64,000 nucleotides of DNA from Pseudomonas lurida (GTDB taxonomy: Bacteria; Pseudomonadota; Gammaproteobacteria; Pseudomonadales; Pseudomonadaceae): the NCBI RefSeq assembly GCF_002563895.1, contig NZ_PDJB01000001.1, forward strand, positions 3,269,501 through 3,333,500, in the 5' to 3' direction. Positions 1 through 64,000 of this stretch are shown here, in pieces. Below the pieces are notes generated by a model. It ran no database searches. It was not told where the DNA came from and worked only from the letters and a program-made list of their open reading frames with translations. Numbering within the stretch: the first letter of the stretch is position 1; every line of letters begins with the position of its first letter. A program made the translations under genes and the position numbers.

Positions 1-47
1 TGATGATGCACGGTCGGTCGGGAATTTTCGAGTCGATTTGAGGGAAT

Positions 48-101
48 GCTTTTGGCCGAGAGCTGCCGGTCACGGATGACCGCTTTCGGCCAAAAGCGGA
101 C
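48..101. repeat. Imperfect hairpin repeat around GCTTTCGGCCAAAAGC
   Basis: Bases 48-72 (GCTTTTGGCCGAGAGC...) and 77-97 (TGACCGCTTTCGGCCAAAAGC) are imperfect inverted copies that could fold into a hairpin. The 28 bases at 74-101 recur in inverted orientation at 4090-4117 with three mismatches. The element lies outside any ORF and looks like a dispersed intergenic repeat, though it also marks the left edge of the AT-rich patch. I see no gene in bases 1-238. Confidence 0.55.
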
Positions 102-238
102 CATGGACACGCTGCTGGTAACTTCGTAAGGTATGCGAAAACAGCCGTAGCGTCCTGCTCAATTATCCGACCTTGAGGACTCACGAATGCCACTCCGATG
201 TGGATATACTGCAGATCCGTTATGTGCGAGGAATAAAC

Positions 239-563
239 ATGGCCGTACGTCTGGACGAAGCTGAAAAACAAATTCTTGCCAGACTTATGGCGGATTTTTC
301 AGAGCGAGCCCTAAGCTCCAACCAGCTTAGCAGCGGGTATGTTGGTCCTTTAATATCTGATCTCGCTACGGCTATTTGCGTGTGTGTGGGGGGGGAGAGA
401 AGTTACACGTGTCGACTTCGATATTGCCTTTTCGGATCTCGAAAACAAGAAGCTTATTAGCACCGAGCCCTATGCGATGGTTGAGAATGACCCAAGCAGC
501 GGCGTGATATTTATTGGTGGCTACAGCAAGCGAGAGTACGCCGCATTGACCGAACTGGGATAA
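239..563 (+). pseudogene. Small hypothetical protein interrupted by a frameshift in a poly-G run
   Basis: An ATG at 239 preceded by GAGGAA opens a frame beginning MAVRLDEAEKQILARL. It runs to a run of eight Gs at 388-395 that follows a short TG repeat. After the run the protein-like reading moves to another frame (DFDIAFSDLENKKLIS, then VIFIGGYSKREYAAL) and ends at TAA 561-563. Joining the two frames by a one-base change gives about 107 residues, acidic and continuous in character. The break could be a true mutation, a slippage-prone phase-variable tract or an assembly error. I do not recognise the family. It sits just upstream of the small gene at 624 and near the nuclease/STAND gene, in the same AT-rich patch. 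Confidence 0.5.
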
Positions 564-623
564 AAGTCTGGTAGGCTGTCGCCAAACAAGCCTAAAAATG
601 ACGTCCGGCGTGTTATAAATAAT

Positions 624-938
624 GTGCACATCTCGGGAGGACAGTTTTCTAATATGCAACTTGCCGCCGGCAATACGGTTGAGCAACGGATGGATTCTGT
701 ATCCGCTGCTGGAGGTGACGTTTTGACGAGACTGATTGCGATACTGGAAAATCAGGGCAAAGTAGTTTCAGCAGACCAACGCAAGGACTTAGCCACTGCC
801 GTAGAGTCAGCGACGGAAGGCAATGGCAAAGAGGCTAAAAATCTAGTTGAGAAAGTCAGCGGATCCGCTTGGGGAGACGCTCAACCTGTAATTTGGCCAA
901 TTTTCGGTGACCTTCTAAAGAAAAGTTTAGGATTATAA
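624..938 (+). CDS. Small hypothetical helical protein beside the STAND gene
   Basis: A 104-residue protein read from a GTG at 624; an in-frame ATG at 654 is the alternative start, with GGGAGG about 12 bases upstream. The N-terminus has a Gly/Asn-rich hairpin-like stretch (ISGGQFSNMQLAAGN). The rest looks helical, with a charged centre (QRKDLATAVESA) and a hydrophobic C-terminal end (VIWPIFGDLLKKSLGL). No catalytic motif or signal peptide is visible. Short proteins of this style occur as partners of NTPase-type conflict systems, and this one converges on such a gene (1058-3799). That link is inference. It is followed by a clear terminator. Confidence 0.5.
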   Translation: MHISGGQFSNMQLAAGNTVEQRMDSVSAAGGDVLTRLIAILENQGKVVSADQRKDLATAVESATEGNGKEAKNLVEKVSGSAWGDAQPVIWPIFGDLLKKSLGL

Positions 939-974
939 TTTATCGGCTGGCAAGAATTGGTTTCAACGAAAAGA

Positions 975-1019
975 GAGCGGTCTATTTTCTGAAAATAAAG
1001 CCGCTCCCTTTTCCTTTTA
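975..1019 (+). terminator. Rho-independent terminator after the small hypothetical gene
   Basis: GAGCGG (975-980) pairs with CCGCTC (1001-1006), and TATTTTC pairs with GAAAATA inside the stem. A T-rich tract (TTTTCCTTTT) follows. It ends the 624-938 transcript, 37 bases after the stop codon, and separates it from the convergent gene ending at 1058. Confidence 0.8.
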
Positions 1020-1057
1020 TCATCCCCCTTTTATTTGATAATTAGTAATACGAATTT

Positions 1058-3799
1058 TTACTTTGCCCGTCCTGGTGGCTCAGGTATTAGAGATGAATCG
1101 ATACCATCCTTGACCCAACTCGACCATTGTTTAAGGCTATTACCATTTCTTGATTTGGAGGCATCAGTCCAAGGCATTTGATATTCAGAAGAAAGGAAAT
1201 CACCTAGTTCCACTCCGGTAATGTTAGGATTTTGAGAAAGTTTTTCAATGCATTTTGCGATTGCGGGTTCATTTTTCGCTAAGGACCATACGGCGGCACT
1301 GCTTCCACCTAACTTATTAATAGAACCGAGATTTGGCTTTACTTCATTGTTTTCTTTGGTTATAAGATCAAAACGATCAAGGATGAAAATAGAATTCCTA
1401 TAACCTTTTTCTATTAAATCGTTAATCGTGAGGACGTTGGCTTTGAGAAGTTCGAGTGCCTCGCACACACTTGCCGGCGATGCCATAGCCGAAAATACTA
1501 CGCCTCGTTGCCTACTGCTACGCCTACCCAATTCTGCTGCGTCAGCTACGGATGCTCCTGAATCTTGTACTAAAAGCTTATTTCCAAGTTTGCTAAGAAA
1601 ACCTGTAACCATCAAGAGCTTTATTAGCCGGTTAGAGTAGATTTGCCAGGTTTTTTCACTATATTGGCCATTTTTTATGCATGTTTTGAGGGCTTTGGTT
1701 ATGTCGGAACTGCTTATCACTTTGCCGGCGCTTGATTTGTAAATGGCAATTTTTAAAGAGTGCTTGCCGAGCTTTTCTCGAAACCGCTCCATCATTGAGT
1801 ATTCTTTGTCCTCTAGATCTCGATGAAGCTTGAACTTTACGTTTTTTCGCTCTGCAATTCCGAACATAACTAAGTCGGCGCCGATGTTCCATACTGTACG
1901 TTCGTTAAGCCCTGAATCATTCGCAATGTCTATAGATTCGGTGAAATTTGTTTCATTCAGCTTGGTGGCAACTTTGTACATTGAAGAAAAGTCGGATGTG
2001 GGTATGTAATTAAATGGTATTACTGGGATGGCGCCAGTTAGTAAGTAGTCTTTAAATATATCCCAATAAATGTTGAGTCTTGATCCACTTTTAATGATTA
2101 ACCGTTTGTGAACCAAACTGTTCACAATCCCGACGCCTGATATTTCGATAATTTCTCCCCAGTCGGCTGGTGCTTTTTGAGCGACTAGCTTGAGGCATGA
2201 GTATTCTTGAGGGGTGAGATTTTCGATGTCGTTTTCAAATAGTCTGCTTACATCTAATTCGACTACTAAGGCCTCACCGTCGGTCTCTTTTTTCATGTTG
2301 TCGTAAAGGTTTATGCATAGCTTTTTTAGTAGCCAAGGAAAGCCTTGGCTACTATTGGAGATTTGATGTCTTATTTCGACAGGTATTTTTTGGTCTATTT
2401 CTTTTTCGAATGTAGTAATAGCTTTAGAGATTTCACCATTCAGAAAAACGTCTAGCTTATACACTCTTCGGTGATCAGATAGGTCATGCCACATGTGGTA
2501 TGCAGGATGATCATGCTGTGTCGTACTATCAGTCTTCCAAGCAAATCCTAACGCTAAGTTAGCTTTGTATGCGGCTACCTCTAGCATGAGATCCTTCGCT
2601 GCGTTGAAAATTCCGAAAAGTTCTGGTTTTGAGTATAACTCCTCAAATTGGTCGAAAACCAAGCAGACGATTTGTTTTTTCTGCTTTAGAGATTCCAAAT
2701 AACGAGCGATACTGCCAGATGCGAGAAGTGATGTTGGATCAGTCAGTTGAAGCTCTATATCGTCACCAAATCCTGCATCTTGTGCGCTTTTAAAACAGCT
2801 TAGCAGCGAAGATGCAATATAGGAGGGAGTTGCTGCGCCACGAATATCAATTGCGTAGGTAAAAAAGCGTTTTGCATAAAATTTATTTCTTGTCCTAGAT
2901 CTGAGCTTGGCGATTAGCGAGCTTTTCCCCAGCCCCGAATTTCCAGTTATTGCAAAGACGCGCGTGTCAACCTTGTTTTGCTGAATAAGGCTTAAGAAAT
3001 TAATTATGTCTTTTTGGGTGTTGTCTCTGCCGACGAAGTCTTGCGGCCGTGCGGGTCGATAATCATCCCACGAGTCTCCAGTTTGAACTTCTACAACTCT
3101 AGGAAGCTTACTGTTTTCGCTAGCTGGTATTGTTTCATTATTGATGTCTACCGTTAGATCATATTGTGCGAGGCTGCTATCAAGTCTTGAGATATTGAGT
3201 ATGGTTGCTTCATCAGTTACACGTTTTGACGTAACTGCGTTAAAAAGGAAGGCACCACATGGGGCTCCACCCTGTAGTGCATAGGCAACCCAAAATCGTC
3301 CGTATGCTGTAACTAGCAGGAACCAATCACCGAGCTTCTCCTCGCCTCCCGCAATTTCTATGGCCTCAGAAATTGGCTGTTTACATATAATTGAAGAACT
3401 TTGTAAAGAATCAATCACTAGTTTTGGTGTGTAGAAGCTAAGTTTAGAACCGAGATCTTGATTTTTTTCCCGCCATTGTTCTACAAATCCCTTCGCTTCT
3501 TTTCCTAGTTCGGCGGTGCTTATTAGCCATCCCTCAGCGTAATCATATGCTATTACTGTCCCTAATAGCTGGCGGAGGATAGGTGCTGAGATTTTTTCTT
3601 TTTGTGCTTTGCATTCTACATAGATGGTTTTTCCACTAACTCGATGCTTGCAAAGTAAGTCAAGCTCCGCGCCAGTAATTCGAATTTCTTCAATTACTTC
3701 ATAACCTTGAGCAATAAGCAAGTCATTTGCTAAGTTTTCTAACAGGTCACCCTTAGCTTTAGTGCTGTCGGTTTCTTTGCAAGCTACTTCGATTTTCAA
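1058..3799 (-). CDS. Mrr-like nuclease fused to a STAND/AAA NTPase, probable anti-phage protein
   Basis: A 913-residue protein. Residues about 15-140 form a restriction-endonuclease-like (Mrr-type PD-(D/E)xK) domain with Asp47 (GAELDLL) and Glu62-x-Lys64 (VECKAQ). Residues about 250-560 form a P-loop NTPase: a STAND-type entry (FVGRD), Walker A GNSGLGKSS near residue 290 and a Walker B-like FDQFEEL near residue 380. The remainder holds winged-helix-like segments. The C-terminal tail (RNGNSLKQWSSWV) resembles a short module seen at the end of some restriction-type proteins. The start is TTG at 3799, with AAGGAGAG at good spacing. Nuclease plus STAND NTPase is the layout of Avs-like and related phage sensors in which NTPase assembly activates the nuclease. 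The C-terminus shows no obvious TPR array, so it is not a plain Avs1-4 homologue. Its AT-rich sequence contrasts with its neighbours and suggests transfer. Confidence 0.8.
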   Translation of the reverse strand: MKIEVACKETDSTKAKGDLLENLANDLLIAQGYEVIEEIRITGAELDLLCKHRVSGKTIYVECKAQKEKISAPILRQLLGTVIAYDYAEGWLISTAELGKEAKGFVEQWREKNQDLGSKLSFYTPKLVIDSLQSSSIICKQPISEAIEIAGGEEKLGDWFLLVTAYGRFWVAYALQGGAPCGAFLFNAVTSKRVTDEATILNISRLDSSLAQYDLTVDINNETIPASENSKLPRVVEVQTGDSWDDYRPARPQDFVGRDNTQKDIINFLSLIQQNKVDTRVFAITGNSGLGKSSLIAKLRSRTRNKFYAKRFFTYAIDIRGAATPSYIASSLLSCFKSAQDAGFGDDIELQLTDPTSLLASGSIARYLESLKQKKQIVCLVFDQFEELYSKPELFGIFNAAKDLMLEVAAYKANLALGFAWKTDSTTQHDHPAYHMWHDLSDHRRVYKLDVFLNGEISKAITTFEKEIDQKIPVEIRHQISNSSQGFPWLLKKLCINLYDNMKKETDGEALVVELDVSRLFENDIENLTPQEYSCLKLVAQKAPADWGEIIEISGVGIVNSLVHKRLIIKSGSRLNIYWDIFKDYLLTGAIPVIPFNYIPTSDFSSMYKVATKLNETNFTESIDIANDSGLNERTVWNIGADLVMFGIAERKNVKFKLHRDLEDKEYSMMERFREKLGKHSLKIAIYKSSAGKVISSSDITKALKTCIKNGQYSEKTWQIYSNRLIKLLMVTGFLSKLGNKLLVQDSGASVADAAELGRRSSRQRGVVFSAMASPASVCEALELLKANVLTINDLIEKGYRNSIFILDRFDLITKENNEVKPNLGSINKLGGSSAAVWSLAKNEPAIAKCIEKLSQNPNITGVELGDFLSSEYQMPWTDASKSRNGNSLKQWSSWVKDGIDSSLIPEPPGRAK

Positions 3800-4169
3800 A
3801 AATCTCTCCTTAATTTTTTCGAGTGGCGACCGATATCGACTGGTAGGGATGATGACCTATGGCCACCATCTGAGCAAAGAAAAATTAGGTGCTCATTTCT
3901 CGTTCGAGAGGCGGGGTTGTGTTCTATAGAAATCTGTATGGGCCGCCATGGTGATTCGGAAACCAGAATCGTCGGCCCAAGAGTAGATTTCAGAGCTAAG
4001 AAAAATTGAATTCGTATCGGTAGTGAATCGCCCCGAGTTTCATAGATGCTTTCGAGCCTCAGGGATACCAGCCCAGTCCCAGTGAGACTGTCCGCCTCTG
4101 GCCGAAAGCAGTCATCCATACACACGCCTCCCCACCAACACCACCCCCCAGGCACTAGCCCCTCCCAAC
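3800..4169. other. Gene-free stretch upstream of the nuclease/STAND gene
   Basis: About 370 bases with the Shine-Dalgarno of the STAND gene at the left end and the repeat copy at 4090-4117 near the right. A 125-codon frame crosses the stretch on the minus strand but reads through the repeat, has no plausible protein character and is not called. The STAND promoter presumably lies here, but I cannot point to convincing -35/-10 boxes. Confidence 0.5.
4090..4117 (-). repeat. Inverted copy of the 28-bp repeat at 74-101
   Basis: Read on the minus strand it begins GGATGACTGCTTTCGGCC and matches bases 74-101 at 25 of 28 positions. The two copies face each other on either side of the AT-rich patch. 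Confidence 0.6.
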
Positions 4170-4718
4170 TCAACCAACATCACCCGAATTAATCAACGCC
4201 CTCAACACGTGATCCTCCCACACTCCAGCAATCTTCAAATACTCCCGTGCATACCCTTCCCGTTCGAACCCCAGCGACTCCAGAAGGCGTTCACTGCGGA
4301 CATTGCTGGGCAAGTGGTTGGCCATGATTCGGTGCAGGCCCATTTGTTCGAAGCAGTATCGGTTGGTGATCTGCAGTGTTTTTTTCATCAACCCCCGACC
4401 TTGGGCGGATTCGGCCAGGGAAAAGCCTAGATGACAGGCCTCAAAGGCACCCTTCACGATATTCGTGTAGCTGCATCGCCCCGCCACTTCGCCACTCCCT
4501 GGTTCGAGCAGTAGGAAAAAGATCGAAGTTCCCGCTTGCATGGCTTGCACCTGCTGCTCGACCCTGGCATTGGCGCTATCAAGGGTAAAATAATGCGCGT
4601 CCCTCAGGGGTTCCCAAGGCTGCAGATGGCTGCGGTTAGCCAGTTCGTAGCGGTTGAGCAGCTGGACATCATCACGGGTCAACGTTCGCAGGCAATAGCC
4701 TTCAACCGAATGAATCAT
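4170..4718 (-). CDS. RimJ/RimL-type GNAT N-acetyltransferase
   Basis: A 182-residue single-domain GNAT protein, the usual length for RimJ/RimL-like enzymes that transfer acetyl from acetyl-CoA to protein N-termini or small amines. The acetyl-CoA site is the segment [16 protein letters not shown] (about 101-116), a variant of the Q/RxxGxG/A loop. It is followed by the family-typical [26 protein letters not shown] block and the [19 protein letters not shown] tail seen in RimJ homologues. The substrate cannot be told from sequence; RimJ (ribosomal protein S5 acetylation) is the nearest well-known relative. It is the first ordinary high-GC gene right of the accessory patch. Confidence 0.85.
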
Positions 4719-4749
4719 AAGCGCTCCCGCGTGCCTGCTTCGGCAACGC

Positions 4750-5169
4750 TCAGTTAAACCAGCCCAGGTAAGTCATGCTTGCGGTGTTTTCTGGCACGCG
4801 CTGCAGCGGTTCGACCTGGGTAGACACTGAACGCCGGTCACCCCAGAGAGCGTTCTCCCCCACTAAAATGAAGTGCGTGAAGGCTGCCACCCCGCGCCTT
4901 ACCCGTTCTCTCTCGGATGGGCTGGTGATCTGCGAGAGGACCTCTTGCGGGTCGCTGGCGAGTTCGACGAAGTCCGCATCCATGTAGAACTCGAGTTCTT
5001 CCGCCAGGCGCCACGTTGGGTTGCACGCTTCCCATGCGCTGTATTCGGTGTCGGTTGCACTGTCGGACGGCGCTGGCTCCCACTGCTCGAAGGCAAACTG
5101 TTGTGCCTCGGCATCGCTGGCGAAGCTCGCTCCAAACAGGTGAAAGGCCCACGCAGTGTCTTGGGTCAT
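4750..5169 (-). CDS. Hypothetical protein coupled to the DUF6882 gene
   Basis: A 139-residue acidic protein starting [16 protein letters not shown] at 5169, where AAGGACAG is a good ribosome-binding site. The longer frame to 5241 is rejected because it runs into the upstream gene. Its ATG overlaps the stop of the 5166-5642 gene in an ATGA junction, so the two are translationally coupled. It is rich in Trp, Glu and Asp, with segments [20 protein letters not shown] and [20 protein letters not shown]. No signal peptide, transmembrane segment or recognised motif is visible. It may be cytosolic; the function is unknown. Confidence 0.7.
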
Positions 5170-5642
5170 TGAACTGTCCTTATCGACGTAATCGCCAGGA
5201 AGGTCGTCGGCCCATCGGGACCGGACGGCCCCCGATAACACCCTTGCGCCTGGAGGTGATGAACCGCTGCGGCGGTCAGTTCCCAGGCCATGCTTTCATC
5301 CTGAATGGCAAAGGCCTCGTCGTCGCCAAACAGGTCAACACCCGTGATGGCTTGAAGTTGCTTGAGTGACAGCGCGGCCTCGCGCAATGCCGGGTCGACG
5401 CTAGGGTTGCTCCAGGCCCATTTCCAGGTACTGAATTTACCCGAGTAGCTGCCAATGCTCACGACGTCTGCCACGACGGCCAGCCTGTCGTGGCTGTCAA
5501 AAAACTGGAGTACCCCCGTGGACTGTTCGAACCACCAGCGGGCCATTTCGCCCAGCCCGTAAACCCGGCTCAACTCCGTCTGTTTCAGTGACAGCTCATC
5601 CATCACTTGCGTCAAAAATGCTTCAAATTCATGGTCCGTCAT
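5166..5642 (-). CDS. DUF6882-like protein of unknown function
   Basis: A 158-residue protein starting MTDHEFEAFLTQVMDELSLK at 5642 behind AAGGAGACGTCC. The start used here is eight codons inside the longest frame because the Shine-Dalgarno fits this ATG. The mix of short strands and Trp-rich turns (GKFSTWKWAWSNPSVDP, YGLGEMARWWFEQ) resembles DUF6882 proteins, whose function is not known. The start overlaps the end of the upstream acetyltransferase (stop at 5629) and the stop overlaps the next start, giving a tight three-gene operon 6174-4750. The domain name is from recollection. Confidence 0.7.
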   Translation of the reverse strand: MTDHEFEAFLTQVMDELSLKQTELSRVYGLGEMARWWFEQSTGVLQFFDSHDRLAVVADVVSIGSYSGKFSTWKWAWSNPSVDPALREAALSLKQLQAITGVDLFGDDEAFAIQDESMAWELTAAAVHHLQAQGCYRGPSGPDGPTTFLAITSIRTVQ

Positions 5643-6174
5643 GGACGTCTCCTTGTTGTGCAGCAAAGGCCAACCGATACCTGACTTCCTCCAGTGTCAT
5701 GCCGCCCCTCACCAGGTTGCGCTCACTGCCTGCATCCGCGACACAGCCTGCCCGGCGATAAAACCGGATAGCCCTTTCATTACGGCTCAAGACCCAAAGC
5801 GTTAACCCCTGAAAACCAAGCGCCCTCAATGTCTGCAGGCCGGCCTTCCACAAGGCCAGCCCAGCGCCCGTTTGCCAATACCGGGCCAGCACATAGATGG
5901 CCATGACCTCGCCAGTATTTGCCCCGGCGGCATCTTCGTCACGGCTGGCGCCCACAGAGATCCAGCCGACGACGTGCTTATCCACCTGCGCGACCCACAC
6001 GTTGGACTCGTCCGATTCTATCGCGCGCACCCAAAAGGATTCACGCTGAGCCAGGGAGGCGTCCAGCGAGCTCAGGTATTGAGCAGGCATCAGGTCACGA
6101 TACGCGTCTTGCCAACTGCTGATATGCACCTGGGCAATGGCCTTTGCATCAGAGGGTAATGCCCTGCGGATCAT
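5629..6174 (-). CDS. GNAT family N-acetyltransferase
   Basis: A 181-residue GNAT protein. The N-terminus MIRRALPSDAKAIAQVHISSWQDAYRDLMP is typical of the PhnO/RimI-like group. The core strand GEVMAIYVLARYWQTGAGLALWKAGLQ holds the acetyl-CoA loop (here WQTGAG), followed by GLTLWVLSRNERAIRFYRRAGC, the usual beta5-alpha4 region with the Tyr that often acts as general acid. The substrate is unknown. It is the first gene of the three-gene minus-strand operon, and its 3' end overlaps the DUF6882-like gene by 14 bases. The promoter should lie between 6175 and about 6300. Confidence 0.85.
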   Translation of the reverse strand: MIRRALPSDAKAIAQVHISSWQDAYRDLMPAQYLSSLDASLAQRESFWVRAIESDESNVWVAQVDKHVVGWISVGASRDEDAAGANTGEVMAIYVLARYWQTGAGLALWKAGLQTLRALGFQGLTLWVLSRNERAIRFYRRAGCVADAGSERNLVRGGMTLEEVRYRLAFAAQQGDVHDGP

Positions 6175-6338
6175 TGAAGTATTCCTGCTTCGTACGCTGG
6201 ACGATAACGGTAGCGAATAAAGGTAACGGATTTATTTTTCCATTTAGCAATCCGTTTCCTTTTCAGGCTTCGAATAATTCGCTGTCTGCCAGCACACGCA
6301 GGCTGATATGTTTCGAGCCTTACGCAAAGGGAGGTGCC

Positions 6339-6899
6339 ATGCAACCGTTAGCCACCAACGCCGCACTGCTGATCATCGACATGCAGCAAGGCATGAACGA
6401 ACCGAAGCTGGGGCGACGCAACAACCCAGGCGCCGACGTGCAGATGCAGCGCCTGCTAAAGGCGTGGCGGCAATGCAACCGCCCGGTCGTGCACATCCGG
6501 CACATTTCCCGCGCCCCCGACTCGGTGTTCTGGCCCGGCCAACCGGGGTGCGAGTTCCAGCCCGCACTGCAACCGCTTGCGCAGGAGCATGTGGTGGAGA
6601 AGAACGTTCCGGATGCGTTCGCCGCAACGGGGTTGGAGCGCTGGCTGCACGTGCGCTCGATCCGGCAACTGGTGATCGTCGGCGTGATCACCAACAACTC
6701 GGTCGAGTCCACGGCACGCTCAGGCGGCAACTTGGGCTTTGAGGTGACGGTGGTTTCCGACGCCTGCTACACCTTCGACCAAGTCGATTTGTGCGGGCGT
6801 CTGTGGCCGGCCGAGGACGTGCATGCGTTGTCACTGAGCAACCTGGCGATGGACTATGCCGGGGTTGAAGAGACCGACGAAATCCTGGCTCGTTGCTGA
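6339..6899 (+). CDS. Isochorismatase-like hydrolase with Ser at the usual Cys position
   Basis: A 186-residue single-domain isochorismatase-fold protein starting MQPLATNAALLIIDMQQGM at 6339 behind AAAGGGAGG. The catalytic Asp is in LLIIDMQ (residue 14) and the usual Lys region is VVEKNVPDAFAATGLERWL. The motif that normally carries the nucleophilic Cys reads GVITNNSVESTARSGG, so Ser replaces Cys. This TNNSVE variant recurs in a subset of the family, as far as I recall, and other members such as PhzD work without the Cys. Amidase chemistry should therefore not be assumed. The nearest genes are unrelated and it appears to be a single-gene unit. Confidence 0.85.
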   Translation: MQPLATNAALLIIDMQQGMNEPKLGRRNNPGADVQMQRLLKAWRQCNRPVVHIRHISRAPDSVFWPGQPGCEFQPALQPLAQEHVVEKNVPDAFAATGLERWLHVRSIRQLVIVGVITNNSVESTARSGGNLGFEVTVVSDACYTFDQVDLCGRLWPAEDVHALSLSNLAMDYAGVEETDEILARC

Positions 6900-7071
6900 G
6901 TGGCGCCGTCATGCATTCGGTGCACCGAATGCGTTGGCGTGCAGATACGCCTTCAGATGACCTTGTCGTGGATGCCATTGCGGGCGAGTTCAACGCGGTC
7001 CTGGATCAGCGCCATATCGTGTCCTTGGTCAAATGAGTGGGGCAGGCAGCTTCACGCCTCATCCCACACCG

Positions 7072-8559
7072 TCAGCATTGGACCCGCTGCAGATAGTCTT
7101 CCACGGCATCAATATGCGCTGAAGAAAACACCGCCCCAATATACCCATCAGGCCGCACCAGCACCCATTCGCCAATCGCCAGCCCATAGATGCGTTGAAA
7201 GTGCCCCTGGTCGTCGATCACGTCGCCGCCGGCCCCAACGGTATGCATCTGCACGCCAGGCCGCGCCTTGACTAAGTCACCCGCTACGCCGTAGCCCAGC
7301 AGTGTCCAGTGTGGTCCCTGAAAGAGGTTGAACACGCGCAGTGCCTGCCCAGCGGCACCCCGGACCGGCGCGTCCGGCGCCCGGTCGCCGGCGGCAACCC
7401 CGTTGCGCGCGGGGTGCTGCAACGCCAGCGAGGACTCGGGGTAGCCGATATCCAATTGATGCACTTCCCTGCCCCGCCGCAGTTCGCCGTGCTTCATCTC
7501 GCCCAGCAGCTTGGTGGACAAGCCCAGCACAGAGGCAGCGACCGGCCGGCGCTCTTCTTCGTAGGTGTCGAGCAAACCATCAGGCGCGCCCTGCACCACC
7601 GCCGCCAGCTTCCAGCCGAGGTTGTAGGCGTCCTGCACACTGGTATTGAGGCCCTGGCCACCGGTGGGCGGATGGATATGGGCGGCGTCCCCCACCAGCA
7701 GCACCCGGCCCAGGCGGTATTGGTCAGCCAAGCGTGCGTTCATGGTGTAGGCCGACGACCAGGTCACGCTGTGGACCTGGAGATCGGCGCGACCGGTGCG
7801 CTGGGCGAGCAGGTGCGTGAGCCCTTCGGCGCTGAAGTCGATGTCGACCTCCGGGGGGATCGGCGCCTGGATCTGAAACAGGTCGGTGCCGGCCAGCGGG
7901 CATATCGCAACCTGGCGCTGCTCATCACCTTCTCCGAAACGGTGCCAGGCATCACGTGTGAGGCCGCTAAGCACCACATCTGCCACCAGGGCCCGTACGC
8001 CAAGGGTCTTGCCGGGGAAGCCGATATCCAGCGCGTGCCTCACAAAGCTGCGACCGCCATCGGCCCCCACCAGCCAACGTGCACGAACGCTTTTTTCACC
8101 GGCCTTGCCGACCAGTCGCGCGGTGACGCCCTCGGCATCCTGTTCGAACCCCACCAGCTCACAACCAAACTCAGGCAGGTGGCCCAGTTCAAGCAAGCGC
8201 TCGCGCATCACCTGTTCGGTCAAAAACTGCGGCACCATCAACGGTTGCTGGTAAGGCTCAGCAGGTGTCGGGGCCTTGGATTGGGTGAATTCGACGTCGC
8301 GGTAGCTGCCATCGTCGCGGTAGCGCCGGTCAGTCGGATAGACTCCACCCACGGCCATCAACCGATCGAGAATCCCCAGGTCTTCGAAGACTTCCTGTGA
8401 CCTGGGCTGGATGCCCTTGCCGCGTGAGCCTTGGAAAGGCTGGGGGTTTTTTTCGATCAGACGGAAGGTGATACCCCTTCTCGCCAGGTCGATCGCCAAG
8501 GTCAAGCCGGCGGCACCGGCACCGCAAATCAGTACATCGACAGCGAATTGCGCTTTCAT
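7072..8559 (-). CDS. FAD-dependent aromatic monooxygenase (PHBH fold)
   Basis: A 495-residue class A flavoprotein hydroxylase. The Rossmann fingerprint GAGAAG lies at residues 12-17 in VDVLICGAGAAGLTLAI. The DG motif (WLVGADGGRSFVR, about residue 165) contacts both FAD and NADPH. The GD motif is in GRVLLVGDAAHIHPPTGG (about 285), followed by QGLNTSVQDAYNLGWKLA. A C-terminal thioredoxin-like extension of about 120 residues is typical of the pentachlorophenol-monooxygenase/MhpA-like subgroup, which hydroxylates phenolic rings. It is divergent from a MarR regulator, and the shared 50-base gap holds an operator close to both starts, so derepression by a phenolic ligand is likely. The substrate is unknown. 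Confidence 0.88.
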   Translation of the reverse strand: MKAQFAVDVLICGAGAAGLTLAIDLARRGITFRLIEKNPQPFQGSRGKGIQPRSQEVFEDLGILDRLMAVGGVYPTDRRYRDDGSYRDVEFTQSKAPTPAEPYQQPLMVPQFLTEQVMRERLLELGHLPEFGCELVGFEQDAEGVTARLVGKAGEKSVRARWLVGADGGRSFVRHALDIGFPGKTLGVRALVADVVLSGLTRDAWHRFGEGDEQRQVAICPLAGTDLFQIQAPIPPEVDIDFSAEGLTHLLAQRTGRADLQVHSVTWSSAYTMNARLADQYRLGRVLLVGDAAHIHPPTGGQGLNTSVQDAYNLGWKLAAVVQGAPDGLLDTYEEERRPVAASVLGLSTKLLGEMKHGELRRGREVHQLDIGYPESSLALQHPARNGVAAGDRAPDAPVRGAAGQALRVFNLFQGPHWTLLGYGVAGDLVKARPGVQMHTVGAGGDVIDDQGHFQRIYGLAIGEWVLVRPDGYIGAVFSSAHIDAVEDYLQRVQC

Positions 8560-8571
8560 AGTGGATCACCT

Positions 8572-8592
8572 ATATGTGCAATACGCACATAT
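8572..8592. promoter_or_regulatory. MarR operator 1 between monooxygenase and regulator
   Basis: Perfect inverted repeat ATATGTGC-AATAC-GCACATAT. It lies 12 bases upstream of the monooxygenase ATG and 17 bases before the regulator GTG, so binding would block both divergent genes. Confidence 0.75.
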
Positions 8593-8609
8593 TAAGAGAG
8601 GCCAACACC

Positions 8610-9107
8610 GTGTCAATTAAAAATGTGCAAAACGCACATATATCCGCCCAGTTGCGCGACCTGCATGGCTCTTTGGTTGAGATCGTGGGTGTGATGAACC
8701 GCCCACAACGCGACGAGGCAATGGTGCGCGAAGCCGGCATTTCCCTGGATCGCGCCCTGTTTCCGCTGCTGGTGCTGGTGGAGCGCCTGGGTCCGATCGG
8801 CGTGGTGGAACTGGCCGACCGCGTGGGCCGCGACTACACCACGGTAAGCCGGCAGGTGGCGAAGCTGGAAAGCCTGGGGCTGGTGGTGCGCCAGGCAAGC
8901 GCACTTGATCGCCGCGTGCGGGAGTCGGTGATTACCGAGAAAGGCAAGGCCATGACTGACCGTGTCGACGACGCGCGGGAGAGAATCGGTGTGTCGATCT
9001 TCTCGACGTGGGATGAGGGCGATTTCGACAACCTGGTGCGGCTGATGCGCAAGTTTGCCGAAGACATAAAGAATGATTCAGTGCGTGCGACCAAAGACAT
9101 CGCCTAA
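8610..9107 (+). CDS. MarR family transcriptional regulator
   Basis: A 165-residue MarR-type winged-helix dimeric repressor. The start is GTG 8610, preceded by AAGAGAGG; the in-frame ATG at 8574 is rejected because it lies inside operator 1. The recognition region is GVVELADRVGRDYTTVSRQVAKLESLGLVVRQ, with the wing DRRVRESVITEKGKAM. Two identical-type palindromes bracket the start, one in the promoter gap and one inside the first codons, which implies autorepression plus control of the divergent monooxygenase. MarR proteins of this kind usually respond to phenolic compounds, which fits the neighbouring hydroxylase. Confidence 0.88.
   Translation: MSIKNVQNAHISAQLRDLHGSLVEIVGVMNRPQRDEAMVREAGISLDRALFPLLVLVERLGPIGVVELADRVGRDYTTVSRQVAKLESLGLVVRQASALDRRVRESVITEKGKAMTDRVDDARERIGVSIFSTWDEGDFDNLVRLMRKFAEDIKNDSVRATKDIA
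8622..8640. promoter_or_regulatory. MarR operator 2 inside the 5' end of the regulator gene
   Basis: ATGTGC-AAAAC-GCACAT within codons 5-10 of the MarR gene. It is the same half-site and five-base spacer as operator 1, with centres 49 bases apart. A second site inside the coding region suggests cooperative binding or a roadblock to transcription. Confidence 0.7.
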
Positions 9108-9159
9108 GGCACTGCACTTTTTTTCCTGTGGCTGATGGAATTGTCATGGCTGGCAGGGT

Positions 9160-9193
9160 TGTTCAGGCTGATGAGCGCTCATCAGCCTGAACA
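9160..9193. terminator. 34-bp perfect palindrome between convergent marR and nirD
   Basis: The 17 bases 9160-9176 (TGTTCAGGCTGATGAGC) are the exact reverse complement of 9177-9193. It sits between the convergent stops of the MarR gene and nirD, 20 bases beyond nirD. There is no adjacent T tract on either strand, although a T run lies at 9118-9125. A bidirectional transcript-end hairpin is the simplest reading. Confidence 0.5.
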
Positions 9194-9212
9194 GCGCGCT
9201 TGCCACACGGTA

Positions 9213-9575
9213 TTAATCCAATGCCAATTCCACCCCCCCACCGTTCAACCGCACTGGCCACACCCGCAGCCTCTGGTCAGGCGCCTCCAGGCACTGCCCG
9301 TCTTCCAACCGGTAATGCTGCTTGTAGATCGGCGCCGCCACTACCAGGTCGCCCTTGATGCTGCCAATCAAACCGCGACCGATCACATTGGCCCCGGATT
9401 CCGGGTCATGGTTGTCGATGGCATACAACGTCTGGTCCTGCGCGCCCGGCAGGTAGAACAGCGCCACTTGCGCACCGTCCAACCACACCACCACGCCGGA
9501 ATTGCTCACCAGGTCGGTCTCGCTGCACACACGTTTCCAGGTGGCCAGCGTGCGTTGGGTATTGGGCTGGCTCAT
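9213..9575 (-). CDS. nirD: Nitrite reductase small subunit NirD
   Basis: A 120-residue Rieske-like protein, the small subunit of the cytoplasmic NADH-dependent assimilatory nitrite reductase that works with NirB to reduce nitrite to ammonium. It starts MSQPNTQRTLATWKRVCSE at 9575. The fold is recognisable from GVVVWLDGAQVALFYLPG, LYAIDNHDPESGANVIGRG and GDLVVAAPIYKQHYRLEDG. As usual for NirD, the Cys/His iron-sulfur ligands of true Rieske proteins are absent. Its start overlaps the nirB stop in a TGATG junction, so the two subunits are translationally coupled. The longer frame to 9746 is a shadow inside nirB. Confidence 0.93.
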   Translation of the reverse strand: MSQPNTQRTLATWKRVCSETDLVSNSGVVVWLDGAQVALFYLPGAQDQTLYAIDNHDPESGANVIGRGLIGSIKGDLVVAAPIYKQHYRLEDGQCLEAPDQRLRVWPVRLNGGGVELALD

Positions 9576-12115
9576 CAGGCAATCTCCTCGGTGACGGGAA
9601 TCAGGTTGAGTTCGGCGGCCATGATCGGGCGGCGCTGGCCGCGTTCCTGGACGAAATGGATGTCCGGGTCGGGACGTTTGTCGTTGACGAAGGTGCGGAA
9701 GCGCTTGAGCTTCTCCGGGTCCTTGAGGGCGTTGGCCCACTCGCATTCGTAGCGGTCCACCACCAACTGCATCTGGGCTTCGAGTTCGTCACCCAGCCCC
9801 AGGCTGTCGTGCAGGATCACGTCCTTGAGGAAATCCAGGCCACCCTCCAGGCTCTCGCGCCATACCGACGTGCGCTGCAACTTGTCGGCGGTGCGGATAT
9901 AGAACATCAGGAAACGGTCGATGTAGCGGATCAGCGTGGCGTCATCCAGGTCGGTGGCGAACAACTCGGCATGGCGTGGGCGCATGCCGCCGTTACCGGC
10001 AATGTAGAGGTTCCAGCCCTTCTCGGTGGCGATCACGCCCACGTCTTTGCTTTGGGCTTCGGCGCACTCGCGGGTGCAGCCGGACACCGCGAACTTGAGC
10101 TTGTGCGGCGAGCGCAGGCCCTTGTAGCGGTCCTCGATCAGCAGCGCCATTTTCACGCTGTCTTGCACGCCGTAGCGGCACCAGGTGCTGCCCACGCAGG
10201 ACTTCACCGTACGCGTGGACTTGCCATACGCATGCCCGGTCTCGAAGCCCGCCGCAATCAATTCGCTCCAGATGTCCGGCAGCTCGTGCAATTGCGCGCC
10301 GAACAGGTCGATGCGCTGGCCACCGGTGATCTTGGTGTAGAGGTCGTATTTCTTCGCCACTTCGCCGATGACGATGAGTTTATCCGCGGTGATCTCGCCG
10401 CCTGGAATACGCGGCACCACCGAGTAGGTGCCGTTCTTCTGCATGTTGGCCATGAACGTGTCGTTGGTGTCCTGCAACGGCACCAGGGACGCATCCATGA
10501 TCGGCTGGTTCCAGCACGACGCCAGGATCGAACCCACCGCTGGCTTGCACACGTCGCAACCGATATGGCCACGGCCGTGTTTGGCCAGCAGTTCGTCGAA
10601 AGTGAGGATGCCTTCCACACGCACCAAGGCGTACAACTCCTGCCGGGTATAGGCGAAATGTTCGCACAGGCTTTTGTCGACGCTGACGCCACGCGCAATC
10701 AGCTCATGCTCGAACACTTGCTTGAGCAACCCGGCGCAGCCACCGCAACCGGTGCAGGCTTTGGTCTGGGATTTGAGCAGGCCGAGGTCGCTACAGCCGC
10801 TGTCGATGGCCGAGCAGATCGCGCCTTTGGTCACGTTATGGCACGAGCACACGGTGGCCGATTCCGGTAACGCGCCGGGGCCCAGGGTCGGCGCGCCGCT
10901 GGAGGATGGCAAGATCAGGCTGGCCGGTTCGGAAGGCAGCGCGATGCCGTTCTGCATGTATTGCAGCAACGTGTCGTAATAGCTGTTGTCGCCCACCAGG
11001 ACGGCACCGATCACCTGCTTGCCCGAGGCATCCACTACGAGGCGGCGATAGCTGGCGCTGGCTTCGTCGATAAATTGGTAGCTGCGCGCGCCGGGGGTGT
11101 GGGCGTGGGCATCCCCAATGGAGCCCACGTCCACGCCCAGCAACTTGAGTTTGGTGGACATGTCGGCCCCCACGAACGGCTCGGCGGTTTGCGCGCAGAG
11201 CAGCGCGGCGACGCCTCGGGCCATCTGGTAGCCCGGCGCGACCAGGCCGAACAGGCTGCCGTTCCAGGAGGCGCATTCGCCAATCGCGTAGATGTGCGGG
11301 TCGCAACTCAGGCATTCGTCGTTGATCACCACGCCACCGCGCGGGCCGATGTCCAGGCCGGCCTGACGGGCCAGCGCGTCCTGGGCGCGTATACCGGCGG
11401 AGAACACGATCAAGTCGGTCTCGAGGAATTCGTCATTGGCAAAGTTCATGCGGTAGCGGTAGTGCTCGCCCGCGCTGATCGACTGAGTGGCGCGCGACAG
11501 ATGCACCCCCACGCCCAGCCGCTCGATCTGCGCCTTGAGCGCCAGGCCACCAAAATCGTCCAGTTGCACCGGCATCAAGCGCGGCGCGAACTCCACCACA
11601 TGGGCTTCAAGGCCCAGGCTTTTCAGCGCGTTGGCGGCTTCCAGGCCCAGCAGACCGCCGCCCACCACCACACCGCGCTTGGCGTTGGCCGCCGCCTTGC
11701 GAATCGCATCCAGGTCTTCAAGTGTGCGATACACCAGCCGTGAATCGCCTTCTGCGCCGTCGATGGGCGGCACGAACGGGTAGGAGCCCGTGGCCAAGAC
11801 CAGCTTGTCATAGGCGACGCAGCCGTTGGCGGTGATCACTTCGCAGCGGGCTCGGTCGATCTCCAGCACCGGCACGCCCAAGTGCAGGGTCACACCTGGC
11901 GTTTGATACAAGGAGGCGTCGGACAAGGCCAGGGACTCGGCATCACGGCCGGTAAAATACTCGGACAAATGCACCCGGTCATAGGCGCGCATCGGCTCCT
12001 CGCTGAATACATGCAAACGGTAGTGATCCAGCGCGCCGCGTTCGATCAGTTGCGCCACACAGTGGTGGCCGACCATGCCATTGCCGACAACGACCAGGGT
12101 TTTGAGATTGTTCAT
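9575..12115 (-). CDS. nirB: Nitrite reductase large subunit NirB
   Basis: An 846-residue NADH-dependent assimilatory nitrite reductase large subunit, which reduces nitrite to ammonium in the cytoplasm. Residues about 1-320 form an FAD/NAD(P)H-binding domain (VVVGNGMVGHHC at the N-terminus, GVVVGGGLLGLEAA near 145). Residues about 415-470 carry a BFD-like [2Fe-2S] site (CSCHNV...CTGCGGC). The C-terminal half is the nitrite/sulfite reductase domain with the 4Fe-4S/siroheme cysteines in CVGSTWC and SGCTREC (about 640-690). The start is ATG 12115, from the conserved N-terminus MNNLKTLVVVGNG. The leader upstream has an attenuator, ANTAR-type hairpins and a sigma-54 promoter. Confidence 0.95.
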   Translation of the reverse strand: MNNLKTLVVVGNGMVGHHCVAQLIERGALDHYRLHVFSEEPMRAYDRVHLSEYFTGRDAESLALSDASLYQTPGVTLHLGVPVLEIDRARCEVITANGCVAYDKLVLATGSYPFVPPIDGAEGDSRLVYRTLEDLDAIRKAAANAKRGVVVGGGLLGLEAANALKSLGLEAHVVEFAPRLMPVQLDDFGGLALKAQIERLGVGVHLSRATQSISAGEHYRYRMNFANDEFLETDLIVFSAGIRAQDALARQAGLDIGPRGGVVINDECLSCDPHIYAIGECASWNGSLFGLVAPGYQMARGVAALLCAQTAEPFVGADMSTKLKLLGVDVGSIGDAHAHTPGARSYQFIDEASASYRRLVVDASGKQVIGAVLVGDNSYYDTLLQYMQNGIALPSEPASLILPSSSGAPTLGPGALPESATVCSCHNVTKGAICSAIDSGCSDLGLLKSQTKACTGCGGCAGLLKQVFEHELIARGVSVDKSLCEHFAYTRQELYALVRVEGILTFDELLAKHGRGHIGCDVCKPAVGSILASCWNQPIMDASLVPLQDTNDTFMANMQKNGTYSVVPRIPGGEITADKLIVIGEVAKKYDLYTKITGGQRIDLFGAQLHELPDIWSELIAAGFETGHAYGKSTRTVKSCVGSTWCRYGVQDSVKMALLIEDRYKGLRSPHKLKFAVSGCTRECAEAQSKDVGVIATEKGWNLYIAGNGGMRPRHAELFATDLDDATLIRYIDRFLMFYIRTADKLQRTSVWRESLEGGLDFLKDVILHDSLGLGDELEAQMQLVVDRYECEWANALKDPEKLKRFRTFVNDKRPDPDIHFVQERGQRRPIMAAELNLIPVTEEIA

Positions 12116-12153
12116 ATAAGGCACCCGACAAAGCTCATCACGGTTTAAAAAGC

Positions 12154-12190
12154 AAAAAAAAACGCCTGAAACCTTGCGGTTCCAGGCGTC
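12154..12190 (-). terminator. Leader terminator (attenuator) of nirB
   Basis: On the minus strand, GACGCCTGGAACC pairs with GGTTTCAGGCG across a GCAA loop, followed at once by nine Ts. It lies about 40 bases before the nirB ATG and about 95 bases after the predicted start of transcription, so it would stop most transcripts unless antitermination occurs. Its 5' arm is shared with hairpin P2 (12183-12198), so the two cannot form together. Confidence 0.8.
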
Positions 12191-12198
12191 TTTGCCTG
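12183..12198 (-). promoter_or_regulatory. ANTAR-type hairpin P2 in the nirB leader
   Basis: Minus-strand CAGGC-AAAGAC-GCCTG: a five-pair stem with a six-base loop carrying A at position 1 and G at position 4, the known signature of sites bound by ANTAR proteins such as NasT. The 3' arm is the start of the terminator stem, so binding would prevent termination. Confidence 0.7.
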
Positions 12199-12257
12199 TT
12201 CTCATGCGGGGTCTGGTCGGGCGACTTCGCCGGTTCCACCGCTATTGCCCCAACGTA

Positions 12258-12275
12258 TCGATCGTCGTTGACCGA
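12258..12275 (-). promoter_or_regulatory. ANTAR-type hairpin P1 in the nirB leader
   Basis: Minus-strand TCGGTC-AACGAC-GATCGA: a six-pair stem with one G-U pair and a hexaloop with A1 and G4. It begins about nine bases after the predicted sigma-54 start site. P1 and P2 are about 60 bases apart, longer than in the divergent leader. Confidence 0.6.
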
Positions 12276-12294
12276 GGTGGGTTGAGGGGGATCT

Positions 12295-12311
12295 TGCAGG
12301 GTCTGTGCCAA
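12295..12311 (-). promoter_or_regulatory. Sigma-54 promoter of nirBD
   Basis: Minus-strand TTGGCACAGACCCTGCA has GG and GC exactly ten bases apart, matching the -24/-12 consensus (TGGCAC-N5-TTGCW) closely. It predicts a start near 12284 and a leader of about 170 bases. NtrC is the likely activator for a nitrogen assimilation gene; I did not identify its binding sites. Confidence 0.75.
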
Positions 12312-12543
12312 GCGAATGCGAGGCCAGCATTCACGCCTCAGCAGGTCAGCCAGCCATCCTGAGCACCACCTCCAGCGCCTCTAACTGGTGCACCTCGCGT
12401 CATAAAAGTGCATGAGTCGCCATGCGCTGAAGGGTTTTCCGTGGTGAGCGGGCTTGCCGCGCGCGCGGGCACCGCGACCTCAATGCAAGGGGCTGCCGTG
12501 TAGCTAAAGGCCCGCTCCCCCAACAAACCGCGTCGTGAATAAA

Positions 12544-12560
12544 CTGGCGCGTGACTTGCT
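12544..12560 (+). promoter_or_regulatory. Sigma-54 promoter of the nitrate reductase gene
   Basis: CTGGCGCGTGACTTGCT has GG at 12546-12547 and GC at 12558-12559, ten bases apart, with the TTGCT element intact. It predicts a start near 12571, giving a leader of about 105 bases. About 230 bases separate it from the divergent nirB promoter. Confidence 0.75.
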
Positions 12561-12577
12561 AGTAACACTTCAACCAA

Positions 12578-12595
12578 GCAGTCAACGCAGACTGC
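12578..12595 (+). promoter_or_regulatory. ANTAR-type hairpin P1 in the nitrate reductase leader
   Basis: GCAGTC-AACGCA-GACTGC: a perfect six-pair stem with a hexaloop having A1 and G4. It begins about seven bases after the predicted start site and is separated from P2 by five bases, the tandem layout known for ANTAR-bound leaders. Confidence 0.8.
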
Positions 12596-12600
12596 CCTCT

Positions 12601-12618
12601 CACGACAAAGGCGCCGTG
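12601..12618 (+). promoter_or_regulatory. ANTAR-type hairpin P2 in the nitrate reductase leader
   Basis: CACGAC-AAAGGC-GCCGTG: a stem with one A-C mismatch and a hexaloop with A1 and G4. Its loop and 3' arm are part of the 5' arm of the terminator at 12608-12660, so P2 and the terminator exclude each other. Confidence 0.75.
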
Positions 12619-12660
12619 TAATCCCCGTTCTCAACGGAGGGTTACAGGGCGCCTTTTTTG
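12608..12660 (+). terminator. Leader terminator (attenuator) of the nitrate reductase gene
   Basis: AAGGCGCC (12608-12615) pairs with GGCGCCTT, with further pairing inside the stem (GTAA with TTAC, CCGTT with AACGG), and a run of six Ts follows at 12654-12659. It ends 17 bases before the ATG, so it must be read through for expression. Confidence 0.85.
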
Positions 12661-12676
12661 TTTATATGGGTTTCAG

Positions 12677-15600
12677 ATGGCCAACCAAAGCATACGCAGT
12701 GTGTGTCCTTATTGTGGCGTGGGCTGCGGCATCATCCTGCAGGTCGAGCACAATACAGTCGTCAAGGTGATCGGCGACAAGGCCCATCCCACCAACTCCG
12801 GGCGCCTGTGCACCAAGGGCAATACCTGCGGGCAAGCCATTGCGGAGTCCGGGCGCATGGAGAATGCCTATGTACGCCAGGCACGCGCGCATGACCCCGT
12901 GCGCATCGCCATGGACACGGCCATCAGCGAAACCGCACGCCGCTTGCGCCATGTTCTCGACACCCATGGGCCAGACGCGTTGGCCTTCTACGTGTCGGGC
13001 CAGATGTCGCTGGAGTCCCAATACCTGATCAACAAATTGGCCAAGGGCTTCGTGCGCACCGCCAACATCGAGTCCAACTCACGCCTGTGCATGGCCAGTG
13101 CTGGCAGCGGCTATAAATTGTCGCTCGGCGCAGACGGCCCACCGGGCTCCTATGAAGACTTCGACCGCGCCGACGTGTTCTTTGTCATCGGCGCGAATAT
13201 GGCTGACTGTCACCCCATCCTGTTTCTGCGCATGATGGACCGGGTCAAGGCCGGGGCGAAGCTGATCGTGGTCGACCCTCGGCGCAGTGCCACGGCAGAC
13301 AAGGCCAACCTGTTCCTGCCAATCAAGCCCGGCACCGACTTGGCGTTGCTCAATGGCCTGCTGCACCTGCTGGTTAAAAACGGGCATACAGACCCCGACT
13401 TTATCGCCGCATTCACCGAGGGCTGGGAGGCCTTGCCCACGTTTCTCGAGGACTATTCGCCACAACGGGTCGCAGGCATCACCGGCCTTGCAGAAGCCGA
13501 TATCCGCCAAGCCGCCGACTGGATCGGCCAGGCCGCCGAATGGATGAGCTGCTGGACCATGGGCCTGAACCAGAGCACCCACGGCACCTGGAACACCAAC
13601 GCCCTGTGCAACCTGCACCTGGCCACCGGCGCCATCTGCCGGCCAGGCAGCGGGCCGTTTTCCCTCACCGGTCAACCCAACGCCATGGGCGGTCGCGAGA
13701 TGGGCTACATGGGCCCGGGCCTGCCGGGGCAGCGCTCGGTACTGGTCGAGGCGGACCGCGCGTTTATCGAGGACCTGTGGCAGATCCCCCACGACAGCCT
13801 GCCGCGCCACCCCGGCGGCGGCACCGTGGCCATGTTCGAGCAGATGGTTGCCGGGCAGATCAAGGCCTGCTGGATCATCTGCACCAACCCGGTCGCCAGC
13901 GTGCCCAACCGGCAAACGGTCATCGACGGGCTGCAAACCGCCGACCTGGTGATCACCCAGGATGCCTTCCTCGACACCGAGACCAACCGCTACGCCGACA
14001 TCCTCTTGCCCGGCGCGCTGTGGGCCGAGGCCGAAGGGGTGATGATCAACTCCGAACGCAACCTGACCCTCATGCAGAAAGCCGTCGACGCCCCCGGCGA
14101 GGCCTTGCCCGACTGGCAGATCATCGCCAGGGTCGCCTGTGAGATGGGCTTCGCCGAGGCGTTCACCTATGCATCCGCCGCCGACGTGTTCGAAGAAATC
14201 AAACGCGCCTGGAACCCCAGGACCGGCTACGACATTCGGGGGGCAAGCTACCCGCGCCTGCGTGAACAACCGCTGCAGTGGCCCTGCGCATCCGTTGCTG
14301 CTGCACCCCGCAACCCGATCCGCTACCGCCACGAGGGTACCCTCACCTTCGCCACCGAAACCGGCAAGGCCCAGTTCCTCGCCCGGCCCCATATGCCGCC
14401 GGCGGAGATGCCCGACGATGCATTCCCCTTCGTGCTCAACACCGGCCGCGTGCAGCACCAATGGCACACCCTGACCAAGACCGGCAAGGTCGCCACCCTG
14501 AACAAACTCAACCCCGGCCCGTTTGTGGAACTGCACCCCGAGGACGCCGCCCGCCTGGGTATAAAAGCCAAGGACGCCGTTGAAATACGCTCCCGGCGCG
14601 GTCGCGCCGTGCTGCCCGCCGTGGTCACCGATCGCGTGCGGCCCGGCAACTGTTTTGCGCCGTTTCATTGGAACGATGTGTTTGGCGAACACCTGGCGAT
14701 CAACGCTGTGACCAACGATGCCGTGGACCCGATTTCCCTGCAGCCCGAGTTCAAGTGCTGCGCCGTCGCGTTGGCCCGCGTCGAACTGATCGACCATCAG
14801 TGCCTCGACCTCCACGCCCCTGAACCTGAGGACACTGCCATGTCGCGCCTCGACGCCTTTGCCCAAATCGCCGGCATTCGCAACCTGCCACAACCGTCAT
14901 TGAGTGATGACGAGCGCACCTACCTCGCCGGTTTCCTCAGTGGCCTGCAATCCAGCGCCGCACGCCAGGCCATCGGTGTGCCGGTAATGCCCGCGAATGC
15001 GCCGCTGACCGACGCGTCCCGGCTGTGGCTGAACGGCTTGCTCGGCGGGTTGTTCAGCCATACGCAAGCCGTTGCAGCGCCCTCCCCGGGCGTCACCCTG
15101 CTGTGGGCCTCGCAAACCGGCAACGCCGAAGCCCTGGCCGAACGTTTCGCCAAGCGCCTGCGCGACGCGGGTATCACGGTGGAACTGAGCGCGATGTCGG
15201 ACTTCCCTGCGAGCAAGCTGGCGAACACCCAGACCCTGGCGCTGATCAGCAGCACCTTTGGTGACGGCGATCCGCCGGACAATGGCGAAGGTTTCTGGCA
15301 CAGCCTCAGCACCGCCCAGACACGCCTGGAGTCGCTGCGCTTCGCGGTACTGGCCCTGGGCGATCCGAACTACGACCAGTTCTGCAACCACGGCAAACGG
15401 CTCGACCAGCGCCTGTTGGAGCTGGGCGCAACTCGCCTGCTTGAGCGCGTCGACTGCGATACCGAATTCGAAGCCATCGCCGATGCCTGGTTGACGCGCT
15501 TTCAACACGCCCTCAACCCGGTGAAGCCCGTGGTGCTCGCCACACCCGCCACGCTTGCCGGTAAAACCAAGCTGTACGGGTCACGCCTGCTGCTCAACCG

Positions 15601-16660
15601 GCACCTGAATCCGCAAAGCCCCCACAAGGAAACCCGCCAGTTCGCCCTGGACCTGGGCGACTCCGGGCTGACCTACGAAGCCGGCGACGCGTTGGGCGTG
15701 CGGCCGCGCAACTGCCCCGCGTTGGTCAGCGAGTTGCTTGACCTCACCCGCCTGAGTGGCAGCACCAGCGTCAACATCGACACCTTCGGCGATGTCCCCC
15801 TGCAACAGGCACTCATCCAGCATTTCGAAATTGCCCGGCCCAGCAGCGACACCTTGGCCTTCATCGCCGAGCGCAGCGCCGACCCAGGCCTCAAGCGCCT
15901 GCTCAACCCTGAGCACAAGGCCGAATTGAATGACTGGCTGTGGGGCCGACAACTGGCTGACGTGCTGCACGAATACCCCATCGAGTGCTCGGCGGACGAG
16001 CTGCTGGGCACCCTCAAGCGCCTGCAACCGCGCCTGTATTCGATCGCTTCGAGTGCCAAGGCCTTCCCGCAGGAAGTGCACCTCACCGTGGCGGCCGTGC
16101 GGTATGGCAAGCGCAAAGGCGTGTCCTCGACCTTCCTGGCCGACCGCGCCGACGACGGTGAAGTGCCGTTGTTCGTGCAGCCCTCCAAACACTTTCGCAC
16201 GCCCAGTGACGGCGAGGTGCCAATGATCATGATTGGCCCCGGGACCGGCGTTGCGCCGTTCCGCGCGTTCCTGCAAGAGCGCCGCGCACTCGGTCATCAG
16301 GGGCGCAACTGGTTGTTCTTCGGCGAACAACACGCGGCCACTGACTTCTACTATCAGGACGAACTGCAAGGCCTGCAGCGCGACGGCCTGCTCACCCACT
16401 TGAGCCTGGCGTTCTCCCGCGACCAGCCGCAAAAGGTCTACGTGCAGGACCGCATTCGCGAACACGGCGCCGAGTTGTGGCGCTGGTTGCAGGACGGCGC
16501 GAAGCTGTACATCTGCGGCGATGCCAGCCATATGGCCAAAGACGTCGAACAAGCCCTGCGCCAAGTGGCGCAAAACCACGGCGGGCTTGGCGTGGAAGGC
16601 GCGGTTGAGTACTGGCGGCAACTGAGCGAGCAGAAGCGTTACCTGCGTGATGTGTATTGA
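12677..16660 (+). CDS. nasA: Assimilatory nitrate reductase fused to a CysJ-like flavoprotein
   Basis: A 1327-residue fusion. Residues about 1-720 are a molybdopterin nitrate reductase catalytic subunit with an N-terminal 4Fe-4S motif (CPYCGVGCG, residues 10-18, and a later Cys near 46) and Mo-bis-MGD binding segments. After a linker, about 800-940 is a flavodoxin-like FMN domain (LLWASQTGNAEALAERF). About 960-1327 is a sulfite-reductase-flavoprotein-like FAD/NADPH module (RLYSIASSA, GPGTGVAPFRAFLQ) ending in the CysJ-type KRYLRDVY. Electrons can thus pass from NADPH through FAD and FMN to the Mo centre in one chain, replacing a separate ferredoxin or NasC-type partner. Such fusions are known in pseudomonads. 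It is divergent from nirBD, with matching regulatory leaders. The symbol follows usage in P. putida as I recall it. Confidence 0.93.
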   Translation: MANQSIRSVCPYCGVGCGIILQVEHNTVVKVIGDKAHPTNSGRLCTKGNTCGQAIAESGRMENAYVRQARAHDPVRIAMDTAISETARRLRHVLDTHGPDALAFYVSGQMSLESQYLINKLAKGFVRTANIESNSRLCMASAGSGYKLSLGADGPPGSYEDFDRADVFFVIGANMADCHPILFLRMMDRVKAGAKLIVVDPRRSATADKANLFLPIKPGTDLALLNGLLHLLVKNGHTDPDFIAAFTEGWEALPTFLEDYSPQRVAGITGLAEADIRQAADWIGQAAEWMSCWTMGLNQSTHGTWNTNALCNLHLATGAICRPGSGPFSLTGQPNAMGGREMGYMGPGLPGQRSVLVEADRAFIEDLWQIPHDSLPRHPGGGTVAMFEQMVAGQIKACWIICTNPVASVPNRQTVIDGLQTADLVITQDAFLDTETNRYADILLPGALWAEAEGVMINSERNLTLMQKAVDAPGEALPDWQIIARVACEMGFAEAFTYASAADVFEEIKRAWNPRTGYDIRGASYPRLREQPLQWPCASVAAAPRNPIRYRHEGTLTFATETGKAQFLARPHMPPAEMPDDAFPFVLNTGRVQHQWHTLTKTGKVATLNKLNPGPFVELHPEDAARLGIKAKDAVEIRSRRGRAVLPAVVTDRVRPGNCFAPFHWNDVFGEHLAINAVTNDAVDPISLQPEFKCCAVALARVELIDHQCLDLHAPEPEDTAMSRLDAFAQIAGIRNLPQPSLSDDERTYLAGFLSGLQSSAARQAIGVPVMPANAPLTDASRLWLNGLLGGLFSHTQAVAAPSPGVTLLWASQTGNAEALAERFAKRLRDAGITVELSAMSDFPASKLANTQTLALISSTFGDGDPPDNGEGFWHSLSTAQTRLESLRFAVLALGDPNYDQFCNHGKRLDQRLLELGATRLLERVDCDTEFEAIADAWLTRFQHALNPVKPVVLATPATLAGKTKLYGSRLLLNRHLNPQSPHKETRQFALDLGDSGLTYEAGDALGVRPRNCPALVSELLDLTRLSGSTSVNIDTFGDVPLQQALIQHFEIARPSSDTLAFIAERSADPGLKRLLNPEHKAELNDWLWGRQLADVLHEYPIECSADELLGTLKRLQPRLYSIASSAKAFPQEVHLTVAAVRYGKRKGVSSTFLADRADDGEVPLFVQPSKHFRTPSDGEVPMIMIGPGTGVAPFRAFLQERRALGHQGRNWLFFGEQHAATDFYYQDELQGLQRDGLLTHLSLAFSRDQPQKVYVQDRIREHGAELWRWLQDGAKLYICGDASHMAKDVEQALRQVAQNHGGLGVEGAVEYWRQLSEQKRYLRDVY

Positions 16661-16705
16661 TTGGATACAGAACAATGCACTGTTTGTATTGTGTACAAAA
16701 AACCC

Positions 16706-16733
16706 TAAAGGTTTGCTGATGCCGAGCCGAAAC
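16706..16733 (+). promoter_or_regulatory. Possible FliA (sigma-28) promoter of the chemoreceptor gene
   Basis: TAAA at 16706-16709 followed after 16 bases by GCCGAAAC resembles the flagellar sigma-28 consensus TAAA-N15-GCCGATAA, about 80 bases before the start. Chemoreceptors are often FliA-dependent. The spacing is one base long and the -10 has a mismatch, so this is a moderate call. Confidence 0.4.
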
Positions 16734-16810
16734 AGCAGTGATAGCAAATCGCCGCAACCCGAGTCAGGCGCGCGACGATTTGGCCGCCCTCTACGCTGAT
16801 GGTCGTCTCG

Positions 16811-18748
16811 ATGAAAATAAAAAATAAGCTGGTACTGGCATTTGTCTCTGTAGCGTTTATCCCGGTCAGCCTAGTGGCCGTGATTTCGGTCATGAATACG
16901 CGGACTCAAGCGGTCGATCAGTTCATCGATGGCAGCACCCGGGAAATCCGCCAGATCGATGGCAACATCCGTCAGTTCTTCGACGGCACACTGCAAAACG
17001 TCGATCAAATGGCCACCGATCCTGTATACACATCGGTGAACACGCTGAAGAACTACCAGCCTGCCGATGCGGCCAGTCAACCGATGCCCGCAGAGGCGCA
17101 AACGGTGATCGACCGCTTCGCCCGCTTTGGCGCCACCCATCCGGCGGCGGCGATCCTGTCCATCGGTCTCGAAGACGGCACGTACGCCAAGTGGCCGGAC
17201 GACCCGCAGTTGGCCAAGTACGACCCCCGCACCCGCCCCTGGTACAAAGCGGCGATGGCCAGCCCTGGCAAGACCGTGCGCACGCCCGCCTACTACTACG
17301 ACAAAGACGACGTGGCGCTGGTGGGCACCGCACGGGCCTTGCTGGATAACGGCAAGCCCAAGGGCGTGTTCGTGGTCAGCGTCTCGCTGAAGAACCTGAC
17401 CGAGCTGGTCAAGAGCATCAAGCTGGGCGAAAGCGGCTACGTGATGCTGATCGAAGACGGCGTGGTGCTGGTGGACCCACGCGACGCCGCCCACAGTTTC
17501 AAACCGCTCAAGGACCTCGGCGAGCCGTATGCGCAACTGGCCGACACACCTCAAGGCCCTACCGAGGTCGTGATCGATGGCGTGCGCTACATGGCCAACG
17601 TGTGGACGTCGCCCGGTCTCGGCTGGCGCTATATCGGGCTGATCGAACACCGTGAAGTCATGGCCGAAGCCACGCGCATGACCTACCTCACCGCGATCAT
17701 CGTTGGCGTGCTGGTGCTGATCTTCGGGCTGATCGCGGCGGCGTTCTCCAAGGTCATCGTCAAGCCCATCGGCCAGGTCAGCACCGGCCTGCAGTCCATC
17801 GCCCAGGGCGAAGGTGACTTGCGCCACGAACTTCACGTACAGGGCAAGGACGAAACCGCCGAACTGGCCGGCTGGTTCAACAAGTTTCTCGCGGCCATCC
17901 GCCAACTGATCCAGCATATCGGCGCGGCGTCGGCCAATCTGCAGAACGCCTCCAAGGTCAACAGTGAAGTGGCGCACAACATGAACGAGGCTGCGGGACG
18001 CCAGCGCGAGGCCGTCGAATTGGTCTCGACGGCGTTCAACGAAATGGTGGCCACCGCCAACGAAGTGGCGCGCTCATGCAGCGGTGCGGCGGAGTCCGCC
18101 GAGAACGGGCACCGTCGCGTGGCCGAGGGCAAGCAGCAGATCGAAGTCACCACCGACAACGTCAACCGCCTGGGCCGGCGTCTCACCGAGTCATCCCAGG
18201 CCATGGTCGAACTGGAGGCCGGCAGCCGCAGCATCAACCAGATCCTTGGAACCATCCGCGCGATTGCCGAACAGACCAACCTCTTGGCGCTCAACGCCGC
18301 CATCGAAGCCGCCCGTGCCGGTGACCAGGGCCGTGGCTTTGCCGTCGTGGCCGATGAAGTGCGCGCCCTGGCCAAACGCACGTCCGACTCCACTGGCGAG
18401 ATCGAGCAACTGCTCGGCACCCTGGAAAACAAGACCCAGGAAGTCACGCAAAAGATGGGCAGTTGCCTGGACCTGTCGCGGGCCAGTGTGTCCTCCATCG
18501 AAAGCGCGCGGGACAGTTTTGAAGGCATCCAGCTGTCGGTGAACGAGATCCGCGACCAGAACCTGCAGATCTCCGCCGCAGCCGAAGAACAACACAGCGT
18601 GGCCGAAGAGATCAACCGGCATATCCAGCAGATCTACGACGAAGCACGGCTGGTAGAGAGCCTCGCCAACTCGGCGCAGGACGATTCGGGGCGGCTGTCG
18701 GAGTTGTCGGATGAGCTCAATGGCTTGGTGGGTAGGTTCAAGTCCTGA
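16811..18748 (+). CDS. Methyl-accepting chemotaxis protein with a periplasmic Cache domain
   Basis: A 645-residue inner-membrane chemoreceptor. TM1 is at about 9-28 ([20 protein letters not shown]). A periplasmic dCache-like sensor covers about 30-285 ([11 protein letters not shown] and [12 protein letters not shown] are typical) and TM2 lies near 290-312. A HAMP domain follows ([20 protein letters not shown]), then a signalling domain with the highly conserved hairpin tip ([18 protein letters not shown]...). The start at 16811 (MKIKNKLV) fits the usual short cytoplasmic N-terminus better than the ATG at 16799. No pentapeptide CheR tether is seen at the C-terminus. The ligand is unknown. Its place downstream of the nitrate genes is suggestive only, since this is not the PilJ-type nitrate sensor. 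Confidence 0.93.
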
Positions 18749-18764
18749 GGAACGGCTGCGTCTA

Positions 18765-18896
18765 CGGACGCAATTTGAGCCATGGCGTAGCTCAACTGTG
18801 GGAGCTGTGTTGATCGCGGGATTTGAGTTGTGCCTGCGGACGCAATTTAAGCCATGGCGAAGCTCAACTGTGGGAGCTGTGCTGATCGCGGGATTT
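18765..18896 (+). repeat. Two direct repeats of 60 bp with a 72-bp period
   Basis: Bases 18765-18824 and 18837-18896 match at 57 of 60 positions. Each copy contains GTGGGAGCTGTG, a relative of the REP core found elsewhere in the window, plus an inner AGCTCAACTGTGGGAGCT hairpin. It lies just after the chemoreceptor stop. The short frame across it is not a credible gene. Confidence 0.75.
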
Positions 18897-18941
18897 CGGC
18901 CGCGTCTGTGAGTGCCGAAGATCGTGTGTGAAAGCTGCTGT

Positions 18942-19718
18942 CTATGTTCCCTGCGAAATCATCCAGCCCAGGAAAGCGCTAAGTCGAGCTGAGAATTTTT
19001 CGCTGTCGGCACTCGGGTTTCGGGCTTCAAACAGGAAGAATGCCACCTGAGTCACCCTCGTCGGATACCTCTGCACGAACAATGCAACATGCTCTTCAAG
19101 TGTCTGCGGCCACCCCAACGCGTTTTCCCCGCACAGTACCTGGGTGGCTCTGATCAGCTTGCGTGACGCTTCGCGCTGCAAGCGCAGTCGCTCTTGGTCG
19201 TCTCCGGCACCGGCGATGCGCGTCAGGTAGGTGGTGAGTACCGTTTCAAAGTCACCATTCACGGCCAAGGCAATGTCCAGGGACGGCCGGAAGCGCTCGA
19301 AGTGCAATGCCAGATCATTACCCCAGAGACATCGGCAATGGTGCTTGAGCCAGAACCCCCAGCTGTTTGTGTTTTCGGCAGCCAGTACCTGTGCGCGGCT
19401 GCCGATATCGAAATCGACTTTGGTGACTTGCGCATACCGCCGCTCCAACTCACACCGGACTACCTCCAGCCGCTCCCGTATCTGCAAGGTCGGCGCCTCG
19501 CGTAACACCAGCGTGAGGTCAAGGTCGCAGACACCAGGGATGGCATCGCCGCGCGCGACACTGCCATACAGGTAGATGCCGTCTACGCCCAGTTCCGGTT
19601 GCGAGAGCAAGGTGCAGGCGTCCTCGAGCAACGGCTGAAACTCAACCTGCACGGTACGATCAGGCACAGTAAGGATAAAACCGTCGGCGTCGATGCCTTT
19701 GGCGGTGGGCGCACTCAC
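18942..19718 (-). CDS. Nucleotidyltransferase-domain protein
   Basis: A 258-residue protein with a polymerase-beta-type nucleotidyltransferase domain: YLYGSVARGDAIPGVCDLDLTLVL contains the GS-x-x-RG helix turn and the D-x-D metal pair, and KVDFDIGSRAQ supplies the third acidic strand. The C-terminal half is helical, as in aminoglycoside or MNT-like nucleotidyltransferases. The GTG at 19718 is chosen because it overlaps the stop of the upstream kinase in a GTGA junction; the longer ATG frame at 19766 would overlap by 52 bases. Coupling with a small P-loop kinase suggests a two-step modification of one small molecule. The substrate is not recognisable. Confidence 0.75.
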   Translation of the reverse strand: MSAPTAKGIDADGFILTVPDRTVQVEFQPLLEDACTLLSQPELGVDGIYLYGSVARGDAIPGVCDLDLTLVLREAPTLQIRERLEVVRCELERRYAQVTKVDFDIGSRAQVLAAENTNSWGFWLKHHCRCLWGNDLALHFERFRPSLDIALAVNGDFETVLTTYLTRIAGAGDDQERLRLQREASRKLIRATQVLCGENALGWPQTLEEHVALFVQRYPTRVTQVAFFLFEARNPSADSEKFSARLSAFLGWMISQGT

Positions 19719-20194
19719 GGGCGATGCACCTCGATCACGAGCCCCTCGTTCTCGCTCGGCACACAAAAGTGACGGGTAATCAGGTCGAACTCGGCATCCG
19801 TCGCTGCGAAATCGTGCCCGCCGCGCGCATTACGTGCATGCAGGCGCGCGCGGCAGGTGTCGTCGTCCAGCGCCAGGTAATGCAGGCGGTGCTGCACCCC
19901 GGCTGCATGCGCCAGCCCCAGTAGCCATTCGCGATTGGCCAGGGTATTGGCCGGAAAATCCAGCACGACGTTGACACCTGATTCCAGCAAGCCCACTACC
20001 AGCGGCCCGACCACCCCGCGGATGCGTTGCGCACAGCGCAGATAATCCGTCACCGACAGCATGTCGCCGGGATACAGCTGTGCGAGCCAGTGGTCTTCGC
20101 TCAACAGCATCGCCGCGTACTCATGGCTCAGCTGCTTGGCGAGCGTAGATTTGCCCGAGGCGATCTTGCCGCACAGCAGATGCAGGGTCGGCAT
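19715..20194 (-). CDS. Small P-loop kinase-like ATPase
   Basis: A 159-residue AAA_33/zeta-like kinase. Walker A GKIASGKST is at residues 9-17 in LHLLCGKIASGKSTLAKQL. The NMP-binding region has SEDHWLAQLYPGD, the Walker B-like strand is GVNVVLDFPANT, and the lid-like Arg region is DDDTCRARLHARNARGG. Such proteins phosphorylate small molecules or nucleotides. I see no paired small antitoxin gene, so zeta-toxin function is unlikely. It is the upstream member of a coupled pair with the nucleotidyltransferase. Confidence 0.8.
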   Translation of the reverse strand: MPTLHLLCGKIASGKSTLAKQLSHEYAAMLLSEDHWLAQLYPGDMLSVTDYLRCAQRIRGVVGPLVVGLLESGVNVVLDFPANTLANREWLLGLAHAAGVQHRLHYLALDDDTCRARLHARNARGGHDFAATDAEFDLITRHFCVPSENEGLVIEVHRP

Positions 20195-20429
20195 GGGTGA
20201 AGGCTCCTTCTTCTAGGTTGAACGTCGCTGGCAATGCCCATAAACCACCAACGCCGGGCATCTGGCGGCGGGTCATGCAACGGCCGGGTGATCGACATCG
20301 GTGGGGATTATAGGCCCCCAACTGGACAACACTGCCAGGGATTCACGCTGGAAAATAAGTTGAATCCTGCTTTTCGGTGGCAGTCATCTATTAGGACAAC
20401 AGCGAGACGACAACGCAACGGAGGTGCTT

Positions 20430-20534
20430 ATGAACCTTGCAATGACACTCTTCAGCCTGTTTGCCGGATGGATGGCGATCGTGATTTCGATGATGTGGGG
20501 CGTGCTGAGGGTACTGCGCTGGCACCATGATTAG
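20430..20534 (+). CDS. 34-residue small membrane protein
   Basis: ATG 20430 follows GGAGGTGCTT, an excellent ribosome-binding site. The product (MNLAMTLFSLFAGWMAIVIS, then a basic RVLRWHHD tail) is one hydrophobic helix of about 24 residues with a positive C-terminus, so it should be a single-pass inner-membrane peptide. Its end overlaps the next start by eight bases, which supports real translation. Function unknown. Confidence 0.6.
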   Translation: MNLAMTLFSLFAGWMAIVISMMWGVLRVLRWHHD

Positions 20535-20838
20535 TACGCCGGATGGACGCTACTTCGTGGTCAAGGGCCAACTCTGGCGCTGCACCAACCCGGCGCTGGA
20601 CGAAGATACCCGCCAGCGTCTGGTGCATGAATTGATGGACGCGCGCCGTGCGGTCAAAGCAGCCAAGGCCTCGGGCGACCCGCAACAGTTAAGTGCAGCC
20701 CGACACCAGGTGCAGAGTGCCAAAGTCGCCCTCGGCGAACGCGGCCCCGTGTGGTGGAGCGACGGCAGCGCGGACTTCAATCGCTATCAGGTTGCCAATA
20801 CGCCGTATGCGGCGTGGTTTGAAAACATCTCGACATGA
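20527..20838 (+). CDS. Conserved small hypothetical protein
   Basis: A 103-residue soluble protein starting MISTPDGRYFVVKGQLWRCT at 20527, inside the end of the small membrane peptide gene. A central helix rich in Arg, Lys and Ala (DARRAVKAAKASGD) is followed by VALGERGPVWWSDGSADFNRY. I recall similar uncharacterised proteins in many Pseudomonas and Burkholderia genomes but no assigned function. There is no Cys pair or metal motif. Confidence 0.75.
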   Translation: MISTPDGRYFVVKGQLWRCTNPALDEDTRQRLVHELMDARRAVKAAKASGDPQQLSAARHQVQSAKVALGERGPVWWSDGSADFNRYQVANTPYAAWFENIST

Positions 20839-20939
20839 AACCCCAGTGAACTTTCTCGCAAACGCCGCGCTCCTTTCCTATGCAACGCACCCGCGCCCCT
20901 GAATCCAGGAGCACTGTTCGATAAGGAGCCGCCACCCCC

Positions 20940-21365
20940 ATGACTACCCTCCCCACCTACTACGCGACAAGACCAGGCCCGCTGCACGCGATCTTGCTTG
21001 CCGGTAGCGTACCGTTGTTCCTGGGCGCCTTGCTCAGCGACGTTGCCTATGGCCAGACGTACCAGATCCAATGGGCCAACTTCGCTTCCTGGCTGATTGC
21101 CGGCGCGTTGGTGTTCAGTGGATTCGCACTGTTGTTCGCGTTGGTCAATCTGCTTCGCGCGCAGCGTAAATCCGGACGACCTGCCGTTTACTTCCTGTTG
21201 CTACTGGCTGCCTGGGTACTGGGCCTGGTCAATGCGTTCCAACATGCCAAGGACGCGTACGCGATGATGCCCGCGGGCTTGGTGCTGTCTGTGATCGTCA
21301 CATTGCTGGCGGTGGTGGCCACGTGGATCGGCCTGACTGATTTGCGTTCGAGAGGTGCCAAATGA
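20940..21365 (+). CDS. DUF2231-type membrane protein
   Basis: A 141-residue inner-membrane protein with four predicted helices (AILLAGSVPLFLGALLSD, FASWLIAGALVFSGFALLFA, PAVYFLLLLAAWVLGLVN, LVLSVIVTLLAVVATWIG), the layout of DUF2231. The start is ATG 20940 with AAGGAG upstream. It overlaps the downstream dehydrogenase start by four bases (ATGA), so the pair forms an operon. DUF2231 proteins often accompany periplasmic redox enzymes, which suits the PQQ-type sugar dehydrogenase neighbour and may mean a membrane anchor or electron-transfer role. Confidence 0.85.
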   Translation: MTTLPTYYATRPGPLHAILLAGSVPLFLGALLSDVAYGQTYQIQWANFASWLIAGALVFSGFALLFALVNLLRAQRKSGRPAVYFLLLLAAWVLGLVNAFQHAKDAYAMMPAGLVLSVIVTLLAVVATWIGLTDLRSRGAK

Positions 21366-22654
21366 AAACGTCCAGCACACTGACCCTGTTGAGCGCCGCC
21401 TTGTTGCTGAGCGCCTGTGGCGGCGAAGGCGACAAGACCCAGGCCCGTGGCCCCGACCCCAAGCTGCCGGAACAGCAAAGCAGCCTGTTGCCGAGCATGA
21501 AGATTGCCGAGCCTGCGCCCTGGGGCGAGCAGAAACCCACGGTCCCGGAAGGCTATAGCGTCACCGCCATCGCCACCGACCTCGCGATTCCGCGCCAGAC
21601 GCTGGTATTGCCCAACGGCGACATCCTCGTCGCTGAAGGCCGTGGTGGCAGTGCAGCCAAGCTCAAGCCCAAGGATGTGATCGCCAGCCTGATCAAAGCC
21701 GAGGGCAACACCAAGGTCAAGGGCGGCAACCGCCTGACCTTGCTGCGCGATGCCGATGGGGATGGCACCTACGAACTCAAGACCGTATTCGCCGACAACC
21801 TCAATGCACCCTACGGCCTGGCGTTCGCCAACGGTAAGCTCTACGTGGCCAACCAGGACGCACTGGTGAGCTTCGACTACGCCGACGGCCAGACCAAGGC
21901 CAGCGGCCCGCCCAGTAAAGTCACTGACTTGCCGGCGCAGATCAACCATCACTGGACCAAATCCCTGGCCGTGAGCGCCGACGGAACCCAGCTCTACGTG
22001 GGGATCGGCTCCAACAGCAACGTCACCGAGCGCGGCATGGAAGTGGAGATCGATCGCGCGATGGTCTGGCAGATCGACGCCGCGACCGGCGCGCACAAAC
22101 CGTACGCTACCGGCCTGCGCAACCCGACGGCGCTGACCATCCAGCCGGACTCCGGGCAACTGTGGACCGTGGTCAACGAACGCGACGAACTCGGCCCGGA
22201 CCTGGTCCCGGACTACCTCACCTCCGTGCGTGAAGGCGCCTTCTACGGCTGGCCCTACAGCTATTGGGGCCAGAACGTCGACCCGCGCGCACAGCCGCAG
22301 AACCCCGCCAAAGTCGCCGCCGCCATCAAGCCGGACTACAGCCTTGGCTCACACGTGGCGGCACTGGGCGTGGACTTTTCCATCCCGCAAATGGGTGAGA
22401 AGTTCGCCGATGGCGTATTCGTCGGCGAGCACGGCAGTTGGAACCGCGATAATCCGGTGGGCTACAAGGTGATCTTCGTGCCCTTCAGCAATGGCAAGCC
22501 GTCCGGTGAGCCCATCGACTTTGCCACCGGCTTTCGCGGTGATGACGGCAAGACCCGAGGCCGGCCAGTGGGGGTGACGGTGGACCCGAAAGGCGCGCTG
22601 ATCATCGCCGATGACCTGGCCAATACCGTGTGGCGGGTGACGCGTAACCGCTAA
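21362..22654 (+). CDS. PQQ-dependent sugar dehydrogenase-like lipoprotein
   Basis: A 430-residue six-bladed beta-propeller of the glucose/sorbosone dehydrogenase family. An N-terminal signal with lipobox LLSAC (Cys19) predicts a lipidated envelope protein. Family markers include EGYSVTAIATDLAIPRQTLVLPNGDILVAEG, GLRNPTALTIQPDSGQLW, ERDELGPDLVPDYLTSVREGAFYGWPYSYWG and GVFVGEHGSWNR. Members oxidise aldoses with PQQ and pass electrons to the respiratory chain. It is co-transcribed with the DUF2231 membrane protein. The substrate cannot be assigned. Confidence 0.88.
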   Translation: MKTSSTLTLLSAALLLSACGGEGDKTQARGPDPKLPEQQSSLLPSMKIAEPAPWGEQKPTVPEGYSVTAIATDLAIPRQTLVLPNGDILVAEGRGGSAAKLKPKDVIASLIKAEGNTKVKGGNRLTLLRDADGDGTYELKTVFADNLNAPYGLAFANGKLYVANQDALVSFDYADGQTKASGPPSKVTDLPAQINHHWTKSLAVSADGTQLYVGIGSNSNVTERGMEVEIDRAMVWQIDAATGAHKPYATGLRNPTALTIQPDSGQLWTVVNERDELGPDLVPDYLTSVREGAFYGWPYSYWGQNVDPRAQPQNPAKVAAAIKPDYSLGSHVAALGVDFSIPQMGEKFADGVFVGEHGSWNRDNPVGYKVIFVPFSNGKPSGEPIDFATGFRGDDGKTRGRPVGVTVDPKGALIIADDLANTVWRVTRNR

Positions 22655-22663
22655 GCAAACTGT

Positions 22664-22710
22664 TTGACATGGTTGCCTGAAGCAACAATATAATTGCCTC
22701 AGGCAACCAT
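22664..22710 (+). promoter_or_regulatory. Promoter and palindromic operator of the MarR-GNAT gene
   Basis: TTGACA at 22664-22669 and TATAAT at 22689-22694 form a strong sigma-70 promoter with a 19-base spacer. Perfect inverted arms ATGGTTGCCTGA (22669-22680) and TCAGGCAACCAT (22699-22710) flank the -10. Inside each, TTGCCTGAAGCAA and TTGCCTCAGGCAA are themselves near palindromes. This is a good autoregulation site for the downstream MarR domain. Confidence 0.75.
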
Positions 22711-22724
22711 TCGAGCATTCCAGT

Positions 22725-23645
22725 ATGTCCACTCCCCTGCTTGTCGAACGCGCCGGCGTCGTGCGCGGCTTCAACCGCTTCTATACCCATCAGATCGGCG
22801 TGCTGCAGGAACACCTGCTGCAGAGCGATTATTCGCTCACCGAAATCCGCGTGATGTACGAGTTGTCTACCCGAGGCGATCTCACCAGCGCTGACCTGTG
22901 CCAGATGCTCGGCCTGGACGCGGGTTACCTGAGCCGGCTGACCAGTGGCTTCGAAAAGAAAGGCCTGATCCAGAAAGTCCGTTGCGTTACCGATGCGCGC
23001 GCGGTGCAACTGCACCTCACCGACCTCGGCCGCGCGGTGCTGGCGCCATTGGAGCAGCAAACCCAGGACGAAGTCATCGCCCTGCTCGACAGCCTGCCGG
23101 AAACCCAGCAGCAGCAACTCACCGCTGCCATGAAGCGCATCCAGGCCTTGCTGGAAGGTACCGCGCCCAGCTATCTGCTGCGCGATCCCCAGCCGGGCGA
23201 CATGGGCCTGGTGGTGCAGCAACAGGCCGCGCTGTATGCCCGGGAGTACGGCTGGAATTGGGAGTTCGAAGCGTTGGTGGCGGAAATTGTCGCCAAGTAT
23301 CTGCGCGAATTCGAGCCGGCATCCGAGCGTTGCTGGATCGCGGAAAAGGACGGTGAGGTGGTCGGCTCGGTGTTTGTGATTCGCCATGATGACACCACGG
23401 CCAAGCTGCGCATGCTCTACGTGGATGCCAGCGCTCGCGGCATGGGCATCGGCCAACGGCTGGTGGATGAGTGCGTGCGCTTTGCCCAGCAGGTCGGCTA
23501 CACACGCATGCTGCTGTGGACGGTGGATATTCTCACCGAGGCGCGCAAGCTCTATCAGAAGGCCGGGTTCGAATTGGTAGAGGAAGAACCGATGATCAGC
23601 TTCGGTAAATCCCTGGTCAGCCAGACCTGGGCCCGCGCGCTGTGA
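22725..23645 (+). CDS. MarR-GNAT fusion (HTH regulator with acetyltransferase domain)
   Basis: A 306-residue two-domain protein. Residues about 1-145 form a MarR winged helix (LTSADLCQMLGLDAGYLSRLTSGFEKKGLIQ, then DARAVQLHLTDLGRAVL). Residues about 160-305 form a GNAT domain with LRMLYVDASARGMGIGQRLVDECV as the acetyl-CoA loop (RGMGIG) and LWTVDILTEARKLYQKAGFEL. The fusion is common in proteobacteria and couples ligand modification with gene control, though targets are rarely known. A strong promoter with a large palindrome directly upstream suggests autoregulation. Confidence 0.9.
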   Translation: MSTPLLVERAGVVRGFNRFYTHQIGVLQEHLLQSDYSLTEIRVMYELSTRGDLTSADLCQMLGLDAGYLSRLTSGFEKKGLIQKVRCVTDARAVQLHLTDLGRAVLAPLEQQTQDEVIALLDSLPETQQQQLTAAMKRIQALLEGTAPSYLLRDPQPGDMGLVVQQQAALYAREYGWNWEFEALVAEIVAKYLREFEPASERCWIAEKDGEVVGSVFVIRHDDTTAKLRMLYVDASARGMGIGQRLVDECVRFAQQVGYTRMLLWTVDILTEARKLYQKAGFELVEEEPMISFGKSLVSQTWARAL

Positions 23646-23649
23646 AGCC

Positions 23650-23674
23650 GTCCCGCGCTATGACAGCGCGGGAC
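23650..23674. terminator. Hairpin between convergent MarR-GNAT and MFS genes
   Basis: GTCCCGCGCT-ATGAC-AGCGCGGGAC: a perfect ten-pair GC-rich stem between two convergent stops five and nine bases away. No T tract follows on either strand. It probably serves as a bidirectional transcript end. Confidence 0.55.
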
Positions 23675-23682
23675 GTCGAGCC

Positions 23683-25086
23683 TTACAGGTCAGTGATTTC
23701 CTTGTGACGCGGTACCAGTGCCTTCATCACGCTCCAGGCGACCAGGTAGGCCAGCGCACAGATCGCGAACATGATCATGTAACCGGTATGGATGTCACCG
23801 ACCGACTTGTAGTAGTCGAACACCCAGCCACCGATCTTGGTCATCACCACGCCACCCAGGCCGCCGGCCATGCCGCCGATCCCGACCACCGAGGCCACGG
23901 TCTTCTGCGGGAACATGTCCGATACCGTGGTGAAGATGTTGCAGGACCAGGCCTGGTGCGCGGAGGCGCCCACACCGATCAGCAAAACCGGCACCCAGAA
24001 GCTGATGTAGCCAAACGGTTGTGCGAGCAATACCACCAGCGGAAACAACGCGATCACCAACATGGCTTTCATGCGGCCATCGTAGGGTGCATCGCCGCGC
24101 GCCATGAAGTAGCTGGGGAACCAGCCGCCACCGATACTGCCCACCATGGTCATGCTGTAGAGCACCGCCAGCGGCATCACGATATCGGCGCCTTTCATGC
24201 CGTACTGCGCCGACAGGTACGTAGGCAGCCAGAACAGGAAGAACCACCACACACCGTCGGTCATGAACTTGCCGAAGGCAAAGGCCCAGGTCTGGCGATA
24301 AGTGAGCAATTTGAACCACGAGACTTTCTTCTCCACGGCGCCGGCCGGTGCCGGGGTGAAGGGCTGCACGGTCTGGTCGCTGCGGATGTACGCCAGCTCG
24401 GCGGGCGACAGGCGCTTTTGCTCATCCGGCTTCTGGTAGAGCGCGATCCACACCGCGACCCACACAAAACCCAACGCGCCAATCACGATAAACGCCGCTT
24501 CCCAGCCCCAGAGACCCGCGATCAGCGGCACGCAGATTGGCGCCAGGATTGCGCCCACGTTGGCGCCGGAGTTGAAAATACCGGTGGCCAGGGAGCGTTC
24601 CTTCTTGGGGAAGTACTCGGCGGTGGCCTTGATCGCAATCGGAAAGTTACCCGCCTCGCCAATCGCCAGCACCGCACGGGATAACATGAAACCGGCAATC
24701 GATACCGGAATCACCGCCAGGCCGATTGCGCCGCTGATGGCCGCAATGCCCTCGCCCATCGGCACCGAGAAGGCGTGCATGATGGCGCCCGTGGACCAGA
24801 TCCCGATCGCCACGACATAGGCAGCCTTGGTGCCGATTTTGTCGACAAAGCGTCCGGCGAAGAGCATGGAGATCGCGTAGACAAACTGAAACACCGCGGC
24901 AATGTTGGCGTAATCGGTGTTGCTCCAGCCAAATTGCGTGGACAGCTGAGGCGCCAGCAGACTGAGCACCTGGCGGTCGAGGTAGTTGACGGTAGTGGCG
25001 AAGAACAGCATCGCGCAGATGGTCCAGCGATAGTTGCCTACCGCCTGGCCAACGCGCTGGGCGTTGATGGGCTCGTTCAAGTTCAT
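23683..25086 (-). CDS. ExuT-like MFS transporter (hexuronate/sugar acid family)
   Basis: A 467-residue 12-helix major facilitator of the anion:cation symporter family. The start is ATG 25086 (MNLNEPINAQRVGQAVGNYR), where conserved sequence begins. VNYLDRQVLSLLAPQLS in TM1, AGRFVDKIGTKAAY in loop 2-3, GEAGNFPIAIKATAEYFPKKERSLATGIFNSGANVG around TM4-5 and the FLFWLPTYLS segment are typical of ExuT and glucarate/galactarate carriers. It probably imports a hexuronate or related sugar acid by proton symport. The 13-bp motif GTCGTCGTACAAC about 50 bases upstream resembles a FadR/GntR-type half-site and also occurs at 38781-38793. Confidence 0.85.
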   Translation of the reverse strand: MNLNEPINAQRVGQAVGNYRWTICAMLFFATTVNYLDRQVLSLLAPQLSTQFGWSNTDYANIAAVFQFVYAISMLFAGRFVDKIGTKAAYVVAIGIWSTGAIMHAFSVPMGEGIAAISGAIGLAVIPVSIAGFMLSRAVLAIGEAGNFPIAIKATAEYFPKKERSLATGIFNSGANVGAILAPICVPLIAGLWGWEAAFIVIGALGFVWVAVWIALYQKPDEQKRLSPAELAYIRSDQTVQPFTPAPAGAVEKKVSWFKLLTYRQTWAFAFGKFMTDGVWWFFLFWLPTYLSAQYGMKGADIVMPLAVLYSMTMVGSIGGGWFPSYFMARGDAPYDGRMKAMLVIALFPLVVLLAQPFGYISFWVPVLLIGVGASAHQAWSCNIFTTVSDMFPQKTVASVVGIGGMAGGLGGVVMTKIGGWVFDYYKSVGDIHTGYMIMFAICALAYLVAWSVMKALVPRHKEITDL

Positions 25087-25133
25087 GGCATCACTTTTTA
25101 TTTTTGTTAGGTAGGACATACGTAACGTCATAT

Positions 25134-25146
25134 GTCGTCGTACAAC
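25134..25146. promoter_or_regulatory. Putative GntR-type operator upstream of the ExuT-like gene
   Basis: GTCGTCGTACAAC. Its reverse complement GTTGTACGACGAC occurs exactly at 38781-38793 upstream of another gene. The core GTCGTACAAC fits the loose GT-N-GTAC-N-AC shape of FadR-subfamily sites. No GntR gene of that subfamily is in the window. Confidence 0.35.
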
Positions 25147-25229
25147 CGCCACTTTTATATCGGGACGCCTACACGCTGTCAATCTGAAAGATTGCCGTTT
25201 ATCGAGCGATTTCGCGTGTATGTGAAACG

Positions 25230-25760
25230 TTAGCCAATGCCAGTTGTAGGATGACAAATGCGTAATACCAGGCTCGGTGCCTTGCCAGGCACATCATCGA
25301 GCAAGCCGAAAGGCTGCATGCCGATCTTCTCCAGCACCCGGATCGATGCCGCATGGTCCGGCCGCACCAGCCCAAACACGGCAGGCAAACCGAGTGTTTC
25401 GAATGCCAACGCCAAGGCATCGCGGCCCACTTCGGTGGCATAGCCCTGCCCCCAGGCTTCTACCGCAAAACGGTAACCCAGGTTGATGCGCCGTTCGGCC
25501 AGGTAGTTCAGAGGCGCGATCCCGCCAAAGCCGATGAGGTGCTCCGGCGCTTCACGATGGGCAATTGCCCACCATCCATACCCCTGGCTGGCCCACTGTT
25601 CGAGCCAGTGGTCCAGCAGGTGCTGCGCAATCTGAAGGCTGGCCATCGGGCCGGCAGGGTTGAACAAATTCGTCTGCGGGTCACCGAAGATCGCGAACAA
25701 TCGCTGCACGTCGCTGGGATGTGGTTGGCGGTAGATGAGGCGCGACGGGGCATCGGGCAT
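25230..25760 (-). CDS. RimJ/RimL-like GNAT acetyltransferase
   Basis: A 176-residue GNAT_3 protein starting MPDAPSRLIYRQPHPSDVQ at 25760 behind GGAGTTATCTGA. The characteristic INLGYRFAVEAWGQGYATEV holds the acetyl-CoA loop (WGQGYA) and the block GLPAVFGLVRPDHAASIRVLEKIGM is standard for protein N-terminal acetyltransferase-like members. The substrate is unknown. It is a single-gene unit between two MFS genes. Confidence 0.85.
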   Translation of the reverse strand: MPDAPSRLIYRQPHPSDVQRLFAIFGDPQTNLFNPAGPMASLQIAQHLLDHWLEQWASQGYGWWAIAHREAPEHLIGFGGIAPLNYLAERRINLGYRFAVEAWGQGYATEVGRDALALAFETLGLPAVFGLVRPDHAASIRVLEKIGMQPFGLLDDVPGKAPSLVLRICHPTTGIG

Positions 25761-25862
25761 TCAGATAACTCCTTTATCGGCGTACAAAGTTCAATCCATC
25801 TGCAAAAAAACGCAAATAGTGGTGAATTATTTCATGTCCGCTTGTATCTGAACTGACAGAGC

Positions 25863-25885
25863 GGTGCCATCGCTGCGATGGCACC
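25863..25885. other. Stem-loop upstream of proP
   Basis: GGTGCCATCG-CTG-CGATGGCACC: a ten-pair perfect stem with a three-base loop, ending 28 bases before the proP start. It may end upstream transcription or lie in the proP leader and affect initiation. No T tract follows. Confidence 0.45.
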
Positions 25886-25913
25886 ACCCCTGTTCTGCTT
25901 TAGAGTACCCCGC

Positions 25914-27416
25914 ATGAAATTACGTAAGAAAAGCGTCAAGCCCATCGGATTGAAAGACATCACCATCGTCGACGACACCAAGGTGCGCAAGGCGATCACC
26001 GCCGCCGCACTGGGTAACGCCATGGAATGGTTCGACTTTGGCGTCTACGGTTTTGTCGCCTATGTGCTCGGCAAAGTATTCTTCCCCGACGCCTCGCCCA
26101 GCGTACAAATGATCGCCGCACTGGGCACCTTCTCCGTGCCCTTCCTGATCCGTCCCCTGGGTGGATTGTTCTTCGGTGCACTGGGCGATAAATACGGACG
26201 ACAGAAAGTCCTCGCCGCGACCATCGTGATCATGTCCCTGAGCACGTTCGCCATTGGCCTGATCCCCTCCTACGCCTCCATTGGTATCTGGGCGCCGATC
26301 CTGCTGTTGCTGTGCAAAATGGCCCAGGGCTTTTCGGTCGGTGGCGAATACACCGGCGCTTCGATCTTCGTGGCCGAATACGCCCCGGACCGCAAGCGCG
26401 GCTTCCTCGGCAGCTGGCTCGACTTCGGTTCGATCGCAGGCTTCGTGCTCGGCGCCGGCGTGGTGGTGTTGATTTCCAGCGTGCTGGGCGATGCACAGTT
26501 TGAAGAGTGGGGCTGGCGCCTGCCGTTCTTCCTCGCCCTGCCACTGGGCATCATCGGCCTGTACCTGCGTCACGCCCTGGAAGAAACCCCTGCGTTCCAG
26601 CAGCACATGGACAAACTTGAGCAAGGCGACCGCCAAGGCCTGACCCACGGCCCCAAAGTTTCCTTCAAAGAGGTTGCGACCAAGCACTGGCGTAGCCTGC
26701 TGACCTGCATCGGGATCGTCGCGGCCACCAACGTGACGTACTACATGCTGCTCACCTACATGCCCAGCTACCTGTCGCACAACCTGCACTACAAAGAAAA
26801 CAGCGGCGTGCTGATCATCATCGCGATCATGGTCGGCATGCTGTTCGTGCAGCCGTTCATTGGTTTTGTCAGCGACAAGATCGGCCGCAAGCCCTTCATC
26901 ATCGCCGGCAGTATCGGCCTGCTGTTCCTTTCAATCCCGGCGTTCATGCTGATCACCAGCGGGAAAATCGGGCTGATCTTCGCCGGCTTGCTGATCCTGG
27001 CGGTGATCCTGAACTTCTTCATCGGCGTGATGGCCTCGACGCTGCCCGCGATGTTCCCCACTCACCTGCGCTACAGCGCGCTGGCCAGTGCGTTCAACGT
27101 CTCGGTGCTGATCGCCGGCCTCACTCCAACCGCCGTCGCCTGGCTGGTGGAAAGCACCAACGACCTGTTCATGCCCGCCTACTACCTGATGGTGTTTGCC
27201 GTGGTCGGCCTGGTCACCGGCCTGACCATGAAGGAAACCGCCAACAAGCCGTTGCGCGGCGCAGCACCGGCGGCTTCGGACATGGAGGAAGCCAAGGAAT
27301 TGCTGCAGGAGCATCACGACAATATCGAGCAGAAGATTGAAGACATCGATGCCGAAATTGCCGAGTTGGAAGCCAAGCGCAAGAACCTTGTCGAGCAGCA
27401 TCCGCGCATCAACTAA
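25914..27416 (+). CDS. proP: ProP-like osmoprotectant/proton symporter (MFS)
   Basis: A 500-residue MFS symporter of the metabolite:H+ family, starting MKLRKKSVKPIGLKDITIVDD at 25914. Markers are ALGNAMEWFDFGVYGFVAYVLGK (TM1), RPLGGLFFGALGDKYGRQK (loop 2-3), GFSVGGEYTGASIFVAEYAPDRKRG (TM4-5) and DKIGRKP (loop 8-9). The C-terminus carries a charged heptad region (LLQEHHDNIEQKIEDIDAEI) like the coiled coil that tunes osmotic activation in ProP. It probably takes up proline, glycine betaine or ectoine under osmotic stress. Confidence 0.88.
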   Translation: MKLRKKSVKPIGLKDITIVDDTKVRKAITAAALGNAMEWFDFGVYGFVAYVLGKVFFPDASPSVQMIAALGTFSVPFLIRPLGGLFFGALGDKYGRQKVLAATIVIMSLSTFAIGLIPSYASIGIWAPILLLLCKMAQGFSVGGEYTGASIFVAEYAPDRKRGFLGSWLDFGSIAGFVLGAGVVVLISSVLGDAQFEEWGWRLPFFLALPLGIIGLYLRHALEETPAFQQHMDKLEQGDRQGLTHGPKVSFKEVATKHWRSLLTCIGIVAATNVTYYMLLTYMPSYLSHNLHYKENSGVLIIIAIMVGMLFVQPFIGFVSDKIGRKPFIIAGSIGLLFLSIPAFMLITSGKIGLIFAGLLILAVILNFFIGVMASTLPAMFPTHLRYSALASAFNVSVLIAGLTPTAVAWLVESTNDLFMPAYYLMVFAVVGLVTGLTMKETANKPLRGAAPAASDMEEAKELLQEHHDNIEQKIEDIDAEIAELEAKRKNLVEQHPRIN

Positions 27417-27429
27417 AGCCAAAACGTGT

Positions 27430-27449
27430 GGGGTGGCCAGGGCCACCCC
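27430..27449 (+). terminator. Hairpin after proP
   Basis: GGGGTGGC-CAGG-GCCACCCC, 13 bases beyond the proP stop and 17 before the GAF gene start. It has a strong stem but no T run, so it may reduce read-through into the next gene rather than fully stop it. Confidence 0.5.
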
Positions 27450-27466
27450 GCTATTGGAGTGTCCCC

Positions 27467-27973
27467 ATGGTTCCAAGCGTTACCGCACCACAGTCCCTGC
27501 TCAGCGCCGATGAGCGCGCCGCCATCGCCGAGATAGAAGCCACCACCAGCATCCTGCAACTGGTCACCCGCCTGACCGGCATGCGCTTTGCCGGCATCGC
27601 CAAATTCACTGACCTGGAGTGGGTGGTCTGCTCCGTGCACGACACCAGCGAAATGGGCATTCATGTCGACGACGTGCTCGACCTCGAAACCACCCTGTGC
27701 AGCGAATTCTGTGTCAACCCGCAAACCTTGTTCATCCCCCAGATCAGCCAGAACGGACGCTTTGCCGCACGCCCGGTGGTCAAGCAGTACGCCATCGAGA
27801 GCTACGCCGGCGCACCGATCTTCCTGCCAGATGGCCGCCTGTTCGGCGCTCTGTGTGCCCTCGACTCGCGGGCGATGCTGTTCGACGACCCCAATTTGCC
27901 GGAAACCCTGAGCCTGTTTGCGCGGCTGATCGGCTGTATCTTCTTCGCTAACCTGACGACGACGGACACGTGA
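27467..27973 (+). CDS. Stand-alone GAF domain protein
   Basis: A 168-residue protein made almost entirely of one GAF domain (about 20-160): TSILQLVTRLTGMRFAGIAKFTDLEWVVCSV, then FCVNPQTLFIPQISQNG and ESYAGAPIFLPDGRLFGALCALDS, the canonical GAF finish. The start is ATG 27467 with TTGGAG upstream. There is no output domain, so it may act as a sensor subunit in trans. The fRMsr Cys pattern is not clearly present. The last 26 bases overlap the convergent AraC gene. Confidence 0.85.
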   Translation: MVPSVTAPQSLLSADERAAIAEIEATTSILQLVTRLTGMRFAGIAKFTDLEWVVCSVHDTSEMGIHVDDVLDLETTLCSEFCVNPQTLFIPQISQNGRFAARPVVKQYAIESYAGAPIFLPDGRLFGALCALDSRAMLFDDPNLPETLSLFARLIGCIFFANLTTTDT

Positions 27974-28871
27974 CGTCTGCCTTGCCCCGCAACGCGGCAA
28001 TATCGCGCTTGGGCGGCACACCGAACAATCGACCGTACTCGCGGCTGAACTGTGATGGGCTTTCATAGCCCACTTTGAACGCAGCACTGGACACGTCCTG
28101 GTGCTCGTTCAACATCAAGCGCCGCGCCTCGTTCAGGCGCAGCCACTTCTGATACTGCAACGGGCTCATCGCCGTCAGTTGGCGAAAGTGATGGTGGAAC
28201 GTTGCCGCACTCATTTGCACGCGCGCGGCCAACTCATCCACTCGAAGCGCCGCGTTGTAGTTGAGCTTGAGCCAATCGATTGCCTTGGCGATCCGATACC
28301 CCTGCCCGTCGACGGAGCAGATCTGGCGCAACCGACCAGCCTGGTCGCTTTTGAGTAGGCGGTAGTGGATCTCGCGCTGGATCAACGGCGCAAGCACTGG
28401 GATCGCTTCGGGCTCATCCAGCAGTGCCACCAGACGCGCGAAAGACGCCAGCATCCCGTCGGTCACCGTGCCGATGCCCACCCCTTTCAGCACCGGCCGT
28501 TCCCGCGTTGGCGGTAACTCACTCTGGGCGATCAACTCGGCCAACATGCGCAAGTCCAGCTTGAAGGTGAGCCCCAGGCATGGCCTACCAGGGCTGGCGG
28601 ACAGCACCTCGGAGTTGGCGGGAATGTCCAGCGAGGTCACCAGGAAGCGGGAGGTGTCGTACGGGTATCCCTCACCGCCGACCCACAGCTGTTTTTCACC
28701 TTGGGCGACCAGCACGATGCACGGCTCGACCATGCACACCACCGGTGTTGCGGGCTGCTCGCGCCGATAGAAACCCAGGCCGGGAATGGGCATGGGGTAG
28801 TCGCCGGGCGCCTGCACCCGCGAACCGATAGCCTGTACCAGCGCGTCCAGGGGCGTTTGATTGATCGTCAT
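27948..28871 (-). CDS. AraC family regulator of the hydrolase-MFS operon
   Basis: A 307-residue protein with an AraC_N (CuRO/YqhC-like) ligand domain at about 25-180 (YRREQPATPVVCMVEPCIVLVAQGEKQLWVGG) and two C-terminal helix-turn-helix motifs at about 205-300 (LRVDELAARVQMSAATFHHHFRQLTAMSPLQYQKWLRL and VSSAAFKVGYESPSQFSREYGRLFG). The start is ATG 28871 (MTINQTPLDALVQAIGS). It is divergent from the secreted hydrolase and MFS exporter at 29037-31264, which it probably activates. The 3' end overlaps the GAF gene. Confidence 0.88.
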   Translation of the reverse strand: MTINQTPLDALVQAIGSRVQAPGDYPMPIPGLGFYRREQPATPVVCMVEPCIVLVAQGEKQLWVGGEGYPYDTSRFLVTSLDIPANSEVLSASPGRPCLGLTFKLDLRMLAELIAQSELPPTRERPVLKGVGIGTVTDGMLASFARLVALLDEPEAIPVLAPLIQREIHYRLLKSDQAGRLRQICSVDGQGYRIAKAIDWLKLNYNAALRVDELAARVQMSAATFHHHFRQLTAMSPLQYQKWLRLNEARRLMLNEHQDVSSAAFKVGYESPSQFSREYGRLFGVPPKRDIAALRGKADVTCPSSSG

Positions 28872-29036
28872 GACGGGCTCGTTCCTCTCGTCATTGGACT
28901 TTACCGGACCGTTCCATGGGTGTCCTCGGCCAACCGCGAGACTCAGAGGATCAGGCAAGTAATCCAGTCAAACGCACTACAGAACCCTGCCCTGCCCCGG
29001 GAAAATGGACGGACCGACCTTCTCAAGGATCATCCA

Positions 29037-30059
29037 ATGAAAAGCCTCTTGCTCGCTCTGGGTTTGCTGGTGACTTCTTTTTCTTCACTGGGAGCCGATA
29101 TGTCCAACGGTGCAAACAACTTCTACACAAGCGACAAGGTAACCGTCGAAAAGGTCACCTTCAACAACCAGTACGGCATGGCCGTCGCGGGCAATCTGTT
29201 CGTGCCCGGGCACCTGGCGCCCGCCTCCAGAAATGCCGCAATCATCGTCGGTCACCCGATGGGTGCGGTCAAAGAACAGAGCGCCAACCTCTACGCCACC
29301 AAAATGGCCGAACAGGGTTTTGTGACCTTGTCCCTCGACCTGCCGTTCTGGGGCGAAAGCGCAGGCTCGCCACGCAATGCGGTGTTGCCTGACCTTTACA
29401 GCGAAGCGTTCAGCGCAGCGGTTGATTACCTCGGCACGCGCCCCATCGTCGACCGCGAGCGCATTGGTGTGATCGGCATTTGCGGCAGCGGCAGCTTCGC
29501 CATTGCCGCGGCGAAGATCGACCCACGCCTCAAGGCCATCGCCACGGTGAGCATGTACGACATGGGCGCCGCCAACCGCAACGGCCTCAAGCACGGCGTG
29601 ACCCTGGCGCAGCGCCAACAGGTACTGCTGCAAGCCGCCAACCAGCGCTATGTGGAATTCCAGGGTGGCACTACCGTCTACACCGGCGGCACGCCCCACA
29701 CGCTGACCGGCGATGCCGTGGGCGATGAGTTCTACGATTTCTATCGCACCCCTCGTGGTCAGTTCACCCCAGCCGGCGCCTCGCCGCACAACACGACCCG
29801 GCCGACGCTGACCAGCAACGTTAAGTTCATGAACTTCTACCCGCTCAACGACATCGAGACCCTTTCCCCGCGCCCACTCTTGCTGATTGCCGGCGCCAAC
29901 GCCCATTCACTTGAGTTCAGCGAGGATGCCTACCGGCGCGCTGCCGAGCCAAAGCAATTGGCGATCATCCCCAACGCCGGCCATGTAGACCTGTACGACC
30001 GGGTCGACCTGATCCCGTTCGACACGCTTGCTGGCTTTTTCAGGAGCTACTTGAAGTGA
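29037..30059 (+). CDS. Secreted alpha/beta hydrolase (YcjY-like)
   Basis: A 340-residue protein with a cleavable signal peptide (MKSLLLALGLLVTSFSSLGA). The hydrolase core shows VPGHLAPASRNAAIIVGHPMGAVKEQS (oxyanion region), the nucleophile elbow GVIGICGSGSFAIAAAK where Ser of CGSGS should be the nucleophile, an Asp/Glu region around PLLLIAGANAHSLEFSED and the His in IIPNAGHVDLYD. The Cys-Gly-Ser elbow is typical of the YcjY/dienelactone-hydrolase-like group rather than classic GxSxG lipases. It is coupled to the downstream MFS gene (GTGA overlap) and divergent from the AraC regulator. Confidence 0.82.
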   Translation: MKSLLLALGLLVTSFSSLGADMSNGANNFYTSDKVTVEKVTFNNQYGMAVAGNLFVPGHLAPASRNAAIIVGHPMGAVKEQSANLYATKMAEQGFVTLSLDLPFWGESAGSPRNAVLPDLYSEAFSAAVDYLGTRPIVDRERIGVIGICGSGSFAIAAAKIDPRLKAIATVSMYDMGAANRNGLKHGVTLAQRQQVLLQAANQRYVEFQGGTTVYTGGTPHTLTGDAVGDEFYDFYRTPRGQFTPAGASPHNTTRPTLTSNVKFMNFYPLNDIETLSPRPLLLIAGANAHSLEFSEDAYRRAAEPKQLAIIPNAGHVDLYDRVDLIPFDTLAGFFRSYLK

Positions 30060-31264
30060 CGGTCACTGCGCCAAGACACTGGGGCGCCGTACTCGCCATG
30101 TCGCTGGCGGCATTTGCCCTGGTGGCTTCCGAATTCATGCCGGTAAGCCTGCTGACGCCCCTCGCGGTCGACTTGCATATCACCGAGGGGCAGGCCGGCC
30201 AGGGCATTTCGGTGTCAGGGCTGTTTGCCTTGCTCACCAGCCTGGTGGTCGCAGCCATCGCGGCGCGGGTGGATCGCAAGCGCCTGCTGCTGTCCTTGAC
30301 CCTGCTGATGATCGTTTCCGGCACGGTGGTGGCGTTCGCGCCGAATTACCAGGTGTTCATGCTGGGCCGCGCGTTGATCGGCGTGGCCATCGGCGGCTTC
30401 TGGTCGCTCTCAGCCGCCACCGCCATGCGCCTGGTACCCGAGCCCCAGGTGCCGCGGGCATTGGCGATCGTCAATGGCGGCAACGCATTGGCAACGGTTA
30501 TCGCGGCACCGCTGGGCAGCTTCGTCGGCGGCCTGATTGGCTGGCGCGGGGCGTTCTTCTGCGTCGTGCCTGTCGCGGTGCTGGCGTTGGCCTGGTTGAT
30601 GGTCAGCCTGCCGTCGATCAGCGCACAGGGGGCCGCCAAAAACGGAGGCCTGTTGCAGTTGATGAAACGCACGCCGGTGGCCTTGGGCATGCTGGCCGTG
30701 AGCGCGTTTTTCATGGGCCAATTCATGCTGTTCACTTACCTGCGACCGTTTCTGGAGACTGTCACTCAGGTCAGTGTTTCTCGGCTGTCGCTGATATTGC
30801 TGGTGCTGGGCGTAGCCGGTCTCGCGGGCACGTTCCTGATTGAGCGTTTCCTGAAAAAAGGCCTGTTCCTGACGCTGGTCATTATCCCGTTGCTGATGGC
30901 GGGGATTGCGCTGGCACTGGTCAGGATGGGCAACTCGACAGTGCTGACCACACTGTTGCTGGGGCTCTGGGGCCTGGTCGCCACCGCCGCGCCGGTGGGT
31001 TGGTGGACCTGGCTGTCAAAAACCCTGCCCGACCATGCCGAGGCAGGCGGTGGGTTGATGGTCGCGATCATCCAACTGGCGATAGCGTCGGGGGCGATCC
31101 TTGGCGGCCAGGTGTTTGACATGAGCGGGTATGAGGCAACATTCGAGTTGAGTGCCGCGGTACTGGTTGTCGCTGCCGCATTGGCATGCCTGGCAGCACG
31201 CGCCAGCGGTTACCGGGGCCTGTCGATGCTCGGCACGCCGCGGGCACCGGGATGCAGCCGGTAA
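30056..31264 (+). CDS. MFS transporter, AraJ/YdhP-like exporter
   Basis: A 402-residue 12-helix MFS protein of the DHA1 efflux group. It starts at GTG 30056, overlapping the hydrolase stop. Markers are FALVASEFMPVSLLTPLAVDL (TM1), RVDRKRLLLSLTLLMIVS (loop 2-3), GRALIGVAIGGFWSLSAATAMRLVPEPQVPRALAIVNGGNALATV (TM4 motif C region) and GWRGAFFCVVPVAVLALAWL. It probably exports a sugar or drug-like compound. The hydrolase partner and AraC regulator suggest an inducible detoxification unit. Confidence 0.88.
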   Translation: MTVTAPRHWGAVLAMSLAAFALVASEFMPVSLLTPLAVDLHITEGQAGQGISVSGLFALLTSLVVAAIAARVDRKRLLLSLTLLMIVSGTVVAFAPNYQVFMLGRALIGVAIGGFWSLSAATAMRLVPEPQVPRALAIVNGGNALATVIAAPLGSFVGGLIGWRGAFFCVVPVAVLALAWLMVSLPSISAQGAAKNGGLLQLMKRTPVALGMLAVSAFFMGQFMLFTYLRPFLETVTQVSVSRLSLILLVLGVAGLAGTFLIERFLKKGLFLTLVIIPLLMAGIALALVRMGNSTVLTTLLLGLWGLVATAAPVGWWTWLSKTLPDHAEAGGGLMVAIIQLAIASGAILGGQVFDMSGYEATFELSAAVLVVAAALACLAARASGYRGLSMLGTPRAPGCSR

Positions 31265-31312
31265 TGAACGGCGTGTCCCGCGCGGGCAAGGACAGCACAG
31301 CCGGTGCGGGCC

Positions 31313-32086
31313 CTACCGAAAAAAATGGCTCGGTGTCTTGCCAAACTGTTTCTTGAACATGCTGGTAAACGCACTCGGGCTCTCATAGCCCAGTTCCAGG
31401 GCGATATCGATCACTTTCTCGCCCACCGCAATGCGCTCCAACGCCAGCAGCAACCGCGCTTGCTGGCGCCATTGGCCGAAGGTCATGCCGGTTTCCTTGC
31501 GGAACAGGCGCTGGATGGTTTTCTGGTCGAGGTTCAGGCGCTCGCTCCAATGCGCCACGGTGGAGGCGTCGCTCGGGTCCTCCTGGAGCGCCAGGCTGAT
31601 GCGCTGCAGACGCGGGTCGGCGGGCTGGGGCAACGACAGCGGCAACGCCGGCAGGATGGCGAGTTCGTCGAGGATCAGGTGCATGATCCGCGCATCCCGC
31701 GAGTCCTCGGCATACGGGGGTTTCAAGCTCACTGACGCTTTGATCAGCTCGCTCAGCAACGGTGAGATGCTGACAGTCTTCGGCTCGCCGGGCATGTTCG
31801 GGAAGCGATCCGGGCGTACAAATACACTGCGCATTTTAAGGGTTCCGACACAGCGCAGGGAATGCACGTGCCCGCTGGGCATCCAGATCCCACGGTTGGG
31901 CGGCACGGTCCATTGGTTCAGCGCCGAGTACACCACCATCACACCTTCGATGGCGTAGAGCAGTTGATGTTTCTCATGGCTGTGCTCGGGGATCACCCAG
32001 TTTTCCGGGTAATCCGTGGCTGAGCTGATTACGGCCCAGGCGCCTTCATTGATTTCCTGGAGAAATTCATTCAGTGGTTTGATCAT
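31313..32086 (-). CDS. Cupin-AraC family regulator
   Basis: A 257-residue regulator with an N-terminal cupin (WVIPEHSHEKHQLLYAIEGVMVVYSALNQW...GIWMPSGHVHSLRCVGTLKM) and a C-terminal AraC DNA-binding domain (DASTVAHWSERLNLDQKTIQRLFRKETGMTFGQWRQQARL, then VIDIALELGYESPSAFTSMFKKQFG). ATG 32086 is chosen because AAAGGGCGAA precedes it. It is divergent from the Fsr-like MFS gene, the most likely target. This architecture is frequent for regulators next to MFS drug pumps in pseudomonads. Confidence 0.88.
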   Translation of the reverse strand: MIKPLNEFLQEINEGAWAVISSATDYPENWVIPEHSHEKHQLLYAIEGVMVVYSALNQWTVPPNRGIWMPSGHVHSLRCVGTLKMRSVFVRPDRFPNMPGEPKTVSISPLLSELIKASVSLKPPYAEDSRDARIMHLILDELAILPALPLSLPQPADPRLQRISLALQEDPSDASTVAHWSERLNLDQKTIQRLFRKETGMTFGQWRQQARLLLALERIAVGEKVIDIALELGYESPSAFTSMFKKQFGKTPSHFFR

Positions 32087-32232
32087 TTCGCCCTTTTTGC
32101 GATGGTTGCCGCCCGAATTACGCGAGACAGGCATTCTTGACGAATCTAGCATGAACGCCGAATCATTTTGTAATGGATGACGACCTTACGAAGTCGCCGC
32201 CTCTGATTAGCTGCCTTGTATGGAATGCCTGC

Positions 32233-33444
32233 ATGTCGACCCTCACTGCGTCACCCGCCGCTGCAACCACGACACCCCAAGCCAGCCCCTTGGTCATGCG
32301 CATCCTCGGCGCCTGCGCGCTGGCGCATTTGATCAATGACCTGATCCAGGCCGTGCTGCCGTCGATCTACCCGATGCTCAAGGCCAACTACGGTTTGTCG
32401 TTTACTCAGGTGGGCCTGATCACCCTGACCTTCCAACTGACCGCCTCGCTGCTACAACCCTGGATCGGCTACCACACTGACCGCCATCCCAAGCCCTGGC
32501 TGCTGCCGGCGGGCATGGTGTGCACCCTGGTCGGCATCCTGATGCTGGCGTTTGTCGGCACCTTCCCGGCGATCCTGCTGGCGGCAGGCCTGGTGGGCGT
32601 CGGCTCGTCGACCTTCCACCCGGAAACCTCGCGCGTTGCGCGCCTGGCCTCTGGCGGCCGCTACGGCCTGGCGCAATCAACCTTCCAGGTCGGCGGCAAC
32701 ACCGGCAGTGCCCTGGGCCCGTTGCTGGCAGCGGCGATCATCATTCCCTATGGCCAGGGCCATATTGCCTGGTTCGGGCTGTTTGCCGTGTTCGCGATCC
32801 TGGTGCTGTACGGGTTGAGTCGCTGGTACCGCCACCACCTCAACCTGTTCAAACTCAAGCAAGGCGGAAAAGCCACCCACGGCCTGTCCAAGGGCCGCGT
32901 GACGTTTGCCCTGGTAGTGCTGGCCGTGCTGGTGTTCTCCAAATACTGGTACATGACCAGCCTGACCAGCTACTTCACGTTCTACCTGATCGAGAAATTC
33001 CAACTGTCGGTCTCCAGCTCCCAGATGTACCTGTTCCTGTTCCTGGGGGCGGTGGCTGTCGGCACTTTCGCGGGCGGCCCGATCGGCGACAAGATCGGGC
33101 GCAAGAAGGTCATCTGGTTCTCTATCCTCGGTGCCGCACCGTTCACCTTGGCGCTGCCCTACGTCGACCTGTTCTGGACGGCGGTACTGAGTGTGGTGAT
33201 CGGGTTCATTATCGCGTCGGCCTTCTCGGCCATCGTGGTGTACGCCCAGGAACTGGTGCCCGGCAACGTGGGCATGATCGCCGGGATCTTCTTCGGCCTG
33301 ATGTTCGGCTTCAGCGGTATTGGCGCGGCGCTGCTCGGTTTGCTCGCCGACACCCACGGTATCGAGTACGTGTACACACTCTGCTCGTTCCTGCCGTTGG
33401 TGGGCATCCTCACGGTATTGCTGCCCTCGACCAAGGGCGCCTGA
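32233..33444 (+). CDS. fsr: Fosmidomycin resistance (Fsr)-type MFS exporter
   Basis: A 403-residue MFS protein matching the Fsr group: ALAHLINDLIQAVLPSIYPMLKANYGLSFTQVGLI, then LLQPWIGYHTDRHPKPWLLP (loop 2-3), VGVGSSTFHPETSRVARLASGGRYGLAQSTFQVGGNTGSALGPLLAA (TM4-5) and GGPIGDKIGRKKVIWFS (loop 8-9). Family members expel fosmidomycin and some toxic compounds by proton antiport. The start at 32233 is the conserved one; an upstream in-frame ATG exists at 32173, and the ribosome-binding sites are weak for both. It is divergent from a cupin-AraC regulator. Confidence 0.88.
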   Translation: MSTLTASPAAATTTPQASPLVMRILGACALAHLINDLIQAVLPSIYPMLKANYGLSFTQVGLITLTFQLTASLLQPWIGYHTDRHPKPWLLPAGMVCTLVGILMLAFVGTFPAILLAAGLVGVGSSTFHPETSRVARLASGGRYGLAQSTFQVGGNTGSALGPLLAAAIIIPYGQGHIAWFGLFAVFAILVLYGLSRWYRHHLNLFKLKQGGKATHGLSKGRVTFALVVLAVLVFSKYWYMTSLTSYFTFYLIEKFQLSVSSSQMYLFLFLGAVAVGTFAGGPIGDKIGRKKVIWFSILGAAPFTLALPYVDLFWTAVLSVVIGFIIASAFSAIVVYAQELVPGNVGMIAGIFFGLMFGFSGIGAALLGLLADTHGIEYVYTLCSFLPLVGILTVLLPSTKGA

Positions 33445-33553
33445 CCTGCCGATCATCGCCTGGCCGTGTGCCATCACGATGAATGCTCTGAAAAACCTGC
33501 GTGTGCGCTTACAATCCCGGTTCTAAACGCACACCAGGCAGACCCGGCAAGAA

Positions 33554-34720
33554 ATGACGCTCGACCCTCCTACGATTTTGGCACTCACCGTTGCCCTGGC
33601 AGCCGCTGCCGCCCTGTACCTGGCCGTTGAATGGCGCAGCGTGCGTGAACCTTCGCTGCTGTACTGGAGCGCCGGCTTCGCCACCATCACCGTCGGCTCC
33701 ACCCTCGCGCTGCTGCGCCTCAATGGCTTCCTGATGATCGGCATCTGGTTCGCCAATGGTTTGCTGGTGACTGCGCACTTTCTGTTTTTGCTCGGCGTGG
33801 CGCGGTTCACCCAAGTGCGCTTGTCGCCGCTGTGGCTGCTGATGCTGGTGGTGTGGCTCGGCATGCTCATGCTGCCGGCCGATCTGCCGTGGTCCAAAGC
33901 CATGCTGGGCGTGCAGTCGCTGTTGGTGGCACTGCCGACCCTGCGTGCCAGTTTCCTGCTGCGCCCCCACGGCAAATCCTTGAGCATCGGCGCGGTGCAG
34001 TTGCGCTATGTGCTGTTGATCCATGGCGGGTTCTATGTGGCCAAGGCGCTGTCGGTGCTGATCCCCGGCACGCTGATCGACCTCGCCGCGTTCAAGGGCG
34101 AGATCATCCAGGTGTCCTTGGTGGAAGGCGCCATGGCGATCATGCTGATTGCACTGTCGATGACCGGCTCCGAACGCTATCGCCGCGAACAGCAGATCGC
34201 CCGCCTCGCCGCCCGCGACCCACTGACCGCCCTCTACAACCGCCGCGCCCTCGACCTGCGCGCACCGCGCCTGCTGGCCCAAGTATCACCGGCGCAACCG
34301 GGTGCGCTGCTGCTGATCGACATCGACAACTTCAAATCGGTCAACGACCTCCACGGCCATACCGCTGGCGATCGCTTGCTGATCGCCTTGAGCGAAATGA
34401 TTCGCGGTGTGGTGCCCCAGGGCGCGCTCGCAGCACGCCTGGGCGGGGATGAGTTCGTGATCCTGCTGAGCCCGGCGTCCACCGAACAGATCGTCGAGCT
34501 GGGCAGCAACCTGCGCGACCAGTTTCACCAACTGGCCTCGCAGACCTTCAACACGCCGGCGCCGGTGACCCTGAGCATCGGCGCCAACCTGTTTGACCAA
34601 CCGCCGCCGAGCCTGGCGGCCTTGATTGAGCAAGGCGATAGCACGCTGTATGAATCCAAGCGGGGTGGGCGCGACAGCATTCGCCTTGTCGACCGCACCG
34701 GCGCCAGCGCCTACAGCTAA
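33554..34720 (+). CDS. Membrane-bound diguanylate cyclase (GGDEF)
   Basis: A 388-residue protein. About 1-205 holds six or seven membrane helices (LALTVALAAAAALYLAVEW, FLMIGIWFANGLLVTAHFLFLLG and others) in an MHYT/7TM-like sensor of unknown ligand. About 215-375 is a GGDEF domain: RDPLTALYNRRAL, LLLIDIDNFKSVNDLHGHTAGDRLL and an intact active site RLGGDEFVILL, then LSIGAN. The inhibitory I-site RxxD expected before GGDEF is not present, so product feedback may be weak. It should make c-di-GMP from two GTP and influence adhesion or motility. Confidence 0.9.
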   Translation: MTLDPPTILALTVALAAAAALYLAVEWRSVREPSLLYWSAGFATITVGSTLALLRLNGFLMIGIWFANGLLVTAHFLFLLGVARFTQVRLSPLWLLMLVVWLGMLMLPADLPWSKAMLGVQSLLVALPTLRASFLLRPHGKSLSIGAVQLRYVLLIHGGFYVAKALSVLIPGTLIDLAAFKGEIIQVSLVEGAMAIMLIALSMTGSERYRREQQIARLAARDPLTALYNRRALDLRAPRLLAQVSPAQPGALLLIDIDNFKSVNDLHGHTAGDRLLIALSEMIRGVVPQGALAARLGGDEFVILLSPASTEQIVELGSNLRDQFHQLASQTFNTPAPVTLSIGANLFDQPPPSLAALIEQGDSTLYESKRGGRDSIRLVDRTGASAYS

Positions 34721-34901
34721 AGGCCGAGACCGACCGCGCGCGGGTGAGCGGCGTCCGCCTGGCCCGAACAAGCACGCCTTGCTCGCCCGCGTCCTCCGAT
34801 GGGTAAACGCCCGCGCTCGCATCCAAAAAACCTGATAACACAAAGTCGCAAACATCTTCCGGCACAGCCGCAGCACGCACAGCGCGTAGACCTGCAGCAG
34901 C

Positions 34902-35207
34902 TCACTCATCCCGGCCTCCATTCACCACCAGATAAAGCAACGGCCCGACCGACACGAACACCGCCGTCAGTAAAAAGTACGGCAGCACCGAAGCCGCGGA
35001 CCGCCCTCGCCGTCGGGTATCCCGGTACATCCACACGCCCCCCAGCACTGCCATCAGATACAGGTCGATCACCACTTGCGCGGTGTCCGGCCGTGACATC
35101 AGTTCGCGTCCAAAGGCCAGCAGCGACTGCTCGGCGGTGAGCATCGTGGCCAGGGTGTACAGCGAGAACCCGAGCAAACCAGCCAGGGCAACATAACGTC
35201 TTCTCAT
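34902..35207 (-). CDS. DUF2834 membrane protein
   Basis: A 101-residue protein with three hydrophobic segments (YVALAGLLGFSLYTLATML, VVIDLYLMAVLGGVWMYRDTRRRGR, LPYFLLTAVFVSVGPLLYLVV), matching DUF2834. The start is ATG 35207 with AAGGAC upstream. It is divergent from the XRE regulator at 35291 across an 83-base gap, which may share control. The function of the family is unknown. Confidence 0.82.
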   Translation of the reverse strand: MRRRYVALAGLLGFSLYTLATMLTAEQSLLAFGRELMSRPDTAQVVIDLYLMAVLGGVWMYRDTRRRGRSAASVLPYFLLTAVFVSVGPLLYLVVNGGRDE

Positions 35208-35290
35208 GATCGCGTCCTTGAAGTGATGAACGCCCACGTTAGTGATAAGGTTCGGCCCCTCGCAATGACCTCGGAGGTCATGATCCCGCC

Positions 35291-36079
35291 ATGGACCACC
35301 CTGCTACCGCCGGCGAACAACTGCGCCAACTGCGCAAGCACGCCAAGCTGAGCCAACTCGACCTGGCGTTGATGACCAACGTCTCCCAGCGCCATCTCAG
35401 TTGCCTCGAAACCGGGCGCGCCAAGCCGAGCCCAGGCACTTTGCACACGCTGCTCACCGCGCTGGAGGCACCGCTCGAACAGTGCAACCGCGCGTTCCTC
35501 GCCGCCGGATATGCCCCGCGCTACACCGCCACCCCGCTCGCCTCACCGGCCATGGCCGCCATCCGCGAAGCCGTCAGCCATGTACTGCACGCCAACAATC
35601 CCGCGCCGGCGATCCTGTTGGGCAGCCAATGGGACGTATTGGCGGCGAATGCCAGTGCCGCCGTGCTGTTTGGACTGGTGGGCATACCGCCGGGTGCAGC
35701 CGGGAACCTGAACTTGCTGGCGACGCTGCTGCACGCCGGAGGCCTTGGCGACCACCTGATCAATGCCGATGAGATCCGCACCCTGGCCTGGCAGCGCGCC
35801 ACCCGTGAGGCGCTGGACAATCCCGAACTGGCCGCACTGCTGTCGAGCTTGCCAACACCCGCCAGCACCGAACTGCCTGAACACATGCCGCCGCTGGTGC
35901 TCACGCGCCTGCGCACACCCCAGGGTGAACTGAGTTTTCTGTCCACCTTCACGACCTTCGGCATGCCCCAGGACATCACCCTCGCCTCCCTGCGGATCGA
36001 ACATCTGATTCCCGCTGACGAGGCCACCTGGCAGGTGATGCGCGGTGCCTATGCGGAGTATGCGGCGCTGGTTTTGTGA
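35291..36079 (+). CDS. XRE family regulator with a MmyB-like ligand domain
   Basis: A 262-residue protein. About 8-65 is a Cro/C1-type helix-turn-helix (GEQLRQLRKHAKLSQLDLALMTNVSQRHLSCLETGRAKPS). About 95-262 is a MmyB-like domain (WDVLAANASAAVLFG, then EISF/ELSFLSTFTTFGMPQDITLASLRIEHLIPADEATW), a PAS-related fold thought to bind fatty acids or similar ligands. It is divergent from the DUF2834 gene, the probable target. Confidence 0.88.
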   Translation: MDHPATAGEQLRQLRKHAKLSQLDLALMTNVSQRHLSCLETGRAKPSPGTLHTLLTALEAPLEQCNRAFLAAGYAPRYTATPLASPAMAAIREAVSHVLHANNPAPAILLGSQWDVLAANASAAVLFGLVGIPPGAAGNLNLLATLLHAGGLGDHLINADEIRTLAWQRATREALDNPELAALLSSLPTPASTELPEHMPPLVLTRLRTPQGELSFLSTFTTFGMPQDITLASLRIEHLIPADEATWQVMRGAYAEYAALVL

Positions 36080-36136
36080 AATATCTGTACGTAGACTGCC
36101 GCCATACCCCCACTTGAAGGCGGCGAAAAAAACGTG

Positions 36137-37843
36137 ATGCAAGTTACCGAAGTCTCCATTGCCCAATTGCGCGCTGCGCTTGAATCTGGCCAGACCACGG
36201 CCGTCGAACTGGTCAAGGCTTACCTGGCACGGATCGATGCCTACGACGGTCCGCAAACCGCCACCGCCTTGAATGCCGTCGTGGTGCGCAACCCCGAAGC
36301 CCTGAAAGAAGCCGAGGCGTCCGATGCTCGCCGGGCCAAGGGCGAAACCTTGGGGCCACTGGATGGCATTCCCTACACCGCCAAAGACAGCTACCTGGTC
36401 AAGGGCCTGACCGCGGCATCCGGCAGCCCGGCGTTTGCCCACCTGGTCGCCCAGCGTGATGCGTTCACCGTCGAGCGCCTGCGTGCCGGTGGCGCTATCT
36501 GCCTGGGCAAGACCAACATGCCGCCAATGGCTAACGGCGGGATGCAGCGTGGCGTGTATGGCCGCGCCGAAAGCCCGTATAACGCCGATTACCTGACCGC
36601 ACCCTTTGCCTCCGGCTCGTCCAACGGCGCCGGCACCGCGACGGCGGCGAGCTTTGCGGCCTTCGGCCTGGCGGAAGAAACCTGGTCGAGTGGGCGCGGC
36701 CCGGCATCCAACAATGGCCTGTGCGCCTATACCCCGTCCCGTGGGGTGATTTCGGTGCGCGGCAATTGGCCTTTGACACCGACCATGGACGTGGTGGTGC
36801 CGTACGCCCGCACCATGGCCGATCTGTTGGAAATCCTCGACGTGGTGGTGGCCGAAGACCCGGACACCCGTGGCGACCTGTGGCGCCTGCAGCCATGGGT
36901 GCCGATCCCCAGTGTTACCTCGGTGCGCCCGGCTACCTACGCCGAGCTGGCCGTGACTGCCGAATCCTTCGCGGGCAAACGCTTTGGCGTACCGCGCATG
37001 TACATCAATGCCGACCCCGAGGCAGGCACCAGCGAAAAACCCGGGATCGGCGGCCCCACGGGGCAGAAGATCAACACCCGCGCCAGCGTGATCGACCTGT
37101 GGGAAGACGCACGCCAGGCGCTGGAAGCCGCCGGTGCCGAAGTGATTGAGGTGGACTTCCCGCTGGTCTCCAACTGCGAGGGCGACCGCCCTGGCGCACC
37201 CACCGTGTTTAACCGAGGGCTGGTGTCCAAGGCATTCCTCCACGATGAGCTGTGGGAATTGTCAGCCTGGGCCTTCGATGATTTCCTGCGCGCCAACAAC
37301 GACCCCGCCCTCAACCGCCTGGCGGATGTGGACGGGCCGAAGATCTTCCCCCACGAACCAGGCACCCTGCCCAACCGCGAGGACGACCTGGCCGCCGGCA
37401 TGGACGAATACGTGCGCATGGCCGAACGCGGCATTACCCCGTGGGACCAGATCAGTACCGTCCCCGACGGCCTGCGCGGCCTGGAGCAAACCCGGCGTAT
37501 CGACCTGGAAGAGTGGATGGATAAGCTCGGCCTCGACGCGGTGCTGTTCCCCACCGTCGCGGACGTGGGCCCGGCGGATGCCGATGTGAACGAAACCAGC
37601 GCTGATATCGCCTGGAGCAACGGCGTCTGGGTGGCCAACGGCAACCTTGCTATCCGCCACCTGGGCGTGCCGACTGTCACCGTGCCGATGGGTGTGATGG
37701 CCGACATCGGCATGCCGGTGGGGCTGACGTTTGCCGGGCGTGCCTATGACGATTCGGCGTTGCTGCGCTTTGCATCAGCGTATGAAGCCACCGGCAGCAA
37801 GCGCCTGATTCCGCCGCGCACACCACCGTTGGCAGCTGGCTAA
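36137..37843 (+). CDS. Amidase-signature family hydrolase
   Basis: A 568-residue amidase. The N-terminus EVSIAQLRAALESGQTTAVELVKAYLARIDAYD is family-typical. The catalytic Lys is in GIPYTAKDSYLVKG (about residue 82), and the Gly/Ser region reads FASGSSNGAGTATAAS followed by ETWSSGRGPASNNGL, where the usual GTDTGGSIR-like cis-Ser segment is altered. A large insertion with DEYVRMAERGITPWDQI lies before VLFPTVADVGP. The family hydrolyses amides, but the changed signature suggests an unusual substrate. ATG 36137 and GTG 36134 are adjacent possible starts. It is a single gene ended by a REP-type hairpin. Confidence 0.85.
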   Translation: MQVTEVSIAQLRAALESGQTTAVELVKAYLARIDAYDGPQTATALNAVVVRNPEALKEAEASDARRAKGETLGPLDGIPYTAKDSYLVKGLTAASGSPAFAHLVAQRDAFTVERLRAGGAICLGKTNMPPMANGGMQRGVYGRAESPYNADYLTAPFASGSSNGAGTATAASFAAFGLAEETWSSGRGPASNNGLCAYTPSRGVISVRGNWPLTPTMDVVVPYARTMADLLEILDVVVAEDPDTRGDLWRLQPWVPIPSVTSVRPATYAELAVTAESFAGKRFGVPRMYINADPEAGTSEKPGIGGPTGQKINTRASVIDLWEDARQALEAAGAEVIEVDFPLVSNCEGDRPGAPTVFNRGLVSKAFLHDELWELSAWAFDDFLRANNDPALNRLADVDGPKIFPHEPGTLPNREDDLAAGMDEYVRMAERGITPWDQISTVPDGLRGLEQTRRIDLEEWMDKLGLDAVLFPTVADVGPADADVNETSADIAWSNGVWVANGNLAIRHLGVPTVTVPMGVMADIGMPVGLTFAGRAYDDSALLRFASAYEATGSKRLIPPRTPPLAAG

Positions 37844-37857
37844 ACGCGGTCAAACCT

Positions 37858-37885
37858 GTGGGAGCAAGCCCGCTCCCACCTTTTT
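37858..37885 (+). terminator. REP-type hairpin with T tract after the amidase gene
   Basis: GTGGGAGC-AAGCCC-GCTCCCAC followed by five Ts at 37881-37885. The stem sequence is the GTGGGAGC core of the REP elements elsewhere in the window, here serving as a plausible intrinsic terminator 15 bases beyond the amidase stop. Confidence 0.7.
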
Positions 37886-37900
37886 CAACCGCATTTCAAA

Positions 37901-38374
37901 TCAGGCGCTATGCGCCACCGCAATCATATCGACCTCCACCGCCGCCGATTTCGGCAGCTGCATCACCCCCAGCGACGTACGCGTATGCACCCCGGCGCTG
38001 CCCAGGATCTCGTGCAACAGGTCCGATGCGCCGTTGGCCACTTCACTTTGCTGGTCAAAATCCTCGGCACTGCGTACGTACACGTTGATACGCGGGATCG
38101 CCTTGATCCGGTCCAGCGACCCCAATGCTTGCTTGAGCAGCCCCAGGCAGCGCAAGACGCTGATGCCGGCGGCAATTTGTGCCTGGGCCAGGGTCAGGCT
38201 GTCACCGACCTTGCCCGGCAGCACGATGGTATCGCCCACGCGGGGGATCTGGCCGCTGAGGTACAGATGGTTGCCGTCGCGAACCAGTGGCGTGTAGTTG
38301 CCACCGACCTTGAATTCGTCCAGCTGATAGCCGAGGCGTTGTTGGGCGGCCTGGTATTTTTCGTCGGGTGTCAT
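37901..38374 (-). CDS. RidA/YjgF-YER057c-UK114 family protein
   Basis: A 157-residue RidA-like protein of the longer Rid subgroup (YjgH-like), starting MTPDEKYQAAQQRLGYQLDE. Markers are GNHLYLSGQIPRVGDTIVLPGKVGDSLTLAQAQIAAGISVLRCLG, then IPRINVYVRSAEDF and ASDLLHEILGSAGVHTRTSLGVMQLPKSAAVEVDMIAVA. The conserved Arg (HTRTSLGV) that holds the carboxylate of 2-aminoacrylate in RidA is present. It may deaminate reactive enamines. The start overlaps the DUF6434 stop (ATGA), so the two are coupled. Confidence 0.9.
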   Translation of the reverse strand: MTPDEKYQAAQQRLGYQLDEFKVGGNYTPLVRDGNHLYLSGQIPRVGDTIVLPGKVGDSLTLAQAQIAAGISVLRCLGLLKQALGSLDRIKAIPRINVYVRSAEDFDQQSEVANGASDLLHEILGSAGVHTRTSLGVMQLPKSAAVEVDMIAVAHSA

Positions 38375-38589
38375 GGGCGTGAATCCTCTTGTCGGCGCCG
38401 CCACTCATCAACCACGTCGCCCAGGGTCTTGGGCACCTCGTTGCAAATCCAAGCCATGAACGGCCGGTCGAACTTGAACCCCGGGCCGCACTGCTCAAGC
38501 ATGAAGCGGCGCACGTTCTGAGTGTTTTTGTAGTGTGGGGTCACGGGCGTGGCGCGGGTAATGGGGTCGCTGTGCCAGTCAAAATCCAT
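38371..38589 (-). CDS. DUF6434-type small protein
   Basis: A 72-residue protein (MDFDWHSDPITRATPVTPHY at the N-terminus, then a GPGFKFDRPFMAWI core and a DVVDEWRRRQE end) resembling DUF6434, a short family sometimes fused to SAP domains. The many aromatic and basic residues suggest nucleic-acid or protein binding; no enzyme motif is seen. It is the first gene of a two-gene operon with the RidA-like gene. Confidence 0.75.
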   Translation of the reverse strand: MDFDWHSDPITRATPVTPHYKNTQNVRRFMLEQCGPGFKFDRPFMAWICNEVPKTLGDVVDEWRRRQEDSRP

Positions 38590-38780
38590 TGTGTTTCTCG
38601 GGCGGGGTTGGGTTCCGGCAGTAGCATAGCGATGTGCTACTTGCGCAGGAAGCGAGGCGTGATTCAGACAATGTGTTGGGACATCGTATAAGAAGTGGTC
38701 TTTTTTATAAGGCCTTGAAACCCAGTCTTTTCAGGATATTTCAAAATTTCACTTTCCTTCAATATAGGAAATATTGCATG

Positions 38781-38793
38781 GTTGTACGACGAC
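38781..38793. promoter_or_regulatory. Second copy of the GTTGTACGACGAC motif
   Basis: This is exactly the reverse complement of 25134-25146, located 44 bases before the next start. It lies in a 247-base gap (38590-38836) that is AT-rich and otherwise shows no feature. Confidence 0.35.
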
Positions 38794-38836
38794 TTAACCT
38801 GTCGTGCCAGCCCCCAACAACAATAAGGAAACACCC

Positions 38837-39268
38837 ATGCAAAACGTCAAAGTGCTGATCGGTTTTCTGTGCCTGTTCAGCGGTTATGTGGCTGCAGCGC
38901 CCGCCCCTGCCGAAAAGGATGTGGCCCAAGCGGTCGACCAACTGACCCAAGCCATGCTGCACCTGGATCTCAAGCAGCTTCACGCGCTGACCGCTGACAA
39001 ACTTACCTACGGCCACTCCAGCGGCAAGGTGCAGAACAAAGACCAATTCATCGCCGACCTGGAAACCCACACCAGCGCGTTCAAGACCCTGGAGATGCAA
39101 AACCAGACCATTACCCTGCAAGGCGACACCGCCCTGGTACGCAACCACTTCCACGCCCTGGCGGTGAACAGTGGCGTGGAAGTGCCGACGGATATCGATA
39201 ACTTCCAGGTGTGGCAGAAGCAAAAAGGCAAATGGCTGTTGATCGGACGCCAGGCCTACAAGTACTGA
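38837..39268 (+). CDS. Secreted NTF2/SnoaL-like protein (DUF4440)
   Basis: A 143-residue protein with a signal peptide (MQNVKVLIGFLCLFSGYVAAAP) and one cone-shaped NTF2 fold: DVAQAVDQLTQAMLHLDLKQLHALTADKLTYGHSSGKVQNKDQFI, ending NFQVWQKQKGKWLLIGRQAYKY. The start is ATG 38837 behind AAGGAAACACCC. Such proteins may be enzymes or binding proteins; the substrate is unknown. The upstream 13-bp motif shared with the ExuT-like transporter hints at common control by a GntR-type protein. Confidence 0.85.
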   Translation: MQNVKVLIGFLCLFSGYVAAAPAPAEKDVAQAVDQLTQAMLHLDLKQLHALTADKLTYGHSSGKVQNKDQFIADLETHTSAFKTLEMQNQTITLQGDTALVRNHFHALAVNSGVEVPTDIDNFQVWQKQKGKWLLIGRQAYKY

Positions 39269-39276
39269 TGCCGATC

Positions 39277-39301
39277 GGTGAGCCGTCGTACGCGGCTCAC
39301 C
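39277..39301. terminator. Hairpin between convergent genes
   Basis: GGTGAGCCG-TCGTACG-CGGCTCACC: a nine-pair stem that includes the stop codon of the MocR gene on the minus strand and follows the NTF2 gene on the plus strand by eight bases. It has no T run. Confidence 0.5.
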
Positions 39302-40622
39302 ACTCCACCACCTTGCGCACGTTGAGCAATGCCTCGTGCAGCGCGGGCATGGCTACCGAGCCCAAGGCCAGGCGTAGCGCATGCGGGACATGGGCCGAGA
39401 CGGCAAAGGGCTCGGCGGTGGACACGCAGACGCCTTCGCGCTGCAAGGTCATGGCGACTTGATCAGCCCGCGCGTCTTCCGCCAGCGGTAACCACAAGAA
39501 ATACGATGAAGGATGGCTGGTGTAGGCCAGCCCTTTGAGCACACGCGCAGCCAGCGCCTGGCGGGCCTGGGCGTCCTCGCGCTTTTGCGCCTCCAGCTGT
39601 GCCACAGTGCCATCGTCGATCCAGGCCACCGCAATGGCGCTCATCACACCGGGCACATTCCAGGTCGTGGCCATGATGGTGCGCTCGAGGGGTTTCACCC
39701 ATTCATTCGGCGCGGCGACGAACCCGACACGCAGGCCAGTCGCAACACTTTTCGACAGCCCTCCCACATACACCGTGCGCTCCGGTGCCAGGCTCGCCAC
39801 GGGCGGCGGTGCGTCTGCGGCCAGGAACGCATAGGCGGCGTCCTCGATGATCATCAGGTTGTATTGGCGGGCGATGGCAACCAGTTGCTCACGTGAGTTC
39901 CTGCCCATCACCCAGCCGAGGGGATTGTGCAGGGTCGGCATGCTGTACACGGCACGTACGGGACGCCGGCGACACAGGGCTTGCAGGGCGTCCAGGTCGG
40001 GTCCCACAGGCGTTACCGGGATCGCGACGACTTCCAGGTGCAGGGTCTCGGCCAGCACCTTGAACCCGGAATAGGTCAACGCGTCCACCGCAATCACATC
40101 CCCAGGCTTGAGCAACGCCATCATGGTCACCGCCAAGCCATGCTGGGCGCCACTGACCAACAGCACCTGATCGGCCTCCACGCTCAGGCCTCGGCTGAGC
40201 AAGTGCCGCGCGAACGCAGCACGCTCATGCGGGCGGCCGCCATGAGGCTGGTAACGCAACAGGGCTTCCAGGTCCCCGGACAACGCCAACTGGCGCAACG
40301 CCGTGCGCAGCAACTCAGCCTGGCCCGGCAACGAGGGGTAGTTGAAATTGAGGTCTAGCATGCCCGCCGCCACCGGCATCTGCCCACTGCCCTGCCCTGG
40401 CGGCAGCGAAATCTCGCGCACAAAGGTGCCGCGCCCGGTCTCCCCGCTGACCAGCCCCATGGCCTCGAGCTCCGTGTACACACGGCTCGCAGTGACCAGC
40501 GCCAGGCCATGGTCGGCGGCCAGTTGACGATGCGTCGGCAGGCGCGTACCGGGCGGCATCTTGCCGCTGCGAATGTCTGCGGCGAACGTGTCGACCAACG
40601 ACTTGTAACGAGCACGGGGCAT
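39297..40622 (-). CDS. MocR-type GntR/aminotransferase regulator
   Basis: A 441-residue MocR-family regulator. About 1-70 is a GntR winged helix (SLVDTFAADIRSGKMPPGTRLPTHRQLAADHGLALVTASRVYTEL). About 100-440 is a fold-type I aminotransferase domain with the PLP Lys in YVGGLSKSVATGLRVGFV. The start is ATG 40622 (MPRARYKSLVDTF). MocR proteins use PLP or its amino-acid adduct as effector and commonly control a divergent transporter or B6/GABA genes. Here the divergent gene is an EamA transporter, and a palindrome lies between them. Confidence 0.9.
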   Translation of the reverse strand: MPRARYKSLVDTFAADIRSGKMPPGTRLPTHRQLAADHGLALVTASRVYTELEAMGLVSGETGRGTFVREISLPPGQGSGQMPVAAGMLDLNFNYPSLPGQAELLRTALRQLALSGDLEALLRYQPHGGRPHERAAFARHLLSRGLSVEADQVLLVSGAQHGLAVTMMALLKPGDVIAVDALTYSGFKVLAETLHLEVVAIPVTPVGPDLDALQALCRRRPVRAVYSMPTLHNPLGWVMGRNSREQLVAIARQYNLMIIEDAAYAFLAADAPPPVASLAPERTVYVGGLSKSVATGLRVGFVAAPNEWVKPLERTIMATTWNVPGVMSAIAVAWIDDGTVAQLEAQKREDAQARQALAARVLKGLAYTSHPSSYFLWLPLAEDARADQVAMTLQREGVCVSTAEPFAVSAHVPHALRLALGSVAMPALHEALLNVRKVVEW

Positions 40623-40636
40623 AGGGATGTATCCAT

Positions 40637-40654
40637 GACAATTTTTTGATTGTC
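40637..40654. promoter_or_regulatory. Palindromic candidate operator between mocR and eamA genes
   Basis: GACAAT-TTTTTG-ATTGTC in the 89-base divergent gap, 14 bases from the MocR start. Its position fits autoregulation plus control of the transporter. Confidence 0.55.
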
Positions 40655-40711
40655 CCAATGCTCGCCCCTAGGATGGCCTGAACGCAACCCCTCTTGCCCC
40701 GGGCCTATCTC

Positions 40712-41602
40712 ATGGAACGCACCTCCCTTCTCAACACGCTGGATACCCGCACCCAAGGCTGGATCAACGGCTTTATCGGCGTAGTGATTTTCAGCGGTTC
40801 CCTGCCCGCCACGCGCCTGGCGGTGATGGAATTCGACCCGGTGTTCCTGACCATGCTCCGTGCGGCCATCGCTGCCGTCCTGGGGTTACTGTTGCTGTGG
40901 CTGTTCAAGGAGCAGCGCCCCGCGCGCCATCAATGGATGCCTCTCGCGATCGTCGCCCTTGGGGTCGTGATCGGCTTCCCCCTGCTCACCGCCCTGGCGT
41001 TGCAATACGTGACGTCGGCCCACTCCATCGTGTTCATCGGCCTGCTGCCACTGGCCACCGCCGTCTTTGGCGTGCTGCGCGGTGGCGAACGCCCGCGCCT
41101 GGTGTTCTGGTTGTTCTCGATCCTCGGCAGCGTGCTGGTGATGGGTTACGCCGTCGCCCAGGGCTTGAGCGCCGCGCCTGCCGGAGACGTGCTGATGCTG
41201 CTGGCGGTGCTGGTGTGCGGCCTGGGTTACGCCGAAGGCGCCAAGTTGTCGCGCAGCCTGGGCGGCTGGCAGGTGATCTGCTGGGCGCTGGTGGTGTCGA
41301 TACCGGTAGTGGTGCCGTTGAGCCTGGTCATGGCGCCGACGAGCCTGCACGGCATCAGCCTGCCGGCCTGGTTGAGCCTGGGTTATGTGTCCCTGTTCAG
41401 CATGCTGATCGGCTTTGTGTTCTGGTATCGGGGCCTGGCCCAGGGAGGCATCGCGGCGGTTGGCCAATTGCAATTGCTGCAACCGTTTTTTGGCCTGGCA
41501 TTGGCGGCGGGTTTGCTGCACGAGCAGGTCAGCCTGGGCATGGTACTGGTGACAATCGCGGTGATCGCTTGCGTGGCCGGCGCGAAGAAGTTCGCGCGCT
41601 AG
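40712..41602 (+). CDS. EamA (DMT superfamily) transporter
   Basis: A 296-residue ten-helix transporter with two EamA repeats. The start is ATG 40712 (MERTSLLNTLDTRTQGW), the conserved N-terminus. FIGVVIFSGSLPATRLAVMEFDPVFLTMLRA and the later GYAEGAKLSRSLGG, plus the final GGIAAVGQLQLLQPFFGLALAAGLLHEQVSLGMVL, are typical. It probably exports a small metabolite such as an amino acid. Regulation by the divergent MocR protein is likely. The stop overlaps the convergent yceI-like gene by four bases. Confidence 0.9.
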   Translation: MERTSLLNTLDTRTQGWINGFIGVVIFSGSLPATRLAVMEFDPVFLTMLRAAIAAVLGLLLLWLFKEQRPARHQWMPLAIVALGVVIGFPLLTALALQYVTSAHSIVFIGLLPLATAVFGVLRGGERPRLVFWLFSILGSVLVMGYAVAQGLSAAPAGDVLMLLAVLVCGLGYAEGAKLSRSLGGWQVICWALVVSIPVVVPLSLVMAPTSLHGISLPAWLSLGYVSLFSMLIGFVFWYRGLAQGGIAAVGQLQLLQPFFGLALAAGLLHEQVSLGMVLVTIAVIACVAGAKKFAR

Positions 41603-42165
41603 CGCTGCGGCGCGACCATCTTGAACTTGATGTTGATGTCATTGGACACCACGCTGTTGCCCGCCCATTCACCCTCGCCGATCTTGAAGTCGCCGCGCTT
41701 GAGGATGAACTCACCGTCGAACACGCCAATGCCGCTTTGCTCCTTGAGCACCACGTCGACGTCCACCGGGTGCGTGGTGCCCTTGATAGTCAGGTTGCCG
41801 CTGATCGTGTAGCGGTTGTCTCCCAGCGCCTTGACGGCGGTGGATTCGTACACGCCCACCGGGTAGGTCGCGGTATCGAACCAGGATTCACGTTGCAGCT
41901 CGTCGTTGGCATCAGGGCTGCCGGCGTCGATGCTCGCAAGTTGGATCTTGAGCAAGGCATGCCCTGCTTCCGGCCTTTGCGTATCGAAGGTCAAGACGCC
42001 TTCGAACTCACTGAAGGTGCCGTACACCCGCTGCCCCAATTGCTGGTAGGTAAAGCTGATCTGGCTGGCGGTACGGTTGACGTCCCTGTACTCCACCGCC
42101 TGCGCGCTGGAACAGTAGGCAAGGATCAGGGCCAGTACGGCGACCGGGGACATTCGTCGTTTCAT
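41599..42165 (-). CDS. YceI family periplasmic protein
   Basis: A 188-residue protein with a signal peptide (MKRRMSPVAVLALILAYCSSAQA) and a lipocalin-like YceI barrel: ASQISFTYQQLGQRVYGTFSEFEGVLTFD, then ISGNLTIKGTTHPVDVDVVL and a final VSNDINIKFKMVA. The family binds polyisoprenoid-type lipids such as quinone precursors in the periplasm and is often induced by base or osmotic stress. Confidence 0.9.
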   Translation of the reverse strand: MKRRMSPVAVLALILAYCSSAQAVEYRDVNRTASQISFTYQQLGQRVYGTFSEFEGVLTFDTQRPEAGHALLKIQLASIDAGSPDANDELQRESWFDTATYPVGVYESTAVKALGDNRYTISGNLTIKGTTHPVDVDVVLKEQSGIGVFDGEFILKRGDFKIGEGEWAGNSVVSNDINIKFKMVAPQR

Positions 42166-42287
42166 GCAACGCTCCGCAGAGTAAAGGACACAGGTACTGA
42201 GCTAACACGCCGTACCAGGGATTTATTCCCATCCGGCGCCTGTCCTGCTAAACAGAGTAGTCGCCCCAAGAACAACAAGGATTCTGC

Positions 42288-42782
42288 ATGCATTCCCCCT
42301 CACTCCAGGACATCACCGCGCCAGAAGGCATCTGCTACGGCTGCGGCGCCAGCAACCCCCACGGCCTGCATATCAAGAGCCGATGGGACGCGGACGGTAT
42401 CCACCTGATCGCCGAACATCTGCCCGAGGCCCACTACAGCGGCTGGCCCAACCTGGTCTACGGGGGCCTGATCGCCATGCTGGTGGACTGCCATTCCAAC
42501 TGGACCGCCATGGCCTACCATTACCGCGCCGAGCAGCGCGAACCCGGCAGCCTGCCGCGCATCGACTGCGTCACCGGCAACCTGGGCATCAAATTCATCA
42601 AGCCCACGCCCATGGGCGTCACCCTCACCCTGCGCGCGCGGGTCGAAGGCGACGTGGGCCGCAAGACCCGCGTGATCTGCGAGGTGTACGCCGGTGACGT
42701 GCTGACGGCGGTAGGCGATTCGATCTTCGTGCGCGTCGACACCGGCCAATTGGCCGCCGCCGCCCATGGTCGCGGGGACTGA
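42288..42782 (+). CDS. PaaI-type hotdog thioesterase
   Basis: A 164-residue 4HBT/PaaI protein. ICYGCGASNPHGLHIKSRWD is the Cys-rich start typical of this branch, followed by HYSGWPNLVYGGLIAMLVDCHSNWTAMAY, where Asp in the hotdog helix is the catalytic acid. LGIKFIKPTPMGVTLTLRARV forms the second beta layer. It hydrolyses some acyl-CoA thioester; the substrate is unknown. It is followed 44 bases on by a dienelactone-hydrolase gene. Confidence 0.88.
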   Translation: MHSPSLQDITAPEGICYGCGASNPHGLHIKSRWDADGIHLIAEHLPEAHYSGWPNLVYGGLIAMLVDCHSNWTAMAYHYRAEQREPGSLPRIDCVTGNLGIKFIKPTPMGVTLTLRARVEGDVGRKTRVICEVYAGDVLTAVGDSIFVRVDTGQLAAAAHGRGD

Positions 42783-42826
42783 TCCTGGTCTACATTGACT
42801 GCCACCGCTAATCGAGGATTGCACCG

Positions 42827-43714
42827 ATGACTCGTCTCACCGCGAAAGACTTTGCCCCCGAACTGCTGGAACTCTACGACGGCTACGCCCACGGCAAGAT
42901 CAACCGCCGCGAATTTCTCGACCGCGCCGCGCTGTTCACCTTTGGTGGCCTCACCGCTTCGGCCCTGCTCGCGGCCCTGAGCCCCAACTACGCCCTGGCC
43001 GAACAAGTCAAATTCACTGACCCGGACATCGTCGCCGACTACATCACCTACCCGTCGCCCAAGGGCAACGGTACCGTGCGTGGTTACTGGGTGCGCCCGG
43101 CCAAAGCAGCGGGCAAGTTGCCGGCGGTGGTGGTGGTCCACGAGAACCGTGGCCTCAACCCCTATATCGAAGACGTCGCGCGGCGCCTGGCCAAGGCCGG
43201 CTTCATTGCCCTGGCACCCGACGGCCTGACCTCGGTTGGCGGCTACCCGGGCAACGATGAAAAAGGCGTGGCACTGCAGCAAACGGTCGACCCGACCAAG
43301 CTGATGAACGACTTTTTCGCCGCCATCGAATGGCTGATGCACCATGACAGCAGCACCGGCAAGGTCGGCATCACCGGCTTCTGTTATGGCGGCGGCGTGA
43401 CCAATGCAGCAGCCGTGGCGTACCCGGAATTGGGTGCGGCGGTGTCGTTCTATGGGCGTCAGCCGGAGGCCAAGGATGTGCCGCGTATCAAGGCGCCGAT
43501 CATGTTGCACTACGGCGAACTGGATACGCGGATCAATGAAGGCTGGCCAGCGTACGAGAAGGCGTTGAAGGCAGCCGGTACGACCTATGAGGCGTATATC
43601 TACAAGGGCGCCAACCACGGTTTCCACAATGACTCGACGCCGCGCTATGACGAGGCAGCGGCGAACCTGGCGTGGAAAAGAACACTCGACTGGTTCCATA
43701 AATATTTGGCCTAG
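42827..43714 (+). CDS. Dienelactone hydrolase family protein, Tat-type N-terminus
   Basis: A 295-residue alpha/beta hydrolase. The N-terminus [27 protein letters not shown] has a twin-arginine-like start and a hydrophobic stretch, suggesting Tat export. The core has [34 protein letters not shown], the DLH nucleophile elbow [16 protein letters not shown] (Cys), an Asp region ([12 protein letters not shown]) and the His in [18 protein letters not shown]. Cytosolic DLHs open dienelactones in chlorocatechol degradation. Exported forms like this are common in pseudomonads and of unknown substrate. Confidence 0.88.
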
Positions 43715-43726
43715 GCACCCATTAAC

Positions 43727-43814
43727 TGTGGGAGCTGGCTTGCCTGCGATAGCGGCCTTTGCGTCACCTATGGGGTGACTGACCCACCGCTTCGCAGGCA
43801 AGCCAGCTCCCACA
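43727..43814. repeat. REPIN: two inverted REP elements
   Basis: TGTGGGAGCTGGCTTGCCTG (43727) is matched by its inverse CAGGCAAGCCAGCTCCCACA ending at 43814, enclosing about 45 bases. This is a classic paired REP between the convergent hydrolase and DUF2252 genes. Confidence 0.9.
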
Positions 43815-43837
43815 TTGGATCGACTTCGTTCTCGAGG

Positions 43838-45088
43838 TCAGTGTTCCAAGGCATACCGCCGGCAATGGTTGAGGTAGCCCTGCTCATGGCTCCCCACCAA
43901 TTGCACCACGCTGGTCCATAACCAGGACGGCGCATCCAGCTGCCTGGAGCGATTTTCCTGCAACACCGCCATCCAGTCCTTGCGCGTCTCGCGGTCCATC
44001 TGGCGGGCATGGGCGACACCCACCACCCGCGCCAGGTAGCCAGCGGCGTGCATGGCGTCCGTCTCGCTCAACTCATCCAGCTCCAGCTTCATGTCCTGGG
44101 GCAGCAGTTCACGGATGAAAAACCCGTGATCCAGAAAACGCGTCGCGACCATCCGCTCACCCAGGCCTGGTGACAAATGGCGCGCGCCCTCCACCACGCG
44201 CCGCCCATTGTCCCTGGGCATCTTTGCCCGCGCCGCGCGGGGTGCAGCAGCGCCAACGGCCTCCTTGATATCGATCAGGCAATATTCCTGGTCGTCCTTG
44301 TCGCCCACGCCGAGCAAGGCGGCATAGCGCAGCAGGCCGAGCGAACTGCAGCCCTTGACCCAATAGGCGGAGTCCAGCAGTTCGACCCTGGCGTCCTTGG
44401 GCCGCCCCTTGAGCGAAGTGACCAGCTGATGAATGTCGTCCGAGGCACACAGGGTTTCCAGCGCCGCTTTCTCGGCCCGTGACAGCGACCAGAAATGCTT
44501 GCCCAAAGGAATGGTCGGTCGGGCGCTTTCGATGCGCTCGCGCGCCAGGTTTTTCCAGGTGCGCGCCACGGCGCTGCGCATGCCCGCCTTGACCTGGGAC
44601 GGACGCGGCGGCACCTGGTCGGGTTTGTCCTTGAAGGCCTGTTCATAGCCCACCATCATCTCTTCAAGCATGCGTGCGGTGGTGACGCCCGGCAGGTCCG
44701 AGCCGCGCGCGGCGGTGGCCAGGGACAGGGCCAGGCGCACCAGGTCGTGGGTCGGGTTGCCGATCACCGCCTGGTCAAGGTCACGGATGTGCATATCGAT
44801 GCGGCCCTTGGTATCCCCGGTGGGCCCCAGGTTGCCAGCGTGGCAGTCGCCGCAGATCCAGATCGCCGGGCCATGGGGCAAGCGCCGGCCGGTGTGGCTC
44901 TGCAGCCACTCGTAGAACTGCACGGTGCTGCCGCGCACATAGGCGTGGGCAGAACGCGCCATCTTCAGGTTTCGCAGTTGGATCAGGTGGGGCATGCGGG
45001 CGGAGGGGCGCGGTGTTTTCATGAAATAACTCAGTGCAGGTGTGGCGGTAGAGCCCTGGCCCTCGGCAAATGTTTCATTATGTTTCAA
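43838..45088 (-). CDS. DUF2252 protein (kinase-like fold)
   Basis: A 416-residue DUF2252 protein. Conserved blocks are MKTPRPSARMPHLIQLRNLKMARSAHAYVRGS, WICGDCHAGNLGPTG, DMHIRDLDQAVIGNPTHDLVRLALSLA and the C-terminal YLARVVGVAHARQMDRETRKDW. The H-x-G-N and D-x-D arrangement recalls aminoglycoside-phosphotransferase-like kinases, although no activity is established. It starts at ATG 45088, 10 bases after the ampR stop on the same strand, so it may be co-transcribed with ampR. Confidence 0.88.
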   Translation of the reverse strand: MKHNETFAEGQGSTATPALSYFMKTPRPSARMPHLIQLRNLKMARSAHAYVRGSTVQFYEWLQSHTGRRLPHGPAIWICGDCHAGNLGPTGDTKGRIDMHIRDLDQAVIGNPTHDLVRLALSLATAARGSDLPGVTTARMLEEMMVGYEQAFKDKPDQVPPRPSQVKAGMRSAVARTWKNLARERIESARPTIPLGKHFWSLSRAEKAALETLCASDDIHQLVTSLKGRPKDARVELLDSAYWVKGCSSLGLLRYAALLGVGDKDDQEYCLIDIKEAVGAAAPRAARAKMPRDNGRRVVEGARHLSPGLGERMVATRFLDHGFFIRELLPQDMKLELDELSETDAMHAAGYLARVVGVAHARQMDRETRKDWMAVLQENRSRQLDAPSWLWTSVVQLVGSHEQGYLNHCRRYALEH

Positions 45089-45097
45089 AAAAAGTAT

Positions 45098-45976
45098 TCA
45101 GCCCTGCGTCGCCATTTCCCGCAACCAGCCCTTGAACGCCAGCATGGCCGAGGTCTCGGCGCGTGACTGCAAGCGCGTCAGCCAATAGCTGCCGGTGGTG
45201 ATGCCGACGTCGAACGGCTGGCGGATGACATCGCTCTCCAGTTGCCTCGAAAACATCATCGCCGGCGCCAACGCCACCCCCGTGCCTTGCAAGGCCGCCT
45301 CCATCATTGCCAACGAGGAATCAAACACGATGCTGCGCGGCACCAGGGTATCGACTGGCAAACCGGCGGCCTGGAACCACAAACTCCACTCATCGGCGCG
45401 GTAGGAGCGCAGCAAGGTGTGTTTCAACAGGTCGGCGGGTGCGTGCAATTGCTCAGCCAGTTGCGGCACGCAGAGCACGCTCAGTGGTGCTTCCAGCAGT
45501 TCGCAGGCATCCGTGCCATGCCAGGCACCTGCGCCGAAGCGGATCGCATAGTCCAGGCCTTCGGCGGCCACATCGACGCGGTTGTTGTGGGTGGACAGGC
45601 GCAGGTCGATAAAGGGGTAGCGTGCATGGAAATCCGGCAGCCGTGGCAACAACCAGCCGACGGCGAAGGTACCGACTGCGCCGACCGTGAGCACCTCGCG
45701 GTAGTGCCCGCCTTCGAATTGGCTCAAGGTCTGGGCGATGCGGTCAAACGACTCGCGCACCACCGGCAGCAGGGTTTCGCCTTCGCTGGTGAGCATCAGG
45801 CCGCGGGGCAGGCGCTTGAACAACGTGACGTTGAGTTGCGCCTCCAGACTTTTGACTTGGTGGCTGACCGCTGCTTGAGTGACACACAACTCGATGGCAG
45901 CTCGGGTGAAGCTCAAATGCCGAGCCGACGCCTCGAACGCGCGCAGGGCGTTGAGCGGTAAATGGGAGCGCAGCAT
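45098..45976 (-). CDS. ampR: AmpR, LysR-type regulator of ampC
   Basis: A 292-residue LysR-type regulator nearly colinear with Pseudomonas AmpR. The DNA-binding start (MLRSHLPLNALRAFEASARHLSFTRAAIELCVTQAAVSHQVKSLE) and effector-domain blocks (VLTVGAVGTFAVGWLLPRLPDFHARYPFIDLRLSTHNNRVDVAAEGLDYAIRFG, then SIVFDSSLAMMEAA and STGSYWLTRLQSRAETSAMLAFKGWL-like C-terminus) match. AmpR represses ampC with UDP-MurNAc-pentapeptide bound and activates it with anhydro-muropeptides released by beta-lactams. It is divergent from ampC, with a 128-base gap that should hold the T-N11-A site. Confidence 0.93.
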   Translation of the reverse strand: MLRSHLPLNALRAFEASARHLSFTRAAIELCVTQAAVSHQVKSLEAQLNVTLFKRLPRGLMLTSEGETLLPVVRESFDRIAQTLSQFEGGHYREVLTVGAVGTFAVGWLLPRLPDFHARYPFIDLRLSTHNNRVDVAAEGLDYAIRFGAGAWHGTDACELLEAPLSVLCVPQLAEQLHAPADLLKHTLLRSYRADEWSLWFQAAGLPVDTLVPRSIVFDSSLAMMEAALQGTGVALAPAMMFSRQLESDVIRQPFDVGITTGSYWLTRLQSRAETSAMLAFKGWLREMATQG

Positions 45977-46104
45977 GCTTGACCCTAATTAATCTAATGG
46001 CAGGTGCGAGATATCATCGTTTGCCCAAGGCCCGCAAACGGCCTACATTTGCCACGCCCGCGCAGGCTCTCTCGTCAATCGATCACTCTCATGGAAGCGA
46101 TATC

Positions 46105-47259
46105 ATGCCCCAACTCTCCTTGTCTGGCGTGGGTAAATTAACCGCCCTGGCTTTGTTCATGGCTGCCGGCCAATGCCTGGCGGCCGCCGACCTGCGCACC
46201 GTGGTGGACGCCAGCGTCAAGCCACTCATGCAGCAACAGTCTATTCCGGGGCTGGTCGTCGGCATCGTGAAGGATGGCAAAACGCAATACTTTAACTACG
46301 GCGTCGCCAGCAAAGACGCTCAGCAAGCCGTCAGTGAAAACACACTGTTCGAAGTCGGATCAGTGAGCAAAACCTTCACCGCCACCCTCGCCGGTTATGC
46401 CGTGGCGACCGGCAAACTCAGCCTCACCGCGCCGGCCAGCGACTACCTGCCGGCCTTGCGTGGTGGACGGTTCGATCACATCAGCGTGCTCAACCTGGGC
46501 ACCTACACCGCCGGGGGCCTGCCCCTTCAGTTCCCCGCCGAGGCCGACAACAACCAGCGCATGATCAGCTACTTCCAGCATTGGAAACCCGACTTCGCGC
46601 CCGGCACCCACCGCTTGTACTCCAACCCGAGCCTGGGCCTGTTCGGCTACCTGGCGGCGCAGAGCCTCAAGCAACCGTTCGACGCGTCGATGGAGCGCAC
46701 CCTGCTCCCGAAACTGGGGCTCAAGCACACCTTCGTCAACGTGCCGGCCAGCCAGATGAACCTGTACGCCCAAGGCTATGGCAAAGACGGCAAACCGGTA
46801 CGCGTCGGCCCCGGTGCCATGGACAGCGAGGCCTATGGCATCAAGACCAGCGCCGCCGACCTGCTGCACTACGTGAGTGTGAACATGAACCCGGCAGGCC
46901 TGGAAAAACCCTTGCAACAGGCGATCGCCACGACTCACACCGGTTACTACAGCGTAAACGGCATGACCCAGGGCCTGGGCTGGGAACTGTATCCCTACCC
47001 GATCACGCTCGCTGCCTTGGTTGAGGGCAACTCGAGCCAGATGGCGCTTGAGCCACACAAGGTCGACTGGCTGACCCCGCCGCAGTCACCCCACGCCGAC
47101 ACGCTGGTCAACAAAACCGGGTCCACCAATGGGTTTGGCGCCTATGTGGCCTATGTGCCGAGCAAGGGCATGGGGGTGGTGATACTGGCGAACAAGAACT
47201 ACCCGAATGGGGAGCGTGTGAAAGTGGCCCATGCGATCCTGAGCGCACTGGACCACTGA
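46105..47259 (+). CDS. ampC: AmpC class C beta-lactamase
   Basis: A 384-residue periplasmic serine beta-lactamase. The start is ATG 46105 (MPQLSLSGVGKL), with a signal peptide ending near AAGQCLAAA. Catalytic motifs are S86-V-S-K89 in EVGSVSKTF, Y-S-N in HRLYSNPSLG (about 171-173) and K-T-G in LVNKTGSTNGFGAYVAYVP (about 336-338). The omega-loop area DSEAYGIKTSAADLLHYV is typical. It hydrolyses cephalosporins and is normally inducible through AmpR. The longer frame to 45979 would add 42 non-conserved residues and is rejected. Confidence 0.95.
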   Translation: MPQLSLSGVGKLTALALFMAAGQCLAAADLRTVVDASVKPLMQQQSIPGLVVGIVKDGKTQYFNYGVASKDAQQAVSENTLFEVGSVSKTFTATLAGYAVATGKLSLTAPASDYLPALRGGRFDHISVLNLGTYTAGGLPLQFPAEADNNQRMISYFQHWKPDFAPGTHRLYSNPSLGLFGYLAAQSLKQPFDASMERTLLPKLGLKHTFVNVPASQMNLYAQGYGKDGKPVRVGPGAMDSEAYGIKTSAADLLHYVSVNMNPAGLEKPLQQAIATTHTGYYSVNGMTQGLGWELYPYPITLAALVEGNSSQMALEPHKVDWLTPPQSPHADTLVNKTGSTNGFGAYVAYVPSKGMGVVILANKNYPNGERVKVAHAILSALDH

Positions 47260-47279
47260 GGCCAGACGCAAAACTAACC

Positions 47280-47369
47280 TGTGGGAGCGGGCTTGCCCGC
47301 GATGAGGGAGTGTCAGCCGACAGCGTTGGCAACTGACACATCGCTATCGCGGGCAAGCCTGCTCCCACA
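47280..47369. repeat. REPIN after ampC with downstream T tract
   Basis: TGTGGGAGCGGGCTTGCCCG (47280) and its inverse ending CTCCCACA at 47369 enclose about 45 bases. Five Ts follow at 47371-47375, so it may also terminate ampC. It sits between convergent ampC and dctM. Confidence 0.9.
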
Positions 47370-47382
47370 GTTTTTGATCGTG

Positions 47383-48663
47383 TTACATGCCGAGCCAGTG
47401 CGGCAGCGCCAGCGAAATGAACGGCAAGTACGTGACCATGATCAGGAACACCAACAGGATCATCAGCCACGGCAGCGCCGCACGAATGGTCTGCCCCAGC
47501 GTCAACCCGGTCACTGCCGAAGTTACGAACAGGTTCAGCCCCACCGGTGGGTGCACCAGGCCGATTTCCATGTTGACCACCATCACGATCCCCAGGTGAA
47601 TCGGGTCGATGCCCAGCTTCATCGCAATCGGGAAGAAGATCGGTGCCAGGATCAGCACGATGGCTGACGGTTCCATGAAGCTGCCCGCCACCAGCAGTAC
47701 CACGTTGACCATGATCAGGAATCCAATCGGCGTCAGCCCTTCAGAGATCACCCACGCGGTGATTTCCTGGGGGATTTGCTCGGTGGTCAGCACATGGGCG
47801 AAGAGCATGGCGTTGGCGATGATAAACATCAGCATGATTGCCAGGCGCCCGGACTCCAGCAGCACCTTGGGGCAGTCGCGGAACTTCATGTCCTTGTAGA
47901 TGAACAGCGCGACAAACGCCGAGTAGACCGCGGCCACCGCGGCCGCTTCGGTCGGGGTGAACATGCCGCTGTAGATGCCACCGAGGATGATCACCAGCAG
48001 CAGCAACCCCCAGAAGGCACGGCGTGCGCAGGTCAGCCACTCACGGAAGGTCGCCCGTGGCTGGGCCGGCAGCTTCTTGATGCGCGCGACGATGTAGATC
48101 GCGATCATCAACATCAGGCCCAGCAGCAACCCCGGGATCACACCCGCCATGAACAGCTTGCCGACCGATGTCTCGGTCGCCGCCGAATACACCACCATCA
48201 CGATCGACGGCGGGATCAGGATGCCCAGCGTGCCGGCATTACAGATGATCCCCGCCCCGAATTCCTTCGGATATCCGGAACGCACCATCCCCGCCACGGC
48301 AATCGAACCCACCGCCGCTACCGTCGCCGGTGACGACCCCGACAGCGCCGCAAACAGCATGCACGCCAGCACAGCTGCAATCGCCAGGCCGCCACGGATA
48401 TGGCCGACACAGGCGTTGGCGAAGTCAATCAGGCGTTGCGCCACGCCGCCGGTGGTCATGAACGCGCCGGACAGCAGGAAGAACGGAATCGCCAAGAACG
48501 TGTAGGCGTCGGAGGTCTCGAACAGCTTGATCGCCAGGGAGCTTACCGAGTCCTGGCTGAACATCAGGATCGACACCGCCCCGGACAGGCCCAGGGAAAT
48601 CGCGATCGGCACGCCCAGGAACATGAACACAAACAGCAGCAGGAATAGACAAAGCACGGCCAT
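47383..48663 (-). CDS. dctM: TRAP transporter large permease DctM
   Basis: A 426-residue large membrane subunit of a tripartite ATP-independent periplasmic transporter, with about 12 hydrophobic segments. Family markers are LFVFMFLGVPIAISLGLSGA, LLSGAFMTTGGVAQRLIDFANACVGHIRGGLAIAAVLACMLFAALSGSSPATVAAVGSI, GYPKEFGAGIICNAGTLGILIPPSIVMVVY and FTPTEAAAVAAVYSAF. It drives sodium-coupled uptake of an organic acid. The start overlaps the dctQ stop (TGATG). In this context itaconate or a related C5 acid is the likely cargo. Confidence 0.93.
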   Translation of the reverse strand: MAVLCLFLLLFVFMFLGVPIAISLGLSGAVSILMFSQDSVSSLAIKLFETSDAYTFLAIPFFLLSGAFMTTGGVAQRLIDFANACVGHIRGGLAIAAVLACMLFAALSGSSPATVAAVGSIAVAGMVRSGYPKEFGAGIICNAGTLGILIPPSIVMVVYSAATETSVGKLFMAGVIPGLLLGLMLMIAIYIVARIKKLPAQPRATFREWLTCARRAFWGLLLLVIILGGIYSGMFTPTEAAAVAAVYSAFVALFIYKDMKFRDCPKVLLESGRLAIMLMFIIANAMLFAHVLTTEQIPQEITAWVISEGLTPIGFLIMVNVVLLVAGSFMEPSAIVLILAPIFFPIAMKLGIDPIHLGIVMVVNMEIGLVHPPVGLNLFVTSAVTGLTLGQTIRAALPWLMILLVFLIMVTYLPFISLALPHWLGM

Positions 48664-49295
48664 CAGTGACGCTCCTCATGGCTGCCGGCCAATTTGCTGG
48701 CCTCGCCAGCCTCGTCGGCCAGCCCCAACCCGACCTGACGGTGGGTAAAGATGCGGTAGAAAATTTCCAGGTAGCGGATAAACACCATGGCGAAACCGAT
48801 GGGCACGATCACCACGATGTCACCGACGTCCACGCCGTACTGGTCGAGGTCTTCGGCACCGATATGTGCCCCCATCACCGCGCTCACCCACTTGTAGCTG
48901 GCGATCATGAACAGCCCGGCATACGCCAGGCAGCACAGGCAGGCGAGCATGCCCAGCATGCGTTGCACGGGACGCTTGGTCAGCTTGACCAGCGCGTCCA
49001 CGCCAAGGTGGCCGGCGGTGCGCACACCATAGGAAATACCGAAGAAAATCAGCCAGCCGAACATGGCCTTGGTCAGCGCCACGCTCCAGGTCATGTCTTG
49101 GGCCCAGGTCATGGTGCCGTCGCCCAGGGCGTTGAAGAAGTTGCTGCTCAAGGCCCACTTGTCGGCCAGGGCAAAGAACAGCGTGTAGATGTTATTGAGC
49201 ATGACGTAGACGAATGTCACCAGGGTCATGGCGGCCAGCAGGAAGGCGATGAAACCTTCCTCCAGGTGCTCCCAGACGCGCCTTAGCGTTTGCAT
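48663..49295 (-). CDS. dctQ: TRAP transporter small permease DctQ
   Basis: A 210-residue small membrane subunit with four helices (EGFIAFLLAAMTLVTFVYVMLNNIY, WLIFFGISYGVRTAGHLGVDAL, LGMLACLCCLAYAGLFMIASYKW, VIVPIGFAMVFIRYLEIFYRIF), the usual DctQ arrangement, with the conserved AGHLGVDAL segment between helices 2 and 3. It pairs with DctM in the membrane complex. A REP hairpin lies in the 91-base gap after dctP and could make dctP more abundant than the permeases. Confidence 0.92.
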   Translation of the reverse strand: MQTLRRVWEHLEEGFIAFLLAAMTLVTFVYVMLNNIYTLFFALADKWALSSNFFNALGDGTMTWAQDMTWSVALTKAMFGWLIFFGISYGVRTAGHLGVDALVKLTKRPVQRMLGMLACLCCLAYAGLFMIASYKWVSAVMGAHIGAEDLDQYGVDVGDIVVIVPIGFAMVFIRYLEIFYRIFTHRQVGLGLADEAGEASKLAGSHEERH

Positions 49296-49344
49296 GGCAA
49301 AACCTCGCGAAGCGGGAATAGGTATCGGGTTGGAAACCGGATCA

Positions 49345-49378
49345 CACTGTGGGAGCTGGCTTGCCCGCTCCCACAGTG
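49345..49378. repeat. Short REP hairpin between dctP and dctQ
   Basis: CACTGTGGGAGC and GCTCCCACAGTG pair across a ten-base loop. Intra-operon REP hairpins can stabilise the upstream mRNA, which would favour the binding protein over the permeases. Confidence 0.85.
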
Positions 49379-49386
49379 AATCTGCG

Positions 49387-50376
<990 letters not shown>

Positions 50377-50452
50377 TCACCTTCTTATTGTTGTGTTGTA
50401 AGGCAAGGTGCCTGATGTCGCGCGTGTAGTGAATTTCGAATTTTTGATACCT

Positions 50453-50473
50453 GCGTTCGGCGTGGCCGAACGC
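50453..50473. promoter_or_regulatory. Putative LysR operator upstream of dctPQM
   Basis: GCGTTCGG-CGTGG-CCGAACGC, an eight-base perfect inverted repeat with a five-base spacer, 83 bases before the dctP start. The same outer half-sites and spacing occur at 56101-56121 between the LysR gene and the hydratase gene. Confidence 0.65.
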
Positions 50474-50499
50474 GGATCCGCGGGATAACGAAGGCCCAT

Positions 50500-50589
50500 T
50501 GTGGGAGCGGGTTTGCCCGCGATGGCGTTCTGTCAGTTGATACAACGGGCAATTGATCCACCGCCATCGCAGCTAAGCCAGCGCCCACA
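50500..50589. repeat. REPIN between lyase gene and dctP
   Basis: TGTGGGAGCGGGTTTGCCCG (50500) and an imperfect inverse ending GCGCCCACA at 50589. Several mismatches in the right arm suggest an older copy. It separates the catabolic operon from the transporter operon. Confidence 0.85.
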
Positions 50590-50606
50590 GTTTGATTCGG
50601 CTCCCC

Positions 50607-51422
50607 TCAGACAGAGGCGGCCAGCAGTCTTTGCGCGCGCAGCAACACCGGCGCATCCACCATCTGCCCGTCAATCTGATAGGCCCCTGCCCCATGGGCG
50701 CCGGCGTCTACCACGCGCTGGGCCCAGGCCAGGTCCTCGGCGCTTGGCGCCAAGGCCTGGTGAATCACCGCCACCTGCTTGGGATGAATGCACAACGCCC
50801 CGGCAAACCCCATTTCATAGGCATGCCGGATCGAACGGCGCAGCCCTTCGGGATCATCGATGGCCGGGTGCACGCCATCCAGCGGTGCGACCAGGCCAGC
50901 GGCGCGGGAATGCACGATCAACGCCAGGCGCGCCTGGTCCAGGGCGAACTGCGCGGCCATGGAGTTGCTGCTCAGGTTCAGGTCCAGCGCCAGGTCCAGC
51001 CCGCCGAACGACAGGCGCTGCACGTGCGGCGCATGGGCGATCTCGGCCACGGCCAACAAACCGCGCGCGCTCTCGATGATCGGCCAGATGACTTTGCCGG
51101 TGGCAGCCACCACGGCCACCTGGGCGGCACTCTCAACCTTCGGCAGCAACACCCCCGCGACGTTTGGGTGGGCCTTGCAGAACGCCACATCCTCGAAGTG
51201 CTCGGCATGCTCCGGCGCATTGATGCGCACCCATACCTGGGCTGCGGGGTTTGCTGTCAAAAACGCGCCAAGATTATCCCGCGCCTGACGCTTGAGCGGC
51301 TCTTCCACCGCGTCTTCAAAATCCACGATCACCGCATCGGCGCCACTGGCCAAGGCTTTGGAGAATCGCTCCGGTCGGCTACCGGGCACAAACAACGCCG
51401 AACGTACCAATGGCTTTGGCAT
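50607..51422 (-). CDS. ccl: HpcH/HpaI-CitE family lyase, probable citramalyl-CoA lyase
   Basis: A 271-residue TIM-barrel lyase. The start is ATG 51422 (MPKPLVRSALFVPGSRPERF) behind AAGGGAATTC. CitE-like motifs are SGADAVIVDFEDAVEEPLK (metal acid), VWVRINAPEHAEH, VAGVLLPKVESA, WPIIESARGLLAVAEIA, RLSFGGLDLALDLNL and GFAGALCIHPKQVAVIHQAL. In the itaconate pathway this enzyme cleaves citramalyl-CoA to acetyl-CoA and pyruvate. The assignment rests on the cluster order, which matches the P. aeruginosa itaconate locus. It is the last gene of the catabolic operon. Confidence 0.85.
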   Translation of the reverse strand: MPKPLVRSALFVPGSRPERFSKALASGADAVIVDFEDAVEEPLKRQARDNLGAFLTANPAAQVWVRINAPEHAEHFEDVAFCKAHPNVAGVLLPKVESAAQVAVVAATGKVIWPIIESARGLLAVAEIAHAPHVQRLSFGGLDLALDLNLSSNSMAAQFALDQARLALIVHSRAAGLVAPLDGVHPAIDDPEGLRRSIRHAYEMGFAGALCIHPKQVAVIHQALAPSAEDLAWAQRVVDAGAHGAGAYQIDGQMVDAPVLLRAQRLLAASV

Positions 51423-51441
51423 CTGTTGAATTCCCTTATGG

Positions 51442-52635
51442 TTAGATAACGCCGCGTGCGCGCAGGCCGCCGATGGCGTCTGGCGAATAACCGAGCCTGT
51501 CGAGAATGACCTCGCTGTGTTGTCCCAACCCGGGAACCCCGTCCATACGCGGGGTGAACGCGGCATTACGCGCCGGTGGCAGCAGTGAAGGCAGCGGCCC
51601 CGCCGGGCTATCGACCTCGCGCCAGCTGTCACGCGCCTTGAGTTGCGGGTGGTCCCAAACGCCTTGCATATCGTTCACGCGCGCACTGGCAATCTGCGCG
51701 TCTTCCAGGCGCTGAATCACCGCCTCGGTAGCCAGTTGCGCAAAACTGTCGACGATGATCTGGCGCAGGGCGTCGCGGTTGGCAGAGCGCTTGAAATTGG
51801 CGCTGAAACGCTCGTCCATCGCCAACGTCGGCGTGAGCAGCACCTTGTCGCAAAACGCCGCCCACTCACGCTCGTTCTGCAAGCCCAGCATCACCGTGCC
51901 GCCATCGCCGGTGGGAAACGGCCCATAGGGATAGATCGTCGAATGCGCGGCCCCGGCCCGCGGTGGCTGGGGGGCGCCGTCGAACGCGTAATACATCGGG
52001 TAGCCCATCCACTCCACCAGGCTTTCCAGCATGCTCACGTCGATGCGGCTGCCCTTGCCTGTCTTGCCGCGCAACAGCAGCGCCGAAAGGATGCCGCTGT
52101 AGGCGTACATGCCCGCCGAGATGTCGGCGATGGAACAGCCGGCCTTGGCCATCTGGTCATCACCGGGGCCGCCGGTTACCGACAGGAAGCCACCTTCACT
52201 CTGGATCAGCAGGTCGTAGGCCTTCTTTTTTTCGTACGGCCCGCCTTCGCCATAGCCGGAAATGTCACAGACAATCAGTCGCGGGAAGCGCTCATGCAGC
52301 GCCTCGAACGACAGGCCCATGCGCGCCGCCGCACCAGGGGCCAGGTTCTGCACCAGCACATCGGCGTCGGCCAGCAGGGTGCCGAGGATATCGCCCGCTT
52401 CATCCTGCTTGAGGTCCAGGGTCAGGCTTTCCTTGGAACGGTTGGTCCACACGAAATGCGAGGCCAGGCCGCGCACGCGCTCGTCGTAGCCACGGGCAAA
52501 GTCGCCAGCACCCGGACGTTCGACCTTGATCACGCGGGCGCCGAGGTCCGCCAATTGACGGGTGCAGAATGGCGCGGCAATCGCGTGTTCCAGGCTGACA
52601 ACGGTGATGCCGTCCAGCGGTCTTGGGTTAGTCAT
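51442..52635 (-). CDS. ict: CaiB/BaiF family CoA-transferase, probable itaconate CoA-transferase
   Basis: A 397-residue class III CoA-transferase. The N-terminus LDGITVVSLEHAIAAPFCTRQLADLGARVIKVERPGAGDFAR is diagnostic. It continues with NRSKESLTLDLK, DVLVQNLAPGAAARMGLSFEAL and GKGSRIDVSMLESLVEWMGYPMYY, the segment expected to carry the catalytic carboxylate. It would transfer CoA from succinyl-CoA to itaconate. Gaps of 9 and 19 bases to its neighbours show it is inside the operon. The substrate is inferred from context. Confidence 0.87.
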   Translation of the reverse strand: MTNPRPLDGITVVSLEHAIAAPFCTRQLADLGARVIKVERPGAGDFARGYDERVRGLASHFVWTNRSKESLTLDLKQDEAGDILGTLLADADVLVQNLAPGAAARMGLSFEALHERFPRLIVCDISGYGEGGPYEKKKAYDLLIQSEGGFLSVTGGPGDDQMAKAGCSIADISAGMYAYSGILSALLLRGKTGKGSRIDVSMLESLVEWMGYPMYYAFDGAPQPPRAGAAHSTIYPYGPFPTGDGGTVMLGLQNEREWAAFCDKVLLTPTLAMDERFSANFKRSANRDALRQIIVDSFAQLATEAVIQRLEDAQIASARVNDMQGVWDHPQLKARDSWREVDSPAGPLPSLLPPARNAAFTPRMDGVPGLGQHSEVILDRLGYSPDAIGGLRARGVI

Positions 52636-52644
52636 AACGGTTCC

Positions 52645-53994
52645 TCAAAGCCAGTGGGCCATGGATGTGGCGCTGCGCAAGCCCCAGACGCGCTTGATCA
52701 GTGCGTCGGCCTGGGCCGAGGTGCGAGCACCGCTGAACCGGCTGAGCCGGTGGAATTTATCCGCCAGCTCTTCACGGTTCAGGGTGTTGCCTGGATCGCC
52801 CTTGGGTTCGTCGATGGCGCCGTGCAGCGTGCGGCCGTCAACGGTGGTGACGGTGACGCGTCCGAGCCAGCGTTGCGGGTAGGCGCCGTCGACCTCGGGG
52901 TCGAGGGTCATGCTGACCTTGTCGCGAAACGTCGACACCGCAGGATCGGTCAGTGCCAACGCCTGGAACTCGGTGAGCCCGGCCTTGCCATGCACGGCGA
53001 TCAGGCCCAGCACGGTGCCCATGGAGAACTTGGCCTGGTGCACGCTGGTCGGCACCTTGACCCGGCCCAGCACATCGATGGCGCCCTGGTGCACCTGTGT
53101 TTCCACATGGCTGATGTCGGCGGCAGCGAGGCGTTCGCGCTGCATCAGGTCCAACAGCGCATCGGCGGCAGGATGGGTGTGCCGGCACGAAGCGTGGAAC
53201 TTGAACGACGTTTCCAACAACGCCCAGCGGCTGCCGAGGCCGGCGGACAACCTGGCAGGCTCGGCATCACTGGACATGCCCGCCGCCAGGCCCTGGTCGC
53301 CTTCGAGGATATTGCGCGCGCCGGTCAGCCCATCTGCTGTCAGGTAAGCGGCGAGCAAGCCGTCCGCCGCAGCCTTGGCCGTGTGCAGTTGCTTGGAGTC
53401 GGCGGCATCGCGCAGGAACTCCCACAACCCGGCAGCCTGGGTGCCGGCGCTGCCGAGCAGGTTGATGAACTGCTCTTCGTTGAAATCCAGCAATTTGCCC
53501 ACGGCGACGGCGGCCGTGAGCGTGCCGACCGTGGCCGTGGTGTGAAAAATGCGGTAGTGGGAGCGGCCCATGAATTCGCCGATACGGATACCGGCCTCAT
53601 AACCGGCCACCGAGGCCAACAGCAATTGGCGGCCGGATTTACCCAGGTCCTGGGCGGCGGCCAGCGCTGCCGGGAACACCACCGTCGCCGGGTGCAACAC
53701 CGAACTGTTGTGCAGGTCATCCTGCTCCACCAGGTGCGACGACGCCCCATTGACCAGCGCGGCAAAATACGCGCTGGTGCTGGCGCCGTTGACGATCACC
53801 TGCGCCGGCCCGGTGCTTGGGCCCATCTTCTGTGCATAGCGCTCGAACAACGGGATCGGGTGCGCGCCTTGGCTCGCCAGCGCCGAGGCGAGCCAATCCA
53901 GGTACAGGTCTTCGGTGCGCGCCAGCACGTCTTCAGGCAGTTGTGCGTCGTTCAACTCGGCAAGGAACCGACACAAGGCTTGGGTATGGCTCAT
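52645..53994 (-). CDS. MmgE/PrpD family protein
   Basis: A 449-residue protein of the MmgE/PrpD fold, whose characterised members include 2-methylcitrate dehydratase and cis-aconitate decarboxylase. Markers are LYLDWLASALASQGAHPIPLFERYAQ, NGASSHLVEQDDLHNSSVLHPATVVFPAALAAAQ, GYEAGIRIGEFMG, WEFLRDAADSKQLHTAKAAADGLLAA and SFKFHASCRHTHPAADALLDLM. Itaconate is made from aconitate by a family member, so a role in C5/C6 acid interconversion is plausible, but its step in this pathway is unknown. It lies between the CoA-transferase and acyl-CoA dehydrogenase genes. Confidence 0.9.
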   Translation of the reverse strand: MSHTQALCRFLAELNDAQLPEDVLARTEDLYLDWLASALASQGAHPIPLFERYAQKMGPSTGPAQVIVNGASTSAYFAALVNGASSHLVEQDDLHNSSVLHPATVVFPAALAAAQDLGKSGRQLLLASVAGYEAGIRIGEFMGRSHYRIFHTTATVGTLTAAVAVGKLLDFNEEQFINLLGSAGTQAAGLWEFLRDAADSKQLHTAKAAADGLLAAYLTADGLTGARNILEGDQGLAAGMSSDAEPARLSAGLGSRWALLETSFKFHASCRHTHPAADALLDLMQRERLAAADISHVETQVHQGAIDVLGRVKVPTSVHQAKFSMGTVLGLIAVHGKAGLTEFQALALTDPAVSTFRDKVSMTLDPEVDGAYPQRWLGRVTVTTVDGRTLHGAIDEPKGDPGNTLNREELADKFHRLSRFSGARTSAQADALIKRVWGLRSATSMAHWL

Positions 53995-54004
53995 GGTCAG
54001 GCCC

Positions 54005-55168
54005 TCAGAAACTGCGTGGCAGTTCGAGCAAATGCTCGGCCACGTAGGACAGGATCAGGTTGGTGGAAATCGGCGCCACCTGGTACAGGCGCGTCTCGCG
54101 GAACTTGCGCTCCACGTCGTATTCGCAGGCAAAACCGAAGCCGCCGTGGGTTTGCAGGCAGGCGTTGGCGGCTTCCCAGGAGGCCTTGGCCGCGAGGTAC
54201 TTGGCCATGTTGGCGCTGGCGCCGGCATTGGCACCGCTGTCGTACTCCTCGCAGGCACGCCAGCGCATCAGGTCCGCCGCTTCGATCTCGATATGCGCTT
54301 CGGCAATCGGAAACTGCACGCCCTGGTTCTGCCCGATGGGCCGGCCAAACACCACGCGGTCGCGGGCGTAGGCGCTGGCCTTTTCGATGAACCAGCGGCC
54401 GTCACCGATGCATTCGGCGGCAATCAGCGTGCGTTCGGCGTTGAGGCCATCGAGGATATATTTGAAGCCCTTGCCCTCCTCGCCAATCAGGCTGTCCAGC
54501 GGCAACTCCAGGTTGTCGAAGAACAGTTCGTTGGTCTCGTGGTTGACCATGTTGGCGATGGGCTGCACGGTCAGGCCGTTGCCGATGGCTGCGCGCAGGT
54601 CTACCAGGAAGATCGACATGCCTTCGGACTTTTTCTTTACCTCGGCCAGCGGTGTAGTGCGCGCCAGCAGGATCATCAGGTCGGAATGCTGCACCCGCGA
54701 GATCCAGACTTTCTGGCCATTGATCACGTATTTATCGCCACGCTTGATCGCGGTGGTCTTGATCTTGGTGGTGTCGGTGCCGGTGGTGGGTTCAGTGACG
54801 CCCATCGACTGCAGGCGCAATTCGCCGCTGGCGAGCTTGGGCAGGTAGAAGCGTTTCTGCGCTTCGCTGCCGTGGCGCAGCAAGGTGAACATGTTGTACA
54901 TCTGGCCGTGCACAGTGCCGGAGTTGCCGCCGCAGCGGTTCACTTCCTCGAGAATCACCGAGGCCTCGGCCAGGCCCAGGCCAGAGCCGCCATATTCTTC
55001 GGGGATCATCGCCGACAGCCAGCCGGCGTCGGTCAGCGCCTTGACGAAGGCTTCGGGGAAGCCTTTCTCTTCATCGATCTTGCGCCAGTAGGCCGCATCG
55101 AATTCGGCACACAAGGCGCGCACGCCTTCGCGGATCGCATTGAGTTCTTCATTGTCATTCGGGTTCAT
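54005..55168 (-). CDS. Acyl-CoA dehydrogenase
   Basis: A 387-residue FAD acyl-CoA dehydrogenase. The start is ATG 55168, with GGAGAG upstream; the TTG one codon earlier is less likely. Markers are WLSAMIPEEYGGSGLGLAEASVILEEV, SMGVTEPTTGTDTTKIKTTAIKRGDKYVINGQKVWIS, NELFFDNLELPLDSLIGEEGKGFKYILDGLNAERTLIAAECIG and YRDARxY-like ANACLQTHGGFGFACEYDVERKFRETRLYQVAPISTN near the end. It probably handles a branched C5 acyl-CoA. Its step in itaconate use is not established. Confidence 0.92.
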   Translation of the reverse strand: MNPNDNEELNAIREGVRALCAEFDAAYWRKIDEEKGFPEAFVKALTDAGWLSAMIPEEYGGSGLGLAEASVILEEVNRCGGNSGTVHGQMYNMFTLLRHGSEAQKRFYLPKLASGELRLQSMGVTEPTTGTDTTKIKTTAIKRGDKYVINGQKVWISRVQHSDLMILLARTTPLAEVKKKSEGMSIFLVDLRAAIGNGLTVQPIANMVNHETNELFFDNLELPLDSLIGEEGKGFKYILDGLNAERTLIAAECIGDGRWFIEKASAYARDRVVFGRPIGQNQGVQFPIAEAHIEIEAADLMRWRACEEYDSGANAGASANMAKYLAAKASWEAANACLQTHGGFGFACEYDVERKFRETRLYQVAPISTNLILSYVAEHLLELPRSF

Positions 55169-55196
55169 CAACGGCTCTCCGCCTGTTGTTATTGGA

Positions 55197-56015
55197 TTAT
55201 TCGAAATGCACGCTGGCTTGCTGCGCCAGGCCGTCGGCGTTTCCGGCCCACAGCTGTGCCACGCCGGCTTCGGCTACGCACCCGCCGACCTCAAAGGGTT
55301 GCGGCGCAATCAACGGCCGCACGCCGCGATAGGCAAAACGGCGCAAGGTGGCGCCGGGATGGGCACGGCAAAACGCGCGCAGGCTCAAGGTGGCGATCAA
55401 CGGCCCGTGCACCACCAGCCCCGAGTAGCCTTCGGTGCCGGTCACATAGGGGTAGTCGTAGTGAATGCGGTGACCGTTGAAGGTCACGGCGCTGTAGCGA
55501 AACAGCAGGGTTGGCGTGGGGTCGATTGCCTCGGACCACTCGCCCTCGGCCAGGGCTTCACCGCTGCCGGGTTTAGGCGGCGTGGGCTCGCGGTAGACGA
55601 TGTCCTGTTCCTCGCGGATCGCCAGGCGGCCGTCCTGGGAGTAGTCGTGGCGCACGGTGACAAACAGCAGCGAGCCGGTGCGCCCGGTCTTTTCTTCCAC
55701 GTGGGTGATGGTCGACACCCGGGTCGCCGCCTCACCGGCACGCAGTGCCTGCAGGAATTCGATACGCCCGCCAGCCCACATGCGATTGCGATTGTCGGCC
55801 GGCGGCAGGAACCCGCCACGGGCCGGGTGGCCGTCAGTACCCAGCGCGGTTTCCGGCAGCGGGTCCTGGAAGAAACACCACTGCCACAGCGGCGGTATGT
55901 CCGCGCCATCCTCGGGCACTGCCTCGCCGAACGTGGCAGCAATGCGTTTGAGCAGGTTATGGCTGAGGTGGTCGTGGGCGGTTTCGCTTCGGCCGATCCA
56001 ATCGGTGGCGCTCAT
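55197..56015 (-). CDS. ich: MaoC-like hydratase, probable itaconyl-CoA hydratase
   Basis: A 272-residue double-hotdog hydratase, starting MSATDWIGRSETAHDHLSHN at 56015. The first half resembles an FAS1-type dehydratase N-terminal domain (GGFLPPADNRNRMWAGGRIEFLQAL). The second half has the hydratase-like YSAVTFNGHRIHYDYPYVTGTEGYSGLVVHGPLIATL, with the Asp/His region NGHRIHYD. In the itaconate pathway it would hydrate itaconyl-CoA to citramalyl-CoA. It is the first gene of the operon and divergent from the LysR regulator across a 170-base gap holding an inverted repeat. Confidence 0.87.
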   Translation of the reverse strand: MSATDWIGRSETAHDHLSHNLLKRIAATFGEAVPEDGADIPPLWQWCFFQDPLPETALGTDGHPARGGFLPPADNRNRMWAGGRIEFLQALRAGEAATRVSTITHVEEKTGRTGSLLFVTVRHDYSQDGRLAIREEQDIVYREPTPPKPGSGEALAEGEWSEAIDPTPTLLFRYSAVTFNGHRIHYDYPYVTGTEGYSGLVVHGPLIATLSLRAFCRAHPGATLRRFAYRGVRPLIAPQPFEVGGCVAEAGVAQLWAGNADGLAQQASVHFE

Positions 56016-56100
56016 CGGGTGCAGGTCCTCGGGCAGTGAGTGTCTGACCCGGATCATGCAAGCGCGTACCCGTTCTGAGAATTTGCATTTCAATAAACCA

Positions 56101-56121
56101 GCGTTCGGTTATGCTGAACGC
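56101..56121. promoter_or_regulatory. Putative operator between the LysR and hydratase genes
   Basis: GCGTTCGG-TTATG-CTGAACGC, near-identical in sequence and spacing to the site at 50453-50473. It lies 65 bases before the LysR start and 86 before the hydratase start, the normal place for LysR regulation of both. Confidence 0.65.
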
Positions 56122-56185
56122 CACGCTTGAGTACAACGACATTTCCCACATTGGCCATTCACTGCTGCCAAAATAGGTGTCTTGC

Positions 56186-57085
56186 ATGCACTTCGACCTG
56201 GCTGACCTGCGCCTGTTTATCCATATCGCCGAATCCCCCAGCCTGACCCAGGGTGCCAAGCGCGCGTTCCTCTCGCCAGCCGCCGCCAGTGCGCGGATCA
56301 AGGCCCTCGAAGGCCAACTCGACACCCGCCTGCTCTACCGCGACAGCCGTGGGGTGGAGATCACCCCGGCCGGTGAGCGCTTGCTGCACCATGCGCGGCT
56401 GATCATGCGCCAGGTGGACTATCTCAAGAGCGAGTTCACCCAGTACGGCGTGGATTCGGCCGGGCATATCCGCATCTTCGCCAATACCACGGCGGTCACC
56501 GAATTCTTGCCAGAGGTGCTGGCGGGCTTTCTGTCGCAGCGGCCCGGCGTGACCGTCGACCTGCAGGAACGCCTGTCCCGCGACATCGTGCGCGGCGTGC
56601 TCGATGGCACCAGCGACATGGGCATTATCGCCGGTCCCGTGGAGGCGGCGGGTTTGCAGGTGCTGCACTTCAGTACGGATGAATTGGTGCTGATGGTGCC
56701 GGTCGGTCATCCGCTGGCAGAGCAATCGTCGGTCACCCTGGAACAGACCCTCGCCTACCAGCATATCGGCCTGCATGAAGGCAGCACCCTGCTGAGTTTC
56801 TTGCGCGAACACGTGGAGCGACTGGGCAAGCACTTGTCCCTGCGCATCCAGGTGTCGAGCTTCGAGGCGATCTGCCGGATGGTCGAAGCCGGCGTGGGCA
56901 TTGGCATCATTCCCGAGTCGGCCGCCGTACGCCACAGCCGGACCATGCAATTGGTGGCGGTGAAACTCGATGAACCTTGGGCGATTCGCGAGCGCAGCAT
57001 CCTGGTGAGGGAGCTGGAGGCCTTGCCCGGCACCATTCGTGCGTTGATCGCCACGTTGATGCCGGACTCGGTCAGTGCAGGCTGA
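56186..57085 (+). CDS. LysR family regulator of the itaconate cluster
   Basis: A 299-residue LysR-type regulator. The start is ATG 56186 (MHFDLADLRLFIHIAESPSL) with AGGTG upstream; an in-frame GTG lies at 56177. The winged helix is LTQGAKRAFLSPAAASARIKALEGQLDTRLLYRDSRGVEITPAGERLL, and the effector domain has IRIFANTTAVTEFLPEVLAGFLSQRPGVTVDLQERLS and MVEAGVGIGIIPESAA. It is divergent from the hydratase-led operon and corresponds in position to the itaconate regulator (RipR/ItcR type) of P. aeruginosa. The stop overlaps the convergent bpX-type gene by 14 bases. Confidence 0.9.
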   Translation: MHFDLADLRLFIHIAESPSLTQGAKRAFLSPAAASARIKALEGQLDTRLLYRDSRGVEITPAGERLLHHARLIMRQVDYLKSEFTQYGVDSAGHIRIFANTTAVTEFLPEVLAGFLSQRPGVTVDLQERLSRDIVRGVLDGTSDMGIIAGPVEAAGLQVLHFSTDELVLMVPVGHPLAEQSSVTLEQTLAYQHIGLHEGSTLLSFLREHVERLGKHLSLRIQVSSFEAICRMVEAGVGIGIIPESAAVRHSRTMQLVAVKLDEPWAIRERSILVRELEALPGTIRALIATLMPDSVSAG

Positions 57086-59948
57086 GGTTGTGCTGGCGAG
57101 CGCCGTGCACCGTGATGTGGCTCAAGCGCCCCTGGTCATCGAATAGCAGCCAGCCATCCCCGGTACGACGGATATTCACCTCGTGGCGTGGCCAATGCAG
57201 TACGGCGCACACATGGTCACTGCCGCGATGGATAAAGTGCCAACGGGTGTCGCGTTCGCTGGCGATGTAGCCAAACACCAGCCACTCACCGTCGAGGGCG
57301 ATGCGCACCGGGTCGCCATCGAAGCGTCCTTCATCGCATTCCGTCAGGCGATAACCCTTGCGGTTACCGTCGACATCCAGGATCAACACCGGCTCTTCGT
57401 CGTCGCTGTACCTGATCAGGTACTCGACGGTTTGGTCGAGTACACAGAACAGCGCGTTGCTCTCCTGCGACTGCGTCGACGCCGGCTCGCGCCCCGCCAA
57501 CCGGCGCTCAGGCAAGCGGTAGTGCCAGCGCTCAACACCTTCACGCGGGTGATAGAGCCACAGGAACTCGCTGTGTTGATTAACTTTGAGGGCGTGAACC
57601 GAGCCGGGCAAGTCGCTCACGTGCCACAAGGTTTCAAAGCCACGATCTACGTCCACCACACGCAGTTGCCGGCCTTGGCCGATGGTCCAGGTGCTGCCGT
57701 CAAACTGGTCGGCGAACACATCCAGCACCAGCACGCCCAGGTCGGTGGCGGCGCGGTTGACCAAGTCCAACTTGCTGATACGCCACACGCTGTTGCGCCG
57801 GGTCAGTACCAGCGCCATCTGCCGGCCGTGGGCCAGGACAATCCGCTCGGCCGGCACGGCGAAATGGAACAGTGGCTTGCCGCTGCCATCCGCCACCACC
57901 GCTCCGGCCTCGCCCAATGCCACCAGGTAACGCTCGTCATCCAGCGGCACCGCATCGTAGAGCGGTCGGCTGCCCAGGGTCGGCGCGTCCCATTGCAACG
58001 CCTCGCCCACACGCACCAGCGAGCGGATGGCGGGACGCTTGAGCGCCTGGCCGGGCAAGTCCGCCTGCAATAATTTATCGCGGCTCATCTTCACCAGCGA
58101 TTGCAGTTGATTGAAGTTCAGCCCCCCGCGCCCACTGAGTTGGTCGGCAATCACCGCATGCACGGTTGCCCCCGCGAGCCAGGCCAGGGCAACCGTGTCA
58201 GACTTGTGCGCCAACAACGCATGCGCCAGGGCATCGCGCTCGGCGCAACGGGCGGGATCGTCACGCAACTGTTCGATCCATGGCCCATAAGCCTCCATGG
58301 TATGCGGCAGCAAAATCGCGCGCTTGACCAAGGCGCCAATCGCCAGGCCTCCACCGGCCGCTTCGGCATCGAGCAGCCATTGAGCGGCACGCGGGCGCTC
58401 TTGCGGCAAGCTCCACACCACCTCGACGGCTTGCAGCCACAGGCCCTTGGCGATCAGTGATTCGGCCCACTCCAGGCGCAAACGGTCGGCGAGCTGCGGC
58501 TGCCTTGCCTGGAGTAACACCACCGCATCGGCAAACGCATCATCACGACGCGCCACCAGCAACGCACGCTGCCAGTTTTCGGCCAGGCACAGCAGGCGCA
58601 CGATCACCGCCGACGGCATGTCCCAGGCCAGGGCCAGGTCCGCCGCCTGTTGGTAGCGCGCGTGCTTCTCCAGGTAGTCGAGGGCTTCGCGGCGTTCCTC
58701 GAGCAGTTCGGCCAGTACAAATACGGCTTCCTCGACACGGTTTTCGCGGGCCAGGCGCTCATAGGAGCGGCGATAGACCTGGCGCAGGTGTTCGGTAAGG
58801 CCCTCTTCGAACCGGTAGGTACGGCTGGGCCCGCGTTGCTGGCTGAGGGTCAGGTCCTGGCGCCGCTGCGGCGTCCCAAAGTTCTGCCCGGCATCCGGTT
58901 GCTGGCCGCCCAAGGGGATGGCATGGCGCAGGGCCTCAGCAAAATCACCGCTCTCGAACATCTCCAGCATGCGCTGCATATAGGCCGCCTGGCGTTTGCC
59001 GTACAGCCGGGAGAGTTTGGAATGCTCGGTCAGGCGGGTCAGCCAACGACGCCAGGCAGCCGGTTTGTGACGACCCGGCTGGGCCCGCTCAGGGATGCCT
59101 GGGTTGGACGGCGCTTGCGGTACTGCGTTGGCAGGCCGCCCACCCCGGCGCAGGTATTTGTTCAGCGCCGCCAGCAAGGCGGTGAACACGACGGCGCTGA
59201 CCAGCATGCCCAGGATCACGCCGCTGATGTCTTCGGTGGTCGCGGCGGAAACCGGTGTCAACGATTTGGATTGGCCCTGGGTGACCATCCAGATCAACCC
59301 TGCCACCAGGGCCACGGTGACGCCCAGTTTCAACGCCGGGTATTGTGCGGGTTCCTCGGTGACCCAAGGGCTCGATGTATTGGAAGGCGGTACTGGCGGT
59401 GCGGGGTGTTGACGCTCCAGCAAGGCCCGGATCACCCCCTCTTGCTCAGGGCTGACCGGCGCCAAGCCGCCCAGGATCTCGCGGACATCGGTGATGACCG
59501 GTTCAGGCAGAGACTGCGCGAGGGGCGCATGACAATCGAAAGTATCGAGCAAGGTGTAGGCGCGGGTATCCAGCCACAGGCCGGGTTCGAGCACCTCGGC
59601 GTCTCGCACCTGCAAAGCGTGCACCTGGCCGCCGCGTATCAGCCACAGGTCGGCGGTTGGCAACGCGCGCAGTTCCTCGCTGGCCAGCCGTGCCGAACAC
59701 AGGCCACGGCCCTGACGGACCAACGGCCAGCCCGCAAGCGCCTGGCAATCCACCGCGACAGGCGCGCTGAATTGCAGTAGATCGCCGTCGCCAAAACGGT
59801 AGGCAGCGGCCCCCCTGCGCCAGCACGCCAGGATCAGGCGAACCCGCTCCTGCGCCACGAAACGCTCGGCGGGCAACCACAGCCCGTCAATGGTCTGGTG
59901 CCCGGTCAATAAAGGCCGGCGGATCAATAGGGGTTCGTGTTCACGCAT
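57072..59948 (-). CDS. Large bpX6-like membrane and beta-propeller protein of a MoxR ternary system
   Basis: A 958-residue protein. About 1-195 is an N-terminal domain (MREHEPLLIRRPLLTGHQTI, WLPAERFVAQERVRLILACWRRG, DLWLIRGGQVHALQVRDAEVLEPGLWLDTR) that I match to the bpX6 type. Two membrane helices follow at about 203-223 and 241-262. About 330-640 looks like an alpha-solenoid (EALRHAIPLGG, YERLARENRVEEAVFVLAELLEERREALDYLEKHARYQQAADLALAW). About 650-958 is a repetitive beta-propeller with WDAPTLGSRPLYDAVPLDDERYLVALGEAGAVVAD-type blades. The arrangement fits the MoxR-vWA-beta-propeller ternary systems described from comparative genomics. The role is unknown; sensing or assembly at the inner membrane is inference. 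It overlaps the upstream gene by eight bases. Confidence 0.75.
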   Translation of the reverse strand: MREHEPLLIRRPLLTGHQTIDGLWLPAERFVAQERVRLILACWRRGAAAYRFGDGDLLQFSAPVAVDCQALAGWPLVRQGRGLCSARLASEELRALPTADLWLIRGGQVHALQVRDAEVLEPGLWLDTRAYTLLDTFDCHAPLAQSLPEPVITDVREILGGLAPVSPEQEGVIRALLERQHPAPPVPPSNTSSPWVTEEPAQYPALKLGVTVALVAGLIWMVTQGQSKSLTPVSAATTEDISGVILGMLVSAVVFTALLAALNKYLRRGGRPANAVPQAPSNPGIPERAQPGRHKPAAWRRWLTRLTEHSKLSRLYGKRQAAYMQRMLEMFESGDFAEALRHAIPLGGQQPDAGQNFGTPQRRQDLTLSQQRGPSRTYRFEEGLTEHLRQVYRRSYERLARENRVEEAVFVLAELLEERREALDYLEKHARYQQAADLALAWDMPSAVIVRLLCLAENWQRALLVARRDDAFADAVVLLQARQPQLADRLRLEWAESLIAKGLWLQAVEVVWSLPQERPRAAQWLLDAEAAGGGLAIGALVKRAILLPHTMEAYGPWIEQLRDDPARCAERDALAHALLAHKSDTVALAWLAGATVHAVIADQLSGRGGLNFNQLQSLVKMSRDKLLQADLPGQALKRPAIRSLVRVGEALQWDAPTLGSRPLYDAVPLDDERYLVALGEAGAVVADGSGKPLFHFAVPAERIVLAHGRQMALVLTRRNSVWRISKLDLVNRAATDLGVLVLDVFADQFDGSTWTIGQGRQLRVVDVDRGFETLWHVSDLPGSVHALKVNQHSEFLWLYHPREGVERWHYRLPERRLAGREPASTQSQESNALFCVLDQTVEYLIRYSDDEEPVLILDVDGNRKGYRLTECDEGRFDGDPVRIALDGEWLVFGYIASERDTRWHFIHRGSDHVCAVLHWPRHEVNIRRTGDGWLLFDDQGRLSHITVHGARQHNLSLH

Positions 59949-61746
59949 GGGCAGGCTCTTGTTTCAGGTCGCACATCAGTTGCAAACGCATGGCGCGCTC
60001 GGACACGTTGAACACCAGTAATTCCCGCGCGGATGTCAGCACCGCCACCAGGCCGCTCATGGGGCAGAAACTTGCACGGGCAATCGGTGCCGTGGTGGTG
60101 AACAGCGTCTGCTGCTGGCCTTCGGTGTACAGGCCAATGGTGTGCTGGTCGGGCCCCAGCAGTACCAGTGAATAGCGCTCCTGCGCGCCCACCTGGTGAT
60201 GCAGGCCGATGGCTTTCCAGCCGGAAGCCAGGTCGATCTGCGCCTTCTTGGCGGGGAAGCTGTCATGGGTCACCAGGCGCCAACTCTGCTGGCTGCCCTG
60301 GTGAGTAAGCAGTGCGCACCCCCCAAAGGCGTACTTCCAATGGGCGGTGCTGGCGAACAGCACCTGGCTGACACCGACAGCCGCACCGACGGCGTAGCCG
60401 GAGGTCTTCTCGCCATCGGCCCAGGCCGAATAAGCCACCACTTGCCCGCCCTCACTGCGGGCGTACACCAGTGTCAGGGCATCCACCTGCGCCAGCCCCA
60501 CGACATTGTTCGTCACCACGAAGTTTTCACCCCTGGGCGCGCCACCGGGACGTTGCCAGTAGCCGAGCTGGCCTTTCGTGTCCAGCAAATACAGGCGTTC
60601 GGACCGTTGGCCGCGCAGCCACACCGCAGGCAGAAAAGTCGCGGTGCCGGGAGGCAGGTGCATCTCTTCGCGCGTGGGCTTATTGGCGCAAACAAGGCTG
60701 GGAATGTTCCAGAAGTGCAGGACGTGGTGATCACCGAGCACCGCGCCGAGGCTGCGATAGTTGAATGTGGCGGCGAGCACGTGCTGGTCCTTGCCCCACA
60801 GTCGGCGTCGCACCTCGAGGGCTTTTTTCTGGTTCTTGTGGGGCAGCTTGATCACCACCATGCCGTGTTCGTCGAGCATGCGCAGCGCGACATAATTGCC
60901 TGAACCGGAGATGACCGGTGGCAGGGTCAATGCAACCCGAGCCACTCGCCCGGCAGCGGTCGGTGCGGGCGCGTGCACCGCATCATCGAACTGGCCCTTG
61001 AGCAAGCGCACCGCTTGCTGTTCGTCCGGCAGCGGCAGCGACACACGCCGCGCCTGCCCCGCCTGAAGGTCGAACCACAGGCTGCGCCCGTCCAGGTTGC
61101 GCGTAATCTGCACGCGATGGGTACAGTCCTTGGCATCAGTATGGGGCAGCCGCTGGCCGACGACCCAGCACTCACCCGCAGCCTGGTCGGCGAGCGATTC
61201 CCGCCATGCCAGCCAATGGTTGTCGCTCACGACCTCATAGGTACGCGCCTCGAGCAGGCGCTTGAGCTGTGCCGCTGAATCAAGCTCATGCAACACCGGC
61301 GCGCCTTGCAAAATGCCCCAGCGCAAGTGTGCACCCGCCTCCTCGGCACGCCGGGCCAACAACATCAACAGGGCCAGGTGCACCAGGCGCGCGGCCCCCA
61401 ATTGCAAAGGGCCCGCATCGAACAGCACCACAAGCAGGCGGTTCGCTTCACGCGCACGGTACTGCGGGGCAAGGAACATATGCTCACCGTCGACCGCGCG
61501 ACGCAGAAACTCGTCGGGCACTTCATCGGCCAGCAGCCATTCACTGGACAGCAACCGCTCATAGGGGCCGCGTCGGTGCAAGTCGCCCAGGCCGTCAGGC
61601 TCCGGCACATCGCCTTGGTGCACGCCACGCAGCGGTCCCAGCAGCGGGTTGAGACGGCCCAGCAAGTCGGCGAACAGGGGCAGGTGCTGCGGGGCAAACC
61701 ACTCCAGCCATTGCCGCCAGGGTTGCAGCGACTCAGGCAGTTGCAT
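59941..61746 (-). CDS. vWA-like/beta-propeller protein of a MoxR ternary system
   Basis: A 601-residue protein. An N-terminal region (about 1-85) leads to a vWA-like Rossmann segment at about 95-200 (NRLLVVLFDAGPLQLGAARLVHLALLMLLARRAEEAGAHLRWGILQG). The metal-ion MIDAS motif DxSxS is replaced by DAGPL, so it probably does not bind metal in the normal way. The C-terminal 350 residues form a beta-propeller with blades such as HVLHFWNIPSLVCANKP, RLYLLDTKGQLGYWQRPGG and KYAFGGCALLTHQGSQQSWRLVTHDS. It overlaps both flanking genes (14 and 8 bases). It should be the vWA partner of the MoxR ATPase in this system. Confidence 0.75.
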   Translation of the reverse strand: MQLPESLQPWRQWLEWFAPQHLPLFADLLGRLNPLLGPLRGVHQGDVPEPDGLGDLHRRGPYERLLSSEWLLADEVPDEFLRRAVDGEHMFLAPQYRAREANRLLVVLFDAGPLQLGAARLVHLALLMLLARRAEEAGAHLRWGILQGAPVLHELDSAAQLKRLLEARTYEVVSDNHWLAWRESLADQAAGECWVVGQRLPHTDAKDCTHRVQITRNLDGRSLWFDLQAGQARRVSLPLPDEQQAVRLLKGQFDDAVHAPAPTAAGRVARVALTLPPVISGSGNYVALRMLDEHGMVVIKLPHKNQKKALEVRRRLWGKDQHVLAATFNYRSLGAVLGDHHVLHFWNIPSLVCANKPTREEMHLPPGTATFLPAVWLRGQRSERLYLLDTKGQLGYWQRPGGAPRGENFVVTNNVVGLAQVDALTLVYARSEGGQVVAYSAWADGEKTSGYAVGAAVGVSQVLFASTAHWKYAFGGCALLTHQGSQQSWRLVTHDSFPAKKAQIDLASGWKAIGLHHQVGAQERYSLVLLGPDQHTIGLYTEGQQQTLFTTTAPIARASFCPMSGLVAVLTSARELLVFNVSERAMRLQLMCDLKQEPAHA

Positions 61747-62179
61747 GGGTGGCTCCCCAATACGCGGCGATACGCTGCAGATGCGCTGGCGAAACCGCCA
61801 GCAAACGGTCCAGCGGAATCACGGCCTGTGGGGTACGCCACACCAGCAAGGGCGCACGCTTGAAGCGCGCCGACATGGCATGGCCGAGCAAGTCCTCTGG
61901 CACATCCGGTTCCCAACTGGTCGGCAACCAGAGCCCTGGGGAACTGGCGCTGGGGGCTGCGTACGCCACGCCATCGACCCACGGCAGATCAGCCGGCACG
62001 CCGGTGACCACCAGCACATCACCATTGGCAGTGGCTTGCAGCCGTGCCGCATGGTCGGCCGCAAGCAACGTAAGGCGAGCGTGCAGACGCCGCGCAGCAT
62101 CGCCCCAGGCGACCGCGGCTTGAGCCTGGGCGGGCACCTGCCGCGAACGCCAGGCCCAGGGTTGGCTCGGCGTGCTCAT
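61733..62179 (-). CDS. Small bpX5-like protein of a MoxR ternary system
   Basis: A 148-residue protein (MSTPSQPWAWRSRQVPAQAQ start) with a likely helical N-terminus and then strands around LQATANGDVLVVTGVPADLPWVDGVAYAAP, SSPGLWLPTSWEPDVPEDLLGHAM and APLLVWRTPQAVIPLDRLLAVSPAHLQRIAAYWG. Length and position match the small bpX-type component (probably bpX5) of MoxR ternary systems, by recollection rather than search. It starts in an ATGA overlap with the moxR stop and ends inside the vWA-like gene, so it is produced in step with both. Confidence 0.65.
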   Translation of the reverse strand: MSTPSQPWAWRSRQVPAQAQAAVAWGDAARRLHARLTLLAADHAARLQATANGDVLVVTGVPADLPWVDGVAYAAPSASSPGLWLPTSWEPDVPEDLLGHAMSARFKRAPLLVWRTPQAVIPLDRLLAVSPAHLQRIAAYWGATHATA

Positions 62180-63297
62180 TCGGCAGGTGTCAGCAGACGG
62201 GTGAGTTGCCCCCGCGCGTGCTGCAACGGCTCGGGCATGGTCTGGCTGTTGAAATTGGCATCGATCTCGCGCAACAGACCTTCGAGTGCGGTACTGGTCG
62301 GCGGCTCGGTGCGGGCCAGGTAGTCTTCGGCGGTTTCCAGCAAGCGGTTCAAGCGTGACATCGGTTGCAGCGTGGCCTCTTCCACCGCGCTGAACAGGTG
62401 GCTGTTGCTGGAGGCGGCAAACAGATCGCGCAACACTTCACGGCCGTGTTGCTGGGTGGCCTGGGTCGGCAACACATACAGCAGCGGCCACACGTCGGCG
62501 TCACTGGCTTGCAGCCGGCCACTGAGCAATGCGGCGGCGGCAATCAGGCGCTGGGATTTGACGATGCGTCGGTCCGACAATTGGATGCCGGCTTCACGCA
62601 GGCGGCGAATCGCCTGGGCCAGGGTTGGGCGCACCGCACTCAGGTCGACGTGTTTCAGGGCCTGGCCGAGGGTGTCCAGTTGCGCAAGGCCGAGCAACTG
62701 TTGCACCGGGCGCTGTTCCGACTGCCAGCCGCCGGCCAGCATGGCTTCCAACTGATTGTCCGGCACCGACTCGACAAACAGGTGCAACAGGAACCGGTCG
62801 CCGAACGCCGCCAGTGCTTCATCGTCCGGCAGGCCATTGGCCGCGCCCACGCACACACGCAGCGGGCATTGCACCTGGGTATGGCCACGGCGGAAACGGC
62901 GCTCGTTGAGGACGCCCAGCAAGGTGTTGAGGATCGCGGTGGAACCCAGGAACACTTCGTCGAGAAACACGATATCGGCTTCCGGCAGCATGCCACTGAC
63001 ATCAGTTTCCACCGTGCCTTCGCGCAGCTTTTTCAGGTCTACCGCGCCAAACAGTTCGGAGGGCTCGGTGAAACGTCCGAGCAGGTATTCAAAGTAGCGC
63101 CCCCCCATGGACTGCGCGACACGCCGTACCACCGCGCTCTTAGCGGTGCCGGGTGGCCCGATCACCAGGATGTGCTCCTGGGCCACGGCCGCCAGTACGA
63201 TCAATTCGGCGAGTTGCTCGCGCCCCACCAAGCCTTCGGTAGCGGCACGCACAGCATGACGGATGTGCGCGGCAGCGCCCTGCAACTGAGCAATCAT
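62176..63297 (-). CDS. moxR: MoxR family AAA+ ATPase
   Basis: A 373-residue AAA+ protein. The start is ATG 63297 (MIAQLQGAAAHIRHAVRAATEGLVGREQLAELIVLAAVA) with AGGGAAG upstream. Walker A is HILVIGPPGTAKSAVVRRV (about 43-60), and a MoxR-type pore/helix-2 insert region YFEYLLGRFTEPSELFGAVDLKKL follows. Walker B is DIVFLDEVFLGSTAILNTLLGVLNERRFRRG, and sensor 1 is CVGAANGLPDD. The C-terminal lid is helical. MoxR ATPases usually act as chaperones that fit or remodel a vWA partner, here the 59941-61746 product. It is the first gene of a fully overlapping four-gene operon. Confidence 0.92.
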   Translation of the reverse strand: MIAQLQGAAAHIRHAVRAATEGLVGREQLAELIVLAAVAQEHILVIGPPGTAKSAVVRRVAQSMGGRYFEYLLGRFTEPSELFGAVDLKKLREGTVETDVSGMLPEADIVFLDEVFLGSTAILNTLLGVLNERRFRRGHTQVQCPLRVCVGAANGLPDDEALAAFGDRFLLHLFVESVPDNQLEAMLAGGWQSEQRPVQQLLGLAQLDTLGQALKHVDLSAVRPTLAQAIRRLREAGIQLSDRRIVKSQRLIAAAALLSGRLQASDADVWPLLYVLPTQATQQHGREVLRDLFAASSNSHLFSAVEEATLQPMSRLNRLLETAEDYLARTEPPTSTALEGLLREIDANFNSQTMPEPLQHARGQLTRLLTPAE

Positions 63298-63388
63298 GGG
63301 TGTCTTCCCTGAAACCAAAGCGGAGAATCTTGCCTGAGGCTAAGGTATTAGCAAAGCGTTGTTACACACTCACCTCAGGAGTCAGCCC

Positions 63389-63877
63389 ATGCAGCTTGAA
63401 GGATCCTGCCATTGCGGCGCCGTGACGTTCAGCCTCAACAGTGCCCACCCCTACCCCTACCAGCGTTGCTACTGCTCGATCTGTCGAAAGACCCAGGGCG
63501 GTGGCGGTTATGCGATCAACCTGGCGGGCGATGCCCAGAGCTTGAAGGTCCGCGGGCGCAAACTCATTTCGATCTACCACGCCAGGCTCAAGCCCGAGGG
63601 CGCCAGCCGTGCCCACGTGAGTACGGCGCAACGGCACTTCTGTTCGCAGTGCGGCAGCGCCTTGTGGTTGTTCAGCCCAGAGTGGCCGGCGTTGATCCAC
63701 CCGTTCGCCTCGGCCATCGACACGCCGTTGCCGGTGCCGCCGGAGCATACGCACCTGATGCTGGGGTCGAAGGCGCCATGGGTGGAGGTTACGCTGCGCA
63801 AAGGCGACCTGCAGTTCGATGAATACCCCGAAGAGTCCATCGCCCAGTGGCACGAGCGGCACAAGTGCCAGTGCTGA
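63389..63877 (+). CDS. GFA family zinc protein (CENP-V/Gfa-like)
   Basis: A 162-residue protein starting MQLEGSCHCGAVTFSLNSAH at 63389. Two zinc sites are visible: SCHCG and CYCSICRKTQGGGG near the N-terminus (structural and catalytic-type Cys clusters), and FCSQCGSALWLFSPEWP later. The fold is that of glutathione-dependent formaldehyde-activating enzyme and CENP-V. Most bacterial members have no proven function. It is divergent from moxR with a 91-base gap. The remaining bases 63878-64000 show no gene. Confidence 0.9.
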   Translation: MQLEGSCHCGAVTFSLNSAHPYPYQRCYCSICRKTQGGGGYAINLAGDAQSLKVRGRKLISIYHARLKPEGASRAHVSTAQRHFCSQCGSALWLFSPEWPALIHPFASAIDTPLPVPPEHTHLMLGSKAPWVEVTLRKGDLQFDEYPEESIAQWHERHKCQC

Positions 63878-64000
63878 CAACCTGGCCCGCTGATCGTGCA
63901 TGAGCCTTGCTCGGCAAGGCTGCCGGAGACCCAAGGTGACTACAGCGCGACCATCCGCTACCTGCCGATAGCGTGTGAAACATGCACTCACTGATTCAGA

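Follow-up and report, generated by a model that had tools for sequence, protein, structure and literature searches.

The 64,000-nucleotide window of Pseudomonas lurida DNA (the whole stretch that we analyzed) carries, on the minus strand of positions 57072-63297, a self-contained four-gene MoxR–vWA–beta-propeller cassette. To the idea that it encodes an ATP-driven sensor and remodeller that protects the cell against attack, rather than a housekeeping chaperone, we assign about an even chance. Judging from sequence, an ATP-driven remodelling complex is the most likely product of the four genes, and a role in conflict is plausible. We favor a protective sensor/remodeller because the set is accessory and because none of the four proteins contains a toxin or nuclease domain recognizable with Pfam. 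Two features of the family, membrane helices that are not universal and a near-invariant replacement of the MIDAS, refine the published picture of such systems and narrow the possible mechanisms.

The cassette is compact (6.2 kb) and intact, with a conserved element upstream. An ORF check bore out the preliminary description in coordinates, strand and overlaps: there are four minus-strand genes whose ends overlap by 4 (ATGA), 14 and 8 bases in succession. They encode a MoxR-type AAA+ ATPase (bpMoxR, 62176..63297, 373 aa), a bpX5 protein (61733..62179, 148 aa), an adapter of 601 aa that combines a vWA-like alpha/beta segment with a WD40-type beta-propeller (59941..61746), and a bpX6 protein (57072..59948, 958 aa). 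The MoxR gene starts with ATG; the frame is also open at a TTG 21 bases upstream of it. At the far end, the gene for a LysR regulator (56177-57085) overlaps the 958-aa gene tail to tail; upstream of MoxR, a GFA-family gene lies next to the set in divergent orientation. The four ORFs are not chance frames, because the same genes are found in the same order in other Pseudomonas and in the loci of named genomes.

The MoxR protein has, by its sequence, an intact ATPase site. The intact Walker motifs described earlier were found as a P-loop, GPPGTAKS, at residue 47 and a Walker B motif, IVFLDEVFL, at residue 109, and the same P-loop occurs in 67 of the 70 MoxR proteins compared. Pfam bpMoxR (PF20030) matches at 301.8 bits, against a cut-off of 27, and AAA_5 and AAA_lid_8 match as well. 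The closest solved structure is RavA (residues 14-269, E 2.9e-40), a relationship that speaks for the main rival to our reading, namely that the cassette is a RavA–ViaA-like chaperone for inner-membrane complexes or lipids, concerned with quality control or stress adaptation and having no part in conflict. RavA and ViaA do act at the inner membrane of E. coli (PMC9489729), and the NCBIfam RavA profile also finds the cassette MoxR, over residues 9-269 only. However, its score of 166.8 bits lies far under the cut-off of 681, which rules out that the protein is RavA itself. With the further evidence given below, we consider this rival somewhat unlikely.

The structure of the adapter was predicted on protein P0001, identical to the window protein at 599 of 601 residues, using 66 sequences (mean pLDDT 82.4). 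In the model, N-terminal helices are followed by a small alpha/beta segment (residues 104-249; 61000..61437, minus strand) and then by a beta-propeller (residues 267-596; 59959..60948, minus strand), so that the propeller claimed for this protein is indeed predicted. It matches WD40 propellers in the PDB, including full WD40 propellers over 276 residues; the top Foldseek match of the 601-aa protein is 6nd4, and fold searches with both whole-protein models (adapter and bpX6) listed propellers.

The alpha/beta segment had been described as a degenerate vWA domain with DAGPL in place of the MIDAS motif DxSxS. The replaced motif is present (FDAGPLQLG, within DAGPLQLGAARL at residues 110-121; 61384..61419, minus strand), but the vWA identity was not recovered by sequence comparison. 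The window protein has no Pfam match, and among 45 diverse members of the adapter family no vWA family was matched in Pfam even at E ≤ 5. When the adapter family was compared by hhalign with two vWA alignments, values of 0.8% and 1.1% were obtained, the two vWA alignments giving 82.7% against each other as a positive control. In short hhalign alignments, VVLFDAGP nevertheless falls where genuine vWA domains have their first strand and metal motif, and the predicted order of secondary-structure elements in the segment (strand-helix-strand-helices-strand) is compatible with vWA. It is on this predicted order, together with the published classification, that a vWA identity rests; the label is the weakest part of both the published naming and that of the preliminary description, and we use "vWA-like" instead.

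Where the MIDAS would be, the family has FDxGPxQxGxxRL, and this motif is near-invariant. In an alignment of 72 proteins, one row of which is gapped over the first part of the motif, the D is conserved in 71, the G in 70, the P in 69 and the Q in 70, while the later G, R and L are each found in all 72. The replacement is conserved across the family and is not a decay peculiar to the P. lurida genome. Of the MIDAS loss proposed earlier, the absence of DxSxS therefore stands, but not as a special feature of the window genome, since the family normally carries FDxGPxQxGxxRL. Kaur et al. describe a subset of such vWA domains in which one or both aspartates are lacking; in FDxGPxQxGxxRL, the first of the two aspartates is kept. 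That no partner carries a MIDAS counts against a RavA–ViaA-like chaperone.

The bpX5 protein matches Pfam PF19921 at 173.7 bits (cut-off 27) and has no other known domain; a hydropathy scan of its 148 residues found no hydrophobic segment. It is present in every locus that is not cut ahead of its position, that is, in 71 of the 73 loci from named genomes. A homology with the N-terminal domain of the bpX6 protein, suspected by eye, was rejected by hhalign (0.6%).

The bpX6 protein matches PF19922 at 186 bits (cut-off 27) over residues 9-174 of 958 (59427..59924, minus strand), and the whole-genome search also recovers the domain at this place. Its structure was predicted on protein P0121 (946 of 958 residues identical to the window protein) with 56 sequences and a mean pLDDT of 79.3. 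The beta-rich N-terminal domain is followed, on the minus strand, by a variable linker in which two membrane helices are predicted (residues 206-224 and 240-267; 59148..59333), a helical solenoid (residues 296-630; 58059..59063) and a second beta-propeller (residues 651-956; 57081..57998). The two membrane helices, solenoid and propeller attributed to this protein can thus be seen in hydropathy and in the predicted structure. The hydropathy segments in the linker (205-223 and 244-262, with values of 1.94 and 2.65) come from a scan that over-calls, as it also flags residues 438-456 inside the solenoid and one segment each in the MoxR protein and the 601-aa protein; the two predicted helices lie in a mostly low-confidence stretch of the model. 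In a 57-row alignment, the solenoid had the highest mean identity to the window protein (65.5%), followed by the bpX6 domain (54.6%), the propeller (49.4%) and the linker (27.7%). No homology between this propeller and that of the adapter was found by profile comparison (0.2%).

Among 69 bpX6 proteins of at least 850 residues, the linker shows two hydrophobic peaks in 38, one in 10 and none in 21. On the bpX6 tree (a quick tree, midpoint-rooted for drawing only), separating the two-helix state from the rest needs three changes. The pair is missing from 20 of 20 rows of one clade, comprising Lysobacter, Xanthomonas, Stenotrophomonas, Pseudoxanthomonas, Tahibacter and relatives, where 18 proteins have no peak and two have one. 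In the deepest group, with seven rows (Massilia and others), six have one peak and one has none, and the pair is separately absent in one Achromobacter (L104) and one Pseudomonas (L129). The suggested membrane tethering of the largest component is accordingly usual in Pseudomonas, most of whose bpX6 proteins carry two membrane-type helices, but it is not general. As the four-gene set exists without the helix pair, tethering by it is probably not essential to the work of the four proteins. For the RavA–ViaA-like chaperone, the helices of most Pseudomonas members are a point in favor, and their absence from a large clade a point against.

If the cassette is a sensor and remodeller, its MoxR would form an AAA+ ring gripping the vWA-like adapter, and the adapter propeller, the bpX5 protein and the solenoid-propeller bpX6 protein would make up a single assembly, which in pseudomonads would be held at the inner membrane. 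ATP hydrolysis would remodel this assembly once the propellers or the bpX domains had bound a partner or ligand, and the protection would be against phage or a rival bacterium. A more specific version, which we regard as doubtful, is an effector-free, membrane-optional AAA+ machine for immunity or repair, in which FDxGPxQxGxxRL would dock the MoxR ring in place of the metal-binding peptide grip of a vWA co-chaperone, the two WD40-type propellers would read the threat, and the cassette would need no integrase to spread between species, being carried along by recombination in the core genes on either side.

The distribution of the cassette is accessory. Of 298 Pseudomonas genomes, 20 have bpX6 and these same 20 also have bpX5, an occurrence that would be unusual for a housekeeping chaperone of the RavA–ViaA type. 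Among 398 genomes sampled from the phylum, bpX6 turned up in three, two of them Pseudomonas and one of these the window's own. Where the genes occur, they are kept together as a unit, as a survey of other pseudomonads and of named genomes confirmed: all four are in order at 19 of 19 other Pseudomonas loci (one of which, L026, has split frames) and at 70 of 73 loci from named genomes, the remaining three being cut by contig ends. Fifteen of the 19 Pseudomonas loci recur as the same DNA in the named set, so that the two sets together comprise 77 different loci in addition to the window. Broken frames are visible in L095 (from the same genome as L026) and in L126, and extra DNA lies between cassette genes in L131 and L132. 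The carriers among the 73 named-genome loci include Pseudomonas, Variovorax, Xanthomonas, Lysobacter, Massilia, Gilliamella and others.

Many of these carrier genera are known from soil and plants, which would suit a resistance module directed, like Arc2 of P. aeruginosa, against the toxins of rival bacteria and not against phage. This is a special case of the sensor/remodeller explanation, and its probability overlaps with that one; taken by itself, we hold it to be possible but on the unlikely side. A point against this putative likeness is that the word "propeller" is absent from the main text of the Arc2 paper (PMC8926400).

The site occupied in the window could be compared with its empty counterparts. 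The inserted cassette extends approximately over 57065..63375, between lysR and gfa, as delimited against 14 empty sites and five other occupied alleles. In 14 relatives without the cassette, lysR and gfa directly adjoin each other, their aligned parts being 25 to 135 bases apart, while six further places with lysR have no gfa nearby; these 20 loci were chosen rather than random (14 with lysR and gfa seemingly adjacent, six with lysR but no listed gfa partner). The cassette stands beside lysR in the window genome and in five others, which share with the window the lysR-side junction and the region upstream of MoxR; in one of the five (G017), gfa was not found. No integrase was noticed at the site.

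Upstream of MoxR, a 33-base element (63325..63357, minus strand), identified by locus comparison, is a possible promoter of the cassette. It is conserved with 0-2 mismatches in six named loci of the lysR site and with 9-11 mismatches in four loci elsewhere (L088, L075, L076 and L089); its anchor was found in 48 of 70 loci, and the minimum in the 48 shuffled stretches used as a control was 12 mismatches. The element has no match to the sigma-70 consensus.

On a tree of lysR (six occupied and 13 empty alleles), the presence of the cassette needs five changes (4-6 over bootstrap trees), which is no fewer than with shuffled labels, and a single clade of the occupied alleles is rejected (p-AU 3.2e-5). 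We are unsure how often the cassette moved, because only two of the 16 inner branches of this tree are well supported and those alone force only two changes. On the likeliest reading, the cassette was inserted once, and recombination in the genes on either side would then have exchanged or removed it. Within Pseudomonas, the cassette also occurs in at least one other shared context (L028, L029, L031 and L032) and in several unshared ones.

These data also bear on the notion that the genes form a conserved operon with a different role, unrelated to protection, and that its patchiness reflects nothing but loss in individual lineages. One old insertion followed by losses would fit the junction shared by the six occupied genomes, and at least two operons (L095 and L126) are visibly broken. 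Yet the lysR alleles of the occupied sites fail to group as a single clade, presence needs about five changes among 19 genomes, the cassette is found at several other sites, and all four genes are present in 70 of the 73 named loci, so that we consider an explanation by lineage loss very unlikely. For a sensor/remodeller with a role in conflict, the lysR site has a practical value: relatives that naturally possess or lack the cassette at one and the same place make the hypothesis directly testable there.

No system in the PADLOC 2023 models fits the four-gene set; MoxR matches three ATPase models weakly (best E 1.5e-4), and the other three proteins match none at E ≤ 1. For the neighbours, we took the nearest frame on each side in the 70 named loci with MoxR, defined as the longest open frame rather than by gene calling (137 in total). 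About nine of these 137 match defence models at E ≤ 1e-10, compared with none of 44 control genes of the window, the count of about nine assuming that same-named models represent the same proteins, since matches were listed by model and not by member. The models concerned are the IetA/TRIP13-type AAA (three, one of which belongs to the Lysobacter locus L116) and RtcR, SoFic, PDC-S24, Csa3, PDC-S33 and SduA (one each); several of them are generic. A control of 44 genes is too small to claim enrichment, and a location in defence islands is not clearly indicated by these figures.

Two other observations concern the surroundings of the cassette. The supposed AAA neighbours upstream of the Massilia operons turned out to be wrong, those genes encoding penicillin-binding proteins or RelA/SpoT. 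At some Pseudomonas loci, a divergent neighbour of about 600 aa recurs; it is a hydrolase of the beta-lactamase family, with MipA and a histidine kinase beside it, and we take it as ordinary context.

In collections of phages and plasmids, tblastn found no match to the bpX6 protein, and a distant blastn search of plasmids with the whole operon DNA matched the MoxR part only, in five records. A conflict role is supported by the patchy distribution, by the presence of the genes in a plasticity region of P. syringae and by the precedent of Arc2; against it stand the absence of an effector domain, the lack of a PADLOC fit, the lack of a clear enrichment of defence neighbours and the absence of bpX6 from the phage and plasmid matches. 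The presence or absence of the cassette as a single compact block in different Pseudomonas species makes a part in defence or stress protection plausible.

By their profile matches to bpMoxR, bpX5 and bpX6 (three of the four proteins, all far above cut-off), the genes belong to the MoxR–vWA–beta-propeller ternary systems, an assignment already made in the preliminary description. These are subsystem 4 of the vWA–MoxR systems in Kaur et al. (2020, eLife 9:e52696, section 22), who propose MoxR-driven remodelling for MoxR–vWA pairs and predict a role in biological conflict for this subsystem, consistent with its portrayal in the preliminary description as a probable conflict system. Like the systems of that section, the cassette has a MoxR with the P-loop variant GxxxTAKS, a second protein with a C-terminal propeller behind a segment that is classed there as divergent vWA and is here vWA-like by the order of elements in the model, and a third protein with a membrane segment, helical repeats and a C-terminal propeller; it likewise has no conventional effector, and it occurs in both Pseudomonas and Xanthomonas. 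It differs in that the domain preceding the membrane segment shows fair conservation while the linker is hypervariable, in that the adapter propeller corresponds to full WD40 propellers, whereas the published section speaks of "about four blades", and in having bpX5 as a fourth gene, in 20 of 20 Pseudomonas genomes as well as in nearly all named loci.

The same four genes have been listed in Pseudomonas syringae clade 2b-a (PMC9677677, 2022), where ravA, bpX5, "6ND4" and bpX6 lie together in RGP_32, a region of genome plasticity. The label "6ND4" agrees with our top Foldseek match for the 601-aa protein. In the available text of that paper, the genes are given only as clade-specific gene groups, without a comparison of site or function. 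The literature on bpX or MoxR–vWA–propeller systems also includes the DGR paper PMC10907252; among the literature matches listed, with subscription papers mostly outside coverage, there was no experiment on a bpX5 or bpX6 protein.

RavA and ViaA are also a pair of MoxR and vWA proteins, and the cassette MoxR is a RavA-type ATPase; in contrast to RavA–ViaA, it falls under the full-length RavA cut-off, its partner carries DxGPxQ and no ViaA-type MIDAS, and propellers, bpX5 and bpX6 go unmentioned for RavA–ViaA in the available text of PMC9489729. Arc2 of P. aeruginosa (PA4317-23), credited with a major part in defence against ColA, a rival's toxin (PMC8926400), resembles the cassette in combining a MoxR-like ATPase with a VWF-domain protein, but has seven named genes (arc2A-G). 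Already known, then, are the class itself, named in Pfam and by Kaur et al., and the occurrence of these four genes in P. syringae; new here are how the cassette behaves at a single site, the motif that replaces the MIDAS throughout the family, and the finding that not all members have the membrane helices.

Beyond the cassette, the bpMoxR profile matched three other places in the genome from which the window derives (G000), all of them weakly: G000:C1:3374616-3375137 (63.3 bits), 5055581-5056105 (43.6 bits) and 2172481-2172900, the last of which, at 22 bits, falls below the cut-off. Because VWA_2 domains occur within about 3 kb of each of the first two places, these probably represent other MoxR-vWA pairs.

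On the right-hand side of the window, a reading frame of 1401 amino acids begins on the plus strand just past the GFA gene, the divergent neighbour of MoxR, and runs from window position 63975 to the right edge and on through positions 476-4681 of L044, the DNA that continues past that edge. It is followed, on the opposite strand, by a histidine kinase and a response regulator.

At three loci (L110, L118 and L127), one from Xanthomonas and the other two from Lysobacter, divergent frames of about 640 amino acids were observed upstream of MoxR, at about 3450-5400 on the minus strand. These frames gave no Pfam match at E ≤ 0.001; possibly they run antisense and encode no protein.

Three loci from Massilia (L131, L132 and L135) have, upstream of MoxR, a gene for a penicillin-binding protein that combines a transglycosylase and a transpeptidase domain; in L131 it lies 89 bases from MoxR. 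In two of these operons, moreover, genes that are usually neighbours are parted by 1.4-1.8 kb of additional DNA, which lies between VWA, the vWA-like adapter gene, and bpX6 in L131 (about 7218-8977) and between bpX5 and VWA in L132 (about 4835-6271).
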